A stretch of 64,000 bases of DNA from Polytrichum commune (lineage: Eukaryota; Streptophyta; Polytrichopsida; Polytrichales; Polytrichaceae): NCBI GenBank assembly GCA_950295325.1, contig OX485808.1:7258501-7322500 (forward strand), given 5' to 3'. The notes beneath the pieces are model-generated. The model was not told the DNA's origin. It did not search any database and saw only the letters and a list, made by a program, of their open reading frames with translations. Positions 1-64,000 of this stretch are shown here, piece after piece; position 1 is the first letter of the stretch; each line of letters starts with the position of its first letter. A program made the translations under genes and the position numbers.

Positions 1-125
1 TGTTAACAATTGGACCTAGAATGTTGTCTACATTTTGAGCACATAGTCAGATCTCATCGGAATTTCACATTCTTTTTTGGTGTCTGTTCTGAACTACAAG
101 CCTTGCCAAAAACTACTCAAATCAA
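1..125 (+). repeat. dispersed repeat R, copy 1 (cut by window edge)
   Basis: This is the first of at least eight copies of a dispersed repeat. Shared landmarks, in order, are a 'GAACCTAGAATG' core, a 'GAGCACATAGTC' block, a 'TTTTTGGTGTCTGTTCT' block and an 'ACTACAAGCC' block. Other + strand copies are near 2478-2640, 4228-4420, 5310-5440, 6026-6215, 7490-7680 and 13108-13300, with a reversed copy near 47930-48085. The left boundary is outside the window. No coding capacity and no clear terminal repeats were seen, so the class is unknown. Confidence 0.7.
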
Positions 126-131
126 TCATAC

Positions 132-301
132 CACAATTATGTCTGCAGTTGCAAATTTTTGTTGTTGTGAGTTGTCCAGTACAACAAACCCTATCCGAGG
201 TGATTAGTTTATTGATGATGTCACAATTATGTATGGAGGTGCAATTTTTTTGTTCTACAGTACAATTAACCCCATCTGAGGTAATTTCTTTATTGATGTC
301 A
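132..301 (+). repeat. 90-bp tandem duplication just upstream of the dioxygenase start
   Basis: Two imperfect copies (132-221 and 222-301) both begin CACAATTATGT. Both carry a TACAGTACAA/CCAGTACAA block, an 'ACCCYATCYGAGGT' block and end in TTTATTGATG. The pair ends about 40 bases before the proposed ATG at 341, so it lies in the promoter or 5' leader of the dioxygenase gene. Confidence 0.75.
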
Positions 302-340
302 TACAGGATTTGTGTTTTGTGCATACAGAATTCGGTGACC

Positions 341-3300
341 ATGGGTCTGGAAGATCCAACCGCGCTGGAAAATTTGCGGATGGACAAGGCATTTGTCGTG
401 GACCCGGAACAGAGGCCCAAGAGGAAACACAACGACTACTCCGCATCCGGCAACCATGTCCCCGTGATTGACCTATCTCCACTACGGAATTTAGATGAAA
501 AAATGTCATCGCAAGTGATAGAGCAGGTGGGGAAAGCGTGTGAAGAGTGGGGTTTTTTCCAAGTCATCAACCATGGCGTCCCCATCAGCCTCTTGGACGA
601 ATTAGAGGCTGTCACCCACGAGTTCTTCAATCTCCCACGGGAGGAGAAACTAAAGGTACCTTACCACCGTATTTATTGCATACCTATATATGAGACCTAT
701 GGCAGTAACCCGGGTGTGCACGGATTATGATAGCTACCTCAAAATTGGTCCAAATCAAAAGAAAAGGGGCTCAGATTGTCGGGCTTGTCAAGTTCTATTC
801 GCCCTCAAAATGACAACAATTTTTGAGACTTCGATTTTTGAGAACTCCGCCATACTGAAAGAGGACAAACTTTGACCACTGCGACATTGTCAGCAAACAC
901 AAGAGTAAACACGCACACAAACCCCAAAAGATGCAATGGTAAACCCCGTCCCACGTCCATGTCGTTGAGACTACATCCTCCAGGCTATTTAGTACTATTA
1001 TTTTAATAATGTTCACGCACTTTTTAAATTCGATAACCTGCCCTCTGAAAAATTAATTAAGTAATTGCATTCATGCACTTTATAAATTCGGTAACCTGGG
1101 TTACCGGCATAGGTCTCATATGTTGATGACGAGATGGATTTTGACCACATATAGTGAATTTGTGCAATCGGACTGAAAGATCTTGAAATGCTGTATACCT
1201 AGTCTTTTGAAAATTTAGGGGTTACTTTGGCAGGATTTCTATGTACAAGTGGTCCACTTTTGTGTATATAGTTGTAATCAGAGCCTCACTTATCAGGGTC
1301 CACAAAATATCACTGGAAATTGGGGTAAGGATACTGAGAAAGCTTGAGATGATGTTTAGTCTTTTCAGGGTGACTTTTATTAATCTCAAAGTAACAGGTT
1401 AGTGCTGTTGAAAAGTCCATGCATCATTTTAGCAGATTTTCTAGGTATATGTGCTCCACTTTGGTGTAGATAGTCGGTTGAGTCGAGTTTCTAAGCAGAG
1501 TCTACACAACATGACTGCGATTTTGCAAAAATTTATTGAATTCTTTTGACATGCTGTAGTGATCTTTTTGGTGATCTGAACCCACAATAGGGCAGTGCTG
1601 TTGAAGATGCAGGCTTATTTTTGGCAGACTTTCTGTATATATGTGCCCCACTTTGATGTGGATGGTTAGTCTGAGCCTTGTTAACAAGCACTGGTGGTTA
1701 CTTAGGGCCGCTTTACACCTAGAGGCCGGGCCAATTCCTCTTGAGGCCGATTGCATGAAATTTCAGCCCTTTTTCGGTTGGAGGTCGGCCTCAACTACAC
1801 ATTATAATAAGATTATAATGGGGGCCAATTTTCCCATATGTAAAGGCCTTAGGGTCAAGAAGCTAGACCGATTCAATAAATCTAGCATAATCCAACGGAT
1901 CTAGCATAATCTAGCATAGAGCCGTTCATATTTCCACATAATCCAATGGATATAGTTTGCTAAAAAATCATATATATATTTATATAATTTTACTTATTTA
2001 TTGAAATGTGACATTAGTCCCGAGGCCAAGAATTGGCCCTCCATTTTGGGTGCACCCAATTCAACGAGCTCGGGCCGTGTCATACCATGCATTTTTTGAT
2101 TAAAAAATTCATACCACCAAATCGGCCCGGCCCTAGCTAGGTGTAAAGGGGTTGGGGCCGATTTTAGCCTTTTGGCCAATCACAAGTGAGGATTTCAAGC
2201 CTCTTACACAACGTATTGGCATGGCCTCTAAGTGTAAAGCGGCCCTTAGTGTATTGAACTGTGAGCCATAAAATAAGCAGGTGTTAAAAGGACGCTTTTA
2301 GATTTGTACCCACGTCCTGGAGGATATGAAACATGCAATTAGTGCAGGATGACTAGCAAATCCAAATTGTGCCCATAGCCATTTTCCTCAGAATTTTCCG
2401 AGCTCATATGAATATCTTATTCATTATCAAATTGAAGATTCTCTTTCTCATTACGTCATCATTTCAGTCCCCCCCCAATTATGTCGATTACTGAGCCTAG
2501 AATGGTAAACACATTCTGAGCACGTAGTTCGATCTCTTTTGAACAAATGTTGTTGTGGTGTCTGTTCTTAGATCCACACCTAACAATACACCACTCAAGT
2601 ATAGTTACTCAAATAAGATGAGTACCCAAATTAGGCCTTCTTACCATTGGGCTTATGAGGATAATTTTCATCTTTTGACAGGTGCAACGAACATATGAAA
2701 ATCCATTAGGGTACCATGACTCTGAATTGACCAAAAATATTCGGGACTGGAAGGAGGTGCTTGATATTCGTACAAGAAGCGATTACAACAGTGGGGTGAA
2801 GATTGGCACAGGAATTCACAAGAACCAGTGGCCCTCCACCCCTCCCAATGTCAGGTGTGTCATTCCAACCGAGGTCGTCACCATACGTATGATTCCAAAA
2901 GATGAACCAATATGAAGTTTGAAGTTGACCAAGTTACTTGAACTAATTGCTAACTATGTAATGAGGTCTGTTATTTATTGAGCTGTTGGCTAGCAACTGG
3001 AGATTATAGTTTGAGAAGCATCACTATTTCTTTATCCCTTTGAACTCTAGGTTACTGACATCCCAAAGTAACAAACTCGAGAACCACAAATTTTCAAATG
3101 TCAGTTCTGAATGCAAGGATCTTTGGTAAATAACAGTCAATTGGTGGCTAAGTTACTGAACAATATATGTGGTCATGAAATCTTGGATGGTAATTGGAAA
3201 CTGCCAATGCCTGCATGAATTTTGAATGATCGCTTTCGATACACACGGAAACAAAATCTGGCCAATTTATGTGTACCAGAATTCCAATGAAAACCTCAAA

Positions 3301-5804
3301 CAAGCTAGCCACATCAGACAAGTGACCACACAAAGCACGCATATCTTACTCTGAATTCCACTAAGTAGGTAAGCACGCCTTATGCAAACACTAGTCTTCA
3401 AACGGTTGGTTGCACTTGTGTAAGTATTTAAGAATGTATATAGTACATATCCAGAAGAAAATTGTTTTAGAATGAAATTTACAAGGAACACTTCAAGAAA
3501 CTCTAAAAGATATCCATCTTGAATCCAAAAATTGTGCGCTTAACACTGGTGTTTCTCATTTGCATTTGGCAATGTGCTTATTCAGTTTTCTCTTTGTTCT
3601 ACGTTTTCTATATTCGCCAAAAATGTTGGAAGTAACCATTATAGGCCTAGATATCTACCTTAGGCGCTGGTGTCACTGTGACGACCTTAATTTCTGGTCT
3701 CCGTTGACAGGGAGGTGTGCGAAAAATGGATAGAGGCAGTAGAACGCCTAGGCTTCCAGGTGTTGGAGCTAATCTCTCAAAGCCTTGGTCTTCCTGCGAC
3801 ACACTTTCATCCATTGTATAAGGATCATACAATGTTATTGCGAGCGAATTACTACCCGACATGTCCACACCCGGGTTTGGCCCTTGGGGTGAACAGGCAC
3901 AAGGATCAAGGTGCGCTCTCCGTGCTCGTTCAAGATGAAGTGGGCGGTCTGGAAGTCCGACGTAAGGATGGGGAATGGATTGGAATTCAGCCTCGCCGAG
4001 ACGCATTTGTTATCAACGTTGGCGATTTGTTTCAGGTAAGTCAGGGCTTGCTGTGGAGCATAAGTAAATTACATCCTGCCTTCCCTTAAGTGCTGTCTTT
4101 TGAGGTATGTGGGTGTTGTTCGGTTTGTTTTTCATGTTCTCCAACTTCTACCGATTAGATTCACAAAATGAAACCTTAGTGTTGCATTAGCAAATGTATG
4201 ATGAGGCATCAGCAAACATCGGTTTAAAAATTGGACGTCCCCTGAATTAGTTATGATTATTGGAAGACTTGCATGTTTGTTGATTAGGGTTGATTTGAGA
4301 TGGGGTACGTAGTCCAATCTCTTCCAAACATGTGTCTTTAAGGTGTTTTTTCTTTGATTCTCACCTAACCACATACCAATCAGTTATAGGTGTCAGATTA
4401 AGTAAAGCGACCAAATAACAAATACCCGCATACCTTAAATGTGGAAATGCATCTCAATAATAGAGTCCTTGGTGGTCAATTCAACGTAACCAACCTGCTC
4501 ACCCAGGTGGAGAGAGCAACTCCAGCAGCTTCCCCTTGTGCTTTTTCTATCCACACAAAGGAAATTTCATCCATAACTAGTTGCTCATCAAAGTATGATA
4601 GGGTTATTAGAACTCATCAAAAAAATTCTGCCATGAAGGCATGATATCATCCATAGTTCCCAGATTTTGTCCATGAGCTGATCAGCTTTGTATAATGATC
4701 AATGCAGGCATACATGGTGTGTGCAAGTCTCCTCACCTCGTACTTAGGACACCTTCAATGGTGATTTTATGAATAATGAAGAAGGCAAATCAGGACACAA
4801 AAGAGACAAACTGAACTTCTACATATGAACATTGAACCTCATTTCATTGCACCATAGCTAATATTATCAAAACCTAAAACCATCAATCTTACTAGAGTTG
4901 AGCACCGTAATCTGAGGTCAGTGTTTAGTAAATGAGGATTATCTTTCTGTAAATAGAGTATTGAATGCAGCAAAAAGAGCATTAGACTCTTAGTCAATGC
5001 AATAATGTCAAGGAGGCTGCTGCAGTCACAAAATGTAGAATAATATACTAGATAGTAAGTACTTATATCAAGGCATGCGGCCCTGTTGTGGGCACTTTCT
5101 AGTTTCATCGCCAAAGAAAATTTTGACCAATGCATCAAATCAGGAAGTGTCTCATCTGATTAGCAATTGCGAGATATATAAATTATCATTTCAAGTTTTA
5201 CTAGCAGTCGCACATAGATTATCAATTCAGGTTTCAGGATCATAGTTGAGATGCAAAAATTATAGGTCAAAGTGAAGATTATTTTCCCTTTAAGCAATCA
5301 CATAAGCTGTCTTCTCATTTGTGTGAACATTTGAACCCAGAATGGTTCATATAGTTTGATCACAAAGTCCAATCTCAACAAAACGCATGTCTTTTTGGTG
5401 TCCGTGTACCAATCAGACATAGCTGTCCAATAAGGCTTACATACCTCATAATGATGAGACAATAGGTGATTTCTTCAGTCATGTTTCCTTTTAATTGACA
5501 GTAACTTACTGTTTGACAAAATTCATGACTTCGTATTTTACAGGTGTGGAGCAATGACAAGTACCAAAGTGTGGAGCATAGGGTGGTGGTGAACGAAAAC
5601 AAGCCACGCATGTCATTTCCTCTCTTCGTCAATCCATCATACGACACAAATGTGGCACCAATCCCTGAGATTGTGGGCAAAGGACTTCCCCTCTATAAGG
5701 AGTATAATTACGGGGACTACTCAAAACACCGAAATGAATCAAACTATAAAAACCTGGGTGTTGAGAATATCCAAATCTACCACTTTGCCATCAACCGACA
5801 CTGA
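341..5804 (+). CDS. 2-oxoglutarate/Fe(II)-dependent dioxygenase (DOXC class), four exons
   Basis: Exons are 341-655, 2682-2854, 3711-4035 and 5544-5804; all introns are GT-AG and frames join to give 357 residues. The N-terminal non-haem dioxygenase domain holds VIDLSPL and the EWGFFQVINHGVP signature (about residues 35-85). The C-terminal 2OG-Fe(II) domain has the iron ligands His226 and Asp228 (RHKDQGAL) and His283 (SVEHRVVVN), and the 2-oxoglutarate-binding Arg293/Ser295 (RMS). Motifs such as ELTKNIRDWKEV and the C-terminal VENIQIYHF recall the Arabidopsis At3g19000/At3g19010 branch of soluble specialised-metabolism oxygenases; this is from memory. The substrate cannot be told from sequence. 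The start at 341 is the ATG giving a normal family length; the frame is open upstream but that part is unlike the family. Intron 1 (2 kb) holds a MITE and a triplicated repeat. Intact, probably functional. Confidence 0.93.
1139..1695 (+). repeat. three-copy tandem repeat in dioxygenase intron 1
   Basis: Three diverged units of about 195 bp are anchored on similar blocks at about 1230 (GGCAGGATTTCTATGTAC), 1431 (AGCAGATTTTCTAGGTAT) and 1623 (GGCAGACTTTCTGTATAT). Each is followed by a 'GTGSYCCACTTTGRTGT' block and a 'TAGTCNGAGCC'-like block. The array stops right beside the MITE that begins at 1705. Confidence 0.65.
1705..2245 (+). mobile_element. MITE family A, copy 1 (PIF/Harbinger-like)
   Basis: A 541-bp element with terminal inverted repeats starting GGGCCGCTTTACAC and continuing YTAGAGGCC; about 24 bp match with one difference. 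It is flanked by TTA on both sides (1702-1704 and 2246-2248). A TTA duplication with GGGCC-type ends is the signature of Tourist-like, non-autonomous PIF/Harbinger elements. No ORF. An inverted second copy lies near 48480-48957. It sits inside intron 1 of the dioxygenase. Confidence 0.85.
2478..2640 (+). repeat. dispersed repeat R, copy 2
   Basis: It carries GAGCCTAGAATGG, TTCTGAGCACGTAG and GTGTCTGTTCTTAG blocks in the same order as the copy at the left edge. It ends about 40 bases before exon 2 of the dioxygenase (2682), inside the 3' part of intron 1. Confidence 0.65.
4228..4420 (+). repeat. dispersed repeat R, copy 3
   Basis: It has the GTAGTCCAATCTC, AAACATGTGTCTTTAAGG and ACCACATACCAATCAG blocks of the R family, plus a left extension (GATTATTGGAAGACTTGCATG) that is shared with the copy near 7490. 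It lies in dioxygenase intron 3. Confidence 0.6.
5310..5440 (+). repeat. dispersed repeat R, copy 4
   Basis: It contains GAACCCAGAATGG, CACAAAGTCCAATCTCAAC and GCATGTCTTTTTGGTGTCC in R-family order. It lies in the 3' part of dioxygenase intron 3, about 100 bases before exon 4. Confidence 0.6.
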
Positions 5805-7489
5805 TGTCGGTCAGAGATTTATGGTAAAGTAGATAGCAAGTGTGAAGGGCTTAAAGCAGTGGGAGAGTAAGAGTTGATAAGATACTGATGAGTAGAGACT
5901 AATGATGCTTCGAAAGTATTATTGTATTATATATACCAATTTGATAATGTACAAATTCCTCAAACCAGAAAGTGTTGCAACTTTTAAAAATTCTCATTCT
6001 CTCAAAATGATCGCATACACCCTCCTAATTGTGTTGAACTATTGAACCTAGAATGATGTCTATACTTAGGGCACAAATCCGATTTCATTGTTTCTTTGTA
6101 GTGTCCATTCTTAACTACAAGCTTCACCATATACCATACCAGATAGATAGAAACTCTGGTCCCTTTTTAGCAAGGGGTGAATATACCATATACCATACCA
6201 CTCATATATAGGCATCCAATTGATCCTTTATTGCCCGGGGCCTGGGTGCATTCCAATGAACTTGGAACTTACATATCACCTCTGATGTCAAGGACAATTT
6301 AGTCCACTTTCATCAGCATGCTTCACGATTGGCCACTTGTATATGGAAACCAACTCTTGTATGAAGATCTAGGAAGGAAAATCCCTCCATTTCAACCAAA
6401 TTGAAGAAAATACAACGGTCTCAAAATTGGAGTTCTCAAGTTGGGCCGGCTAGTGCAAATCTTGTAATTTTTTCCTCTACAAGGATGAGGGGATGGATGA
6501 GGAAGTTCAATCAAATATAATTTTATGAATATATATACATATAGAATACACATATGTGAGAATTTTAATTTATGGATATGGAATTCACATGCCTATTTTA
6601 GAGACCATGATCAAAGTTCATCGACTGGATGATGAGTGTCTCTCACAATGAGCTTGAATGTCAATTTTGAAACATGCTTGGTTTGCATTGTTGCCCACAC
6701 TACTAAAATTGGCTTAATCCTTGCAATGGGCAACACCTCGGGCATGTAAAAATTAACTTCTTCTTTCAAATCTTAGTGACCTACTACAAACTTCAAAAAA
6801 ACTTCAAAGCATCGTTCTCCTTCAAATCATCACGAAATCAAACGAGACTTGCACCTAATATCTAGTCTTCAAACATTAAAGAATCCCCATGCCAAGTGGG
6901 GGGACCAGATGAAGACATAATTAGTTATAGGAAAAAAGTTAGCACAAAATAATAATAAAATCGCCCATATTAATTATCTAGAAGAAAAAAAAAACTTACT
7001 CTGACCCACGCAAATTCTCTACTAAAAATCTAGTGTGAGCTGAAAATTGTTGTGATCCACGTTGATTCTCATTATAAGAATTAGCATGGGCTCTAGAAAA
7101 CTACTGTGGCCCTAGGTAATAGGATTTTTTTAGTGTAGTCCTAGAAGTCACAGAGGAAAACAAATGTTGGTAAATATGTAAGTTTATGAATTCCTCATTG
7201 AGTACCTGAATGATGGGATTTGGAGCTTGCCAATCCACGCATTAAGGCATTTTGAGGCATTAAGTAAAATTGTCCTCACACTCACTCCTTCACGAACGAT
7301 GAGGATTGATGACCATATATGTCACAAAAGCTCTTCACGTGAAGTAGCATCTCATATTAAGATACGTGGGTGTCATTTGGATTGTTTTTCATGTTCTCCA
7401 ACTCCTATCCATTAGATTTACATAACCAAGATCTATGATGAAGCGTATGCAAAAACCGGATTATTGAAGATTGGACCTCCCCCGATTTT
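5805..7489. other. gene-free stretch downstream of the dioxygenase
   Basis: This holds the 3' flank of the dioxygenase and another R-family copy at about 6026-6215, which includes two ATACCATATACCATACC stretches. No ORF here resembles a gene. The rest is AT-rich unique-looking sequence in which nothing else is recognised. Confidence 0.6.
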
Positions 7490-7680
7490 AGTAATGGTTA
7501 TCGGAAGTGTGTGTTTGTTGATTTTTTAAGTGGATACATAAGTCCTCCCAGTTTGCATTGATTGTTGAGTGTAGAGTAGCCATTAGCATTTGACAGTGTA
7601 GTCCAATATCTTTGAAACATGTGCCTAGTTTATGATGTTTGTTCTTTGATCCTCACAGAACCACGCACCAATCAAATCTG
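7490..7680 (+). repeat. dispersed repeat R, copy 6, interrupted by a TIR element
   Basis: It matches the copy near 4228-4420: TTATCGGAAGTGTGTGTTTG, GTAGTCCAATATCTTTGAAAC, TTTGATCCTCACAGAACCA and ACCAATCAAAT. The TIR element at 7681-8102 follows immediately. R-like sequence (CTTAAGACCCATCTAACC) resumes after it and is also seen near 13755 and 48240. Confidence 0.6.
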
Positions 7681-8102
7681 AGGTAGAAATACCATAACCC
7701 GTTAACCACCCTCTAGCTGTGCACTAAACCGCCGTCATAATGGTGAAGTGCCATTTCTAAAACCGATCATGGCTCAGTGGCAACTTCAATGTGTGCACAC
7801 TTAGTGTAGCCAATGGGAGTCAAGTGTTAATGTACTCACGAGGTAACTGATTTAGACGATGTTCTGTATGGAAATTCGGATTACCGTGTTCGGTGTAGGG
7901 AGAATCTAGTGAACGAGTAGGGGGTTGGACAACTCTCCACTTTGAAACATTGTAGCATTTTTTTGTATAGGACAAAAAAATATGAAACAACTTGCATTCT
8001 TCATGAATCCTTCTCGTCTATCTTGGGAAATTATCTCATGATTGTCAGACCAGATCTTCAATGCGAATCACCTTATTTTCACGGGTTATGGTATTTCTAC
8101 CT
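7681..8102 (+). mobile_element. 422-bp MITE with a perfect 22-bp TIR
   Basis: The left end AGGTAGAAATACCATAACCC (continuing GT) is exactly mirrored at the right end (8081-8102). There is no coding capacity. The flanking trinucleotides are TGA on the left and TTA on the right if one terminal base is assigned to the duplication, so the target site duplication is uncertain. Perfect ends suggest recent activity. It is inserted in an R-family repeat. Confidence 0.8.
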
Positions 8103-8367
8103 TAGGGGTCCAATGTAGAAAAACGAGCCGCTTAAGACCCATCTAACCTTCTGCAGAGAAGGAAGGATATGCTCGCAGTCTGTGCAGTGGGGAGCCTCAT
8201 GCATGGGCTGCTTGAAACTCAAAACTCCGGCATGCAATCTGGTCAACGACAATAATACTCAGCATCTTCAAGTGCCTTGGGGCCAGAACAAGAAAGCATG
8301 TGAACTGGGTGGCAACTAGCGTACAAATACACTTTATAATGAAAGTTGATCCTTCGACAGGTATGCA

Positions 8368-8890
8368 CCTCGGCAAGATCGTGAAAGACAAAGCTCCGTT
8401 TTGGTCCCTAGCTTTCGATTTGAGACACTCGGTAAGATCGTGATAGACAGCTCCGTTTTGGTCCCTAGGCTTCGATATGAGACACTCGGTAAGATCGTGA
8501 TAGACAAAGCTCCATTTTGGTCCCTAGCTTTCGATCTGAGACACTCGGTAAGATCGCAATAGACAAAGCTCCGTTTTGGTCCCTAGCTTTCGATCTGAGA
8601 CACTCGGTAAGATCGCAATAGACAAAGCTCCATTTTGGTCCCTAGCTTTCGATTTGAGACACTCAGTAAGATCACAATAGACAAAGCTCTGTTTTGGTCC
8701 CTAGCCTTCGATCTGAGACACTCGGTAAGATCGTGATAGACAAAGCTCCGTTTTGGTCCCTAGCTTTTGATCTGAGACACTCGGTAAGATCACAATAGAC
8801 AAAGCTCCGTTTTGGTCCCTAGCTTTCGATCTGACACACTCGGTAAGATCGTGATAGACAAAGCTCCGTTTTGATCCCTAGCTTTTGATA
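8368..8890 (+). repeat. 59-bp tandem array, about nine units
   Basis: Nine head-to-tail units each contain AGCTCCGTTTTGGTCCCTAG, a TTCGATCTGAGACACTCGG block and AAGATCGTGATAGAC. Unit starts fall at about 8393, 8450, 8508, 8567, 8626, 8685, 8744, 8803 and 8862; the second lacks a few bases. Variation is concentrated at one site, GTGATAG versus GCAATAG or ACAATAG, which changes between units. No spacers differ between units, so it is a minisatellite and not a CRISPR array. Confidence 0.95.
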
Positions 8891-11540
8891 TGATCCACGG
8901 ATTTACGTTGAGTTGAAACAAGATCCAATTTAAAGCACAGTCATCGGCCCCAACTTGGTCTTCAAGTCATGGCTTGCTATCATCTCAGATCTGTGAGTAA
9001 ACAGGACCTTAATGTGGACACATAATTCTCACTCCACTGAGGCCTTAACCCCTAAGAGCTCAAGCTGTCAAATTTCATTTTCGACCAGTGCTGAGAATTG
9101 TTGTTATGTATAAAATAGACTCTGTTTTCTTGAGATCCAACCGTACGGATGCGAACTAGATTACCATTTATTCTTTTTGCAAAAATTTGGTGTCAATCGG
9201 ATGACATTTTTCAGGTTAGCTTTGACATATGAACATGGTCTTCATCCGGGGGTTAACTAGAGAAAATTATAAATGTTTTTTTGTTTCATGACCATTTCAG
9301 TGTTGTCATAAATTTTAGAAAGTTGGCAACTTTGCCATAATATGTTATGTGGATGATGCATGGGCTACTCTCAAATATTTGGGGTTTTTTGAGCAAATTT
9401 AGATGAAGTCCATCACCCTCAAAGTTGGAGGGGCCACATGAGGTCATTTTGGGAGAATTTCTCCTTTTTCATTGAGCATGCACCATGTGCACTAATTTTT
9501 TTTCCCCTTTCCAAATTCATCTGGTCAAGTTGTGCACAACCATCCGGTCCGAGATGACCCTAAACTGCGGGGTGATAGTGGAGAGGTAACCATTTCTGAA
9601 TGGAGTGGTTGGTAGTTCAATTCCCACTGTGAAACCTTCTCTCTACCCCACCCTGCACCAAGAGGATTCTTGAGCAAGGTAGGGCCAAAGGGCTCAAATT
9701 CACATCGGATTGCCCGACGTTGGCTATTTGTTTATTTGCACAACCGTTACCTTGTCCTAAGGGGAAAAAAACCCACCCAAATTTGGACATCATATGTGAA
9801 AGATATTGGCTCCTACATTTGGCTCCAACACTTGGGCAATACATGGAACAACCTCCCAAAACAAGCAATGCCAACCTAACAAAAATTCCTACATGCTTGG
9901 AGTATGAGGTTTTTATATGTTATTTTGGCCCACATGGTAGTGGGCACCACCCTATATCAATAGATATCTTCCATCCATGTAGATTGCCACCCAGTGGGTC
10001 GCAATCCCCATCAGAACATTAGGTGGTGACCTATTTCGGGTTGCATGAGCATATAAGATTAAAGCGTCACTTTTAGAATTTTCTACAAATTTCATATCGT
10101 TAGAAGTATCCATAACAATTATTTAGCTATCATCAACCATTCCATTCTAATAATATTCACTATGAATTTATCTGCAATGTAACAATGTGGGAGGGCAATT
10201 TTTCCCCAATTTCTTTGAGTTAATGTAATGGCCCACACAACCATGCCAACGGTAACGAGCAGTGGCGCGCTGGCTAGGCCTAGCGGCGGGCATAACCTTC
10301 TGTTTGCAAATGGCCACGTGTGATAGAAATCTGGGTAGGTCAGAGTTGGCCCGCAGCAGAAGAGGCCACTTCTCCAAAGATGCAGTAAGTATACTACAAA
10401 TCTAGGTAGGTCTCTCGCTAGTTCGAAGAGGTAAGTTGCAACATGTCTGTGCAGATCGCTAACGCTTCTGACAGGGTCGAAGAATTTGCAAGCATGGTCG
10501 ACAATATCCTTCAAATTTCACCCATGATAGTTTTCCATTGCAGCCGAGATTGTTACAAATGTGTTTCCCATGTGTTTTTCTCACTATTCTTCAGATCGTA
10601 CTTTGAAAACTCCGAATCGTGTGCGTTCAGAGGTCCTGCATGTATCAGAGTTTTCAAACTTGCACCCCGAAATCCGATTCATTGCATGTGAGTTCACATT
10701 TAGATCTGCTTTCGCATTCACATATGTCATTTCAGTTCGGTCTGCTTCCTTCATATACGCAACCTTTGAATTTGGTTTTGGGTTGTCATGAGAGGTTGGG
10801 GTTTAGTATTTCATATTCTGTTAGATTCCTTTGATTTCGAGCACAATTTCGAGTTTAATCAAACTGGAATGCAAACTGCTTGGGCTTCTCGTGCGTCATA
10901 GAATCCTTGTGACGACAAACCATTAATTCTGTCAAAGGAGGGTACCAAAAATTCGTGGAGGAAGGTACTCAACTTGTGAATGCTTGTAAACAAGGTGGGG
11001 TAGGGTGGTGGACACTGCCTCCTGGTAGTTTATTTTCCCCTAAAACCACAGGGCATGTTCCTAAACATTATTCAAATGGCTTGCCAAGTTGCTCCAGCAA
11101 ACATTGCAGATATGGGTATCTTCCACATTTAGTTTGAATGTGGCCACTGTTTAATCCCACTAATAACTGACCCCAATGAACAGTTTGCAGTGTCTGAATA
11201 AATGTTATGTCCAAATAATTCCAGGAAAGTTTCGTAGATTAGCGAACACGAGTCGGAATGAAGCAACTAGATTTCAACGCAAATGAAGTTTGTATTAAAC
11301 TGGGGCAAAATCAGAAAGGCCATCTTTGATTTGAGCCTTTCAATGCTACGTAAGCGGGGTCTATTCATGTGTGCATGTTTTGGTGAACATGCTAGCTAGC
11401 TAGCTTCGCACTAGAGACCCAAAATTGGTGAACTATTGGAAGTGTATTACTTTAAGGCCTCGGTACCTTAGATAGACAAATTTGATCATCGGATCAGATT
11501 GGGAATTGGTGTTATCTCAGATTCTATGTCTCAGATCTCG
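8891..11540. other. gene-free stretch with a possible SINE head
   Basis: No gene is recognised. Near 9568-9640 there is a Pol III-like pair, TAGTGGAGAGG followed by GTTCAATTC, as in tRNA-derived SINEs. A 131-codon open frame on the minus strand (10119-10514) and several short frames have no recognisable motif and no splice context. The rest is unremarkable AT-rich sequence. Confidence 0.5.
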
Positions 11541-11544
11541 AACC

Positions 11545-12185
11545 TCAGAAGGCAGGATCGATTCATCATCTGCAACCTTACATGCAGGACTTAAAGAAGT
11601 TATTGAAGTTCGAAGGTATGATTGAGGGCTGTATTGGTGGAATCATTGCAGGAAATTTCTTGTCCATAGTTCCAGAATGTGAGATGCTCGATGTCGAGAG
11701 ATGGCACAGACTTGACTTAACTTCCAGACAAGATCGTGAGACAAGAAACATCACGAGATCTCAAGATTCTCAAGGACCTCAGAAGGCAGGATCGATTCAT
11801 CTGCAACCTTACATACAGGACTAAATTAAGTTACTGAAGTTCGAAGGTATGATTGAAGGCTGTATTGGTGGCATCATTGCAGGAAAATTCTTGTCCATAG
11901 TTTCAGAATGTGAGATGCTCGATGTCGAGAGATGGCACAGACTTGACTTGACTTAACTTCCAGACAAGATCGTGAGACAAGAAACATCACGAGATCTCAA
12001 GATTCCAAGGATCTCAGAAGACACCATCTGCAACCTTACGTACACCATGGATTTGATTAATTAATTAGTTACTGAAGGTCAAAAGTATCGTTGAAGGTAT
12101 TGGTGGAATCGTTGTCGGTAAATTCTTGACCGGATGTGAGATGCTAGCCTTGATGTTGAGAGATGGCAGACCCAACTTAACTTCT
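11545..12185 (+). repeat. 235-bp tandem repeat, about 2.7 copies
   Basis: Units begin near 11545, 11779 and 12014 (CTCAGAAGGCAGGATCGATTC in the first two, a shortened form in the third). They share TTGAAGTTCGAAGGTATGAT, a 'GATGCTCGATGTCGAGAGATGG' block and a CAAGATCGTGAGACAAG block. The third copy is more diverged. An 80-codon frame in the first copy is closed by a stop in the second, so no protein is proposed. Confidence 0.9.
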
Positions 12186-14340
12186 AGAATCTAGGAATAC
12201 AGCTTTAGCCGTTCACATCCTCGGATCAAGTCAGTGAGAATAGAATTGTACTAAGGAACTCTGAATGTAAATGATTCATAAAACACTGACAACGTGGCAG
12301 GAGTAACAGTCACTAGTCTTGTGCAATAAGATTACTAAGAACTTAAGAAGGGTGGGCAGCGATGTCTAAGTTACATCGTTCATGCATGGATTAACTCTTC
12401 AAGGATCGAGGGGCTCAATGAACAACCTATATACACAATTTCTACAATCTTGACCAAGTCCTAAATAATTTTTTAAATAAAGCGCTTATATATATAACTA
12501 CAGGCTTGAAGTTTCAATTTATACATTATTTTAACTAGGATTCAAGTATATTTGGATTTATGCATGAATTTTGGACAGTTACAACTGTCAATATGACACA
12601 CACTAGATCGCAAAACTATTCAAATATATGGTGGTTGGTAAACATGAAATACAAGCATGCAAAGTTGTGGTCGTCATGTTGTTGTTTTATCTTATTGTCA
12701 TTTGATGTTTTTGTCCCCACAAGTGTACATCCCTTGTTATTTTTGGACAAGTGAAATTGTCCAAATATGCTTAAGTGTTAGTTTTTTGTGTCAAGGAGAA
12801 ACTGCAAATATATTCGTATGTGACATTGATGATCAACATATTCAGTATGTATTGTCATCCATGGGCACCCACATTGTGTATTTGGCCTCACCTATTTAAT
12901 ATTATTAAATTATTCACTCGAATCAAAAACTATAATTGAAATTTGAGATCATTTTATGTGGAATCATTCTTTACATGAATAACGGAACAAAATATGTAGC
13001 AAGTAAATAAACTTTGTTGTGCATGTTGAGGTCAAATCAAGTCAAGATGCAACAAAATTTGAGATGTTAAGAGAGAGAACTCCCTTTTTTTTTAATGATC
13101 TCACAAACCCTCCCAATTGTGTTGACTATTGAACCAAGAACAATAAGTTTATTTTTTAGCACATAGTCCAATCTCAACATGGCACGTGTCTTTATGGTGC
13201 ACAACCTTAACTACAAGCCTTGTCATGTATCACTCAAATATAGGTGTCAGATCAAGAAATATAGTGACCATGTAAGACCTACATACCTTGAGTGATATGG
13301 TGGATGAGTCCAATGACATCCATCACGCTTGCATTCTTGGTGCAGTGCAAATCAATACCTCATGAGATCTCGAGAGACCGATGATACGAGGGGTCATTCT
13401 AAGGTAGACAACCCTTATTCAATTATTCACCTGTATTTGAGTGTTGTGTAGTTTGGTGTGAAATCAAGAAAGGATAACAAACAATAAACATGTGTCTAAA
13501 AGAAATCAAAATGCGTGCTCCAAAATATGGTAACCATTCTAGCCTCAATAGTCAATATAATTGGAGGACTTATATGACAATTTACTAAGCGCGCACATGA
13601 ATCTTCACTTTGGTAATGAAAAAGATATTCATGTGAACTCCAAAAATTATCAGGAAAGTGGCTATAGCCTAGATTTGGATTTGCTAACCATCTCATCCTA
13701 TCGCGTGTTTCATATCCTCGGAGAAGTGGGCTAGTTGGAAATAAGTAACCATTTAAGACCCATCTACTTTACAATGTGGAAATTCGGTGGCAAGAAGAGA
13801 CATGGTACTTGCAAGCCTAACCAACTTATAACATGTCACCATCATAACAATATTCAGATCCATAACATTGTTCTGTGGGATTGACAATATTCCACAAAAT
13901 ATTCCCATATAATTCCTAATGAATACTAACAGTATTCAAAATGAATGTAAGAATTATCCAAGAATATTATGTGAAATGTTGTCAGTCCAACAGAACATTA
14001 TTATGGATCTAAATATTGTTATGATTGGACATCCATCGATTCTCCTTTTTTTGGATTTTCTTCTTAAACAAATTGACAAATCAATTCCTAACAGAAAAAT
14101 TGGATGACCAAGGACACCCATCCATCCATCCATTCATCCATCCGCTTCAGAATAATCTCAAATTGTGCTTGTCAGATGATGTGAGGCCCCAACATTCTAA
14201 ATTCCTAAGTTACGATAAGGACTGTAAGTTGCTTTGGTAAGGGTTCGATCCCATGATGTGTAAGTTCACTAACATGACAGGTTTATTCTCTAAAAGAAAG
14301 CGAGTTTGGAAAGGGATGGATGTAATTCTAATACCAAATA
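12186..14340. other. gene-free stretch with an R-family copy
   Basis: An R-family copy at about 13108-13300 carries GAACCAAGAACAA, GCACATAGTCCAATCTCAAC and CTACAAGCCTTGTC. Related sequence continues to about 13790 (CCATTTAAGACCCATCTACT). A short (CATC)n-type run sits at about 14116-14143. Nothing coding is recognised. Confidence 0.55.
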
Positions 14341-14724
14341 GTAGGTACACTAAAGATGATGTTCAGTGTCATATGGTATTTAATGTCACTATGGTAACTT
14401 TTTGGATGACACTTCTTATGAATTAGTTTGCAAATAGTGTCATGGATGATGGATGAGTTCACTCATTGGCCAAAACCCTACCTTCTCTTGTCAGCAACTT
14501 GTGATGAAATATTATCATGGATGATTGAAATTTGGATGAAATTTTACTTGGTAATTGATAGTAATTGCAGCACTGTAAATCTTCCTCCCAAAAATTACAA
14601 GGAATGACAAATAATGTTGGGTTAACATTTAGTGTTGGTGACACTATACCGCGGTTTACAATTAGTATTGAGCAAGACAATTTGAATTGGTGACATTAAA
14701 TATCATATTTAGTGTACCACCTAC
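14341..14724 (+). mobile_element. TIR element, about 384 bp, diverged
   Basis: The left end GTAGGTACACTAAA with a nearby GGTATTTAATGTCAC is mirrored at the right by GTGACATTAAATATC and TTTAGTGTACCACCTAC. Inner parts repeat GTGTCAT/GTGACATT motifs. The target duplication is not clear. It is a probable small non-autonomous DNA transposon. Confidence 0.5.
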
Positions 14725-17660
14725 AACCTCATTTTCACCAATAGGATCCGTAGGAAGCATAAATAAATGGAACTTAAATATTGGAATTATCGTGTATGAA
14801 TAAACCTCTCATTCATCCAACATAAAAGCTCTAAAGTACCGTAGTTAAATAGCAGGTTCGGCACAAAATAATTCTAAAAATAGATGCCTAAAATTTTGGA
14901 ATATTATTGGCATTTTTTGCCCAATATAAAATTAATTATTTTTCAAAACTACCGAAAAGTAAGAAATTTTTACTTCTCACTAGAGTTTTACTTACAGTGG
15001 AAGCATATGTGGATTTTGAAGGAGAGAAGGTGCTCCTTTTGTAATCAAGCTCACTTACATTAGTCCACAAAGAATATGGGTTAAGAAGTAGCAAGATTCT
15101 AGGTGAGGCTTTTCAAATGTGTTGTACACAAATTTTTGGAGTCCAATTGAGCATAGAAGATGAAGTTTTACAAAATTTTGTCCAACTAACAAAAGTTGAG
15201 AAATCAATCCTTCTTCCACCTCCAACAAGTTTTGTGTCAAAATAAGTCTTTATGCAAAAGATATGGACAAAACATTGCAGCCGTGTAAAGATCAAAAAAT
15301 TAAAATGCGTTCATAACAGTTTTTCGGAGCTCATTTGTGCATAGAAGATCAACTTTTTTGGAATTTTGTTGGTCTAAGAAAAGTTTAGAAATCAAGTAAT
15401 CTTTCACCTCCAACAAATTTTATGTCATTTGAAGACTCTATGCAAAAGTTATGCGTGTTATAAAAATGAAGTCTAACTCGGTGGTTCACCTCAAAGTTTA
15501 CATATCCCATATGCATTGTTGAACACAACTCCACTCTACTTGCATAAAGCACAGAGCATTCTCAACTCTTCACTCACATCATACTTGTCATTCAATGCAA
15601 GAGAGATGTACAAGATATAAGCTTAAATTAAAAATGAATTTAAGCCGAATTTTTAAAAATTGAAAGAGAAAATTGCCGAAAATGTGAATATACTATTTTT
15701 AGGTGCCGAACCTACTTTTTGAACTTTAATTAAATATTAGGCAGCAAGTTGCCGAACCTGCTAGTAAACTACGGTAGTATGCATCCCAAACATGCACCTT
15801 TTAACCTTGATCTTATTCAGGTTTGTTTCCATGTAGGCCGCTTGTCCACTAGATTCAAGATAATAATCAAAATTGAACTTAAACCCACAAAATGTAGCAC
15901 AATCATACATTTTGAAAGCTTTGAATACGCCAATAGTACATAGCAATGGTTTGGATAACTTTGAAAAGATAAATAACTATGAAACATGTGGTAGACAATA
16001 TGTGTCTTTGATGAATCATCATTTTAAGAATATGTGAATGCCCTTTAGCAACAAGTTAGCAACATAAGATAAGTATACCCTAAACCAAAATTAAACATGA
16101 ACCCACATAATGTGCCACAATCATGCATTTGGGAGCTTCAAATGTAAGCCTATGGTACCGTAGCACCATAGCTGTTTCGTCCAAAAATAATTCCCAAATA
16201 AAAAACCGAAAAAAATCAGAAATTATGAGTCCAATCAAACGAATAAGTGAAAATTCACATTAGAAAAAAAAACGAATAATGGAAAATTTGGACTCTTCTA
16301 AGCTCCAACCACGTCAACGTGTTATAAGAGGTTGCATGATTACGCGTTAATGGCTCGGCGTCTTGCTCACGAGCTTCACGAGGTTGCTCAAGTCACGGGA
16401 CAAAAACGCCGAGCACTTCCCAACGCTACCCATAAAATGCCTTGCCTTCATCTTGCTTAGTAAGTGTAGAGGAGGGGCTCATGAGGGCGAGGAGACCCAA
16501 AGGCTTAATACATGGGGAGCGGCTCTACCAACCTATACCTAACCATCGTTTTTGTGCTTTTATATTTGCAAATCATGTTGTTCTCATTCGAGAAGGGGTT
16601 AAGATACACGTTGCTAGATTTTGTGTTGAGAGCGTGGGATGGCGAGGTGAAGGAACTGGAGGAGGGACTTCCATATTGTTTCTGGCATCTAGATTTTGTG
16701 GTGAGGGAGAAGGGAGAGGAATTTGTAGCCTTCTCCAAGATACTTGCAAGATTTAAGCTTAAAGAGTTCCTATGAGAATCTCACTGAGTGCATATATACT
16801 CTCCAAGATGCTTATCTAGGGTTCGGTGAAGACGCACTACAACACTTAGGAATGCTCTGCGGTTCCAGAATTGACATTCGATCTATTCAAGCTTTTGTTA
16901 TGTGAAAGTGAATTAGGGTGAACGGGGAACGGGGGTCACGGCCAGAGGGACAAACACATTTTATTTGTGAATATTCTCATGAATCTCGGTTTATCAAATC
17001 CTTGTCGTAGGAGTGGGAGCTCCGATCGCTGGCCCCAACCATCACACTGGACTCCGGAGTATGCATCTCTCCCTGTATTGCCACCTTCCGGAGGAGCCTC
17101 TTGTTGTGCTATTGTGTTGTGTGTGCAAAGCAATGTCATATGTCCAGGGTTTAAGCGTTGCGCGAGTGTCTTCAATTTTTTGATTTCTGATAGAACCAGT
17201 CTGGATTTGTGACTTGCAGCAATTGATGGAAAATCTGAGTGAAGACGGGGTTGAGTGAGCGAGCTTTGTGATGAGGGAATCAATTAGTTTGCAACCTCAC
17301 TATGTCACTCTGTAATCAATCTAGCTCTTGAAGTGCACACACTCATGTAGGATGTTCAGCAGTTTGAACATATTAGTCAGATTCCTTGCATTGGCCGCCT
17401 AATGAGCCTGACATGTGCAAAGACGAACAAGAGCCGCAGTAAGTAAAGTTAAGGTGGATACTTAGGTCTAAGGCCAAGAAGCCGCCACGAATGAATGAAA
17501 AAAACAACAACCTACTTGCACAACTGCTGGACCTTAACGAAAAAATGAATTAACATTTTTAAAATCATAGGATTGACGAAATTGCATAAATTATATTTTT
17601 CAATGACGAACCTTCTTTTTCAAAAAATAAATAAATATTCGTTTTGAGGTGCACGAACCA
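14725..17660. other. gene-free stretch, partly repeat-derived
   Basis: The 15.75-16.17 kb part belongs to the repeat cluster that continues at 17.66-20.6 kb. The 16.3-17.3 kb part has a slightly higher GC content and several overlapping open frames on both strands (for example 16512-16775 and 16936-17283). None shows a recognisable domain, and no consistent splice structure was found. It could be an old retrotransposon remnant; this is not demonstrated. Confidence 0.4.
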
Positions 17661-18141
17661 GCTATGGTGCTATGGTATACAACAATGTTTTTTGGTATGC
17701 CATCCCATCTTCTAAAAGATAGACAATGATAAAACATACGCCGAACAATAAATGCTATGATGAATGGTTGTTTAAGAATTGGCTTATTTGAACATGTGGG
17801 AGCGTCCTTCAACAACAAGTTAACTACATAAGATAATCATACCCTAAACTAAAATTGAACCTAAACCCACAAAATGTACCACACCGATAAATTATGGACC
17901 TTTAAATGTATGCCTATAGTACATAGCAAAAGAAAAAAAATTAGTTTACCATCCCATCTTCCAAAAGATGTGACAACAATGACATTATGAAACATGCGCC
18001 GGACAATAAAGGCTATGATGAAACATGGTTATACATGCATGTGGGAGCTTCAAATGTATGCTTATAGTACATAGCTATGGTTTTGGGCATGCCTACCCAT
18101 CTTCCAAAAGATAGACAATGATGAAACATGCACCAAATAAA

Positions 18142-18857
18142 CTCGGGGGGTGCACTGTACTAAACATGTACGAGTATACGTGAGTGCACAAGAGGGGTAT
18201 TGATTTGGACCTTGCCGTATTACGTATACATATGGTATACATGTTATAATTTACAGTTACGTACATATATGGAAGGCCTTTAAAAAGTATACAATAATTG
18301 TACTTGTATGGTATTGTTACTATACTACATATCATAAGTTTTCATATTGGATGCAGAGGAAGTTTTGTAATCGTTGGGTGGAGTATAGGGATCCAATTGA
18401 CTTGATGGACCGTCCATCAAACGTGGAGATTGGTTTATGTTGGTATCAAAAAGGGGCTAACAACAAGTGGACATATGATCTTACTGATCATTTGATGGTA
18501 GACTTAGAGACAATAATTGCATTGGCTACAATGACATATATTGGTGAATCAAATGTTTATGAGTTACATCCGGGAGATGAAAAAGTTTTCAACGATTTTG
18601 ATGATGAAAGCTAGGATATTTTGTTATACATATTATAGGGGTTGATTATTGTTCAAAAGTATATTTGTATATTTATGTTAATGACTATATATGAATGGAT
18701 GTTTTTTTGTGTATACATATTGTCACTTGTATATTTATTGTTGCAATTGTATGTGTATTACTTCATTTCACAAAAAATAACTTGTATATAGGGGGTTTTT
18801 AGAGTATGCAGTGAACGCACGTGATTCTAGGTTTTAATGAAAGGTGCACCCCCCGAG
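18142..18857 (+). mobile_element. 716-bp hAT-like non-autonomous transposon carrying an ORF
   Basis: Perfect 14-bp terminal inverted repeats, CTCGGGGGGTGCAC at the left (18142-18155) and its reverse complement at the right (18844-18857), are flanked by an exact 8-bp duplication CAAATAAA (18134-18141 and 18858-18865). Neighbouring copies of the host repeat carry the equivalent unoccupied site (for example near 17735 and 20600). Eight-base duplications are typical of hAT elements, but other superfamilies can make them too. The element is too small for a transposase and contains one 87-codon frame preceded by sequence like a splice acceptor (TTGGATGCAG). Confidence 0.88.
18351..18614 (+). pseudogene. 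87-codon ORF inside the hAT-like element, possible captured exon
   Basis: The frame runs ATG to TAG with balanced composition, unlike the AT-rich repeats around it. It contains RWVEYRDPIDLMDRPS, a LCWYQKGANNKW stretch and an acidic tail (FNDFDDES). I do not recognise the family. The TTGGATGCAG just before it looks like an intron end, so it may be an exon fragment captured by the transposon (a Pack-type element), or a piece of the parent element's own gene. No promoter or partner exon was found. Confidence 0.4.
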
Positions 18858-19694
18858 CAAATAAAGGGTTGGATGTATCATCGTTTCACAATTAGCTTAT
18901 TTGAACATTTGTGAACGCCTTTTAACAACATAAGATGATTATACCCTAAACCAACATTGAACCTAAATCCACAAAATGTATCAACCTTATGTATTTTGGA
19001 GCTTCAAATGTACATATATTGCACATACTTAGGGTATGATTACACTGAAGGTATTATAGGTTATGACTCTTAAATGATCATGGTACCTTGGTTTTTGGAT
19101 GAGAGCGTAGAGAAGTCCATAAGTCTTTTGAAGGTCACAAGCCGTTAGTGTAAACCCAAATGGGATTAAATTTTTATTAAAAAAGAAACTCATCATTTTT
19201 AAGTTAGATATGAGAATGCATCATGAAGAAGAGAAGAAAGAAAGTGTTTGTAGCTTTGTTCATGTGAATTTGGTGTTTATATATGTTGATTCAACAAGTT
19301 TTGAGCAGTCAAGCTCTATTGATAGGGTATGAATTAGGAAAATCATTTTGTTTACTACATAGTAGTTACACATAAAGTAACCTTCTACATTAGCTCCAAC
19401 AATCATATTTTGATTCAACATGAATAGCATTAGTATATGTTATTTTCACAAGTTGTCATGGGTTATCCCCAAGTGTTTGTTGCACATTCTGCCATGCCTA
19501 CCTTTAAGAGTTGCTATAAAAAACCCCTACAATCCCAACCAACTTCATCCATACTTGCCATGTGGGATTCCATGTAGATTTTTCATTCATTGAAAATGTT
19601 ATGGGCTACAATAAAAAAACTACCCTCATGTAAACCTAAAGCAGGGATCCATGACACTTTCAACCAATGAAAATTCAAGGATTCTCAAGAGCTT

Positions 19695-20500
19695 AATAGA
19701 GTTATTTATAAAGTCTCACGAGGAGGGATGAAACCATGAGTTTGATCCTTCCTCGAGAAAACTTTCCATTAAGAGCTCATTACCTCATCATACATTGGAG
19801 CCTATTTTGAAAGTTGGGTGCAAATTTTAGGACCTCCTCTTGTGTATGGTAATTTAGTCATTAACCACTAAAAGCATGGGGGTTTTTAGCTTGAATCAAA
19901 GATGCACCATAAAGTACAAATCATAAACTTTATATTGGCATACAAGAGAAATTTTGGGGAGTTAATTTTAAATCACATCTATGTAATTGAAATATGGAGC
20001 TTATATCCATGGTCTCCACCAAGATCATTTTACCAACATTTTTCTTTAAGAAAGTAATAAGAATTCCAAAATGTATTATAATCACTTGACCTTCGATATG
20101 ATTGGCTAAAAGGTTGAGCTACATAATTGAGTGGGAAAAACCAAAAATGTTCATGTCACTGACATTGTTACTCTCCCAAAATAGCTAGTTCAGGGGTTCC
20201 AACCACTTCAAAATCCATATCTTAGAATCATTCATATAAAATTTCAATCCGTTTGCTCTAGATGGTGCAGAATTTTATTATCTCAAGGTGCTTTAAAAAA
20301 ATTATAAATAAATAAATTAGGGGAAGGTTTGCCTTGAAAGAGATATCTTGAGAGAGAGACACTCACAACCACTTTCAATTGGCTTCTTGGACATTTAGGA
20401 GTTAAGAAAACTAGAGTGACTTTGTGTTAGTTCTCATAAACTCAAGGTTTGGGACTAAAACCCATGGTTTGGTTTCATCTCCTTTGCTTTACAAACAACT
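19695..20500 (+). repeat. dispersed repeat S, copy 1
   Basis: Sequence here matches the reverse complement of 53040-53480. Paired landmarks are CTTTCCATTAAGAGCTCATT (19764) against TAATGAGCTCTTAATGGGAA (53391), the CCTATTTTGAAAGTTGGGTG block, and TTTGGGACTAAAACCCATGG near 20448 against CCATGGGTTTAGTCCCAAA near 53083. The second copy lacks much of the middle. Confidence 0.6.
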
Positions 20501-20615
20501 GTAATGGCTCTCGTCCTTAGATATGGTTTTGGGTAAGCATGCCATGCCATCCCCACTTCCACTTCCAGAAGATATGTAGGCAGCGATGAAACATGCGCCG
20601 GACAATAAAGGCCAT

Positions 20616-21583
20616 GAATCGTCGTGATTCATACACACAGACACATCCCTCAGAATTCTCAACTTCTGTCCATCGCCAGAGTGGCGTCCTCAACGGCTAC
20701 AAGGCTCCCAATTCAAAATTTGAAGGTGGCAAGACCTCAACAGCCCGATCAATGAATATGATAATGAAGGCACAGAAAATGGCCACCCTGTCCTCTCCTC
20801 CACCACCGCCATCGCCATAGCCGCTTTCTCTCGCTCTCTCCCCCTAACTTAAGCCTGCCGAGGATCTCACAGTATCTATGCAATGACCTAATAAACTACT
20901 TATGTCAGCTTGAGCTTCGAAAGTTACCCTCTTCAAGGTTTGTGAGTGGATTATTGCCTTCTGGGTTAACGCACCTTACGTACATACTTACTGTTCAGTG
21001 TTGCCATCTCCTCACATTGCAATCTTGGGAGTTGGGTCAGCTCCCATTGCTCAGTTTGCAGAGTTCTTGCGGCGGCTGCTCCTTGTCAAAGGTAGGTCAG
21101 TCTTCCAACACCAGATCGAAGCAATGTGTGATTACAGTTTCTGAGAGTTTCGTAAGATGATGTCCTTTGCTTGCTTTTCCTCTTCTTGTGGTTGGGGAAT
21201 TAATAGCAATTTTATGGCTTCTACACTCTATTCATCTAGTGGGAGAGACTCTTGGATCCCGGTGTTCGGGTTTTGTCATTCTGGAGTATTGCGTATTTGT
21301 GGATTTGCTTGGCAATGTCACCGGGTAGTAAAAACAAGTTGCAAAATTAATTCTCTGTATCTTTCGTGTCTTCTGTTCTTGTTGAGCTCCTGATCAGTGC
21401 CTCTGCCCTGCCTTCGTCCCATTATTTGAAAAGGAATAACGTAGAGCCCTTCTGAGTGATGTCAAGCTCTTTCACGCCAACCCGGCCAGGAAGATATAAT
21501 TTTGTTTCTGAAATGTTTTAGTGGGTTTGCTCTTCTCTTCTCTTGCCAGAGTTCCCAGAGGTTCATAGTTACTGATCTTCGCA
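20616..21583. other. upstream region of the acidic-protein gene
   Basis: No ORF here is convincing. The stretch has CT-rich runs (TCTCCTCCACCACCGCCATC at about 20793, then CTCTCGCTCTCTCCCC at about 20828) of the kind seen in plant promoters and 5' leaders. It is the likely promoter and leader of the gene starting at 21584. Confidence 0.35.
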
Positions 21584-24353
21584 ATGGAGACGCGGCGTCT
21601 TACCCGCAGCCAGGCTGCGCAGCTGGGTCTTACACCAACGAAGGAAGGTAATTGGTCAGAGGCTGCTTCCTTCTCCACTCTTGCTTTCTGCTGACTGTGA
21701 AGGTCACATACACAACGAGGTTACCGAAGGGCTTATCAAACCAAGTTTCTCGGTATTTTATCCTTTTGGTTTACATTGTAGTCTCATTTCTGAGATACCT
21801 AGAATTTGTCGTACTTTAGCTCTGAAATTGAATCATAATAATGTGGGTTTATTCAATCACTTGAACTCACTTTTGGGGTGGTACCCTTGCTGTCCAGTAT
21901 TCCAAGAAAGTGCAAAGAAGCCAAGTGCAAGGAAGAGCAGCCGGAAGACATTGGCTGACAGGACTAACGACAATGATGATTCCCCAGTTTCTGGATTGGC
22001 GTCCACGGTCTCAAAGGGCGGAGTCCGGTTGTTCGAAAGCACCCCTCTGAGCAAGCTGCGCCCTCTGTCAGAGACGGGGCCAGAAACACCTGGAGAAGAT
22101 GTGTTGCGCACCCAGGTCAGCCTACTATTCATTGATGTCACATTGGAGCTCCGAATGATATGCCTTTGTTTTTGGAGGGTAAAGTTAATTCTTCAAACAG
22201 TCCATGACGATGGACAACACACTTTGATGTTGTTTGCAAATGTAGAAAAGATGAAGTTTTAGGGTTTAGGGTTTAAGGATGAATGTGCTACCTGCCATGA
22301 ATTTCGTGAAGGTGTTGGAGAAGATGTGAACAACACACTTCAATGTTTTTAGGGGTAAAGGTTTAGGGTCGAATGTGCAACCACGCCATGGATTTCCTGA
22401 AGGTATTGATGAGATAAGATTAGTGCTGAACTCGGCACTCTGATACATGAGACGAAAGTTTTGTAGAGTCAGATTGACTGTCCAAAATCTAATTGTTGGG
22501 ATTTCCCCTATGCATGCAGGTGCAATCGCTACTCTCAGAAAGCTCAGAGGAAGCATCATCACCAGACATTCAATCACTCTTCACAGGCGGTAAATCAACT
22601 CTTCAGCAGACCTCCTCACCTACTTCAGGGCTTGTGCTGTCAGCGCCAGTCTTTGAGAAACCGGTTGCAGAGCCTCCCAGCATCACTAAACCTGCTGCTG
22701 ATCATCAGGAGGTTGAGGTCACAAGTGCAACCGAATCTGTATCCAAGCTCTGCGAAGAGAGCAGGCAGAGTGAAGACGAGGTTGTTGTACCTCAAAATTT
22801 GTATGTGTTTTCAAAATCCCCGGTGGGCCTTGCCACAGTGCAAGAGGAGGAACATGAGTCTCACGTAACAGAGGCACAGGATATCAAAATGGTGTGTATA
22901 CCATCTTAACCCTGTGCAATACCAAATCAACCTCACAAAGTGGTCTGCAAGAAGTGCTGTCATGCACGTAACAGTCGCCTTCTGCGATTTCCCCAAGTTT
23001 TTCTGTAGGTGGATATATTTGTTGTTACATCAGTAGACATCTCCTTTCCTCTCCGGGCAAGTCTTGATTGTATCCCCTGCAGCATCAAGGTTGGGTGTCT
23101 GCTTCAATCCGATGTCTACATACTGGAAGACATATGTACAATTCAAGTGCATATTAAGATATAGGTTTCCAAACAGGCACCCAACTTGATGGGTTGGACA
23201 TTCAATAAGTCTGTCAAAGTGATAATTCTTTGTTGCTCACAGGTAATTGGTGTTTCTGGAACTGACACTTGTAGAAATGTTTTCCTTGGCAACTGCCGAA
23301 ATTTAACTGGAATCCTTCTGCAATATGTGCAGGCCCATGCAACCGAGCAAACTGAGACATCAGAGGCAGAAAGTGCAGCTCAAATCAGTTCCAATAAGAA
23401 TAACCTGCCTATCAATGTTGCCGAATCCTGTGACTGGGTTGGTAGGGCTATCGAAAATATGGAGTCTTTTGATGAGGATATCCCTGAATGCGTCTCCGAT
23501 GTAGATTCCGAGTGCTCAAACCCTGAAGTAGTGGACCCCAGCCCACCTGGTGAAAATCTGCAAGCGGAAGAGGGCGTGGCTTGTGATCAGCCCGTCAACA
23601 ATGCTGCAACAGTTAGGACTCTCCCACCCTTGCAACAGCAACCGCGCAAGTCCCCTCAAAAGGTGAAGTTTGTGGACGAGTCCAAGGACTACGAGGCGGC
23701 CTGTGACCATTATGAAGATTTTGGGGAAGAGAGTTTGGAGTATGAGAGCGAGTATGCCAAAGGAAGTGAAGACCTTTGCCGTGGCTTGAGTGGTATCTCC
23801 ATGCATTCACGACACGGATCCGGAGTCGGGCTGCCCGAGTATAGTGGCACGCATGTTCGCTTTAACTACAACAGTGATGACGAAGCGGAAGAAGAGGAGG
23901 TTCCAAAGGTTGAATTGCTGCCATCTACGAAGCAGCCAAGTCTTTCTACCAGTAAGGAGACTGACCATCTTTGAATTGTTGCATAAGTTGTTGCATTATG
24001 TCTTTCTCTGCTTCCCAGACGTCCATTCCTCGTTAAGTTGCGATATACACAGGAGCTGTTGAATATTGTGTTGTGCAAGTCATTCTTTGAAACTTTGACA
24101 CTCTTCAAGAATTTTTATATCATAAAAGATTGGTTAATTTCATTTTAAAAGAATAATCAGTACACGTGTTGACGATGGGATGCCATCCATTTAATAGTTG
24201 CAATATCATTCGTTTGCCCAGGAAGATTTTGAACTTCGTGAATGGTTTGCTGCAGGTTCAATAATGACTGCATTGATGCGATTCAAGGGAATACCGACCC
24301 CAAAAGGAAAACACCACCGATTCAGCCGAGGCACTGACAGTCCAGCCGACTAG
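21584..24353 (+). CDS. acidic, Ser/Glu-rich protein of unknown function, five exons
   Basis: Exons are 21584-21647, 21898-22115, 22520-22891, 23333-23951 and 24256-24353. All introns are GT-AG, phases join exactly, and the product has 435 residues. The N-terminus METRRLTRSQAA is basic; a conserved-looking block follows (RTNDNDDSPVSGLA, then TPGEDVLRTQVQSLLSE at about residues 66-82). The middle is low-complexity and rich in Glu/Ser/Val. Near the end are a THVRFNYNSDDEAEEEE acidic stretch and a basic C-terminus (RFKGIPTPKGKHHRF). This pattern reminds me of the Arabidopsis At5g17160/At3g03130 aspartate/glutamate-rich family, from memory only. No enzymatic motif or membrane segment is visible; a nuclear or chromatin-linked role is a guess. 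Without the last splice the frame would stop at 23974. Confidence 0.72.
22257..22278 (+). repeat. interstitial telomere-like repeat in intron 2
   Basis: TTTAGGGTTTAGGGTTTAAG is about three plant telomere units. It lies in a 110-bp segment imperfectly duplicated at about 22190-22300 and 22310-22400 (GACAACACACTTTGATG against GAACAACACACTTCAATG, then GAATGTGC and GCCATGRATTTC blocks), inside intron 2 of the acidic-protein gene. Confidence 0.7.
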
Positions 24354-25426
24354 ACAATTCCACTTTTCGACACCATTTGCCTCATTTCATTCTCCAAGAA
24401 ATTCAGCGTTTTGCTGAAACTTGAGACTACGGACATGACCAAAATTTTGATAGATCTATCAGAAAACCCTGATTCCAAATTGTGCAAGTAGCCCGAGACA
24501 GTGAATCTTACTCTTCTGTTCACTGGCTTTCAAACGATGTTTAAAGTCACAGAGATAATAAAAGAAATACATTATCATACACAGGGTTGCAGTACATCAT
24601 GTGAGCTTGTGAAGTGTTCTTTCCGAATAAGATCACCAGACATTGCTTGTTCAGAAATCTAAGGAATTTTGGAAGGCTAATGACCTCAGGTGTGAATCGT
24701 TGGTCTTGTTTTTACTTTGGTCAAGATAGCACACACCTATCTAACTGTATCCATGAAAAATGACCCAAAATGCTGGAACTGAATAAATGAGGTGATGATG
24801 ACATCCTCAGAGGGGTCTTTGTACTGACGGTGCACCTGACTTTTCACATGACTTGGAAAATGGCCTCTCACATGTGCTCTCACAAGGGCAGGACATGAGG
24901 ACGAAAGGAAGTACTAGTCCTCATCACCATAATACCTTACATTTCAATTCACCTTCCCATCTTACCCTCTTTTAATATCTGGCTTCATGTACCTTCGGAA
25001 AGATGAGTGTAGATTTGTGGATCTAGCTCCCCATGATCCAATAACGGAGTAGTGTCCTGAGTCATGCAAACTGGCATTGATAGGTGCTCCCCCTGCCATT
25101 ACCTGACACACAATGAACTCGGGTCAATGTCAGTCAGTCCATTTCACATCGCAATGCAGCCTAGCCACTCAGTCATGGACGTCTGGAAGGAAAAGAAGAT
25201 CTGCAGAAGATCGAAATCTGTGTGTGAAATGAGCCTCATATCCTCCTCATCCATGAGCTTCATATCCTCCTCTCTTCAGTGTTTTTAAACCAAGTATTGC
25301 ATGCTTCAACCTCCGTCGGCTGTGTCGTCTTTAGCGTCATTGCGAGGAGAGCAAGTCAATGTCACCCCGGTAGGAACCGATCCTCAAATGGAAGGGAGCA
25401 TGGAAGGGACCTTCCTCTTCTGAGTT
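24354..25426. other. spacer between the acidic-protein gene and the three-B3 gene
   Basis: An AATAAA at 24557-24562, about 200 bases after the stop, is a candidate polyadenylation signal for the upstream gene. The remainder shows no gene. A short direct repeat (AGCCTCATATCCTCCTC and AGCTTCATATCCTCCTC) lies near 25230-25275. Confidence 0.4.
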
Positions 25427-25488
25427 GGGCTCAGGGTCAGGTTCAGGGTCGGGGCACAGGGTCGGGGTTCAGGGCTCAGGGTCGGTGT
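25427..25488 (+). promoter_or_regulatory. G-rich CAGGGTC-repeat tract upstream of the three-B3 gene
   Basis: A run of imperfect CAGGGTC/CGGGGTT units contains more than four GGG blocks with short loops, which could form a G-quadruplex in the 5' leader or promoter. It ends about 70 bases before the proposed ATG at 25555. Function is inferred only. Confidence 0.5.
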
Positions 25489-25554
25489 TTGTAATCTTTT
25501 CTATTGGCAATAGAAATCTATTGCTCAGTTCAAAAACCAAAACCAGAAAAAAAG

Positions 25555-28500
25555 ATGGAAGGAAGCACCACCAGACAAGGAGGCAGGATCAAAAGTAGTT
25601 TGCGCAGTCAGAGACGTGGAGCGCATCATACTCAGAAAGAGGCAAACGATGATGAGACCCATACTGCAGCTCCTTCATTCTTGAAAGTCGTCGAGGAGGA
25701 GCATCTGACTCATTCCAGTTCTCTGGTACTTGACCTTAACCCTCCCTGCCTGAGAAAAAAACACGGACAAACAATTGTATCCAGATGATTACCATGGTCG
25801 TTGCAAAGCATTAGAATATGACTTTACGAAGGTCAAAGGTTAGTTACACTATGCAAAGCCGATGCCCAGGAGCTTCATAATTTACAGATGCTCCTCTGAT
25901 GATCTCTTAATTTTGCGTATGATGCTTACTGACATTGTAAATGCTTTGATCGGCAGTCAATACCTGAGAAGTTCATGGAGGAACAAGGGTACAGAATTGA
26001 CGATGCGGTCAGTCTCATAGGACCGGATGGACATGAGTTTCTTGCATTCTTAGGAGACGACCGAGCGCACGCATCATTCCGAGCAGGTTTTGCCCATTTT
26101 TTTGCGCACCACGATGTGCAAGCAAGGGAGACTCTGCTGTTCAGTCTTGTTGGGGACTCCACCTTTCGAGTTAAAGTGTACAACGAGTATGGTTGTGAGA
26201 GAAAACATTTCACACCGAGGTGGCCGAATCCCCCGCCATGGCTCAACGTAAAGCAAGAATTTGTCAAGAGCAGCGACCCATCCTCCAGCAAGAAAAAACC
26301 TCGTCAGATATGGAACTTCTTTGATGAGCCTCATCGACAGGCACAACGACACAAGGAAACCAGTAGGCCTAAGCCTCACAATGGTGCAAATGGGTCCGAC
26401 AACCTAGGCAAGAAAAGGTGTAAAGTTTACGACGAGGAAGTAGAAGATATATACGGCGATGGGATCAACGAAGTTTATTTCGAGGAACCAATTTCCCCAA
26501 TGCCAGGCATTGGAATTGTTCGGCGGCCTGGGTTGCAGAGCTATGGTAAGAGAAGCGAGCAAGAGACTCAGCGGCAGCGGACGGCGCCAGTCTTTGAGAT
26601 GTTGCACAAAAAGCCAACGCAATATTCTCCCAAAAATTCATCAGCATCCAAGGCGGTGGGTCCTGATCATCTCGTGAGGCAAAACAGTTGCACAAGCGAG
26701 AAAAAGATTTTGAACAAAGGAAAGCGCAAGAGCTCGCTCGAGATAGGACGTAAAAGGAAGAAGGTGTGTACCGGTGCCCAGTTCCTCAATAACCATGACT
26801 CAACCAGCGAGTGACTCATTTTTCGGACGACACTACCTCTGAACGTAGAGGACACCTCACTTCTGCATGCATGCTTTTCTTCTTTCTTATTCTCCTGATC
26901 AGCTTTTAAGGTTGTAAAAATTTGGCCATCAGGCACTAAATTTGGTCAGTTGATTGAGCAGGTCCGGCACCATCTCACATCAGAATCCGAGCCATTGATG
27001 ACGTTTCCCCACGACTCTGAAGCCACGGCACCCAAGGAAGCGTTCGTGATGCAGCTTGCAGCAGTGGAAGCATGCAAGACGCGTCAGCCTAGTACCAGAC
27101 TCTACATCAACAAAATATCAGCTACACACAGTTCCGCAGTAAGAATCTCTGACATGTGCATTCATTCAGTAGGAGATTGGCTAACAGGCAGCTCCATGTT
27201 CCCGAAAAAATGTACAGACCAACATATCCTCTCTGCTCATCGATCAATTATTTGGTAACGGACTTGCTTAACACTTCTAACATTCGCCAAGCGTCTCCTT
27301 TTTCAAAACTCATCCTTTTGCATACAAGACCTTCTATGTTCGGTAGGTTTTCGGTGCATCCTTGGAGGTAGTGTAGAGAATGAATGAGCATTAAAATAAC
27401 ATCCTATAATGGTCAAACTCATTTCGGTATGCCAAGAGGTGCTAAAACGATTGGCACTCTATGCCCGAAATAGGCTGCTACTCATTCAAATTCAGCAATA
27501 CCTTCGAGTATGCATCACCACAAGTAAAAAATAAATTACTGATTTTGCATGCAAAACAACCAGTGAAAAATCATAGGGGACTGGTCAACTCTCCACGAAA
27601 ACTTGGCCCATTGAGTTAAAAATTGAGTTCTCTATTGTGCTCAGATATTCCCAACGGAATTTGCAAAAAAATGGATTCCAAGTGGGACGCAGCAAGTTCG
27701 CCTGACGAAGAACGCGAGACGCTGGGCCGTGTCGTGGGATGAGACGCAACAACGAAGGCCGAGCCTCGGAAACGGCTGGAGCCGTTTTGCTAAAGAGAAT
27801 GAGCTCCGAGACGGAGACGTATGCGTTCTGGAGCTCGTGCATCCCGTGCGAGTCGAGTTTCGGGTTCACCTGTTTCGCATCGCAGATTACGTTTTCAAAG
27901 ACCCAGCTCCAGATCAGCGATTTGTGGACCCACCTGGCAGCAGAATGTCTCCGTTCAATGGAATTGGTGTGGCGAACGGATGCAAGTCTGCTGCAGAAAG
28001 TAGTCGGGCAGGATCATTGAGAGGCCGGAAGTCTATTGCAGTTGACGCAAAGATTGGGGAGGCTGTCAATGCTTTCCAGCTCAGGAATCCTCATATTCCC
28101 ATTGTCATGCGAGTGGGACATATCATCAGACAGTACAATGTGGTAAGCAAATTACTAATTCTGTCAATGTTTTGAGGGTCGTACTGGTGATGCTGTCTGT
28201 CTTCAAAGTTCAATCCCTCTACTCAGGCAATCATTATGGACCATCATCTCTGGACCTGCCGTCAGGAATCAAAATTGTTAATTCTCATCAAGATGTAATG
28301 CATGTGAGACAGATTTGTATTAATCAGAGATAGTTGCCATTCCGACTCTAGAGAACTTGAAGATTGAGAGCTTGAAGAAAGAAGCCTTCCTTCTCATTGC
28401 CGGGGAGCCTCTTACTCACACTTGTTCACTCAAGTCCACTTCCACTTGACCTTTCAACTTGAGAGCTTCAACTTTATTTGCACCGAATAAACAACTCTTA

Positions 28501-29615
28501 GATGGCACCTTGATGGATTGGATTTTCCATCCGGAAGGATCGCGACAAGCTCTAGGTCCACATCGTAAGCTACCTCATATTGGAGATCGCTTAGGGATGT
28601 CCAATGGGGTTGTAAAGCATTCTTTGGCTTGTCATGAATTCTAGTTTGTTTAGAAGCATTGCCCCCTTGATATCTCATAACTTTGAGCATGGCCACAGAC
28701 AGATACTCAAACTAGTGAGAGCCCGAGCATCGGTTGAAGCTATCAATATCAATGATCTGAATGAAAGCTTGTGAAATCAAAGTATTGAACTCCCCAAAAC
28801 TGCATGCTAAAGCTCTAAACTCGAGCTCGACTAGTTAAAGGTCGCCTAAAGTGAAAGTGGTTGATCTCATCAGAGTGCATACATACATGTGTGGTGAATT
28901 CTTCGTGCAGTACCTTCCACGGAGACTCCCGATGCCGAGGGAGAGCGCCGAAGTGACTCTGCTCGACACCGCGGGCGTCGAGTACCCTGCCGTTTGGTTG
29001 GTGACCTCAGGAGGGAGACGGCTGGCTGGCGGGTGGAAGGAATTCGCCCTCGAGAAGGAGATCGAAGTGGGCGATGTTTGCGTCTTTGAGATTACCGACA
29101 TGACGAATCTCACAATCACAGTACACATACTCCGTAAGAGACCAGATCACATCGAGGCCACACGTCCACATGAAGTGCAACCACAAGTGCAAGCGGAAGA
29201 TGAACCCCGGAAGCAAACCCTAAACCCTGCAGCGTTCCGCAAACCGCCCACCCATATGAGCCCTTTGTACCGAGCCCTACTTCCAGCCTTTCGGAGCAAG
29301 AACATCAAGAAGATGCATTCTGACGATACTACGAAAGATTCAACAAAAGCCAAGTCGGTACCGAATCCGTGCCCGAAGATAACCCCTGCGCAGAAACATA
29401 AACCGGTGGCGTTCAGAAGTACCAAGGAAGATGCAGGTGTCGACAGCAGCGCCTTCCCGAATATCATCCACGTGGAGAATGATACCATCGTCAGCTCGTG
29501 GCTGCGCGATCGCGGCAATCCTCGACTGCTTGTGAAGGTCGGACCCATCTCGACCCGGCCGACATTGAAGCTGCAGCTCCTTGAGGACGAGGTTGAGCCA
29601 GAACCCTGGGACTGA
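25555..29615 (+). CDS. three-B3-domain DNA-binding protein (REM-like), five exons
   Basis: Exons are 25555-25725, 25957-26763, 26962-27138, 27645-28142 and 28911-29615, all GT-AG and all phase 0, giving 785 residues. B3 domain 1 (about residues 40-138) starts APSFLKVV and continues SIPEKFMEEQG to VKVYNEYGCER. Domain 2 (about 355-460) runs from TRLYINKISATHSSA through IFPTEFAKKWIPSG to GWSRFAKENELRDGDVCVLEL. Domain 3 (about 530-620) runs from IPIVMRVGHIIRQYNV through YLPRRLPMP to GWKEFALEKEIEVGDVCVFEI. Lys/Arg clusters (GKRKSS, GRKRKK) may be nuclear signals. Each B3 domain is cut by an intron at the same place, after the first strand. B3 proteins bind DNA in the nucleus; targets are unknown. 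Retention of intron 2 would end the protein at 26814. It is convergent with a second B3 gene. Confidence 0.88.
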
Positions 29616-30036
29616 AACCCTAGTTTGATGATGATGGATACATGCATGCAAGCAAGCAATTGTGGCAATTATTGCTTGCATGCCGATGCTTGCAGATTAA
29701 TTAGTGGTCACTTCGACCAGTACAACTAGATCCGCTGCCCTGAAGCGTGATTACCATTTACCTATCCTTAGTGCGAAGAAGAGCAAGCCCCCAGGGTTTA
29801 CAACACATCCGAGACTCGTATTGAAGCTGCTGTTCATTGAGGATGAAGAGGAAGACTACCAAGAATTGAAACCTTACAATTCTGTTGATTTTGATGTTGA
29901 ATACAATTTTGGCAATTTCTTGCATGTCGGTGCTTGTAGCTTAATTGATGGTCACTCCAACCAGTACGCATGTGACCTATCCATTGTCAAAGACGAGCGA
30001 GTCCCCCGGGATTACCAGCACATCAAAGACTCGTGA
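29560..30036 (+). repeat. degenerate partial duplications of the three-B3 gene's 3' end
   Basis: The last coding segment (TTGAAGCTGCAGCTCCTTGAG) and its 3' flank (GATTAATTAGTGGTCACTTC) reappear about 255 bp downstream as TTGAAGCTGCTGTTCATTGAG (29821) and CTTAATTGATGGTCACTCC (29939). A third weaker piece (CCCCCGGGATTACCAGCACATC, then AAAGACTCGTGATG) follows at 30003. The 29704-30036 open frame is therefore a duplicated tail fragment, not a separate gene. Confidence 0.6.
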
Positions 30037-32266
30037 TGCCCATAGAAGATCAATCAAGCAGTCCTCTGTGCACTTCGATCTGCCAAGACTGCAACAGGAC
30101 TGTCCTCGTTGGTGTAATTTATCTACTCTCTACTCAAAAATGACATGATTTCCACGAACTTTAGCAAACCCTCTGAGTTCACTTCGTGACATTCTTGAGT
30201 AGCCGAGGCAATCTCCCAGCACAAGTGCAATAGTTCTTAGGTTATCCGGATAATCTAAGAATGATTCCATTTGTTTCGCACCCCTTCGATTGGATTTTGG
30301 TCGATGGGCCCGAGAAGGCTTCATGTCCAAAGATTGGCAACAATAAGGTATCAAATGAGAGCTTGCCACTTGATTATGCTCGGCATTCATGTACACATTC
30401 CAGGACTTTCATTCTTGGGAATTTAGTCTTGAAACGAGAATCCTTCAAGGCTCAAGAAATGTCATGTCACCTGCATGGAAACACATCGAATAAATGTCCA
30501 CCGGCGTCTGAGCTACGAGTCGAGTCTCATACTCGGACGTCCATCTGTAGAGATGGATGCTGAAAGAGAGTCTCAGAAATGGTCTGCTCCTCCAACCTCA
30601 CACACATTCCAGGTATTGCAAGCTACACAAGACGTGTGTTGGTTTCATCAACGTGGCCTACGAATTCAACTGCAAGAGATTGAAAAACCAAACAATATCA
30701 CGCCGATTGACCCTCGCATTGCCACAATCTGCTCAACAGCACAAACTAAATCATGTAGCAAACCAGACTTCCTACACAGAAGAGGAGAGACCAATTGTAC
30801 CGAATTTAATTAGAATACAACAGAAACTACACTATTGACCTAGTAGCTAATATCTTGCGCTGTTACCTAGTCCCACGATCTAGGAGGTTCATTGCAAGAG
30901 AACATTTTGTTACAATAAACCAACTACAGAGCTTGTTGCCTTGTAAACATCACTATGAGAAGCATCCTTAGATCATATCTTAGTCACTTCCAATCCAAGC
31001 AATATCGTACTCAACAGGGCCTTTGAAACGTTGATAAATCAAAGTACCACATGCTGGCTACTTCAAGTACTTGAATATCGTGATAGTTCGCTCAAATTGC
31101 ATGTGCCATCTATCTACAACCCAAATAACTATGTTGCTCCCCTCCACCAAGGAACGCTCCATTTCCAGAAATCCAGTTTATCAACTCCTGCAACCTGTTC
31201 AAATTTCGACCATCATTCATTCCCAGCCAAACCCATCTCTCAGGGATAGAATCAGGACCACAAAACAGTTTCCTTTACCCTAAACTCAAAACTTGATTCT
31301 CCAAGCTAAATTCTTCAACAGCGCCAAAAGCACTCCATCCATATAACTTTGATTTGTACATCTTCAGAACAAAGTAAGGTCAATGTTTCAGCTGTACACA
31401 ATTCCTGACAGGGGGTTGTGACATGCCCTTTACAATGATTAAAGTTTCAGAAATTTTAGATATCAACTCATTCTAATATAAGATGATCCAATCATCTACA
31501 TCCATTGCCACAAAGGATAAGCAATAATAGGGTACACAAGTCGCCTGAGATGTTTCCAAGAACTTTGGCTTTAAAATAATCCTACTTTCCTACTACACAT
31601 AGGAGCGTGAAGTAATCTTCCCACGTTTTACAATAGAGACCATATCTTCAACCTCTCAGAGAATGCTCAGAGGCGTGATGCAAGTTGCAATCAAAGTATG
31701 ATTGAATGGACATACACCAAAATTCAAATGGAACCTACGATTGAGCATCAGAATTTCCAATAAAAATTTAGAGCCTAATGTCCAAACATAAGTCTCCTGT
31801 AGTCAACTTAAGCACCGATGCACACCAAAATTGGTATCCAGTTCACTACATTTGGCTAGAGTGTAGTTCAAAATTGATCTGGGTGACTATTTCAAACCCA
31901 TGTCCGCAGAAGTTGGATATATATAACAGAGTATATATACTGGTCTCTCGCCAAGAGATTGTATCTCTGACAAAACTGTGACTGGTGGAAGACAGTCTTC
32001 ACAGCATAGAGCATCACCTTCCCAAGGAAGGACACAGGATGTCACAAAAACCCCTTCTGTCAGCCCCTGTAGAGCTAATGTAGTACAACCTGCTAGATGG
32101 CGTTCTGTAAAACGTGGAACCCAATCCCTCCCTGCTTGTTAGTGGGGGTCCTCGCATTAAATTCTTCAATAAATTAAACACAACTTGAAGCCCATGCAAT
32201 TCAGTTAGTCTTGAAGCACGCTTCAGATCCTGTATACTAGATACAGACACCATGTGGCTTCTTCCA
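30037..32266. other. spacer between two convergent B3 genes
   Basis: It holds only short, patternless open frames and presumably the 3' untranslated ends of both genes. No repeat family recognised elsewhere in the window appears here, and nothing coding is proposed. Confidence 0.5.
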
Positions 32267-35200
32267 TCACTCGATGTAGCAATTTTCCATACCCCAATCA
32301 AAGCGATTACTAGCCACCCACCAGTAACCAGTGTCATCATCTCTTAGGGAGTTTGCCATATTGCCTCCATCTGATGCACCATCTAGATCCACAAGAAACT
32401 CAGTTTGATTTGCTACAACTCGTTGTTTGTACAAGTGTACAACTTTATACAACCGTCCCTCATTTTTCTTTCTCTCAGAAGCGGCAAGTGGGGATGCATG
32501 ATGTCTTACAGGCAATGACGTCCCTGCCAATTCTTCATGCACTTGGTCTGGAGAAAATGTTGGCGTCTGTGGTGTGACATGGCACTTCAATTTTCCATCA
32601 ACCTGAGCAGAAGGGAATACTTTAGGATTAGAATTTTTTTGGGTCAATAACTCCTTGGCAACCTTCAAAAGATCAATGTCTCGAGATGTATGAATGAAAT
32701 TCTGTGTGAAAGTCGTAGCCACCTGCAACTGCATTGGACCAAATTCGTCTGCTGTAGCCTCTGCCAATGGTAGTATTGCACTTAACACATTCTCTGCATG
32801 GGATGAGGCACTCGGTACAATACTTTTCTTGCATGTTGAGTGATACTTGGATTTATCTTCCAGCACAATGTCCGCAGACAGCTCAGAATTTGTAAGCCGT
32901 TCCAACTCCGAAATAGATAAAACCTTGCCATTCTCCTGCTGGCGAGAATTTGCAGAAGTGGGTACTTCTGCAACATCACATGACGCAGATACCATATTGT
33001 CCGAGTAGATCCTTTTACGCTTCCGCCTCTTTAGTGGTCGGCCAATCACAGGGGTGCTCTTTGAATGATGATTTTCACCATCTTCACAATATAATTCAAT
33101 CTCCTTGCGCTTTTTTCCCTCATTTCTCCCTTCAGCTTCAGAAGGGCGGTACGATCCACAATCCTCTCCCGACCCTAAAACTCGGAAAATGTGAACCAGA
33201 ATAACGAATTTTTTTGTATCCACAACTTCGAACACACAAACATCGAACTCTTCAAGGCGATGATCAAGGGAGAACCGCCTCCAACCCCCACTGCAACCAG
33301 CCTGACTACCACTTTTGATCCATTTGACCGGCCATTTGAATCCAGCCTTGTTCATTAGTGTGATGTTCTGCGTAGTCTTGGGCATATGCTCATTCCCAAA
33401 CTGCCTGTTAAGGTTCTGCAACACTCGGAAAGCGTCCCCTTGTCTGATCAATTTCTTATCAGAAAGCATCGTGCTAGTGAAGCTTACAACAAAACAATCA
33501 TATATCTACTGTTTCGAGTAAAAACCCCATCTACAATTGAAATGAAGAAAGGATCGATAACGGATGGGAATATCCACACTGATCAGCACAAAGAGGCTTC
33601 TTACTTCTACTCATGTGTATAGATAGACAGGCTTCAATTCAGAGACATGTATATAAATTCCTCGAACTTAAGAAGATAGGATTTCATCCTTGTAGTAAAC
33701 AAAATCTTACTACTTTAGGGTTAAAAGTCAGTATCTAACTAGAGTGAATAGAACTGTGTATTGCAATGAACAGAAAACTGCATTTACTTTTTACACTTTA
33801 AACTCGATATCTAAATTTCGCTAACCCTTTGTCAGTCATGGATCTGTGGCCCTTGCTCTCCCAACAGTACCCCAACTTTAGCACCAGTATCCCGCCCAAG
33901 CTAGTTAGTGGCAGAAGAAGCTTTAAAAATCTGTTAGTCTGACTTGTACATGCCACTGGCAAGTGCCTATACTACGAGAAAGCATCGAAAGAGGTGCTCC
34001 AACAACTTAGACTGAATCAAGACTGCCTCATGCACTTCACTCCAAGTGTCATTATCACATACCAAGTACCTGACACACAAGATTAAAGGGACAAATCTAA
34101 ACTGTTCATTGGCAATTTGTTGAACACTTCTCTAATGCACAGCAATGAATGGAAACACTAGATAAAGCTACCGAGTCAGATCTGTGTTTGGCATTCATCT
34201 TACGAATATAAAATAATATACACTTACCAGCCAAAAGCTCTTGTACACATAACCTTTGGACATCACCACCAAGGTGTTCGGGTTCTCCAGGTTGAGGGCC
34301 TGTGCAGCTTGAAGGGCTTGCATTTTTTCTGCTTCTGTGACAGTACGCCGCTTAGAGATGACATGCCCACCCCCAAGAATTTGTTCAGGTAGAAGCTCTC
34401 CTTCCACTGTGTCAGTCACTCTGAGCATTCTATCTGGTGAATTCTCTGCTTCCTTTGTTTCAATAACCTCGTTATCATCCCCTGGTAAATCTCTACTCTT
34501 TGACTCTGACCCACTTGACTGTATGTCGATAGGTTTCGATGTTGATGGTGAGGCAGCAGTGTGAGGCATGCTCTCTTTCTGGTTACGCCCAGATAACCTC
34601 TTTACAGGACTAGGACTGCTCTGAATCCTCTCACTTCTACCCTGCCGCTTCCCAGAGATTTTCACAACAGGACTGCTTTTAGACTTCTCACTCTTGTCCT
34701 GCTTTTCCATTGGTTCGGATGCCACCAATACAGGACTGCTGCTTTCTATTTTCTCGATCTTCTTTGCTGGTCGCCCGGGACCTCTCCTTGCAGGAGTATT
34801 TTGAATTGTGGGAGTATCTTGAGTAACAGGACTATTTTCAGTTACTATACTCTTTATCTCCTTCCTTCCAGAGGGCCTATGTGCAGGAATGGTTTTGAGT
34901 CTTTGAAGGTGTCCAATCTCAGCATCCTTTGAGTCTGTTTCCAAAGGGGTTGTAGGAGAATTGGTGGCATCAAGGGCACTGGTTTTTTGGCAACCACTCT
35001 CATCATACACCTGAGAAATAAACAATGTTGGACCGCTACATAGGTGAATGCATGGAATCAATAATCAACATCAATAACGACATCAAAGAACCTACTCGTA
35101 GATACCAAAATTGATATTTGGTGGGTATCTCAAGGTGAGAGAATCTTTGTATGACCGAGTGATTATTTGGGTCAATACTACTCTGAACCAAATTGGCACT

Positions 35201-36357
35201 GGGACAATTTTGTCTAGGTATGATGGTTCTTGCATGGTAAAAAGAACCCAATGGTATCGAAAACAAAGATATCCCCAAACACCTATACCCTGCTGGTATC
35301 AAAAAAGTGAAATCCTCATTATAGATTCCCATTATGATTGAAAAAGGATGATATCAGTCCAACACTGGAAATAACCACACGGGTTCAGATACAAGTCTAT
35401 GAGCAACTCCAGAAGAGAACGAACGTTCTTAGATCCAATGAAAGAGCAGAAAGAACGTTTGTATAAATAATCAAAATCTGCTCCTCTGGTTCGACCTTGT
35501 ACCTCAACATGAAATTGAGAATCTGCTGTAAGTGTAAACGAAACTTGGTCTCCAATCTGCAAAACATGATCTGCCACAAACTTTTTCCACCCTTGACTGA
35601 AGCTGACACTGAATTTTGACAGCGCGCCATCCATTTCAACTTTCCACTTCTCTCTACTTGGTCCCTCCAAAGTCACAGCCATACTGAGCCTTTTTGCATG
35701 AGCCTTGACAAAAGATGATGGTAATTGCTGAACCAAAGAAAAAGACCGAATGAGTGATAGGATTTATTACTCACGCTGTTGCAGGTGGCTCTTAATGAAC
35801 CGAATCCACAATCCAAAACAAATCAGGAGCACAGCTTAACACATGATATTAAGCTAGAAACTCAAACTTCAGGATTTTCAATATAATTATCGATAGCGGT
35901 GCAATATAAAAACCAATATATGTCTAATGTCTGTCTACGACAATCCTGTATATTTCCCTAGATTTTGAGATGGTCCTTCGTATTTTCAACAATTAACGCA
36001 ATCCTTGTTCCAGGTCAAATCTGCAGCCTCGTAAACACTAGAGTCTCCATTTCCTACAATTATATAATCTCGTAGAAATCGTCAAGTTATTGCATAACAT
36101 GATGACAGACCCATACCGTAACTCACAAAAAGTACAGAAGGGGATATGGGAAATTTTGAGACACTTACCATTATCGATGTGATGGCGATTTCTGTCATCT
36201 GTTTTAAGAAAGAAGGAGTTTGAGCGACGGTGTTATCCTCTTCCTTTGCCGCACGTGAGGAGCCAATCGGGCTGGCATCCTCCTCATCATCATCCTCATC
36301 TGCTCCATGCAGCCTCAAGCAGTTTTCGAGGCATACAGCACACGCTCTCTTTCTCAT
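32267..36357 (-). CDS. two-B3-domain protein with AT-hook-like linker, four or five exons
   Basis: Minus-strand exons are 36357-36169, 35727-35503, 35010-34228 and 33415-32267; introns are GT-AG and phase 0, giving 781 residues from the ATG at 36357. The N-terminus is cysteine-rich (ACAVCLENC). B3 domain 1 (about 47-145) runs TPSFLKQMTEIAITSIM, QLPSSFVKAHAKRLSM, QGWKKFVADHVLQIGDQVSF, VYDESGCQK. The linker (about 150-370) is rich in SPV and Ser-Gly-Arg repeats and has an AT-hook-like RRGPGRPAKK. B3 domain 2 (about 380-475) runs TLVVMSKGYVYKSFWL, NLNRQFGNEHMP, GGWRRFSLDHRLEEFDVCVFEV. A KRRKRKR cluster is a likely nuclear signal. Domain 1 has an extra intron that the neighbouring three-B3 gene lacks. 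A frame upstream at 36579-36427 could be a further 5' exon. Nuclear DNA-binding role inferred from family. Confidence 0.87.
35030..35372 (-). repeat. intronic dispersed repeat T, copy 1
   Basis: About 340 bp matches 63405-63760 in the same orientation. Shared blocks are ATCAAAGAACCTAC, TTATTTGGGTCAA, a TAGGTATGAKGKTT block, ACCCAATGGTATSRAAAAC, GGTATCAAAAAAG and AAATCCTCATT. It lies at the splice-donor side of exon 35503-35727, inside an intron of the two-B3 gene. Confidence 0.8.
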
Positions 36358-36426
36358 ATTGACTGGTGGAGCCAAATACTGAGGAAACAGGAGTTACAGT
36401 TCAATTTCCTCTTGTCTATTTGGTAC

Positions 36427-36579
36427 CTCACAGGCGAAAAGATCTTTTTTGCAAGGATGATCCCAGAGATATGTGTTGCAGGAGCTCAGAGGAATAAGAC
36501 ATTTCAAGTGGTATAAACTGTCTTTGGGAATAAGATCCTTAAAGTGTTGGTCTGGATAGTTACAGTACATGATGCACAT
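36427..36579 (-). CDS. possible 5' exon of the two-B3 gene
   Basis: This minus-strand frame starts with ATG at 36579, encodes 51 residues rich in Cys (MCIMYCNYP... DHPCKKDLFACE) and ends at a GAG|GTACC donor. It would join in frame to an acceptor at 36378 (TTTCCTCAG), adding YLAPPVN before the Met used in the main call. The joined Cys pattern could be a small zinc-binding module. It is equally possible that this is 5' leader sequence. Confidence 0.35.
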
Positions 36580-38330
36580 CAATCAATCCACCAATGGATG
36601 AACATGATTCATTTTCTCATGTACGGCCAGTGGCGACTTGAACCATTCACACTCTAATCGTCAAAAAGTAGCAACTCCAGGAACTCTCTGCCTTCTTGAT
36701 ATCGAATTTGGAAATGATCAAGGCGTTTTCCACCACCTCCTAGCAAAAGTAAATTTTCTTTCGCTCTCTTCAAGTGCACTCCATTCTTCCCCCTCAAGCA
36801 CTACATTCTGAAAGTCGGGGTTTACTGTTTATCGTCATTGCCTGATTCATATCTAAACTGTTAGTGAGTCCAGTATCTGCACAAAAATCATTAACAAGAA
36901 TAAAGGTGCAAGTTAGAAACAGGACATGTACAATGCTGGCCTCCTAAATAATACAAACAACGATGGCGCACTGATGATGATCTCGAACACTAACCCTAAG
37001 ACAGCTTAATGCTCCCGCACTCTTAGTGGAAAAAGATCAAGGATCTCCATTGCACGACAGAAAAAAGTTACGGTAGAGCTCAAAGGGTCCGAACTATCTC
37101 ATGTTAGTGAACAACGTATTGCTAAGCTAATTTACACAACGAACGTCCAAGCACTTGTGAGGTTTCTTGGACAACTGCAAAACAAAATTTCAACAAACCA
37201 TCCCCTACAACAAGTTCGAGAGGGACGGCTACCGACCATAAGTAACTGTCGATGCAGAATTAAAATATCTCAAAGCAAATTGAAAATCAGGAATTTCTCC
37301 AGATTAAGGAAGAGTATTCGTCAATGAGCAACGGAAAGCAAGACCAACCGACAGAGGCTGTAGAGGCACCTGAGATACGTGGCAAAAAGAACCTGACCTT
37401 ACTAAGAGCCTTACATACTACTTAAGAGCTCCAGGCAACGTGCACTTGCCACTCCTTGTATTAGCGACGAGTGCAAGAAGGTAAGGCTGCGAAGCTAATA
37501 TAATATACATACGTAAGTTAGTAACTTTACTCTCATCTTCCTGCACATAAATGTGCAGGTAATGAAAAATGAGAATCAGGAATCCGTAAGGCACTATTTA
37601 GCCACCGTTCACTAGATGCAATTTTTTGTGCAAGAACGTGAGGCTGAGAAGCTAATATAATATACATACGCAAGTCAGTAAGTCTACTACTCTCATCTCC
37701 CTGCACAGAAATTTGAAGGTAGTGAAGAATGAAAATCAGGAATCTGTAAGCCACTAAATAACCCACCGTTCACTAGATGCAAATTTTAGTGCAAGAAGCA
37801 CACGATCAGAAGCTGTAAAAGCGCAGAAAGCGGCGACAACAAGATAATGTGAGCATCTGGTACCCTTCCAAAGCCACGAATCGCAAGTTGCATAGGCTCC
37901 TCCACTCGCAAAGAAATCATCAGCCTGCGCAGAAGAAGAATCCTAAGCTTACATATCCGTCACCGCAACGCACTTAACTTAGAGCGAGGGCGGGAAGACT
38001 CCAAGCGACAAACTCGCATGCGTATTAAGCTTAAGTTGCTTACAGGCAACAGAGCGGAATGGGAAGTTTTCGGCGCCACGACATCCAATGGTGCGGGGAT
38101 TGCAAGAGAATGGAAATTCCAGAAAGCAAGCTTAATGAGCGATGTCGAACGCCCTGCGGACATCCGTGAGGCGTGGAAGGCCGTGCAAGACTGACATTGT
38201 CAGCGGAGTCGAGGCGAGCGAGCTCCAACTTCTTGGACAAATGGAAAACAGCACAACTGCGAGGGGAGGTTTCGGAGAGAGAGCGAGAGAGAGCGCAAAG
38301 CATCGCAAATACGAAGATGGTTATCATCCA
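36580..38330. other. upstream region of the two-B3 gene
   Basis: No convincing gene. It probably contains the promoter of the minus-strand B3 gene. It includes a tandem duplication of about 160 bp at 37466-37800, with units starting GTGCAAGAA at 37471, 37628 and (partial) 37789. Each unit carries GAAGCTAATATAATATACATACG, a CTCTCATCTYCCTGCACA block and CACCGTTCACTAGATGCAA. Confidence 0.55.
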
Positions 38331-39060
38331 TAAAGATGCAAAATCGTCGTAAAACTGCAAGCGAAGGACCCATGCCTGCGCGGGAGGACCCATTTCTCAT
38401 CCTATAGGATGAACTCCGTCACAACCCTGCCGGGAGGGAAGGCACCGGAGCGAAGCACATGACGATTATTATTATCATCCATTCAATTGAACACGCGCAT
38501 AACTGCAAGGGAGGGCAGGAGGCCTGCTTGGGAGGACTGTTTTTCGTCCACAAGGATGAAATATGTCAAAACACCTCGGGAGGGGAAGGGGAAGGAAGAA
38601 ACACCGTACAAGAAATGAAGATGAATATCATCCTTCAGTTACCCTCTGACGTCAGAACTGGGAGAATTGGGCTGTGGATTTTCATCATCTTACTGGATGA
38701 GGAATGACGCGAGTGTACGAATATTTCTAGCATCCATTCAGATGAAATCCCACTGCAACGGAGGGAAAGAGGCCTGCTCGACAGACCCGTTTTCATTCAC
38801 TCGGATGAAATTCTGTCCCAACCCCTTCTTCGCCCACAAATAGAATGAATATCATCCTCTGTTTTCAAAACTGGAACCCGTGGGGTTGTGGATGTTAGTC
38901 AACTATGACGATGAATGGTGATGCGACCCAGGGGAGCAGCCCCCTTTCGAGGAGATGGTTACCATCCAGGTGAATGAACTCTGTCGACTCTGTGCCTGCA
39001 TGGACGGTTATTGGGAGGGCTGCCGGCGGCGCTCCTACAGACCTCATCCATGCTGGGAGG
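38330..39060 (+). repeat. degenerate GATGAA/GGGAGG repeat region
   Basis: Diverged units of roughly 110-150 bp combine ATCATCC, an AGGATGAAMTCYGTC-type block, CAACCCTGCCGGGAGGG-type blocks and a GCCTGCKYGGGAGGAC block. Several near-palindromic CATCC...GGATG pairs occur. No ORF is supported. It is interpreted as an old tandem array. Confidence 0.45.
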
Positions 39061-40076
39061 ACAGAACTAGGTTAAATTTGGATGAAACTCAGGCATGCCT
39101 TCAAATGAGTCATTTTGTCCCTACAACTCCATGACGGTTCTTGAGGACATCCTACCAACATGAAGGACTCCGACGGGAAGTTATAAGCGTGAATTAGGTT
39201 ATGGGTATTAATCCATGTTGGACTTGTATCACCTTTTTCCGACGCCACTCGGAATATACACCTTAACTTCCGTAATGTCACTCCCTCTCTTATATCCCAA
39301 AACCCTAGGGAACAAATGTGCTCCCTCCTTGTTGTCACATTTTCTTCTCATATATCAAAGACTTTGACATTAAATTAATCCATCAAAGAACTCAAAACCA
39401 CATGTTCGGCGCATCACATTGTCATCATTGTCATCATTGTCATCATTGTCATCATTGTCATTATTACAATGTTGACTTTGTACTATTCCATAATGTCACA
39501 TGCTACACTAATTCTCCGTTGTCATGTATCCATGTTAACACTACAGACCTCCTTGCTATCACATGCACGTTGGTTGCCACATGCATGATATTAAGGAGGT
39601 GAGAATGTATAATCATGATTTTGACACTTGTACGTATGGACATTAAATGAATGATTTCTTTAATAGCATTCATGTTTGTATATCATGAAGGCTACTAGAT
39701 GTCGCTATTCATGTTATGTATTAATACCATTGTACAAGACTTATATGCCAATCCGATGTTGGCATTTTACATTGGGGTGTAGTTGTGGTTGTTATGTTGT
39801 TAGTCATAATTGTGTTTTTTTGGTCTTTTGGTCTTTTTTTCTCAACAAACCATAATCTTGTAGTTGTAATGATACTATTTGCGGTCATGGATGTGATGAA
39901 AGTCTTCTTATGCATTTTCATCAATACAAGAGAAACGAAAGTGAACTATCATCCAACTCAACCATTTTTGTGACCTCAATTAGGTTTTGTTGATTGGTGA
40001 CTAGTTCCAACAATGTCAACGTATGAGTCTTGTAGCACATGTCTCTAGTGGGGGCATGGTGCAATATTTGTGAATC
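39061..40076. other. gene-free stretch with a (TCATCATTG)n microsatellite
   Basis: About five copies of a 9-bp unit, TCATCATTG, lie at 39416-39464. Nothing else is recognised. The small open frame across the microsatellite encodes only His-Cys repeats. Confidence 0.6.
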
Positions 40077-40079
40077 TAA

Positions 40080-40481
40080 GGGCCGGTTCACACGGCGTCC
40101 CAAGTCCCAAGTCCCAAGTCCCACTCATGTTAGCAAGTCCCAACATGGAGGCAAAGTCCCAACCTGCAAGTCTCAAAGTAATCACTAAAATATGAATAAA
40201 TATCATTAATGTAAGATCTTTATTATTTTATTCCAAAATTTTGCGGGACTTGGGTTGAGAGTTGGATCTAGTTTTTTGCTCGACCCAGCTCGCAAACCAA
40301 GTCCCAAGCCTCACCTCCACAAGTGTCACTATGTAGGCATCCATGCCATAGTTGGGACTTAGGACTTGGGATCCGTGTGCAATGGTAAGTCCTAACTTCC
40401 ATGCTCTCCATGATCGAGATTGCATGAATTGACCTCATGTGACTTGGGACTTGGGACTTGGGATCCCGTGTGAACTGGCCC
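40080..40481 (+). mobile_element. 402-bp MITE with heptamer-repeat TIRs
   Basis: The ends are GGGCCGGTTCACACGG and, in reverse complement, GGGCCAGTTCACACGG. Both are followed inward by three AAGTCCC heptamers, giving TIRs of about 41 bp with few mismatches. The flanks are TAA on both sides (40077-40079 and 40482-40484), consistent with a PIF/Harbinger-type element. Further AAGTCCC/GGGACTT motifs occur inside. No ORF. Confidence 0.9.
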
Positions 40482-40574
40482 TAATAATGTGATGTACCTG
40501 CATATTTTTTTTACATCCGCAACACGTGTGCCTTGGGACTCGTATGTAGTACTCTAACACAGTTCATGCCATTA

Positions 40575-41167
40575 CATTGTTTTGTCCAATTAGTGTGGGT
40601 GGGAAATCAAGTGGGTTGGAAATTAGTGTGGCCCACATTAATTTTTGAGTACTTACTTGCCTTGGTTAACATCATTTTGCGTGAAATTTGTGTTGACATC
40701 TTGAACACTTCGTCCATTTACATTACGGTTCTTTGTGGTGTGCCATTGGACAAAAATGAGGTTTGAGCACAAACACAATTTGAGCATGAATTGTAATGTT
40801 CATCTTTTCTTTGTTGCCAAGCTTAGTAGAGGAGGAGCCACTTCTACATTGACTGAAGTAAGGAGGTATTTATCTTTAGTGTTGTACTGTTGATCTTTCA
40901 ACTCGTCTTTATTGTTAGGTTCCACTTGTAATTTTGGTCGGTTATTGGGTTTAGCGTTGGGATGCTTAAAGTTACTAGATTTTGGTCATCAGCATTGCTC
41001 ACCTTTGATTATCTTGCAAATGTACATGTTCGATTGAGGATAGTTACAATATAAACCCCACATTAATTTCTCACACTGAAAATTATAGTGGGCCACTTCA
41101 AATTATAATTGGAAAATAGTGTGGGTAACTGGGAATTAGTGTGGCCTACTAATTAGACAAAACAATG
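40575..41167 (+). mobile_element. 593-bp TIR element
   Basis: The left end CATTGTTTTGTCCAATTAGT is mirrored at the right end with one mismatch, and TTA flanks both ends (40572-40574 and 41168-41170). Subterminal GGAAATTAGTGTGGCC and GTGGGCCACTT blocks are also inverted. It contains no transposase; it is a non-autonomous DNA element. Confidence 0.75.
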
Positions 41168-41536
41168 TTAGTCTTAAATGCACAAGCTAATGATGGTCAT
41201 GTCATGCTTTGCAAAAGTCGCCGCCTCAAGAACCGCGCATGGGTATTTTACACGTTGTGATTTTCAATGTTTCAATGTTACATATTAGCCATATTTTAGT
41301 GTCATAGTATTACATTGCACAAGTGTTTCATAATCATGGTAGGTATACATGGTAGATCAATCTTATATGTTGTTCCCTAGAGGTTGTCAAAAATAAAGCA
41401 GCAAGGTGGGAGTGGATATTGATGTTCCCAATGATGTTCCCCGAAGGAGATTATCAAAATCCACTCCCACCTTACTCTTTATTTATGATCATGTGGAAGT
41501 GCAAAACTTCCATCATCTCCCTTAAGAATATGTGGA

Positions 41537-41585
41537 TGGCATAATTGGAACAAGTTTTGGGAGGAAAAAGACGCAGGTTCGAATC
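41537..41585 (+). repeat. tRNA-like Pol III promoter, possible SINE head
   Basis: TGGCATAATTGG (41537-41548) fits the A-box consensus and GTTCGAATC (41577-41585) fits the B-box, at a spacing normal for tRNA-derived promoters. I cannot fold the whole into a cloverleaf. A SINE fragment or tRNA relic is more likely than a working tRNA gene. Confidence 0.35.
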
Positions 41586-41696
41586 TCACAACATGCACTT
41601 GCATTTTAGTAACAATAAAATATAAAATTCACACAAATATTTGAATCTAAAGCATCATGAATTTTTAAAACAATCAAGTCCCTTGAGGGGCGGTTT

Positions 41697-42194
41697 ACAC
41701 TATGGACCAAGAGCCATGACCATGAAATTCTAAAATCTGTGATTGGAGAGTAAAGTGCTCTTGGTCCCATTTGGCTTTACACTACCTTGAAAAAAGGAGA
41801 ATGACCACTAACTTTGAGGTCCCCAAAAACTACTAAAATATGCCATTTGGATAATGTGCCATGGTCCAACGGGTTTTCCGTTGAGGCGAGGCAAAATGCT
41901 CGACTCAGTGGAAATCAAGGGAGCCGTAAGGTTGAAAATCAGCCATTGGCCGAATTGTTTTTTTTTTTTTTTCCCAATTTTTTTTGACGTTACTATAGAT
42001 CGTTGGGATTTATATTAAAAAAATCAGCCCAAAGTTGTCCCAGTCCAAATCCACTTTACACTACAAGAGTGACCAAGTCACTCAAAAATCCATTTTTGAT
42101 TTTTCATGGTCACGGCTCTTGGCCAAGAGCTGTGACCATGAAAATGATTTAATTTTCTTGGTCATGGCTCTTGGTCCATAGTGTAAACCGCCCC
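41697..42194 (+). mobile_element. 498-bp MITE with long TIRs and a central palindrome
   Basis: The ends GGGGCGGTTTACACTATGG, continuing ACCAAGAGCCATGACCA, are mirrored almost perfectly for about 36 bp. TGA flanks both sides (41694-41696 and 42195-42197). Near the right end, 42098-42144 is itself a near-perfect palindrome made of the same CATGGTCACGGCTCTTGG motif and its reverse complement. The inner TIR motif GAGCCATGACCATGAAA links it to the elements at 43.9, 49.6, 50.6 and 53.6 kb. Confidence 0.88.
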
Positions 42195-42197
42195 TGA

Positions 42198-43892
42198 GTT
42201 TCTGCTCAAGTCTAAAACATTGAAGCATCATAACACTAGGACATTGAACGTGTGTAGTTGTCGGTAGAAGATGAACATTTACCCATACGCGGTCCCCGAA
42301 GGTGATATGCTTTGCCATTTTTGACATGGCCTTAATTAGCTCGTGCATTCAAGACTGGTAATGGAAACTAACTATGTTGGGGTATCTAGCTAGTAATGCA
42401 AGTGCTATGTGCCATATCACTAGAAGGAATGGGGGTCCCCTTCGACATACCCCTTTGACATATATGCAAACAAAGTATTGTAAAGTGATCCGTTCCCGAG
42501 GCAACAAATGTCAACCGTCGCTATTTAATGCTCACGGTGGCATTTGGGATTGGAAAGATGAGGACTTCTCCACGTTGTCTTCCTCCACCCTCGATCTAGG
42601 TCAAGAATCTCCATGATCGTAGGTCCTAGAGAGGAGGGCGTCCGAAATCCATGTGTTGGTAACCAAGCTTGGGGGGGGGGGGGCATCCCGGTTCTTGGTT
42701 TTAAGTAGTCCATGAAGGTTCATTGGTCCTTTTGTAGTGTATTAAAATGAGATGAGTGAATTATTGAGCTCAAACTATCAAAGGATCACAAAATATTCAT
42801 ACAAATCTTTACAAAATTTGTATGGATAGGCAAGACGAGGCAAGCCCTCGCTCTCTCACGCCTATTTCTAATGTTAGGAGATTCCAACACGTTTGAATAA
42901 GCCGCTTGTTTTATATTGTTAGACGCTAGAAAACGAGTATGCCGTTGCTTTCTTACCCAAGAGATGGGAGGTTCGAAACCCTTGCACAGTCCGCCACACA
43001 TGCCTAGATTGGAGTCCGCAAAAATGGCAACATCCCATTAATTTGAGTGATTGGGAACCGGAGCTTGAAGTGCCTTGCAATAGTTGACTAGCGCACGCAG
43101 ATGAACTAAAGGTGACAACATTAGCATGTATTTTGAGGAGAATGGAACTCAAGTCACTTCAAGGTTTTGGTGTGTGACAAGATATATAGGTGTATATAAT
43201 CCGTGATTTTGTCCCCGGTGTGTGCGTTTCAATAACTTTGCACCAAAGTATATTGAATGTAACCATGAGAGGACAAATTGACGAAAGGGCCTTCCGTTTT
43301 GGTCAAACTTGCACGACACCATATCATGCAAGTTACAAACTTCGTTGTTGCTTTATATCATATCCAAACCCTAGTTTCTTGTCAAACATGCACTCTCGCA
43401 TCCATTCATGGTGTTCAAACTTAGTCTACAAAACACACACCTAAAGATTTCAAAGGCACCAACACAAACATCTCACGATCATTGTGCATTCGAAGCAAGA
43501 GATTTTCATCCGAACAAATAAACAATCTAAGCTTCATGGACATCGATCGGTCATCGGTTTTGCCCAAATGCACATAACATGATAGTGAATTGTAATTGAA
43601 CATATGTTAATTGGCCCCGCTTGGATACTCATGGCCGACTCGATCGCGTGTAGGTACCTCGTAGGACGTCATAGGTGTGTCACAACTTGTCACCATAATG
43701 CAACAAGCCAATTTTACATAGTACCGGGACTTGATTGGATGTTCAATGATGCTCTAAATTTAAGGAGACTTGACCTTTAAGAGGCCGTGAAGCAACGATC
43801 ATCACTTAGGTACATGAAACCCATTTAATGCGATGCCAAGTTGTCGACATTGAAGTTTGGAGCTGAGCCGTTCACGTCCTTCAACGTATGCA
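42198..43892. other. gene-free stretch
   Basis: A 13-base G run lies at 42671-42683. A TTCGAAACCC B-box-like site near 42973 has no convincing A-box partner. No coding or repeat structure was recognised otherwise. Confidence 0.5.
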
Positions 43893-44872
43893 GGGCCACT
43901 TCGCACATGAGCCAAGAGCCGTGACCGTGAAATTGTGAGAGCCCAAAAGAAAGTGTCCAAAGCCCATCCCAAGACACTTCCAAAATCATGTAGTGCGCTC
44001 ACGGGCCCTCAAGGTAGTGTGAAGTCATATATCACCGGGCCCTCAATCAAATGCTATTTCAATGAATTTCTATTCATGCGGGTCCTCACACATGACAAAA
44101 TAAAACAAGAAAACGGTAGAACCGTGAGGCTATGTCTTTTACTATGAAAGACTACAATTATAGTTGTCCAATTTGCTCATGCCAATCCATGGCTATTTAC
44201 TATACCAAACCTTTCTTGGATTTTGTGCACCTTCTTCTCAAATGCAGGTCAAGGATTTTGATATCACCCGAAATATTTAGAATAAATAATCAAGAACTAC
44301 CAAAATAACTATAATTAACTAAATTTCTTTCAATGCATTTTAGGGAGCAATTATAGTTCTATATGTACATACATATATATATGTACACACATATACACAC
44401 ACATACACACATACATACATATACACACACATATACATATATAATTATAGTTAACATCCACATTAAATAAAGTGGACCAAATATAACAAGAACAAGTAAC
44501 GTCCAAGTGTGAACGCAAAGTGGTTAGGAAATTTGCTCTTGAAACGAAGAAGTTGATGCATAGCTTTTGTCCTACAGACAGAGCCAATAAATCAATGATT
44601 GTAAGCATTTGGAGTGCCATGGTCTTCCAACTTTGTGTTAGGCCTACCTCCAGAAGGTGGTTTATGAAAATAATCCAAGTGACCATGAAACATGGTCCAC
44701 TTGATGCCATGTAGGAATCCATGTAGACTTTGCATCCATCTTGCATTCACATACTATGTTGGTCCCTCAAGCGTAGTGTGAAATGAAGTCAGACCGGCTC
44801 CACCTTTTCCACCAATGAGAGTGCTTGAAGTGTAACAGTCACGGGCTCTCAGTCTCATGTGTGAAGTGGCCC
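43893..44872 (+). mobile_element. MITE family D, copy 1, split by a nested insertion
   Basis: The ends GGGCCACTTCGCACATGAG and (reverse complement) GGGCCACTTCACACATGAG match the element at 53562-54047 throughout, apart from an extra 481-487 bp at 44105-44591. The left flank GCA and right flank TCA do not match exactly, so the target duplication has decayed. Confidence 0.82.
44105..44585 (+). mobile_element. 481-bp insertion nested in MITE D copy 1
   Basis: Comparison with the intact relative at 53562-54047 places the insertion at an AATAAA, duplicated at 44099-44104 and 44586-44591. No terminal inverted repeats are visible. It contains a TA/CA-rich microsatellite at about 44356-44452. Class unknown. 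Confidence 0.6.
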
Positions 44873-45832
44873 TCAAACTTTCTATACCTTTCATTAGAGC
44901 TATAGTTTATTAGATTGACCCATACTAATTCATTGACATCCCACTGTGAGGCCAAACCCACCACCCTTAAGCGTCCTAGTCCGGGTGATAGTTTTGAGAA
45001 TCACATGCACTCCATAGAAACTTGTGGTAGCGTGAAATGTAACTTCCATCTCATTGGGCACCCACCTTACTTAAAGTCATGTCATTTTATTAATGCTAGC
45101 CTCATGAATGGGTGGAGCGTTGGGCTTCTCAAGGGTCCAACCCTCAGCCTTGGCTACACATGCCCTTAAGGATATTCCTCTTGAAACCTTAGCTTTGGCC
45201 AAGGCTTTCTCATTAGTGATCTTAGCCTCTGTGAGGCTATGGCTTGTAGACTCCATGTGGCAATTAAGTGTCTAATGTATTAATCCCCCATTGTCAACCC
45301 AAGGCCGTTCTCTTTGTGTGGAACCACACAACCCACCCTGGTACTTCACATCAAGCTTAGCACTTCAATTTATTCCATAATAAGGACACAAGTGTTAAAA
45401 AACACTATTCCCTATTCTATTGCCATCTCACCCCTTTGGACCATTGCTTAACTACCACTCTAGTCTAAGGTATGTAACCCCGCTATAAACCTCGGCTCCT
45501 TCAACCTTAGGTGGCAGCATCTTAATAATCCCAGCTCTCCCTAGTTGTGGCAGCAGCCTGATAGTCCAACTCTCCCTAGTTGCGGCAACAACCTTATAGT
45601 CCAGCTCTCCCTAGTTGCGGTAGCAGCCCGATAGTCCAGCTCTCCCTAGCTACGGCAGCAGCTTAATACTACCAGCTCTTCAAACCTTAGTCTACTTAAT
45701 CTCTAACAAACCCCCCCTAGCTAATTAATCTAACCAAGCCTTACTAATCCTAATAAACTACTAAGTAAGTCCCACCTTAATCAACTATATTTCTAAGTTC
45801 CCCCTAATCACATATATTTTCTAACACACTAC

Positions 45833-45876
<44 letters not shown>

Positions 45877-48477
45877 ACACTCACACTCACACATACACTC
45901 CTACACACATACACACATGAGAGAGAGAATGAGAGAGAGAGGGAGGAAGGAGGGGAGGGCATCCCACAATCACGAACCCCCTAACCTTTCCTACTTAGTA
46001 GGACTTTATCTTATCCACTAACTCCTTTCCCCCTAAACCAACAAGAACACGTTCTAATTCAAACAATTAACTCAAACACTACTCCTCTAATCAAACACTC
46101 CCTAATGTCACTAAGCTTCTAATTCACCACACAAAATGGCTTAAGGCCCAAACATAAATCCACACCAAGCCTCCCTCTTTTTATATTTTTGATTGTTTCA
46201 ATAACACTCCAATTGCAATTCTAAATAAATTCTAAACATAAAACAAATATGAGCACTCATTTTGGGCTCATACCCACACTATTTTGAACATTTATCAACA
46301 TGCATAACAAACATATGATTTTATTTTATTTTATTGTGGATGAGTGAACAAAGTTGTAAGGTTTTGTGATATGGTTTTGACCCCAGGGTAATTTGCATGA
46401 TTGAAGAGTCAACCTATTCACAAAGTCGACCTAATTGCACATATAAACTTAGACTAATTCCGCCTGCCCAAAGGGGGGGGGACTCAATGTAGCACATGTA
46501 TTATATCACTTGGGTGTTCAAAGGGGTGTTTATTAAAGGATTTGGCTTACAAAATATGCATATGGGATGGGTATTGTTCCACCTAGATGTGTAGAAATGA
46601 ACAGGGTGATATGAATACTGGAAGAGAGGTAAATGTATCCTATTGCTTCAATAAGAGGATTTTTCCTCACCAAATACACCTTATATCCCTTCAACTTTCA
46701 TGTGTTCATCCTTGAAGCATAGTTTTTCATCCTCTATGCCTTACTTCAAAAACTTTATCAACAAAAAGTAATTTATAAGGATATACATAACAAATGATTT
46801 TTCTTCTTCTCAAATCACTTACAATTTATTGTATAGGTTCAAAATTGTTGTATACATACCCGAGACTATCATTTACTCTATGATTTGTATGTATAATCTT
46901 CTTTTTGGTCCTTTCTTTCCTCTTCTTTTTGTATTTTAGGGTTTGCTAAGGGACGCGCTCTTTGTAAATCACTCATAATACGTGCATTCGTGGGGTGATA
47001 TATAAACCCCATGTAGTATCGTCAAATTTAAATCTTATATACATAGTAATAATACATTGTATGTAAATATCCATGATTCAATCTAACATTCATGGGGTTA
47101 TGTGCCTGTTATGGTGTTTGTTCTTAGTCCCTAACTTCCCAAGCCTATGAAAGGCTTGTTTTAAGTGCATTTTACTCAATGTTGGTTGTGGAATTTTCAT
47201 GAACAAGTTTTGAGGTTAAAATGAGATTTTACTACATGATCTTGAAACATGGGAGATGAGCTACTTTATAGGACAACACGTGCATGAATTACCCTTTGAG
47301 TTTTGAGATTATAACAATCAAAGGAAGGGATGCATGAGAAAATACCATCTTTATTCCCCCAAAAGAGCTTTGACCAATCAAATCCACCTAGAAAATGAGC
47401 AAAGTGATCGTGTGATTCACTAGATGGGAAACAATTCAATGGTTGAGCACCTTCATAGATTCTCATGCCAAAATGTGCAAAACCATGATGTGTTAGCTGC
47501 CTTGCATTTGGAGTACGAAAACTATTCCATATTTCTAACCACATATACGCAAAGAATTCTTAAATTTCAGAGACAAATGTTAAATTCAATGGAAATTGTG
47601 GGCACAAAGGTTGTTTTGACATAAACATGCAAAATATTCCATTCTTATTAAAATATGCATCATTGATGTTCATGCAAAGTCTGCATTGGAGTGGCGACCA
47701 TAGATTGGGGTCGACACCTTCACACGAGCTCCCAACACATCAGAAACATGGGCACTTCCCACTTTGACATTCTTTCGACACATTCTAATTGTCTCCGAAT
47801 TGCACGCGTCATGTGTCTATGGGTAGGTATCCATGTTGGTTTGATATTTATAATTATTTTGATTGCGGATGAATGAGTTAGGTGGGTTAGTGTAGGGAAG
47901 AAACCATCCATCAACCAAAAATGAGTTGCTTGGGAACTAGGGGTTAAATTGACACCTATATTTAAGTGGTGAATGGTTGGGTGTAAATCACCAAAAAGAC
48001 ATGTGTTGGAAACATATTGGACTACAATGTTTGTCATGTATAAACCAAATTAGCCCCAATAATCAACAACATCGGGGGGACTCATAAACAACTAACAACT
48101 TAGAGAATATTCACCTTGACAATGAGTAGGATATATGTATAGTTGAAAAGTGAGTATGGGCACAATTGGATATGCTAATCATCTTGTACTAATTGAGCAT
48201 TTTTGATCCTACGAGAAGCAGGTGTAGAGAAAGGAAAAAGTGTCCATTTAAGACCCACGTAACTTACCTTAAACAAGTTTGCATTGAACCATTCAAGGAA
48301 AGCAATCGTTGGCATTAAGTTAGTGAATTGACTCCCCGCACGCATAGAAAAAGAGCTTCAAATAACACTAGATGCAAGAGCCTCCAACCATAGTCCAACT
48401 ACACTAATATGCGCAATGAGGTTGCCCCATGCTATTTTATCAACATTACACATTCATCATGTACACCTGAGTGGGAC
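44873..48477. other. gene-free stretch with tandem repeats and microsatellites
   Basis: A 35-bp tandem repeat lies at 45497-45684 (about five units of CCAGCTCTCCCTAGTTGCGG plus CAGCAGCCTGATAGT). An (AC)n run at about 45831-45872 and AG-rich runs near 45920-45945 follow. A reversed R-family copy lies near 47930-48085. No gene is recognised. Confidence 0.6.
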
Positions 48478-48478
48478 T

Positions 48479-48957
48479 TAAGGCTGAATTGGTTGAAATT
48501 GGTTGAAATGGGCCCCAACCCCTTTACACCTAGAGGCCAGGCCGATTTAGTGGCATGAATTTTTTAATCAAAAAATACATGGTATGACATGGCCTAGGCT
48601 CATTGAATTGGGTGCACCCAAAATGGAGGGCCAATTCATGGCCTTGGGACCAATGTCACATTTCAATTAAAAAAACTTTTTAATAGAATATGATTTTTTC
48701 AGCGAACTATATCCATTGGATTATGTGAAAATATGAACGGCTCTATGCTAGATTATACTAGTTCCGTTGGATTATGCTGGATTTATTGAATCGGCCTAGC
48801 TTCTTAACCCTAAGACCTTTACATGTGGAAAAATTGACACCCATTATAATCTTATTATAATGTGTAGTTGAGGCCGGCCTCCAACCCAAAAAGGGTTGAA
48901 ATTTCATGCAATTGGCCTCAAGGGGAATTGGCCCGGCCTCTAGGTGTAAAGCGGCCC
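48479..48957 (-). mobile_element. MITE family A, copy 2 (inverted, left end altered)
   Basis: It is the reverse complement of the element at 1705-2245 over most of its length, including the AATTGGGTGCACCCAAAATGG and GAACGGCTCTATGCTAGATT blocks. The right end GGTGTAAAGCGGCCC is intact and followed by TTA. The left end diverges (GGGCCCCAACCCCTTTACACC lies about 30 bases in), so that boundary is uncertain. Confidence 0.75.
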
Positions 48958-49122
48958 TTAGAAAAGATGGAAAAAACGGAATCTAAGCACCTGACAATGA
49001 ATGGATCACGGCCCAAGGGATTCGTTGATACTAATTTAAAATACACGTGTTTGTCAGGCCCAAATCATAAGCTTATCATCCCTATCGGCCGTCTCTTCAA
49101 TCTCAAGGGTTTGATGATACGA

Positions 49123-49624
49123 TAGTCACTTCACACACGAGACTGAGAGCCCGAGACCATTACACTTCAAGCACTCTCATTGGTGGAAAAGGCGGAGCTG
49201 GTCCAAGTTCGCTACTTCACACTACGCTTGAGGGACGAACGGAGTATGTGAATGCAAGATGGATGTAAAGTCTGCATGGATTCCTACATGGCATCGAATG
49301 GATCGTGTTTCATGGTCACTTGGACTATTTTCAAAAACAACCACTTGGAGGTAGGTCTAACACAAAACCGGGAGACCATGGCATTCCGAACGCTCACAAC
49401 CGTTTATTTATTCTATTTTTATCACGTGCGAGGGCTTGCATGAATAGACATTCATTGAAATAGCATTTGGCTGAAGGCCCGGTCACATATGGCTTCACCC
49501 TACACTTGAGGATCCGTGACCACACTACATGATTTTGTAGGTGTGTTGGGACGGCCTTTGCACACTTTCTTTTGGGCTCTCACAATTTCATGGTCACGGC
49601 TCTTGGCTCGTGTGTGAAGTGGCC
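49123..49624 (-). mobile_element. MITE family D, copy 2 (inverted)
   Basis: This is the reverse complement of the 53562-54047 element: TCACTTCACACACGAGACTG at the left and GGCTCTTGGCTCGTGTGTGAAGTGGCC at the right, with matching interior (AAGGCGGAGCTGGTCCAAG, CTACATGGCATCGAATGGAT). The extreme left bases have decayed. Confidence 0.78.
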
Positions 49625-50103
49625 ATGAGCACTTGTGACCATTGCACTTCAAGCACTCTCATTGGTAGAAAAGGCGGAGCTAGTCCAAGTTCGCTTCACA
49701 CTATGCTTGAGGGACCAACGGATTAAGTGAATGCAAGATGGATATAAAAGCTACATGGATTCCTACATGGCATCCAATGGATCATGTTACGTGGTCACTT
49801 TAATTATTTTCAAAAACCATCTCTTGGAGGTAGGCTGAACACAAAACCGGGAGAGTATGGCACTGTGAAATCTCACAACAATTGATTTATTATATTTTTA
49901 TCATGTGTGAGAACCTTGCATGAATAGACATTCATTGTAATAGCATTTGGTTGAGGGTCAAGTCACATACAATTTCACACTACACTTGAGGGACCACAAC
50001 CACAATACATGATTTTGGAAGTGTCTTGGGACAACCTTTGGACACTTCTTTTGGGCTCTTACGATTTCACAGTCATGGCTCTTGGCTCATGTGTGAAGTG
50101 GCA
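49621..50103 (-). mobile_element. MITE family D, copy 3 (inverted, abutting copy 2)
   Basis: Directly after copy 2, the D interior restarts (CATTGCACTTCAAGCACTCTC) and runs to GGCTCTTGGCTCATGTGTGAAGTGG. The two copies appear to share the GAAGTGGCCATGAGCAC junction, with no spacer and no separate target duplication. They form a head-to-tail dimer. Confidence 0.75.
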
Positions 50104-50107
50104 TCGA

Positions 50108-50595
50108 GGGCCCCACTACACTAAAACTTGAAGGCCCTTCACCCGTGCTATACAAATTACATGATTGGTGAAGAAGCCAAGGACCTTCCAAGTTCACTTT
50201 ACACTAGACTTTGAAGGCACGAGGGGCCAAATAAATTCGAATGGATGAAAAATGTGTGTGGTGTCCTATGACATCAAGTGGATAATGTTCATGGTCTCTC
50301 AAATATTGTGTTAGGCCCATCAAAGAGAAGCTGGTCTAACGTAAAACTAGCAACCGTAGCAATCAATTAAATTGCCTTTGACTTCTAAAATTATTATAAT
50401 GCCATGGTGAAGACTTGAACATGTACATATGTTACAGTCCCTCAACATGGTTCACTTTCACGTTACATTGAGCTTAAGGGCCTATCGATTGCAGAATTGG
50501 ATTTTATTTTTTTCCCACCATACGGCCTTTGGTTGATTTTCACGGGCCCTTAGATTTTCATGGTCACGGCTCTTGGTCCATGTGTAAAGTGGGCC
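50108..50595 (+). mobile_element. TIR element abutting the MITE D dimer
   Basis: The right end TTGGTCCATGTGTAAAGTGG (then GCC, TTA) and the left end GGGCCCCACTACACTAAAAC form a weak inverted pair. The right-end interior (TTTTCATGGTCACGGCTC) matches the TIR of the 41.7 kb element. Only the right flank shows TTA. Boundaries are tentative. Confidence 0.5.
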
Positions 50596-51053
50596 TTAGG
50601 ATGGTGAGGCCGAGTCCACTATCTTGAATTTTATGTTGGCTTTACAATTGTCAACTATCGGACCCTAAGACCACCAATTAGGGTTGTTGACAATGGTGCC
50701 GCAAGCCCAAAAATCCCTTGTGCCTAAAGCATTGATGGCTTGGCAGCTGCCATGGTCTGGGTTCCTTCTAACTTAAGCGTTTCCCGAGCCCAAACTCCCA
50801 GAAATTCTTGCAATGGAGTTGACACATTAGTCATTAGAGAGTGGGCCTATGACGTGTCCTTTTTTTAAATATATAAATCGGAAATAGTAGACACTCACAT
50901 AACATTACTAGTCACCTACATTATGGCCTCTCTCCAAAGAACGAGGTTGCAATTTGAATACTTTGATAATGTACACGTGATTGTTGTAAAGTTCACAATG
51001 TAGAGCTTGAGTGCTCCCCATAAACATGGGATCTCGGAATCAAAAGAGAATTA

Positions 51054-51529
51054 GGGCCATTTCACACTATGGCGGTCCAAGTCGAGAGGCCGTGGGATTG
51101 AATGGCTAAATTTTGTTGAGAGTCCAAAGAAATGGGTTGAAAATAGCCAATAAATTATAGGAATCGGAGCCTTTGGTTAGGCAGAGTGTGAAGCCTCCAA
51201 AGTCCAAAGGAAGAAGGAGCATCCCACTTTATTCTCTGCCCAAAACAACCTCTCCAATCTAACGGCCAAGATCTTGTTAGTTTTTTTTTCCTTTTATGAA
51301 AAAAATTGATGGCCTCTGGACGATAGTTTGGGTTTCCATTCCTGTTCGACCCAAACTTCCTTCGAGAGTCCGTCGCCTTGGTAAAAAAAGACTTCCATGT
51401 AAGCATTTTGGAGAGCGATGGCCTTTGGACTTTGGCCTCCAGTGTGAAGGGTCGAGAAGCCGAATTCTTTGTTTCTTGCAATATGATTGGTGGAAATCGA
51501 CAGCCTTCGAACACAGTGTGAAGCGGCCC
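51054..51529 (+). mobile_element. 476-bp MITE, GGGCC-type ends
   Basis: The ends GGGCCATTTCACACTATGG and (reverse complement) GGGCCGCTTCACACTGTG form a TIR. The flank is TTA at the left and TCA at the right. Inside, a second inverted pair (GCAGAGTGTGAAGCCTCCAAAG / CTTTGGACTTTGGCCTCCAGTGTGAAG) is present. Overlapping open frames at 51155-51664 are by-products of this palindromic structure. Confidence 0.7.
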
Positions 51530-53555
51530 TCATACTCATGTGACACATGGTCTCAAGTAACACGACGAAGATGTTGTGTTAGTTATGTATTCTCAATGAA
51601 GTACAACGTGCAAAATCATGAGGATGAATTAATAAACGGATACGTTGATCATGTAATAATGTAGTTGTATTAAACAACATGAATTCAAGTAACGATGAAG
51701 TGCTTCTTATCCGTATGCTTTGTGAGTTAGCTTTCACAAGTTTAAGCCTTTATTGCCCCCGTTGACCCAAACATGGTCACCTTTTGGTCGGAATATATTC
51801 TAGACTGCCATTTCATGTCATCATCTCACTCTCTCTTGCTAACACACATACTTGACATGAAGATTTTTGTATGTTTCAAGAACATATAGGTGTAAAGGTT
51901 CAATAGATTTTGGTTCACTTTGAAGGAGTAAGCTTACATTGTTTCGATGTGCATTTGATGCTCATACTAGGTCATTAAGACGTTGTTTCTTACATGATGG
52001 TATTACCCATAGTAAATATCAATTACTATCTTTCTACACCATTTATGGTATTCAATGTCGCGTGCACTATTTGCAAAGGGCCTAAAGTAGATGCCTCGAG
52101 GTCTTAAAGTGTCGTATTTGCTAATTGTCAATATGATACTATTTGTTATCTAAGAAGTTTCTTAAAGTGCAAATTGATTACATTAGGACATTTAATGTAG
52201 CAAATTGGGATACTAGAGATGATAGTTTTGCATTCTAGTATGCAAGGAGAAGATAGTATTCAACATACTAATGGTAAGTGTCATGAATTTGCATTTTAAC
52301 ATGCAAGAGGGAGATATTATTGACAATACTAATACCGAGTGTCACTTATGTACACCTCATGCCACTTTTAGTCAACTCGTAGATCATTGTGTAACATAGG
52401 CATACACCCCATTAACATTATCGAACATGCTGATGCCAAGATGTCTAGTAAGCGCACTTGAATGCCAAGTGTCATGAGGTGACACTAATAACGAAGTTGA
52501 TTGTTAGTGTAATCTAGCAGGCAACACAAAGTAGGTTAAGTAACACTATTACACATGTGACACTAAATACCATAAAAATAGTATGGCATTTGGACAACAC
52601 CCCGAACCAAACACCATCACAATTATTGAAAACAAGATATCACGATGAACTTATCAAATGTCAAACTTAAGTGCTCCACCATCAAGTCCCTTCACCATAA
52701 AGAAACAAACATGAGCCTTCGTTGCACCTATGTCACATTGAGGGAGTGCCTACCCAACCAAACATGGTAATGTCAAAGGATGGAACATGTCAATAAGGTA
52801 GACTCAAGGTAGATGGTGCTAACCATCGTTGTAAGCGTTGAGCATGTATGTTATTATTGATATATTTAACATGCATAAATGATCACGGCTAGCAATTGTC
52901 ATGGGATTCCAATGCACCAAAGTTTGTCCTCTGTGTGCAAAAGGGGGAAAAAGCTATAAGGATTCCGAATTATGTTGCTTAATGACCCAAAACTAACACA
53001 TGAAAGATGATGGACATTCTCAAATTTAATATGTACTTAATTAGAGCACGACTAGAGCTATCCATCAAGTAACGCAGATAAAACCATGGGTTTAGTCCCA
53101 AATCATGAGTTTATGTGAATATACACAAAATCACCCGAGTTTTTCTTAATGGTTAGATAACCATATAAAAAGAGTGGTGTTGGACTTATGGAAAACCATC
53201 TTTTTAGCTTGTATTTCTAGGATGGGTGGGCCAAGCTAGCTTTGCATAGGCCAATATGGGATTTAGAGTAATGGGTCTCATGCATGCCCTCTTTTAGATC
53301 CTAAAATTATCTCAAATTTTTTTGAGGTGAAGAAAAGAGGTCCCAAAAATTTCACCTGACTTTCAAAATAGGGCCCGATACATAACGAGCTAATGAGCTC
53401 TTAATGGGAACTTTTCTCAAAGAAGGATCAAATCCAAGGTTTTGTCCCTCTTTGACGGACTTTACACATAACTCTATTGTGCAAGATTCCAAGGTCTCGA
53501 CTTAGTTTTGGGTGGCCCAATGTTGATTTTAGCACTATCTATTGGTTGATTCTGG
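51530..53555. other. gene-free stretch with repeat S copy 2
   Basis: About 52222-52350 contains a short tandem duplication (CATTCTAGTATGCAAGGAG / CATTTTAACATGCAAGAGG). About 53040-53480 is the inverted partner of the repeat at 19695-20500. No gene is recognised. Confidence 0.5.
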
Positions 53556-53561
53556 GTTTTA

Positions 53562-54047
53562 GGGCCACTCCACACACGAGCCGAGAGCCATGACCATGAA
53601 ATTGTGAGAGCCCAAAAGAAAGTGTCCGAAGGCCGTCCCAACACACCTCCAAAATCATGTAGTGTGGTCACGGATCCTCAAGTGTAGTGTGAAGCCATAC
53701 GTGATTGGGCCTCAACCAAATGCTATTTCAATAAACCTCTCTTCATGCAAGACCTCACACATGATAAGATAGAATAAATCGATGGTTGTGAGCATTCCGA
53801 GTGCCATGGTCTCCCGGTTTTGTGTTAAGCCTACCTCCAAGATGTGATTTTGAAAAATAGTCCAAGTGACCATGAAACATGATCCATTGGATGCCATGTA
53901 GACTTTACATCGATCTTGCATTCACATACTCCGTTGGTCCCTCAAGCGTAGTGTGAAGCGAACTTGGACTGGCTCCACCTTTTCCACCAATGAGAGTGCT
54001 TGAAGTGTAATGGTCACGGGCTCTCAGTCTCATGTGTGAAGTGGCCC
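53562..54047 (+). mobile_element. MITE family D, copy 4 (intact, 486 bp)
   Basis: The ends are GGGCCACTCCACACACGAG and (reverse complement) GGGCCACTTCACACATGAG, with exact TTA on both sides (53559-53561 and 54048-54050). This is the best-preserved D copy and the reference for the nested and tandem copies at 43.9 and 49.1-50.1 kb. Non-autonomous, PIF/Harbinger-like. Confidence 0.88.
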
Positions 54048-54050
54048 TTA

Positions 54051-57000
54051 GTTGCAAGGATACATGGCTAGGCTTATTTGGAACGGCCATTAGCAACCTA
54101 GACCTCGGAATTAAGGTTCTCTTTAGTAGATTTGAGACAAGTAACCACACATTTAAGAACATCACCCTCCCCATCACACCATTCATCCGTGATGATTAAA
54201 GCAACAATTTGAACTTTATCTCGCAAGATTAAGATGCTTTTGAAAACTAGCTTGCCATCGTCCATAAAATGAAGTGCGTAATGTTATAGGTCAAATGCAC
54301 TTCATTATTGAGATAATAAACCTCCCTCATGGAATCATATCGAGTATGGGATATGTTTTTGGAAGGAAACTCAATCAACACTAAATATCAAATGAGACTT
54401 AAATCTGAAATTACCCTGAAAAATAAAGAATAGGTATAATTTTCTGTAATTTTTCATACAACAATGTTCATTTCAATGTTAATATGATGTTATTTATTTA
54501 TTATTATTATTTTGGGATCAAAGTTTGGGTGGTATTAGGTTCAAATACAGCTCATACACACATCACCCTAGTATCATTCATTCACAAAGTCAAGACATCC
54601 ATCCATACCAATTCATCCACTGGCCCTTTGAAGCCTTCTTCCCTAAAGCTCAAGCTCTCCACGAATGGGATTCCAAAATAGACAAAACTCTAGTAAATCG
54701 GAGTATTTGCTACAATCGCACTAGTAATTTGCTGCAATAAACATTATTAGCATTGGCATATAACATTATTCAGCTGCATGGTTGTGTTTCATTCTATATT
54801 TAGCATCTGACATGGGCCTCCGCTATCTTACTTTATGGGAAGAAACTCAGAAAATAAGAAGAAATTGATGCCGACATGAATAATGAATAATGCCGGTATG
54901 AATAGTAATAATGTTATGAATAATGTCGGTATTTTCAATGAATAATACTAGGATGAACAATGTTTCATTTGAATAATACCAGGCTAAACAATGTTTCATG
55001 CGAATAATGCCGGGATGAACAATGATTCTTGTGAATGACGAGTATATAACTCCACCCGAGTTTCCAAGTGCAAGCTTGGATGTATGAATAGTAAAAGAAT
55101 ATTCTAACTTTGTTTGGGGGCGCCACATAATATAGTTGACATATTACAAGGTCATGGAATTGACCCACATGGTTCAATAAATTATATTCAATAGCAACAT
55201 CGACATTAATTTTCGCAATCACTACAAGCCTCGTGGCACTATTGATATATAGTGCTGAGTGGCGCCGTCTGTGTCTATTTATTTTTCTTCCTCCTCAAAT
55301 GACCCAACAAAATTAGTCCATTAACTCCTAGTGCATTTCACATTTAATAACTTTGCGGGCTACCCTCTCTGGAGTTACTTACATGTGTAAAGTGCACTCA
55401 TATTAAGAATTCTAAAAGACAAGGACCTATGGATTTGTTGGCTCTATCATATGGACAAAAGACCCAGGGTGTGGTCTTTGAAATGGGCCAAAGTTTGGTA
55501 GCCAACCAAAAACCAATCACATATAATGTTAGTAACTCACTCTTCAAGTGCAGTCCAATTGTAAGTAATTGTTGATGTAAAGTGGTCTCTAAAAGAGCCA
55601 AAGTTTGGTCTTGGTCGGACAACCAACCCAAATGTGCTCATTTGTGGAAAATATTACTAGGGCAGAGCACTCTTGGGACTAGCCACTTATTTCTTTTGTA
55701 TCTTGCCGCCACATTACAATGTCAAATCTCTTGATGGGACATTCCTTATTCCAACCCCCTCACCCCTCACCCCTTTCCCTTTTCATGGATCTTTTGTACT
55801 TCAATATCTTCACATACGGCAAGGGTATGGAGATAGAGGGGTTGGGGGGGGGGGGGGTTTGATATCCAAAAGTAAGGGTAACACCCAGTCTCTCAACCCT
55901 TATCTAATCCAAATTGTTTCACGATCCCTTATGAAGAAGCAAAACATAAAGGGAGTGAATACTTATTGAAAGGTAGGCATTACATCCTATCATGTAACAT
56001 GGAGACTTTTGGGCAATATAGACAAATGGGCTCATATTCACGTTGGTGACAACACTTATGGTATGATATGTCATGTTATGCTTCCTTCAAAAAACAAAAA
56101 TTCAACATGTTGTTTTGCTTTGATTTACACATTGTTATGAGCACCACCATTGTATCATCCATCCACCCCAATTCCTTCATCCATGAACCAAATAGAATGT
56201 CTATCCACACCACCACGAGCACCCTCCCCCCCTTTTCCAAAGCTCTCCTTCCCATATTATGGTTACTTAAATGGACATGCGACCTTGCACCATGCATATT
56301 GCATGGTCAAACTAAGATCATACCCAACATGCGTACTCATTCTAACCATACCATGCATATAACTACCAGTGTATACCCCGACAATAATTAACCATAGTAA
56401 CCCCACACCCACCCACATCTTATAATTCATAGAATTCACCTTATGCCATGATAGATTATTGACAACGACCATCATAAAGAAACGTATAAAATATGAACCC
56501 CTCATAAACACCCTTAGAGATGCAGGTTGGAAGATGAACCCCATCAACACCATCATCATGCATTGTGAGGGGCAATTCATGAACTCTCAATCAACAAATT
56601 GAAACACCTTATAACATCTCCATAAGAGGTCAAAAGACCAATGAGACATATACACCAAATAACCATCAAATATCTCACATACTTAAGCCTCGACAAATGA
56701 AAAACTAGACAATAAACAAACTCCTGTGGAATCACCGTAGTACTAAATCCCCCCCCCCTCCCCACTCCTCACTTTTAATATTAATTTGTAAATTTTAAAA
56801 CTTAGAGTCCACCTCATGAAAGGGAGGCAATATCTTTATCTTAACTCTTGGTGAAACATGATCAATGTAAGGGAAAACAATCTCCCATTTACATCAGTGC
56901 ATGAACACATACATTTATTCAATTATATATTGGTAATAATGAAGCCATTGGAAGATGATGTCATAGGAGTAATAGGATGGTTCATTAAGGCGATATCCTT

Positions 57001-57126
57001 ACCATAGCACTTGGTAAAACATGACCAATGTAAAGAAGAACGGTCTCCCATTCACTACGTTTAGTTTGTCAATTTATTGATGACAAAAGAGGCCATTGGA
57101 GGCCGGTCACTTGTGGGAGTGATGAG
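54051..57126. other. gene-free stretch upstream of uL3c
   Basis: It contains a short tandem repeat at about 54870-55040 (AATAATRCCRGGATGAACAATGTTTCAT, period about 31), a 14-base G run at 55844-55857, and a tandem duplication of about 160 bp at 56825-57120 (GGTGAAACATGATCAATGTAA / GGTAAAACATGACCAATGTAA). A repeat with CATCCATCCATACCAATTCATCC occurs near 54593, 56157 and 57178. No gene is recognised. Confidence 0.55.
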
Positions 57127-57172
57127 ATGGGACGGATGAACGCATCACCCTGGTATATGTCATCTACATTTG

Positions 57173-57285
57173 AAAAACATCCATCCATACCAATTCATCC
57201 GTCCGGGAACTGGATAGAATGCCTATCCACACCACCACGAGCAGCCCCCCCTCTCCGAAGCTCTTCTTCCTTAGAGCTCAAGGTC
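57173..57285 (+). repeat. CATCCATCC repeat copy next to the uL3c leader
   Basis: It shares CATCCATCCATACCAATTC, an ATAGAATGYCTATCCACACC block, ACCACGAGCA and a CCRAAGCTCTYCTTCC block with the copy at 56150-56245, and partly with 54593-54665. It ends about 85 bases before the uL3c start codon, so it may supply part of the promoter or 5' leader. Confidence 0.65.
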
Positions 57286-57370
57286 ACTCATCAAGGAACA
57301 ATCGGATTGCAGACAATTCGCTGTCGCTGCAATTGGATTGAGATTTGTGGTGCATTGAGAATTTGCAGCG

Positions 57371-59083
57371 ATGGCAGCAGCGGCATCAATCTCCGCGGTC
57401 GCTGCGAGCCTCACAACACTCTCGCTGAACGGCGCCAACGCCAATTCTTCTTCCTCCTCTGCTTCCTCGTCGCAGCGGACCGCAATCCCAGCCTTCCATG
57501 GCCTCAAGGCGACCGCATTTGCAAACCCTAGCGGCAGCGTCAGCCTCCACGAGCGAGTGGCCGCGCAATGCGTGACAGTGGGCGCTTCGACCGGGGCTTC
57601 ACATGGCGTGGTGACAATGGGGCCGTTGGAGGCCGGAGTTGGAGTGATGGGAACCAAGATGGGCATGATGACCGTGTTCACGGAGGACGGCAAAGCGGTT
57701 CCCTGCACGGTGGTGGGATTCCACGAGGGTAACATTGTGACACAAGTGAAGACCAGCGCTACGGATGGTTACACCGCGGTGCAGGTCGGGTACCGGAGGG
57801 TTAGGGACCGGAAGCTCACTAACCCTGAGCTTGGTCACTTGAAGAAGGCTGGGGCCATCCCCATGCGCCATTTGCAGGAGTTTCGTGTGCAGAATGTGGA
57901 GGGGTTTGAGCCTAACCAAATTCTCAACGTCGAGGAGATGTTCAAGAGCGGTGACCTTATCGACGTCGTGGGCAACAGCATTGGAAAGGGGTTCCAAGGT
58001 TTGGGCTCTGGACCTTAACCCTATCTTTTCTCTTTGTTTTTGTTATGTTTTTTTGTTTTTTTCCGTCACTCGGGGTTTTGGTTGAGGTTTGCTGAGAGGA
58101 GTGGTGGTGGTTCTGGGGTTTTGATGGTTTTGGTGGGATCTAGCGCGTTGGTGGATTTTGCTGTTTGTTGGCATGTTGGTGGAGATGTGTTTTGGGTGAG
58201 GTGAGGTGGAATTTTGCAAAAATGAGCATCTATCACTTCCCAAATTTCTGGTGGCCTGTGGTGGATTTCGAGTGCACATTGTTGTGGAGATGTGTTTCGT
58301 TTGGGAAGGTTGAATTCAAAAAATGAGAGGACCTCTCCATCGCCCTTTTCTCAGCTTGCATGTGGTGGATTTTAGCTGCACATTGTTGTGGAGATGTGTT
58401 TGGGTAAGGTGAAGTTGTATTTTACAAATGGAGGACCTCACCACCTCCCAATTTTTCTGCTGGCATGTTGGTCTGAGGTGGATTTTAGCTGCAAGTTCTT
58501 GTGGAGATCTGTTTTGGATTTGGTGAGGTTGAATTCAAGTAATGAACACCTCATCACCATCCTAAACCTTTCTTTTTTCCCTTGTTTCTTCATTGTCTTT
58601 GTGGGAGGCCTCACAAATGGAAGGAGTGGTTTGGGGGTTCTGATTTCTTTTGGTGGCAACTGGTACATTGAGGTGCACATTCTGTGAGATGTTTATTTTG
58701 TTTGGTGTTGTTGAATTTACGAAATGAGCACCTGATTGGGCACCGTAAATGTCAGTAACCTGATTCTTGCAATTTGGTTGTTGGTGTGTATAGGTGGTAT
58801 TAAGAGACATAATTTTGCAAGGGGTTTAATGACTCACGGTTCCAAGTCGCACAGACAGCTTGGTTCCATTGGAGCCGGAACAACACCCGGACGTGTCTAC
58901 CCTGGAAAGAAAATGCCCGGGCAGATGGGAGGTGGAAGAACAAAGATTCGCAAGCTAGAGATTGTCAAGGTTGATTCGGAGCTTCGCGCTCTATTAATTA
59001 GAGGTTCTGTTCCCGGTAAACCTGGAAACCTTCTCCGAATTACTCCAGCCAAAATTGTGGGCAAGAACATCCCTCTGAATTAG
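57371..59083 (+). CDS. RPL3 (plastid, uL3c): 50S ribosomal protein L3 (uL3c), chloroplast-targeted, two exons
   Basis: Exons are 57371-57998 and 58794-59083, joined across a GT-AG intron in phase 1 ([10 protein letters not shown]), giving 305 residues. Residues 1 to about 75 are Ala/Ser-rich, low in acidic residues, and read as a chloroplast transit peptide. The mature part begins near [21 protein letters not shown] and carries the bacterial-type L3 signatures: [52 protein letters not shown] and [13 protein letters not shown], whose Gln corresponds to the loop that reaches the peptidyl-transferase centre. The protein binds 23S rRNA early in plastid large-subunit assembly. Cysteine and length are normal for the family. 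Without splicing the frame stops at 58018. Essential housekeeping gene, no sign of damage. Confidence 0.97.
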
Positions 59084-60603
59084 ATTTTCAGTTTAGTACT
59101 CCTGCATTTTGGTAGGTCTTATTGTTGAATGTAATTCTATATGGAGTAGGTTTGTGAGGTCTGAACCTCACAGGGACAAGAGAAAAGAGAGTTGCATTAG
59201 CTACCCTGAAGGTGTCTGTATTTTCTCTTATTTAGAGGGATGCCCTCCAAGAGGCTTTTGTTGCAGTCTGATAATCTAGGCAAAATTGATTCACAGCAGA
59301 CACATGACTCAAAACAATTTCTGGGAGACCTGACCATGTTATCAAGGTTACCAAATATCTTTCTTTTGCACACCCCTGGCCTCTTCAAAAAAAAAATCCT
59401 CACAGCAGGATAAGTAGGCTTATTAGGTGTAAGGAGTGTTATGCAGATTTTTTATTGCACCTATAAATTGGCAGATGTTCCATGTACTCGCATGGATGTA
59501 GCCTCTTAAGGTCTCTGGTAAGTATAGGTCAGAATGAAAGGCTTCCGGATAATGTCATCTGATAGTGATTGAATGAATCATAACACAACAGAGAATATGT
59601 TGTCTTACGATTGTAGGAGTTATCAGAATTTGAAGTGATTGGTATCCATGACAGGCAATGTTGGTCTTGAGACTATAGACAGGCGGTTGGATTTGTGAAT
59701 TTTACAAAATTTGTTTCCCTTGCCTACCATGATTCTCTGATATTAGCATCTGCCTACATGGAGATTGGAAAGAAGCACTACACCAAGATGTCAGTGCATG
59801 TCTTTGGTTTTGACACTTCATCTTTTGGATACCAAAATTTCTGGCATCTTGGAACATCACTTCTTTTCCTGTGCATGGTTCTTCTCTCTGCAATGTGGCA
59901 ATATACATCCACCTGTGCCGAAAGGGATATATTGGCATCTAGGTGTGAAGATAGTCAAGAAAATGAACATGAGAGGGAAGATCATTAACAGGTAAGAAAA
60001 TAAATAGGAAACATTCTTGGAGTTGGCAGCAGCTTGGTTAGAGTTCTAGTCTGCACACCTTCCCATACTTCTTGCTATTGACTGTAGTCATGATTATATT
60101 CCAGCTCCAAAAGGCGAGTTGTTTTCGCTACTGAAATTGAAGACAGTTTATTTGTGTCTGAATATATCTTCTAAATTATCTTTCGTGTAAGTCAGTAGAT
60201 GTAACCAGTGCAGTAAATTTCACAGCTTTTCAGGTGTTTTAGTTTTTGCTTCTGTTGTGGTTTCGATCCTGTACTGCCAAGGTGTAGGAAACTAGAATCA
60301 ACTAGAGTTGAATGAGTTTTCTAGCATTGTAGAAATCATCAAGTGGCAAATGTCCACCAATTCTGGCCAGATCTCAGCCCAGCCAGTATCATGTCACTAC
60401 ATACAGATGTGAGAGTCACTTGTTTGGAGAGTCCATAAATATAGACTGAAGATTGGTCTTCATTTATTGCGACCAATTAACACACTCAACATACTCCGTG
60501 CCCTAAAAAGTGCTAGTGAATCTGATTAACTATGAAGAACTTGTGAAGATGATGAGTAGTACAAAGTAAGAGCTGCAACTGTATATAGTTTGTCAGATCA
60601 AAG
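59084..60603. other. spacer between uL3c and the NEK gene (convergent)
   Basis: This contains the 3' untranslated regions of uL3c (+) and of the minus-strand kinase gene. Open frames at 59695-59995 are short and show no motif, so none is called. Confidence 0.5.
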
Positions 60604-63600
60604 CTACGAGACAGTAGTTCCACTTTCGGACCCACTTTGTTGCTCGTCGCCCATCATCTCCTTCAAGCTTTTGGTTATCCAGATTGCCGTCTCGCGAGGA
60701 GAAACTTTGCCCCGCCCAAACGGTTTCAGCACGATTGCAAGCTCATCGTACCGATGTTGTGACAACAGTTGTGCTGAAAGCTCCAACAGGCCTTCTAGTG
60801 CCTCGGCTCTTTGTTGGTGTGATTTGACGTCAAGACCCCTTGTTGCTGCACGTTGGTCAATTTCAACCTCTGGAGATTGTGGTCCTGCTGCGCCTTCGCT
60901 GCCAAGGTAATTTGCGACACTACGGCTGTTGGCACTTGTTTCTGCTGAGCTGGACACGACTTCCACATGCGTGTCAACCTGTTGATGAGTAAGGTCGAGC
61001 AGCGGTGTTATGTCCATTTTGCCTTGAAGTGAGGTTACGTCCATCTTCGCGATTCCATTAATCGACGACGACTCGGATTCCGCAAGGCTCAGATGATCAG
61101 GTGGTGATCCAGAGCCAAGCCGAAACGTGCTGTGGCGAATGACGTGAATCACATCGTTAAATGTTGGCTGTCCTTCAGATGATGTGGCCGCAGGAGCTGT
61201 CTCATGTACCTGATCAGCAATTCCAAACAGTCAAAAGTTCGTATCATGTGAGTTTTGCAAACATTTTCACAAATCTGCTCATGTCAAGTTCATTGCAACT
61301 TAGAGGAAACCTTCATTAAGGTAGACAGGTCTATTAGGGTTACTTCCAGGAGGTTTGGCTTCCGCTTCTGATTGAATGGAATTTTGGACCATAAGAATGA
61401 GATTAATGTGACTAAACTCAATTTGTGACGAATTTTCAATGAGCATATATGTGATATTTTAAAATGGTTATATAAGTGTGCCTAAAGTGGTAGGTGTTGA
61501 GTGGGTGTTGAGCATTGGCTATAAGTAAAGGCTGGTGTTTGATTAAGACATGTCTACCTTACACCCACAACATTGGCATGAAGAATATTCTGAAATCACA
61601 ACTAAATTACCTGAATCGTGTACTTTTCATTAAGGAGTTTTCCAAGGCTTTCAGTTGAATTGCAGGATACTTGGGAAGATTTGCTGGTGAGTTCCGGGGG
61701 GGAATTATGTACACTGCCTCCTCCACTGAATCCCCACATTGCAGAATCTTGCCTGCCTGAAACCATTGAAACTGATGATTTCATCTCTTGATGCGTATCT
61801 TCCTTGTTATAGTTGCAGAAATTTGTAGTTGTGGCAGGCTGGTTATACAGGTGCCGAACATTGGACAGCTTTGATTGTAATGTTGGTAGAGAAGTTGAAG
61901 AACGGGTCGGTGTCTTGTTGATTGTGGGCTCTCTCGAGTCCAAATTGAATTCGGGTATAAGGTCGAGCCGCGGCGCGTTCACGGATACGTCAGGTGACTG
62001 ATCATCCCGCAACCCGAGATCTTGTATGGCAACATCTCCTCCCTCCTTTGAGGGCTTCACTAGAATTGACGGTTGGTGCTCTGTGCAGGTTGTTTCCACT
62101 GAAACGTCCTCCGAGTCACCTTGCCCGAGAATCACCTCCCTTGGGGTGACAATTGAGAGCCGGGACTGCATCGAGCTCTTTATCACCTCAAGTACATTCC
62201 GGACAGGAGAGCCTGATAATAGGGATTATTTCTTGACGTCAGGCTATGGTGTGGGTTACATTAATATACAAACATTCTATACCCTCATTTGTCATACACC
62301 ACCCACACAGGAGGGCTTGCCAGCTCAAAATGGTGAGACAAGTAATCAATGTTTGTCTCTTCTTGTTTCTGGCCGATGGTGACCCCAAATTCAAAGAAGC
62401 TCATCCAACAATGACCAATTCGAGCTGGTCACAGTCAAACAAAAACAAGTAGAGACATAGATAAATCAATTACTTGCTGGTCACCTTTTCAAGTTGGATC
62501 TCCCTCCTGTGTGAGTGGTATATTACAGATACACTCACACTATTTACACTGAGTCATGGGCCCAGGCCGCGGATTTGGGCAATTTGAATCTTGTGATTGT
62601 GCCTACTTGGCTCTTCTACTGTCTGTAGGCATTGTTCATCATCTACTAGCATCACCATGGTTACATACTTGTCAATGAGGTTAGGTGGCTAATTATCAGA
62701 GACAAGGTTAGGTGTGTTGCCACAACATGACAGATTTTGTGAGAATAGAGAGTTACCTAGATTTCTGCACTGTAAGTGGCAACAAACCTCTCCATTGCAA
62801 GAGTATGAAAAAAGATTGTTATGATTCCAATGTAATTAAGCATTCTTACTGTTTCATCTTTCTGTGTGATGCTCCAATCATCATGGCCACTTCACCTTCA
62901 TCTCATCACTTTCACTGAAGAGGAGCATGATGGATTGCCGAACAAAAAGGTGTGCAGAATTCAAGTTGTTGACAGGCAAAAAAAATGGAGGATATGTGTT
63001 TGACAGACCACATTATTACCTGAAGGGGAATCTGCTCTTGCATTCGACCGGATGCGGCCAACACTACCCAGCGTAGGAGTTCTTGCTGGGGAAGAGCTTC
63101 GACGAGGCATTGATAATTTCTGTACCTGCTGAGGCATGGAATGTCTCCTGGGTGTCGATGCCAAAGGACTGGGGGTCGATACTGAAGGGCTGGGAGGTGC
63201 TGCAACCAATTTTTTGGTGACTAAATCCTCTTCTGAGCTTGCTGGCCTGTGATGGTGTCTGGGAGTCCCAGGAGACATACTCCCCTCCACTCGCCACTTT
63301 GTACCTCTTGGAGACTCCATTGTTGTTCCATTAACCTGCCATGAAGAAAGATTGATAAAGATTGATAAAGCACCGCATTGTTGCAAAATAATGTGTTTGT
63401 AGCATGGACCGGTATATAGGAGAATGCATGGCATTAATCCACAATGGTATCAAAGAACCTACCCAATTGATATCAAAATTTGATCAGTTAAATTTAGATA
63501 CTCGGTGGGTATGACAAAGATGAGAGAATTTTCTGTATACCTGAGTTATTATTTGGGTCAAAACCATCCTAACATCATATTGATACCAGGGTAATCGACC

Positions 63601-64000
63601 TAGGTATGAGGTTTTTGAGAAGGTATATAGACCCAAATGGTATGAAAAACAAGAGTACCCTCAAATATCCTACCGGTATCAAAAAAGAGAGGTAAAATCC
63701 TCATTGTAAATTCCCCCGAATGGTATAAAAAGTGTTACCAGTTCAATATTGGTACGGGCTCAAGAAATGTTGCAGATTCCACATTTGAGTAAGGGAATTA
63801 GCTTACCTGATCTTTGATGCCAGGTACTGTCATTTGCAAGGTCTTCTTCATGTGAGAATCTAGCTTGATTGGCGTTTGCAGGCTCTCAACTGTCGGAGGA
63901 GGCTCCCGGCTATTGACGCCATGGAACCGAGATGCGCCTTGTGTTGTACCACTTTCTGGTTGTCTCCCTCTTGATGCGGATGAAGAATCACCGCGTCGCC
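60604..64000 (-). CDS. NIMA-related protein kinase (NEK), C-terminal half, cut by the window edge
   Basis: Minus-strand exons are 64000(partial)-63807, 63335-63020, 62212-61611 and 61209-60604. Introns are GT-AG and the phases fit, giving about 572 codons. The kinase domain must lie beyond the right edge. Visible are a basic Ser/Pro-rich region ([20 protein letters not shown]), [19 protein letters not shown], and a C-terminal block typical of plant NEK5/NEK6-type kinases: [19 protein letters not shown], then [19 protein letters not shown] and [20 protein letters not shown]. Plant NEKs of this kind act on cortical microtubules and directional cell growth (family knowledge). Intron 1 holds dispersed repeat T. 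Gene symbol not assigned because the orthologue cannot be fixed without the kinase domain. Confidence 0.86.
63405..63760 (-). repeat. intronic dispersed repeat T, copy 2
   Basis: It matches 35030-35372 in the same orientation: GAATGCATGG, ATCAAAGAACCTACC, TTATTTGGGTCAA, CCCAAATGGTATGAAAAAC, GGTATCAAAAAAG and AAATCCTCATTG. It lies in the intron between the first two visible exons of the kinase gene. No terminal repeats are evident. Confidence 0.8.

Follow-up and report, generated by a model that had tools for sequence, protein, structure and literature searches.

The window, which is the whole stretch of 64,000 nucleotides analyzed here, carries a 716-bp element at positions 18142 to 18857, placed on the forward strand according to its inner reading frame. 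From its ends, its target duplication, and empty sites nearby, it was filed as a nonautonomous, hAT-like transposon with terminal inverted repeats. Inside the left inverted repeat, a subterminal noncoding region occupies positions 18156 to 18350 of the same strand. This assignment was made from a hexamer count and from a composition unlike that of proteins over 18204 to 18350, and the region may end in a leftover intron. A frame of 87 codons follows (18351 to 18611, with its stop codon at 18612 to 18614; forward strand). A splice-acceptor-like stretch, TTTTCATATTGGATGCAG, was recognized by eye in a direct reading at 18339 to 18356 of the forward strand. Its CAG, at 18354 to 18356, may mark the acceptor of a final exon starting at 18357. 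The remainder of the element, up to the right inverted repeat, is a T-rich region at 18615 to 18843 (forward strand) that resembles a 3' untranslated region.

Other features of the window were also recorded. Twenty of the 194 window frames of at least 70 codons were scanned against Pfam, and four of them had matches at E values of up to 0.01. The strongest was to an exon of a 2-oxoglutarate oxygenase (E, 3e-19). The other three stayed below the Pfam cutoffs, namely, a B3 domain (3.5e-5), an exon of ribosomal protein L3 (0.0012), and NCC-H at 10119 to 10517 (0.0034), the last of these being doubtful. No transposase was recognized among the 20 frames. Judged by its genes, the window has the look of land-plant DNA. 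Several B3-domain-like frames could be seen by eye on both strands between 25933 and 35763, and the B3 match came from the one at 25933 to 26814. A repeat family of about 470 to 500 bp with GGGCCACT-like ends was found at 53562 to 54047, at 43891 to 44873 (interrupted), and, as two copies in tandem at 49.1 to 50.1 kb, at 49127 to 49624 and 49635 to 50102. The copy at 53562 to 54047 carries a perfect terminal inverted repeat of 8 bp along with a TTA duplication, and we take it to resemble a PIF/Harbinger MITE. The sequences at 1698 to 2164 and 48506 to 48964 are 89.5% identical in opposite orientations. The former has inner inverted repeats (CTTTACACCTAG...CTAGGTGTAAAG), the latter also has inner inverted repeats, and the two are probably members of another MITE-like family; none of the borders tried, up to 25 bases away, gave them a structure of ends plus duplication. 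A minisatellite with a 59-bp unit (8.9 copies, 91% matches) lies at 8369 to 8893.

Borders of the element and unoccupied sites

The left end of the element, CTCGGGGGGTGCAC (18142 to 18155, forward strand), is present as its exact reverse complement at the right end (18844 to 18857, reverse strand). According to the scan, these terminal inverted repeats are perfect over 14 bp, and the resemblance between the two ends is gone past that point. Both direct reading and a script scan showed the sequence CAAATAAA directly outside the two ends, at 18134 to 18141 and at 18858 to 18865. This duplication is exactly 8 bp long, and the ninth base is not the same on the two sides. The window was then scanned for pairs of perfect inverted repeats (8 bp or longer, 60 to 8,000 bases apart) with abutting exact direct repeats. 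Only one pair, the 716-bp element, had an 8-bp duplication. Two pairs, with inverted repeats of 9 and 8 bp, had a 7-bp duplication, and no pair in the window had a duplication of 9 or 10 bp. The chance level was taken from 150 simulated windows (first-order Markov). In these, the mean number of 8-bp duplications was 0.29 with inverted repeats of at least 8 bp and 0.027 with repeats of at least 10 bp, and no such duplication occurred with repeats of at least 12 bp. When up to three mismatches were allowed, the 14-bp ends had two matches in the window, both of them the element's own, and no further copy.

To look at the site before insertion, the element was taken out with one duplication kept, and the joined flanks were aligned to the rest of the window. 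The best match was a unit of a host repeat at 17671 to 17910 on the forward strand, which was identical at 181 of 240 positions (75%), and the alignment ran across the junction. Weaker matches were found at 15926 to 16146 (162/239), 17904 to 18035 (89/132), and 20496 to 20625 (87/133). The best paralogue has a 3-bp gap exactly at the target; therefore, the precise borders are set by the duplication and the inverted repeats and not by the paralogues. The paralogues demonstrate an insertion event without fixing its borders to the base. Since the scan exceeded the chance level and unoccupied paralogues were present, the insertion at 18142 to 18857 is practically certain. The sequence-only reading had described a 716-bp transposon with perfect 14-bp ends, an exact 8-bp duplication, and unoccupied sites next door, and in all these respects it was confirmed.

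The host repeat cluster extends from 15869 to 19012, with a further unit at 20496 to 20625. It consists of diverged units that are about 65 to 81% alike, and the element lies among them. Within the cluster, the joined flanks diverge from the best unit by about 25%, and shorter stretches diverge by about 19% or more. None of the 22 paired positions of the element (14 in the ends and 8 in the duplication) showed a difference, a result compatible at 95% with a pairwise divergence of up to about 12.7%. Because the paired positions are identical while the cluster has diverged by about 19 to 25%, the insertion is probably more recent than the cluster. The description of the element as young, made earlier, says more than this, and 22 identical base pairs bound the age too loosely to bear it out.

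Coding character of the 87-codon frame

Upstream of the 87 codons, the reading frame stays open to 18204, giving 136 codons in total. An ATG-to-stop frame of at least 87 codons was found in 116 of 2,000 simulated elements. Stop-free stretches of at least 87 codons occurred in 19.5% of 2,000 simulations, and stretches of 136 codons occurred in 0.7%. The length of 87 codons is thus only mildly surprising. The amino acid composition was more distinctive. The 87 codons scored +0.06 bits per residue, which is protein-like, and this was equaled by 2 of 1,502 null frames and, in a repeat with random open frames, by 3 of 1,504. When the null frames were allowed to choose their best start, 6 of 1,504 reached it, and when they were read from the first Met, 2 of 523 did. 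The preceding 49 codons scored -0.335 bits per residue, which is not protein-like, and given this difference it is unlikely that the 136 codons form a single coding unit. Taken as a whole, the 136-codon frame has an ordinary composition, equaled by 205 of 1,504 null frames, and its composition index placed it at 122 among the 302 window frames of at least 60 codons.

Other measures pointed the other way. The three-base periodicity of the frame was unexceptional (equaled by 245 of 1,502 null frames). A codon-usage score trained on the genes of the window was -0.063 in the frame, above that in the other two forward frames and below that in two of the three reverse frames. The change point that best divided the composition was at 18390, which is 33 bases into the putative exon and not at the acceptor. 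Because composition speaks for coding and periodicity, codon usage, and change point speak against it, we regard the 87 codons as likely, but not proven, to be coding-derived DNA.

Subterminal regions

The left subterminal region contains TATACA at 18225, 18236, and 18288; the right one, which spans 229 bp between the stop codon of the frame and the right inverted repeat, contains TGTATA at 18666, 18710, 18728, and 18783 and TATACA at 18625 and 18712. This hexamer thus occurs 9 times in the two noncoding flanks combined, against 2.61 expected, and is absent from the frame. Some hexamer reached 9 occurrences in 0.032 of the simulations, and neither 5-mers nor 7-mers were enriched in the flanks (0.156 and 0.23, respectively). 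Since the enrichment is marginal, the TATACA/TGTATA repeats give a mere hint of candidate transposase binding sites.

Searches for relatives of the frame

No Pfam family matched the 87-residue frame at E values of up to 10. A YWFCY match (E, 0.074) to residues 21 to 50 of the 136-codon frame was rejected; it was below the threshold and fell in the part that is not protein-like. Two PDB matches (E, 0.21 and 0.28), both to repetitive dTor proteins, were attributed to chance. AlphaFold2, run on the single sequence, gave no confident fold (mean pLDDT, 45.8). Within the window, no donor of the frame was found, the best off-target tblastn match having an E value of 0.67.

Pattern searches were extended to viral and prokaryotic DNA, both of which say little of a plant host. 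In IMG/VR, two stretches fitted the pattern, and neither was a relative of the frame. In GTDB contigs, 40 stretches fitted the pattern and 3 passed tblastn. These three matches (L001, L002, and L003) were judged to be due to chance, with alignments of only 29 to 30 residues that all end in DEKVFNDF, and L001 and L003, when translated, resemble bacterial membrane proteins. No prokaryotic relative of the frame was therefore found in these contigs. In a literature text search, both 14-mers and a 12-mer from the ends were absent among the matches listed; only a 9-mer was found, and the papers with it, among the matches listed, dealt with unrelated subjects judging by their titles. Four peptides from the frame had no occurrence in the same kind of search. 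A stretch like DPIxL is often present after the dimerization domain in DUF659-type plant hAT transposases, and the sequence DPIDL in the frame may be a lead in that direction.

Superfamily placement and origin of the element

The hAT terminal consensus is (C/T)A(A/G)NG. The first five bases of the element, CTCGG, fit it at positions 1 and 5 and misfit it at positions 2 and 3. Mutator-like duplications are usually 9 bp long, with a range of about 8 to 11 bp, and a duplication of exactly 8 bp is at the edge of that range. The 14-bp ends and the 8-bp duplication agree with those of hAT transposons, for which ends of 10 to 25 bp and duplications of 8 bp are given in PMC3942097. We used the label "hAT-like" because the duplication and the end length fit, whereas the end consensus fails and no transposase was seen in the frame. 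On sequence grounds, hAT is the best guess at the superfamily, and membership is not established; the same label in the sequence-only reading thus stood as to the duplication and the ends and failed as to the first five bases. It is unlikely that the element belongs instead to another superfamily with duplications of about 8 bp (Zisupton/KDZ, Mutator-like, or other), a possibility compatible with each of the readings of the frame. The misfit of the ends would favor it, and Zisupton makes 8-bp duplications (PMC12730594), so that the length agrees with Zisupton/KDZ, although Pfam found no such transposase in the frame. On the other side, short ends together with 8-bp duplications are hAT traits (PMC3942097). 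Most plant Mutator-like members have long inverted repeats (PMC3310237), whereas those here stop at 14 bp, a difference from the majority type but not from types without long repeats.

As the best explanation, we tentatively propose that the element is a nonautonomous, hAT-like internal-deletion derivative that kept the terminal coding exon and 3' end of its parent, a reading that falls just short of probable. A longer parent would have lost its interior by internal deletion. What is left of it would be the end of the final intron, the final coding exon (18357 onward, about 85 codons), and the 3' untranslated region next to the right end. A transposase from a full-length relative elsewhere would bind the 14-bp ends and subterminal motifs, perhaps TATACA/TGTATA, excise the element, and insert it at an 8-bp staggered cut, after which the gap would be filled in. 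The target would have been one unit of the local host repeat cluster. The frame, its stop codon, and the T-rich 229 bp that separate it from the right inverted repeat lie where the terminal exon of a deletion derivative would sit, and the switch from a composition that is not protein-like before 18351 to a protein-like one after it supports a deletion. The presence of the hexamer on both sides of the frame, and its absence within it, also speaks for the proposal. Such elements have precedents. For the hAT element BuT2, PMC3942097 describes 24 short sequences of 532 to 927 bp, thought to be products of internal deletion; the complete BuT2 is 2,775 bp long, and its predicted last exon stops at 2,627, 148 bp before the element ends. 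Maize Ds-l3 elements are reported to contain transposase fragments (PMC3260210). Against a deletion origin are the absence of transposase similarity in the frame (no Pfam family at E values of up to 10), the single-copy status of the ends in the window and their misfit to the hAT consensus, the change point at 18390, the ordinary composition of the 136 codons, and the marginal hexamer enrichment.

The frame could also be read in other ways. The element may be of the Pack type, with hAT-like ends around an exon (acceptor and stop codon) captured from a host gene, which we consider possible but on the unlikely side. Pack-hAT elements have been reported from maize (PMC8903248), gene fragments are carried by maize Ds2 and Ds-l4 (PMC3260210), and the frame is protein-like without matching any Pfam transposase model. 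However, the other Pfam families gave no match either, and solved structures gave none better than chance, whereas such matches would often be expected of a conserved host exon; moreover, no donor was found in the window. Of the two origins that the sequence-only reading offered for the frame, a leftover transposase exon and a captured host exon, we favor the former. If the frame instead arose by chance in AT-rich filler, the element would be a plain hAT-like MITE, or Ds-l4-like, with no coding content. The frequency of frames of at least 87 codons in the simulations, the ordinary periodicity, the codon usage, and the low pLDDT obtained from one sequence are all in line with this, whereas the rarity of null frames with such a composition and of 136-codon stop-free stretches speaks against it. 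On composition, a chance frame is less likely, and overall we find it improbable. Least credible is a plant transposon family with terminal inverted repeats and unusual CTCGGGGGG ends, in which the frame would be a C-terminal domain, outside Pfam, of a transposase or accessory protein; if true, the 87 residues would be the first glimpse of that domain.

Whichever reading applies, the element is an exactly delimited example, and its ends can be used as a query for an autonomous parent in the host genome. As a leftover exon, as we prefer, the frame would be a pointer to the C terminus of the parent; if it had been captured from the host, it would add a further instance of exon shuffling through hAT-like elements. 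Either outcome would be routine in plant genomes.

Comparison with known elements

The end sequence of Ac/Ds elements is other than that of the 716-bp element. Their ends are 11 bp long and their subterminal repeat is AAACGG (PMC3260210), whereas here the ends are 14 bp long and the repeat, if real, is TATACA/TGTATA-like. In other respects the element is like maize Ds-l3 and Ds-l4 of the Ac/Ds family (hAT), which are nonautonomous and have short ends and 8-bp duplications (PMC3260210). In maize B73, the same source reports 903 elements that combine Ac/Ds ends with an 8-bp duplication. It gives a modal length of about 1 kb for Ds-l4 elements, which contain filler that matches genes in a few of them. 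With maize Ds-like and Pack-hAT elements as precedents, the element appears to be of an ordinary and common kind. Like Pack-hAT elements (Pack-TYPE), it seems to be a nonautonomous hAT-like element with coding DNA (PMC8903248). Unlike them, it has no donor gene in the window, where it is also single, and the Pack-hAT method described in PMC8903248 discards singletons. The short derivatives of BuT2, of the Tip group of hAT, occur in an animal host and have a known parent, whereas no parent was seen in this window. According to PMC3942097, 18 of the 24 short copies have ends highly similar to those of BuT2, and 14 have identical flanking duplications. The element resembles these derivatives in size, and the internal-deletion origin that they are thought to have is the one that we tentatively propose here.
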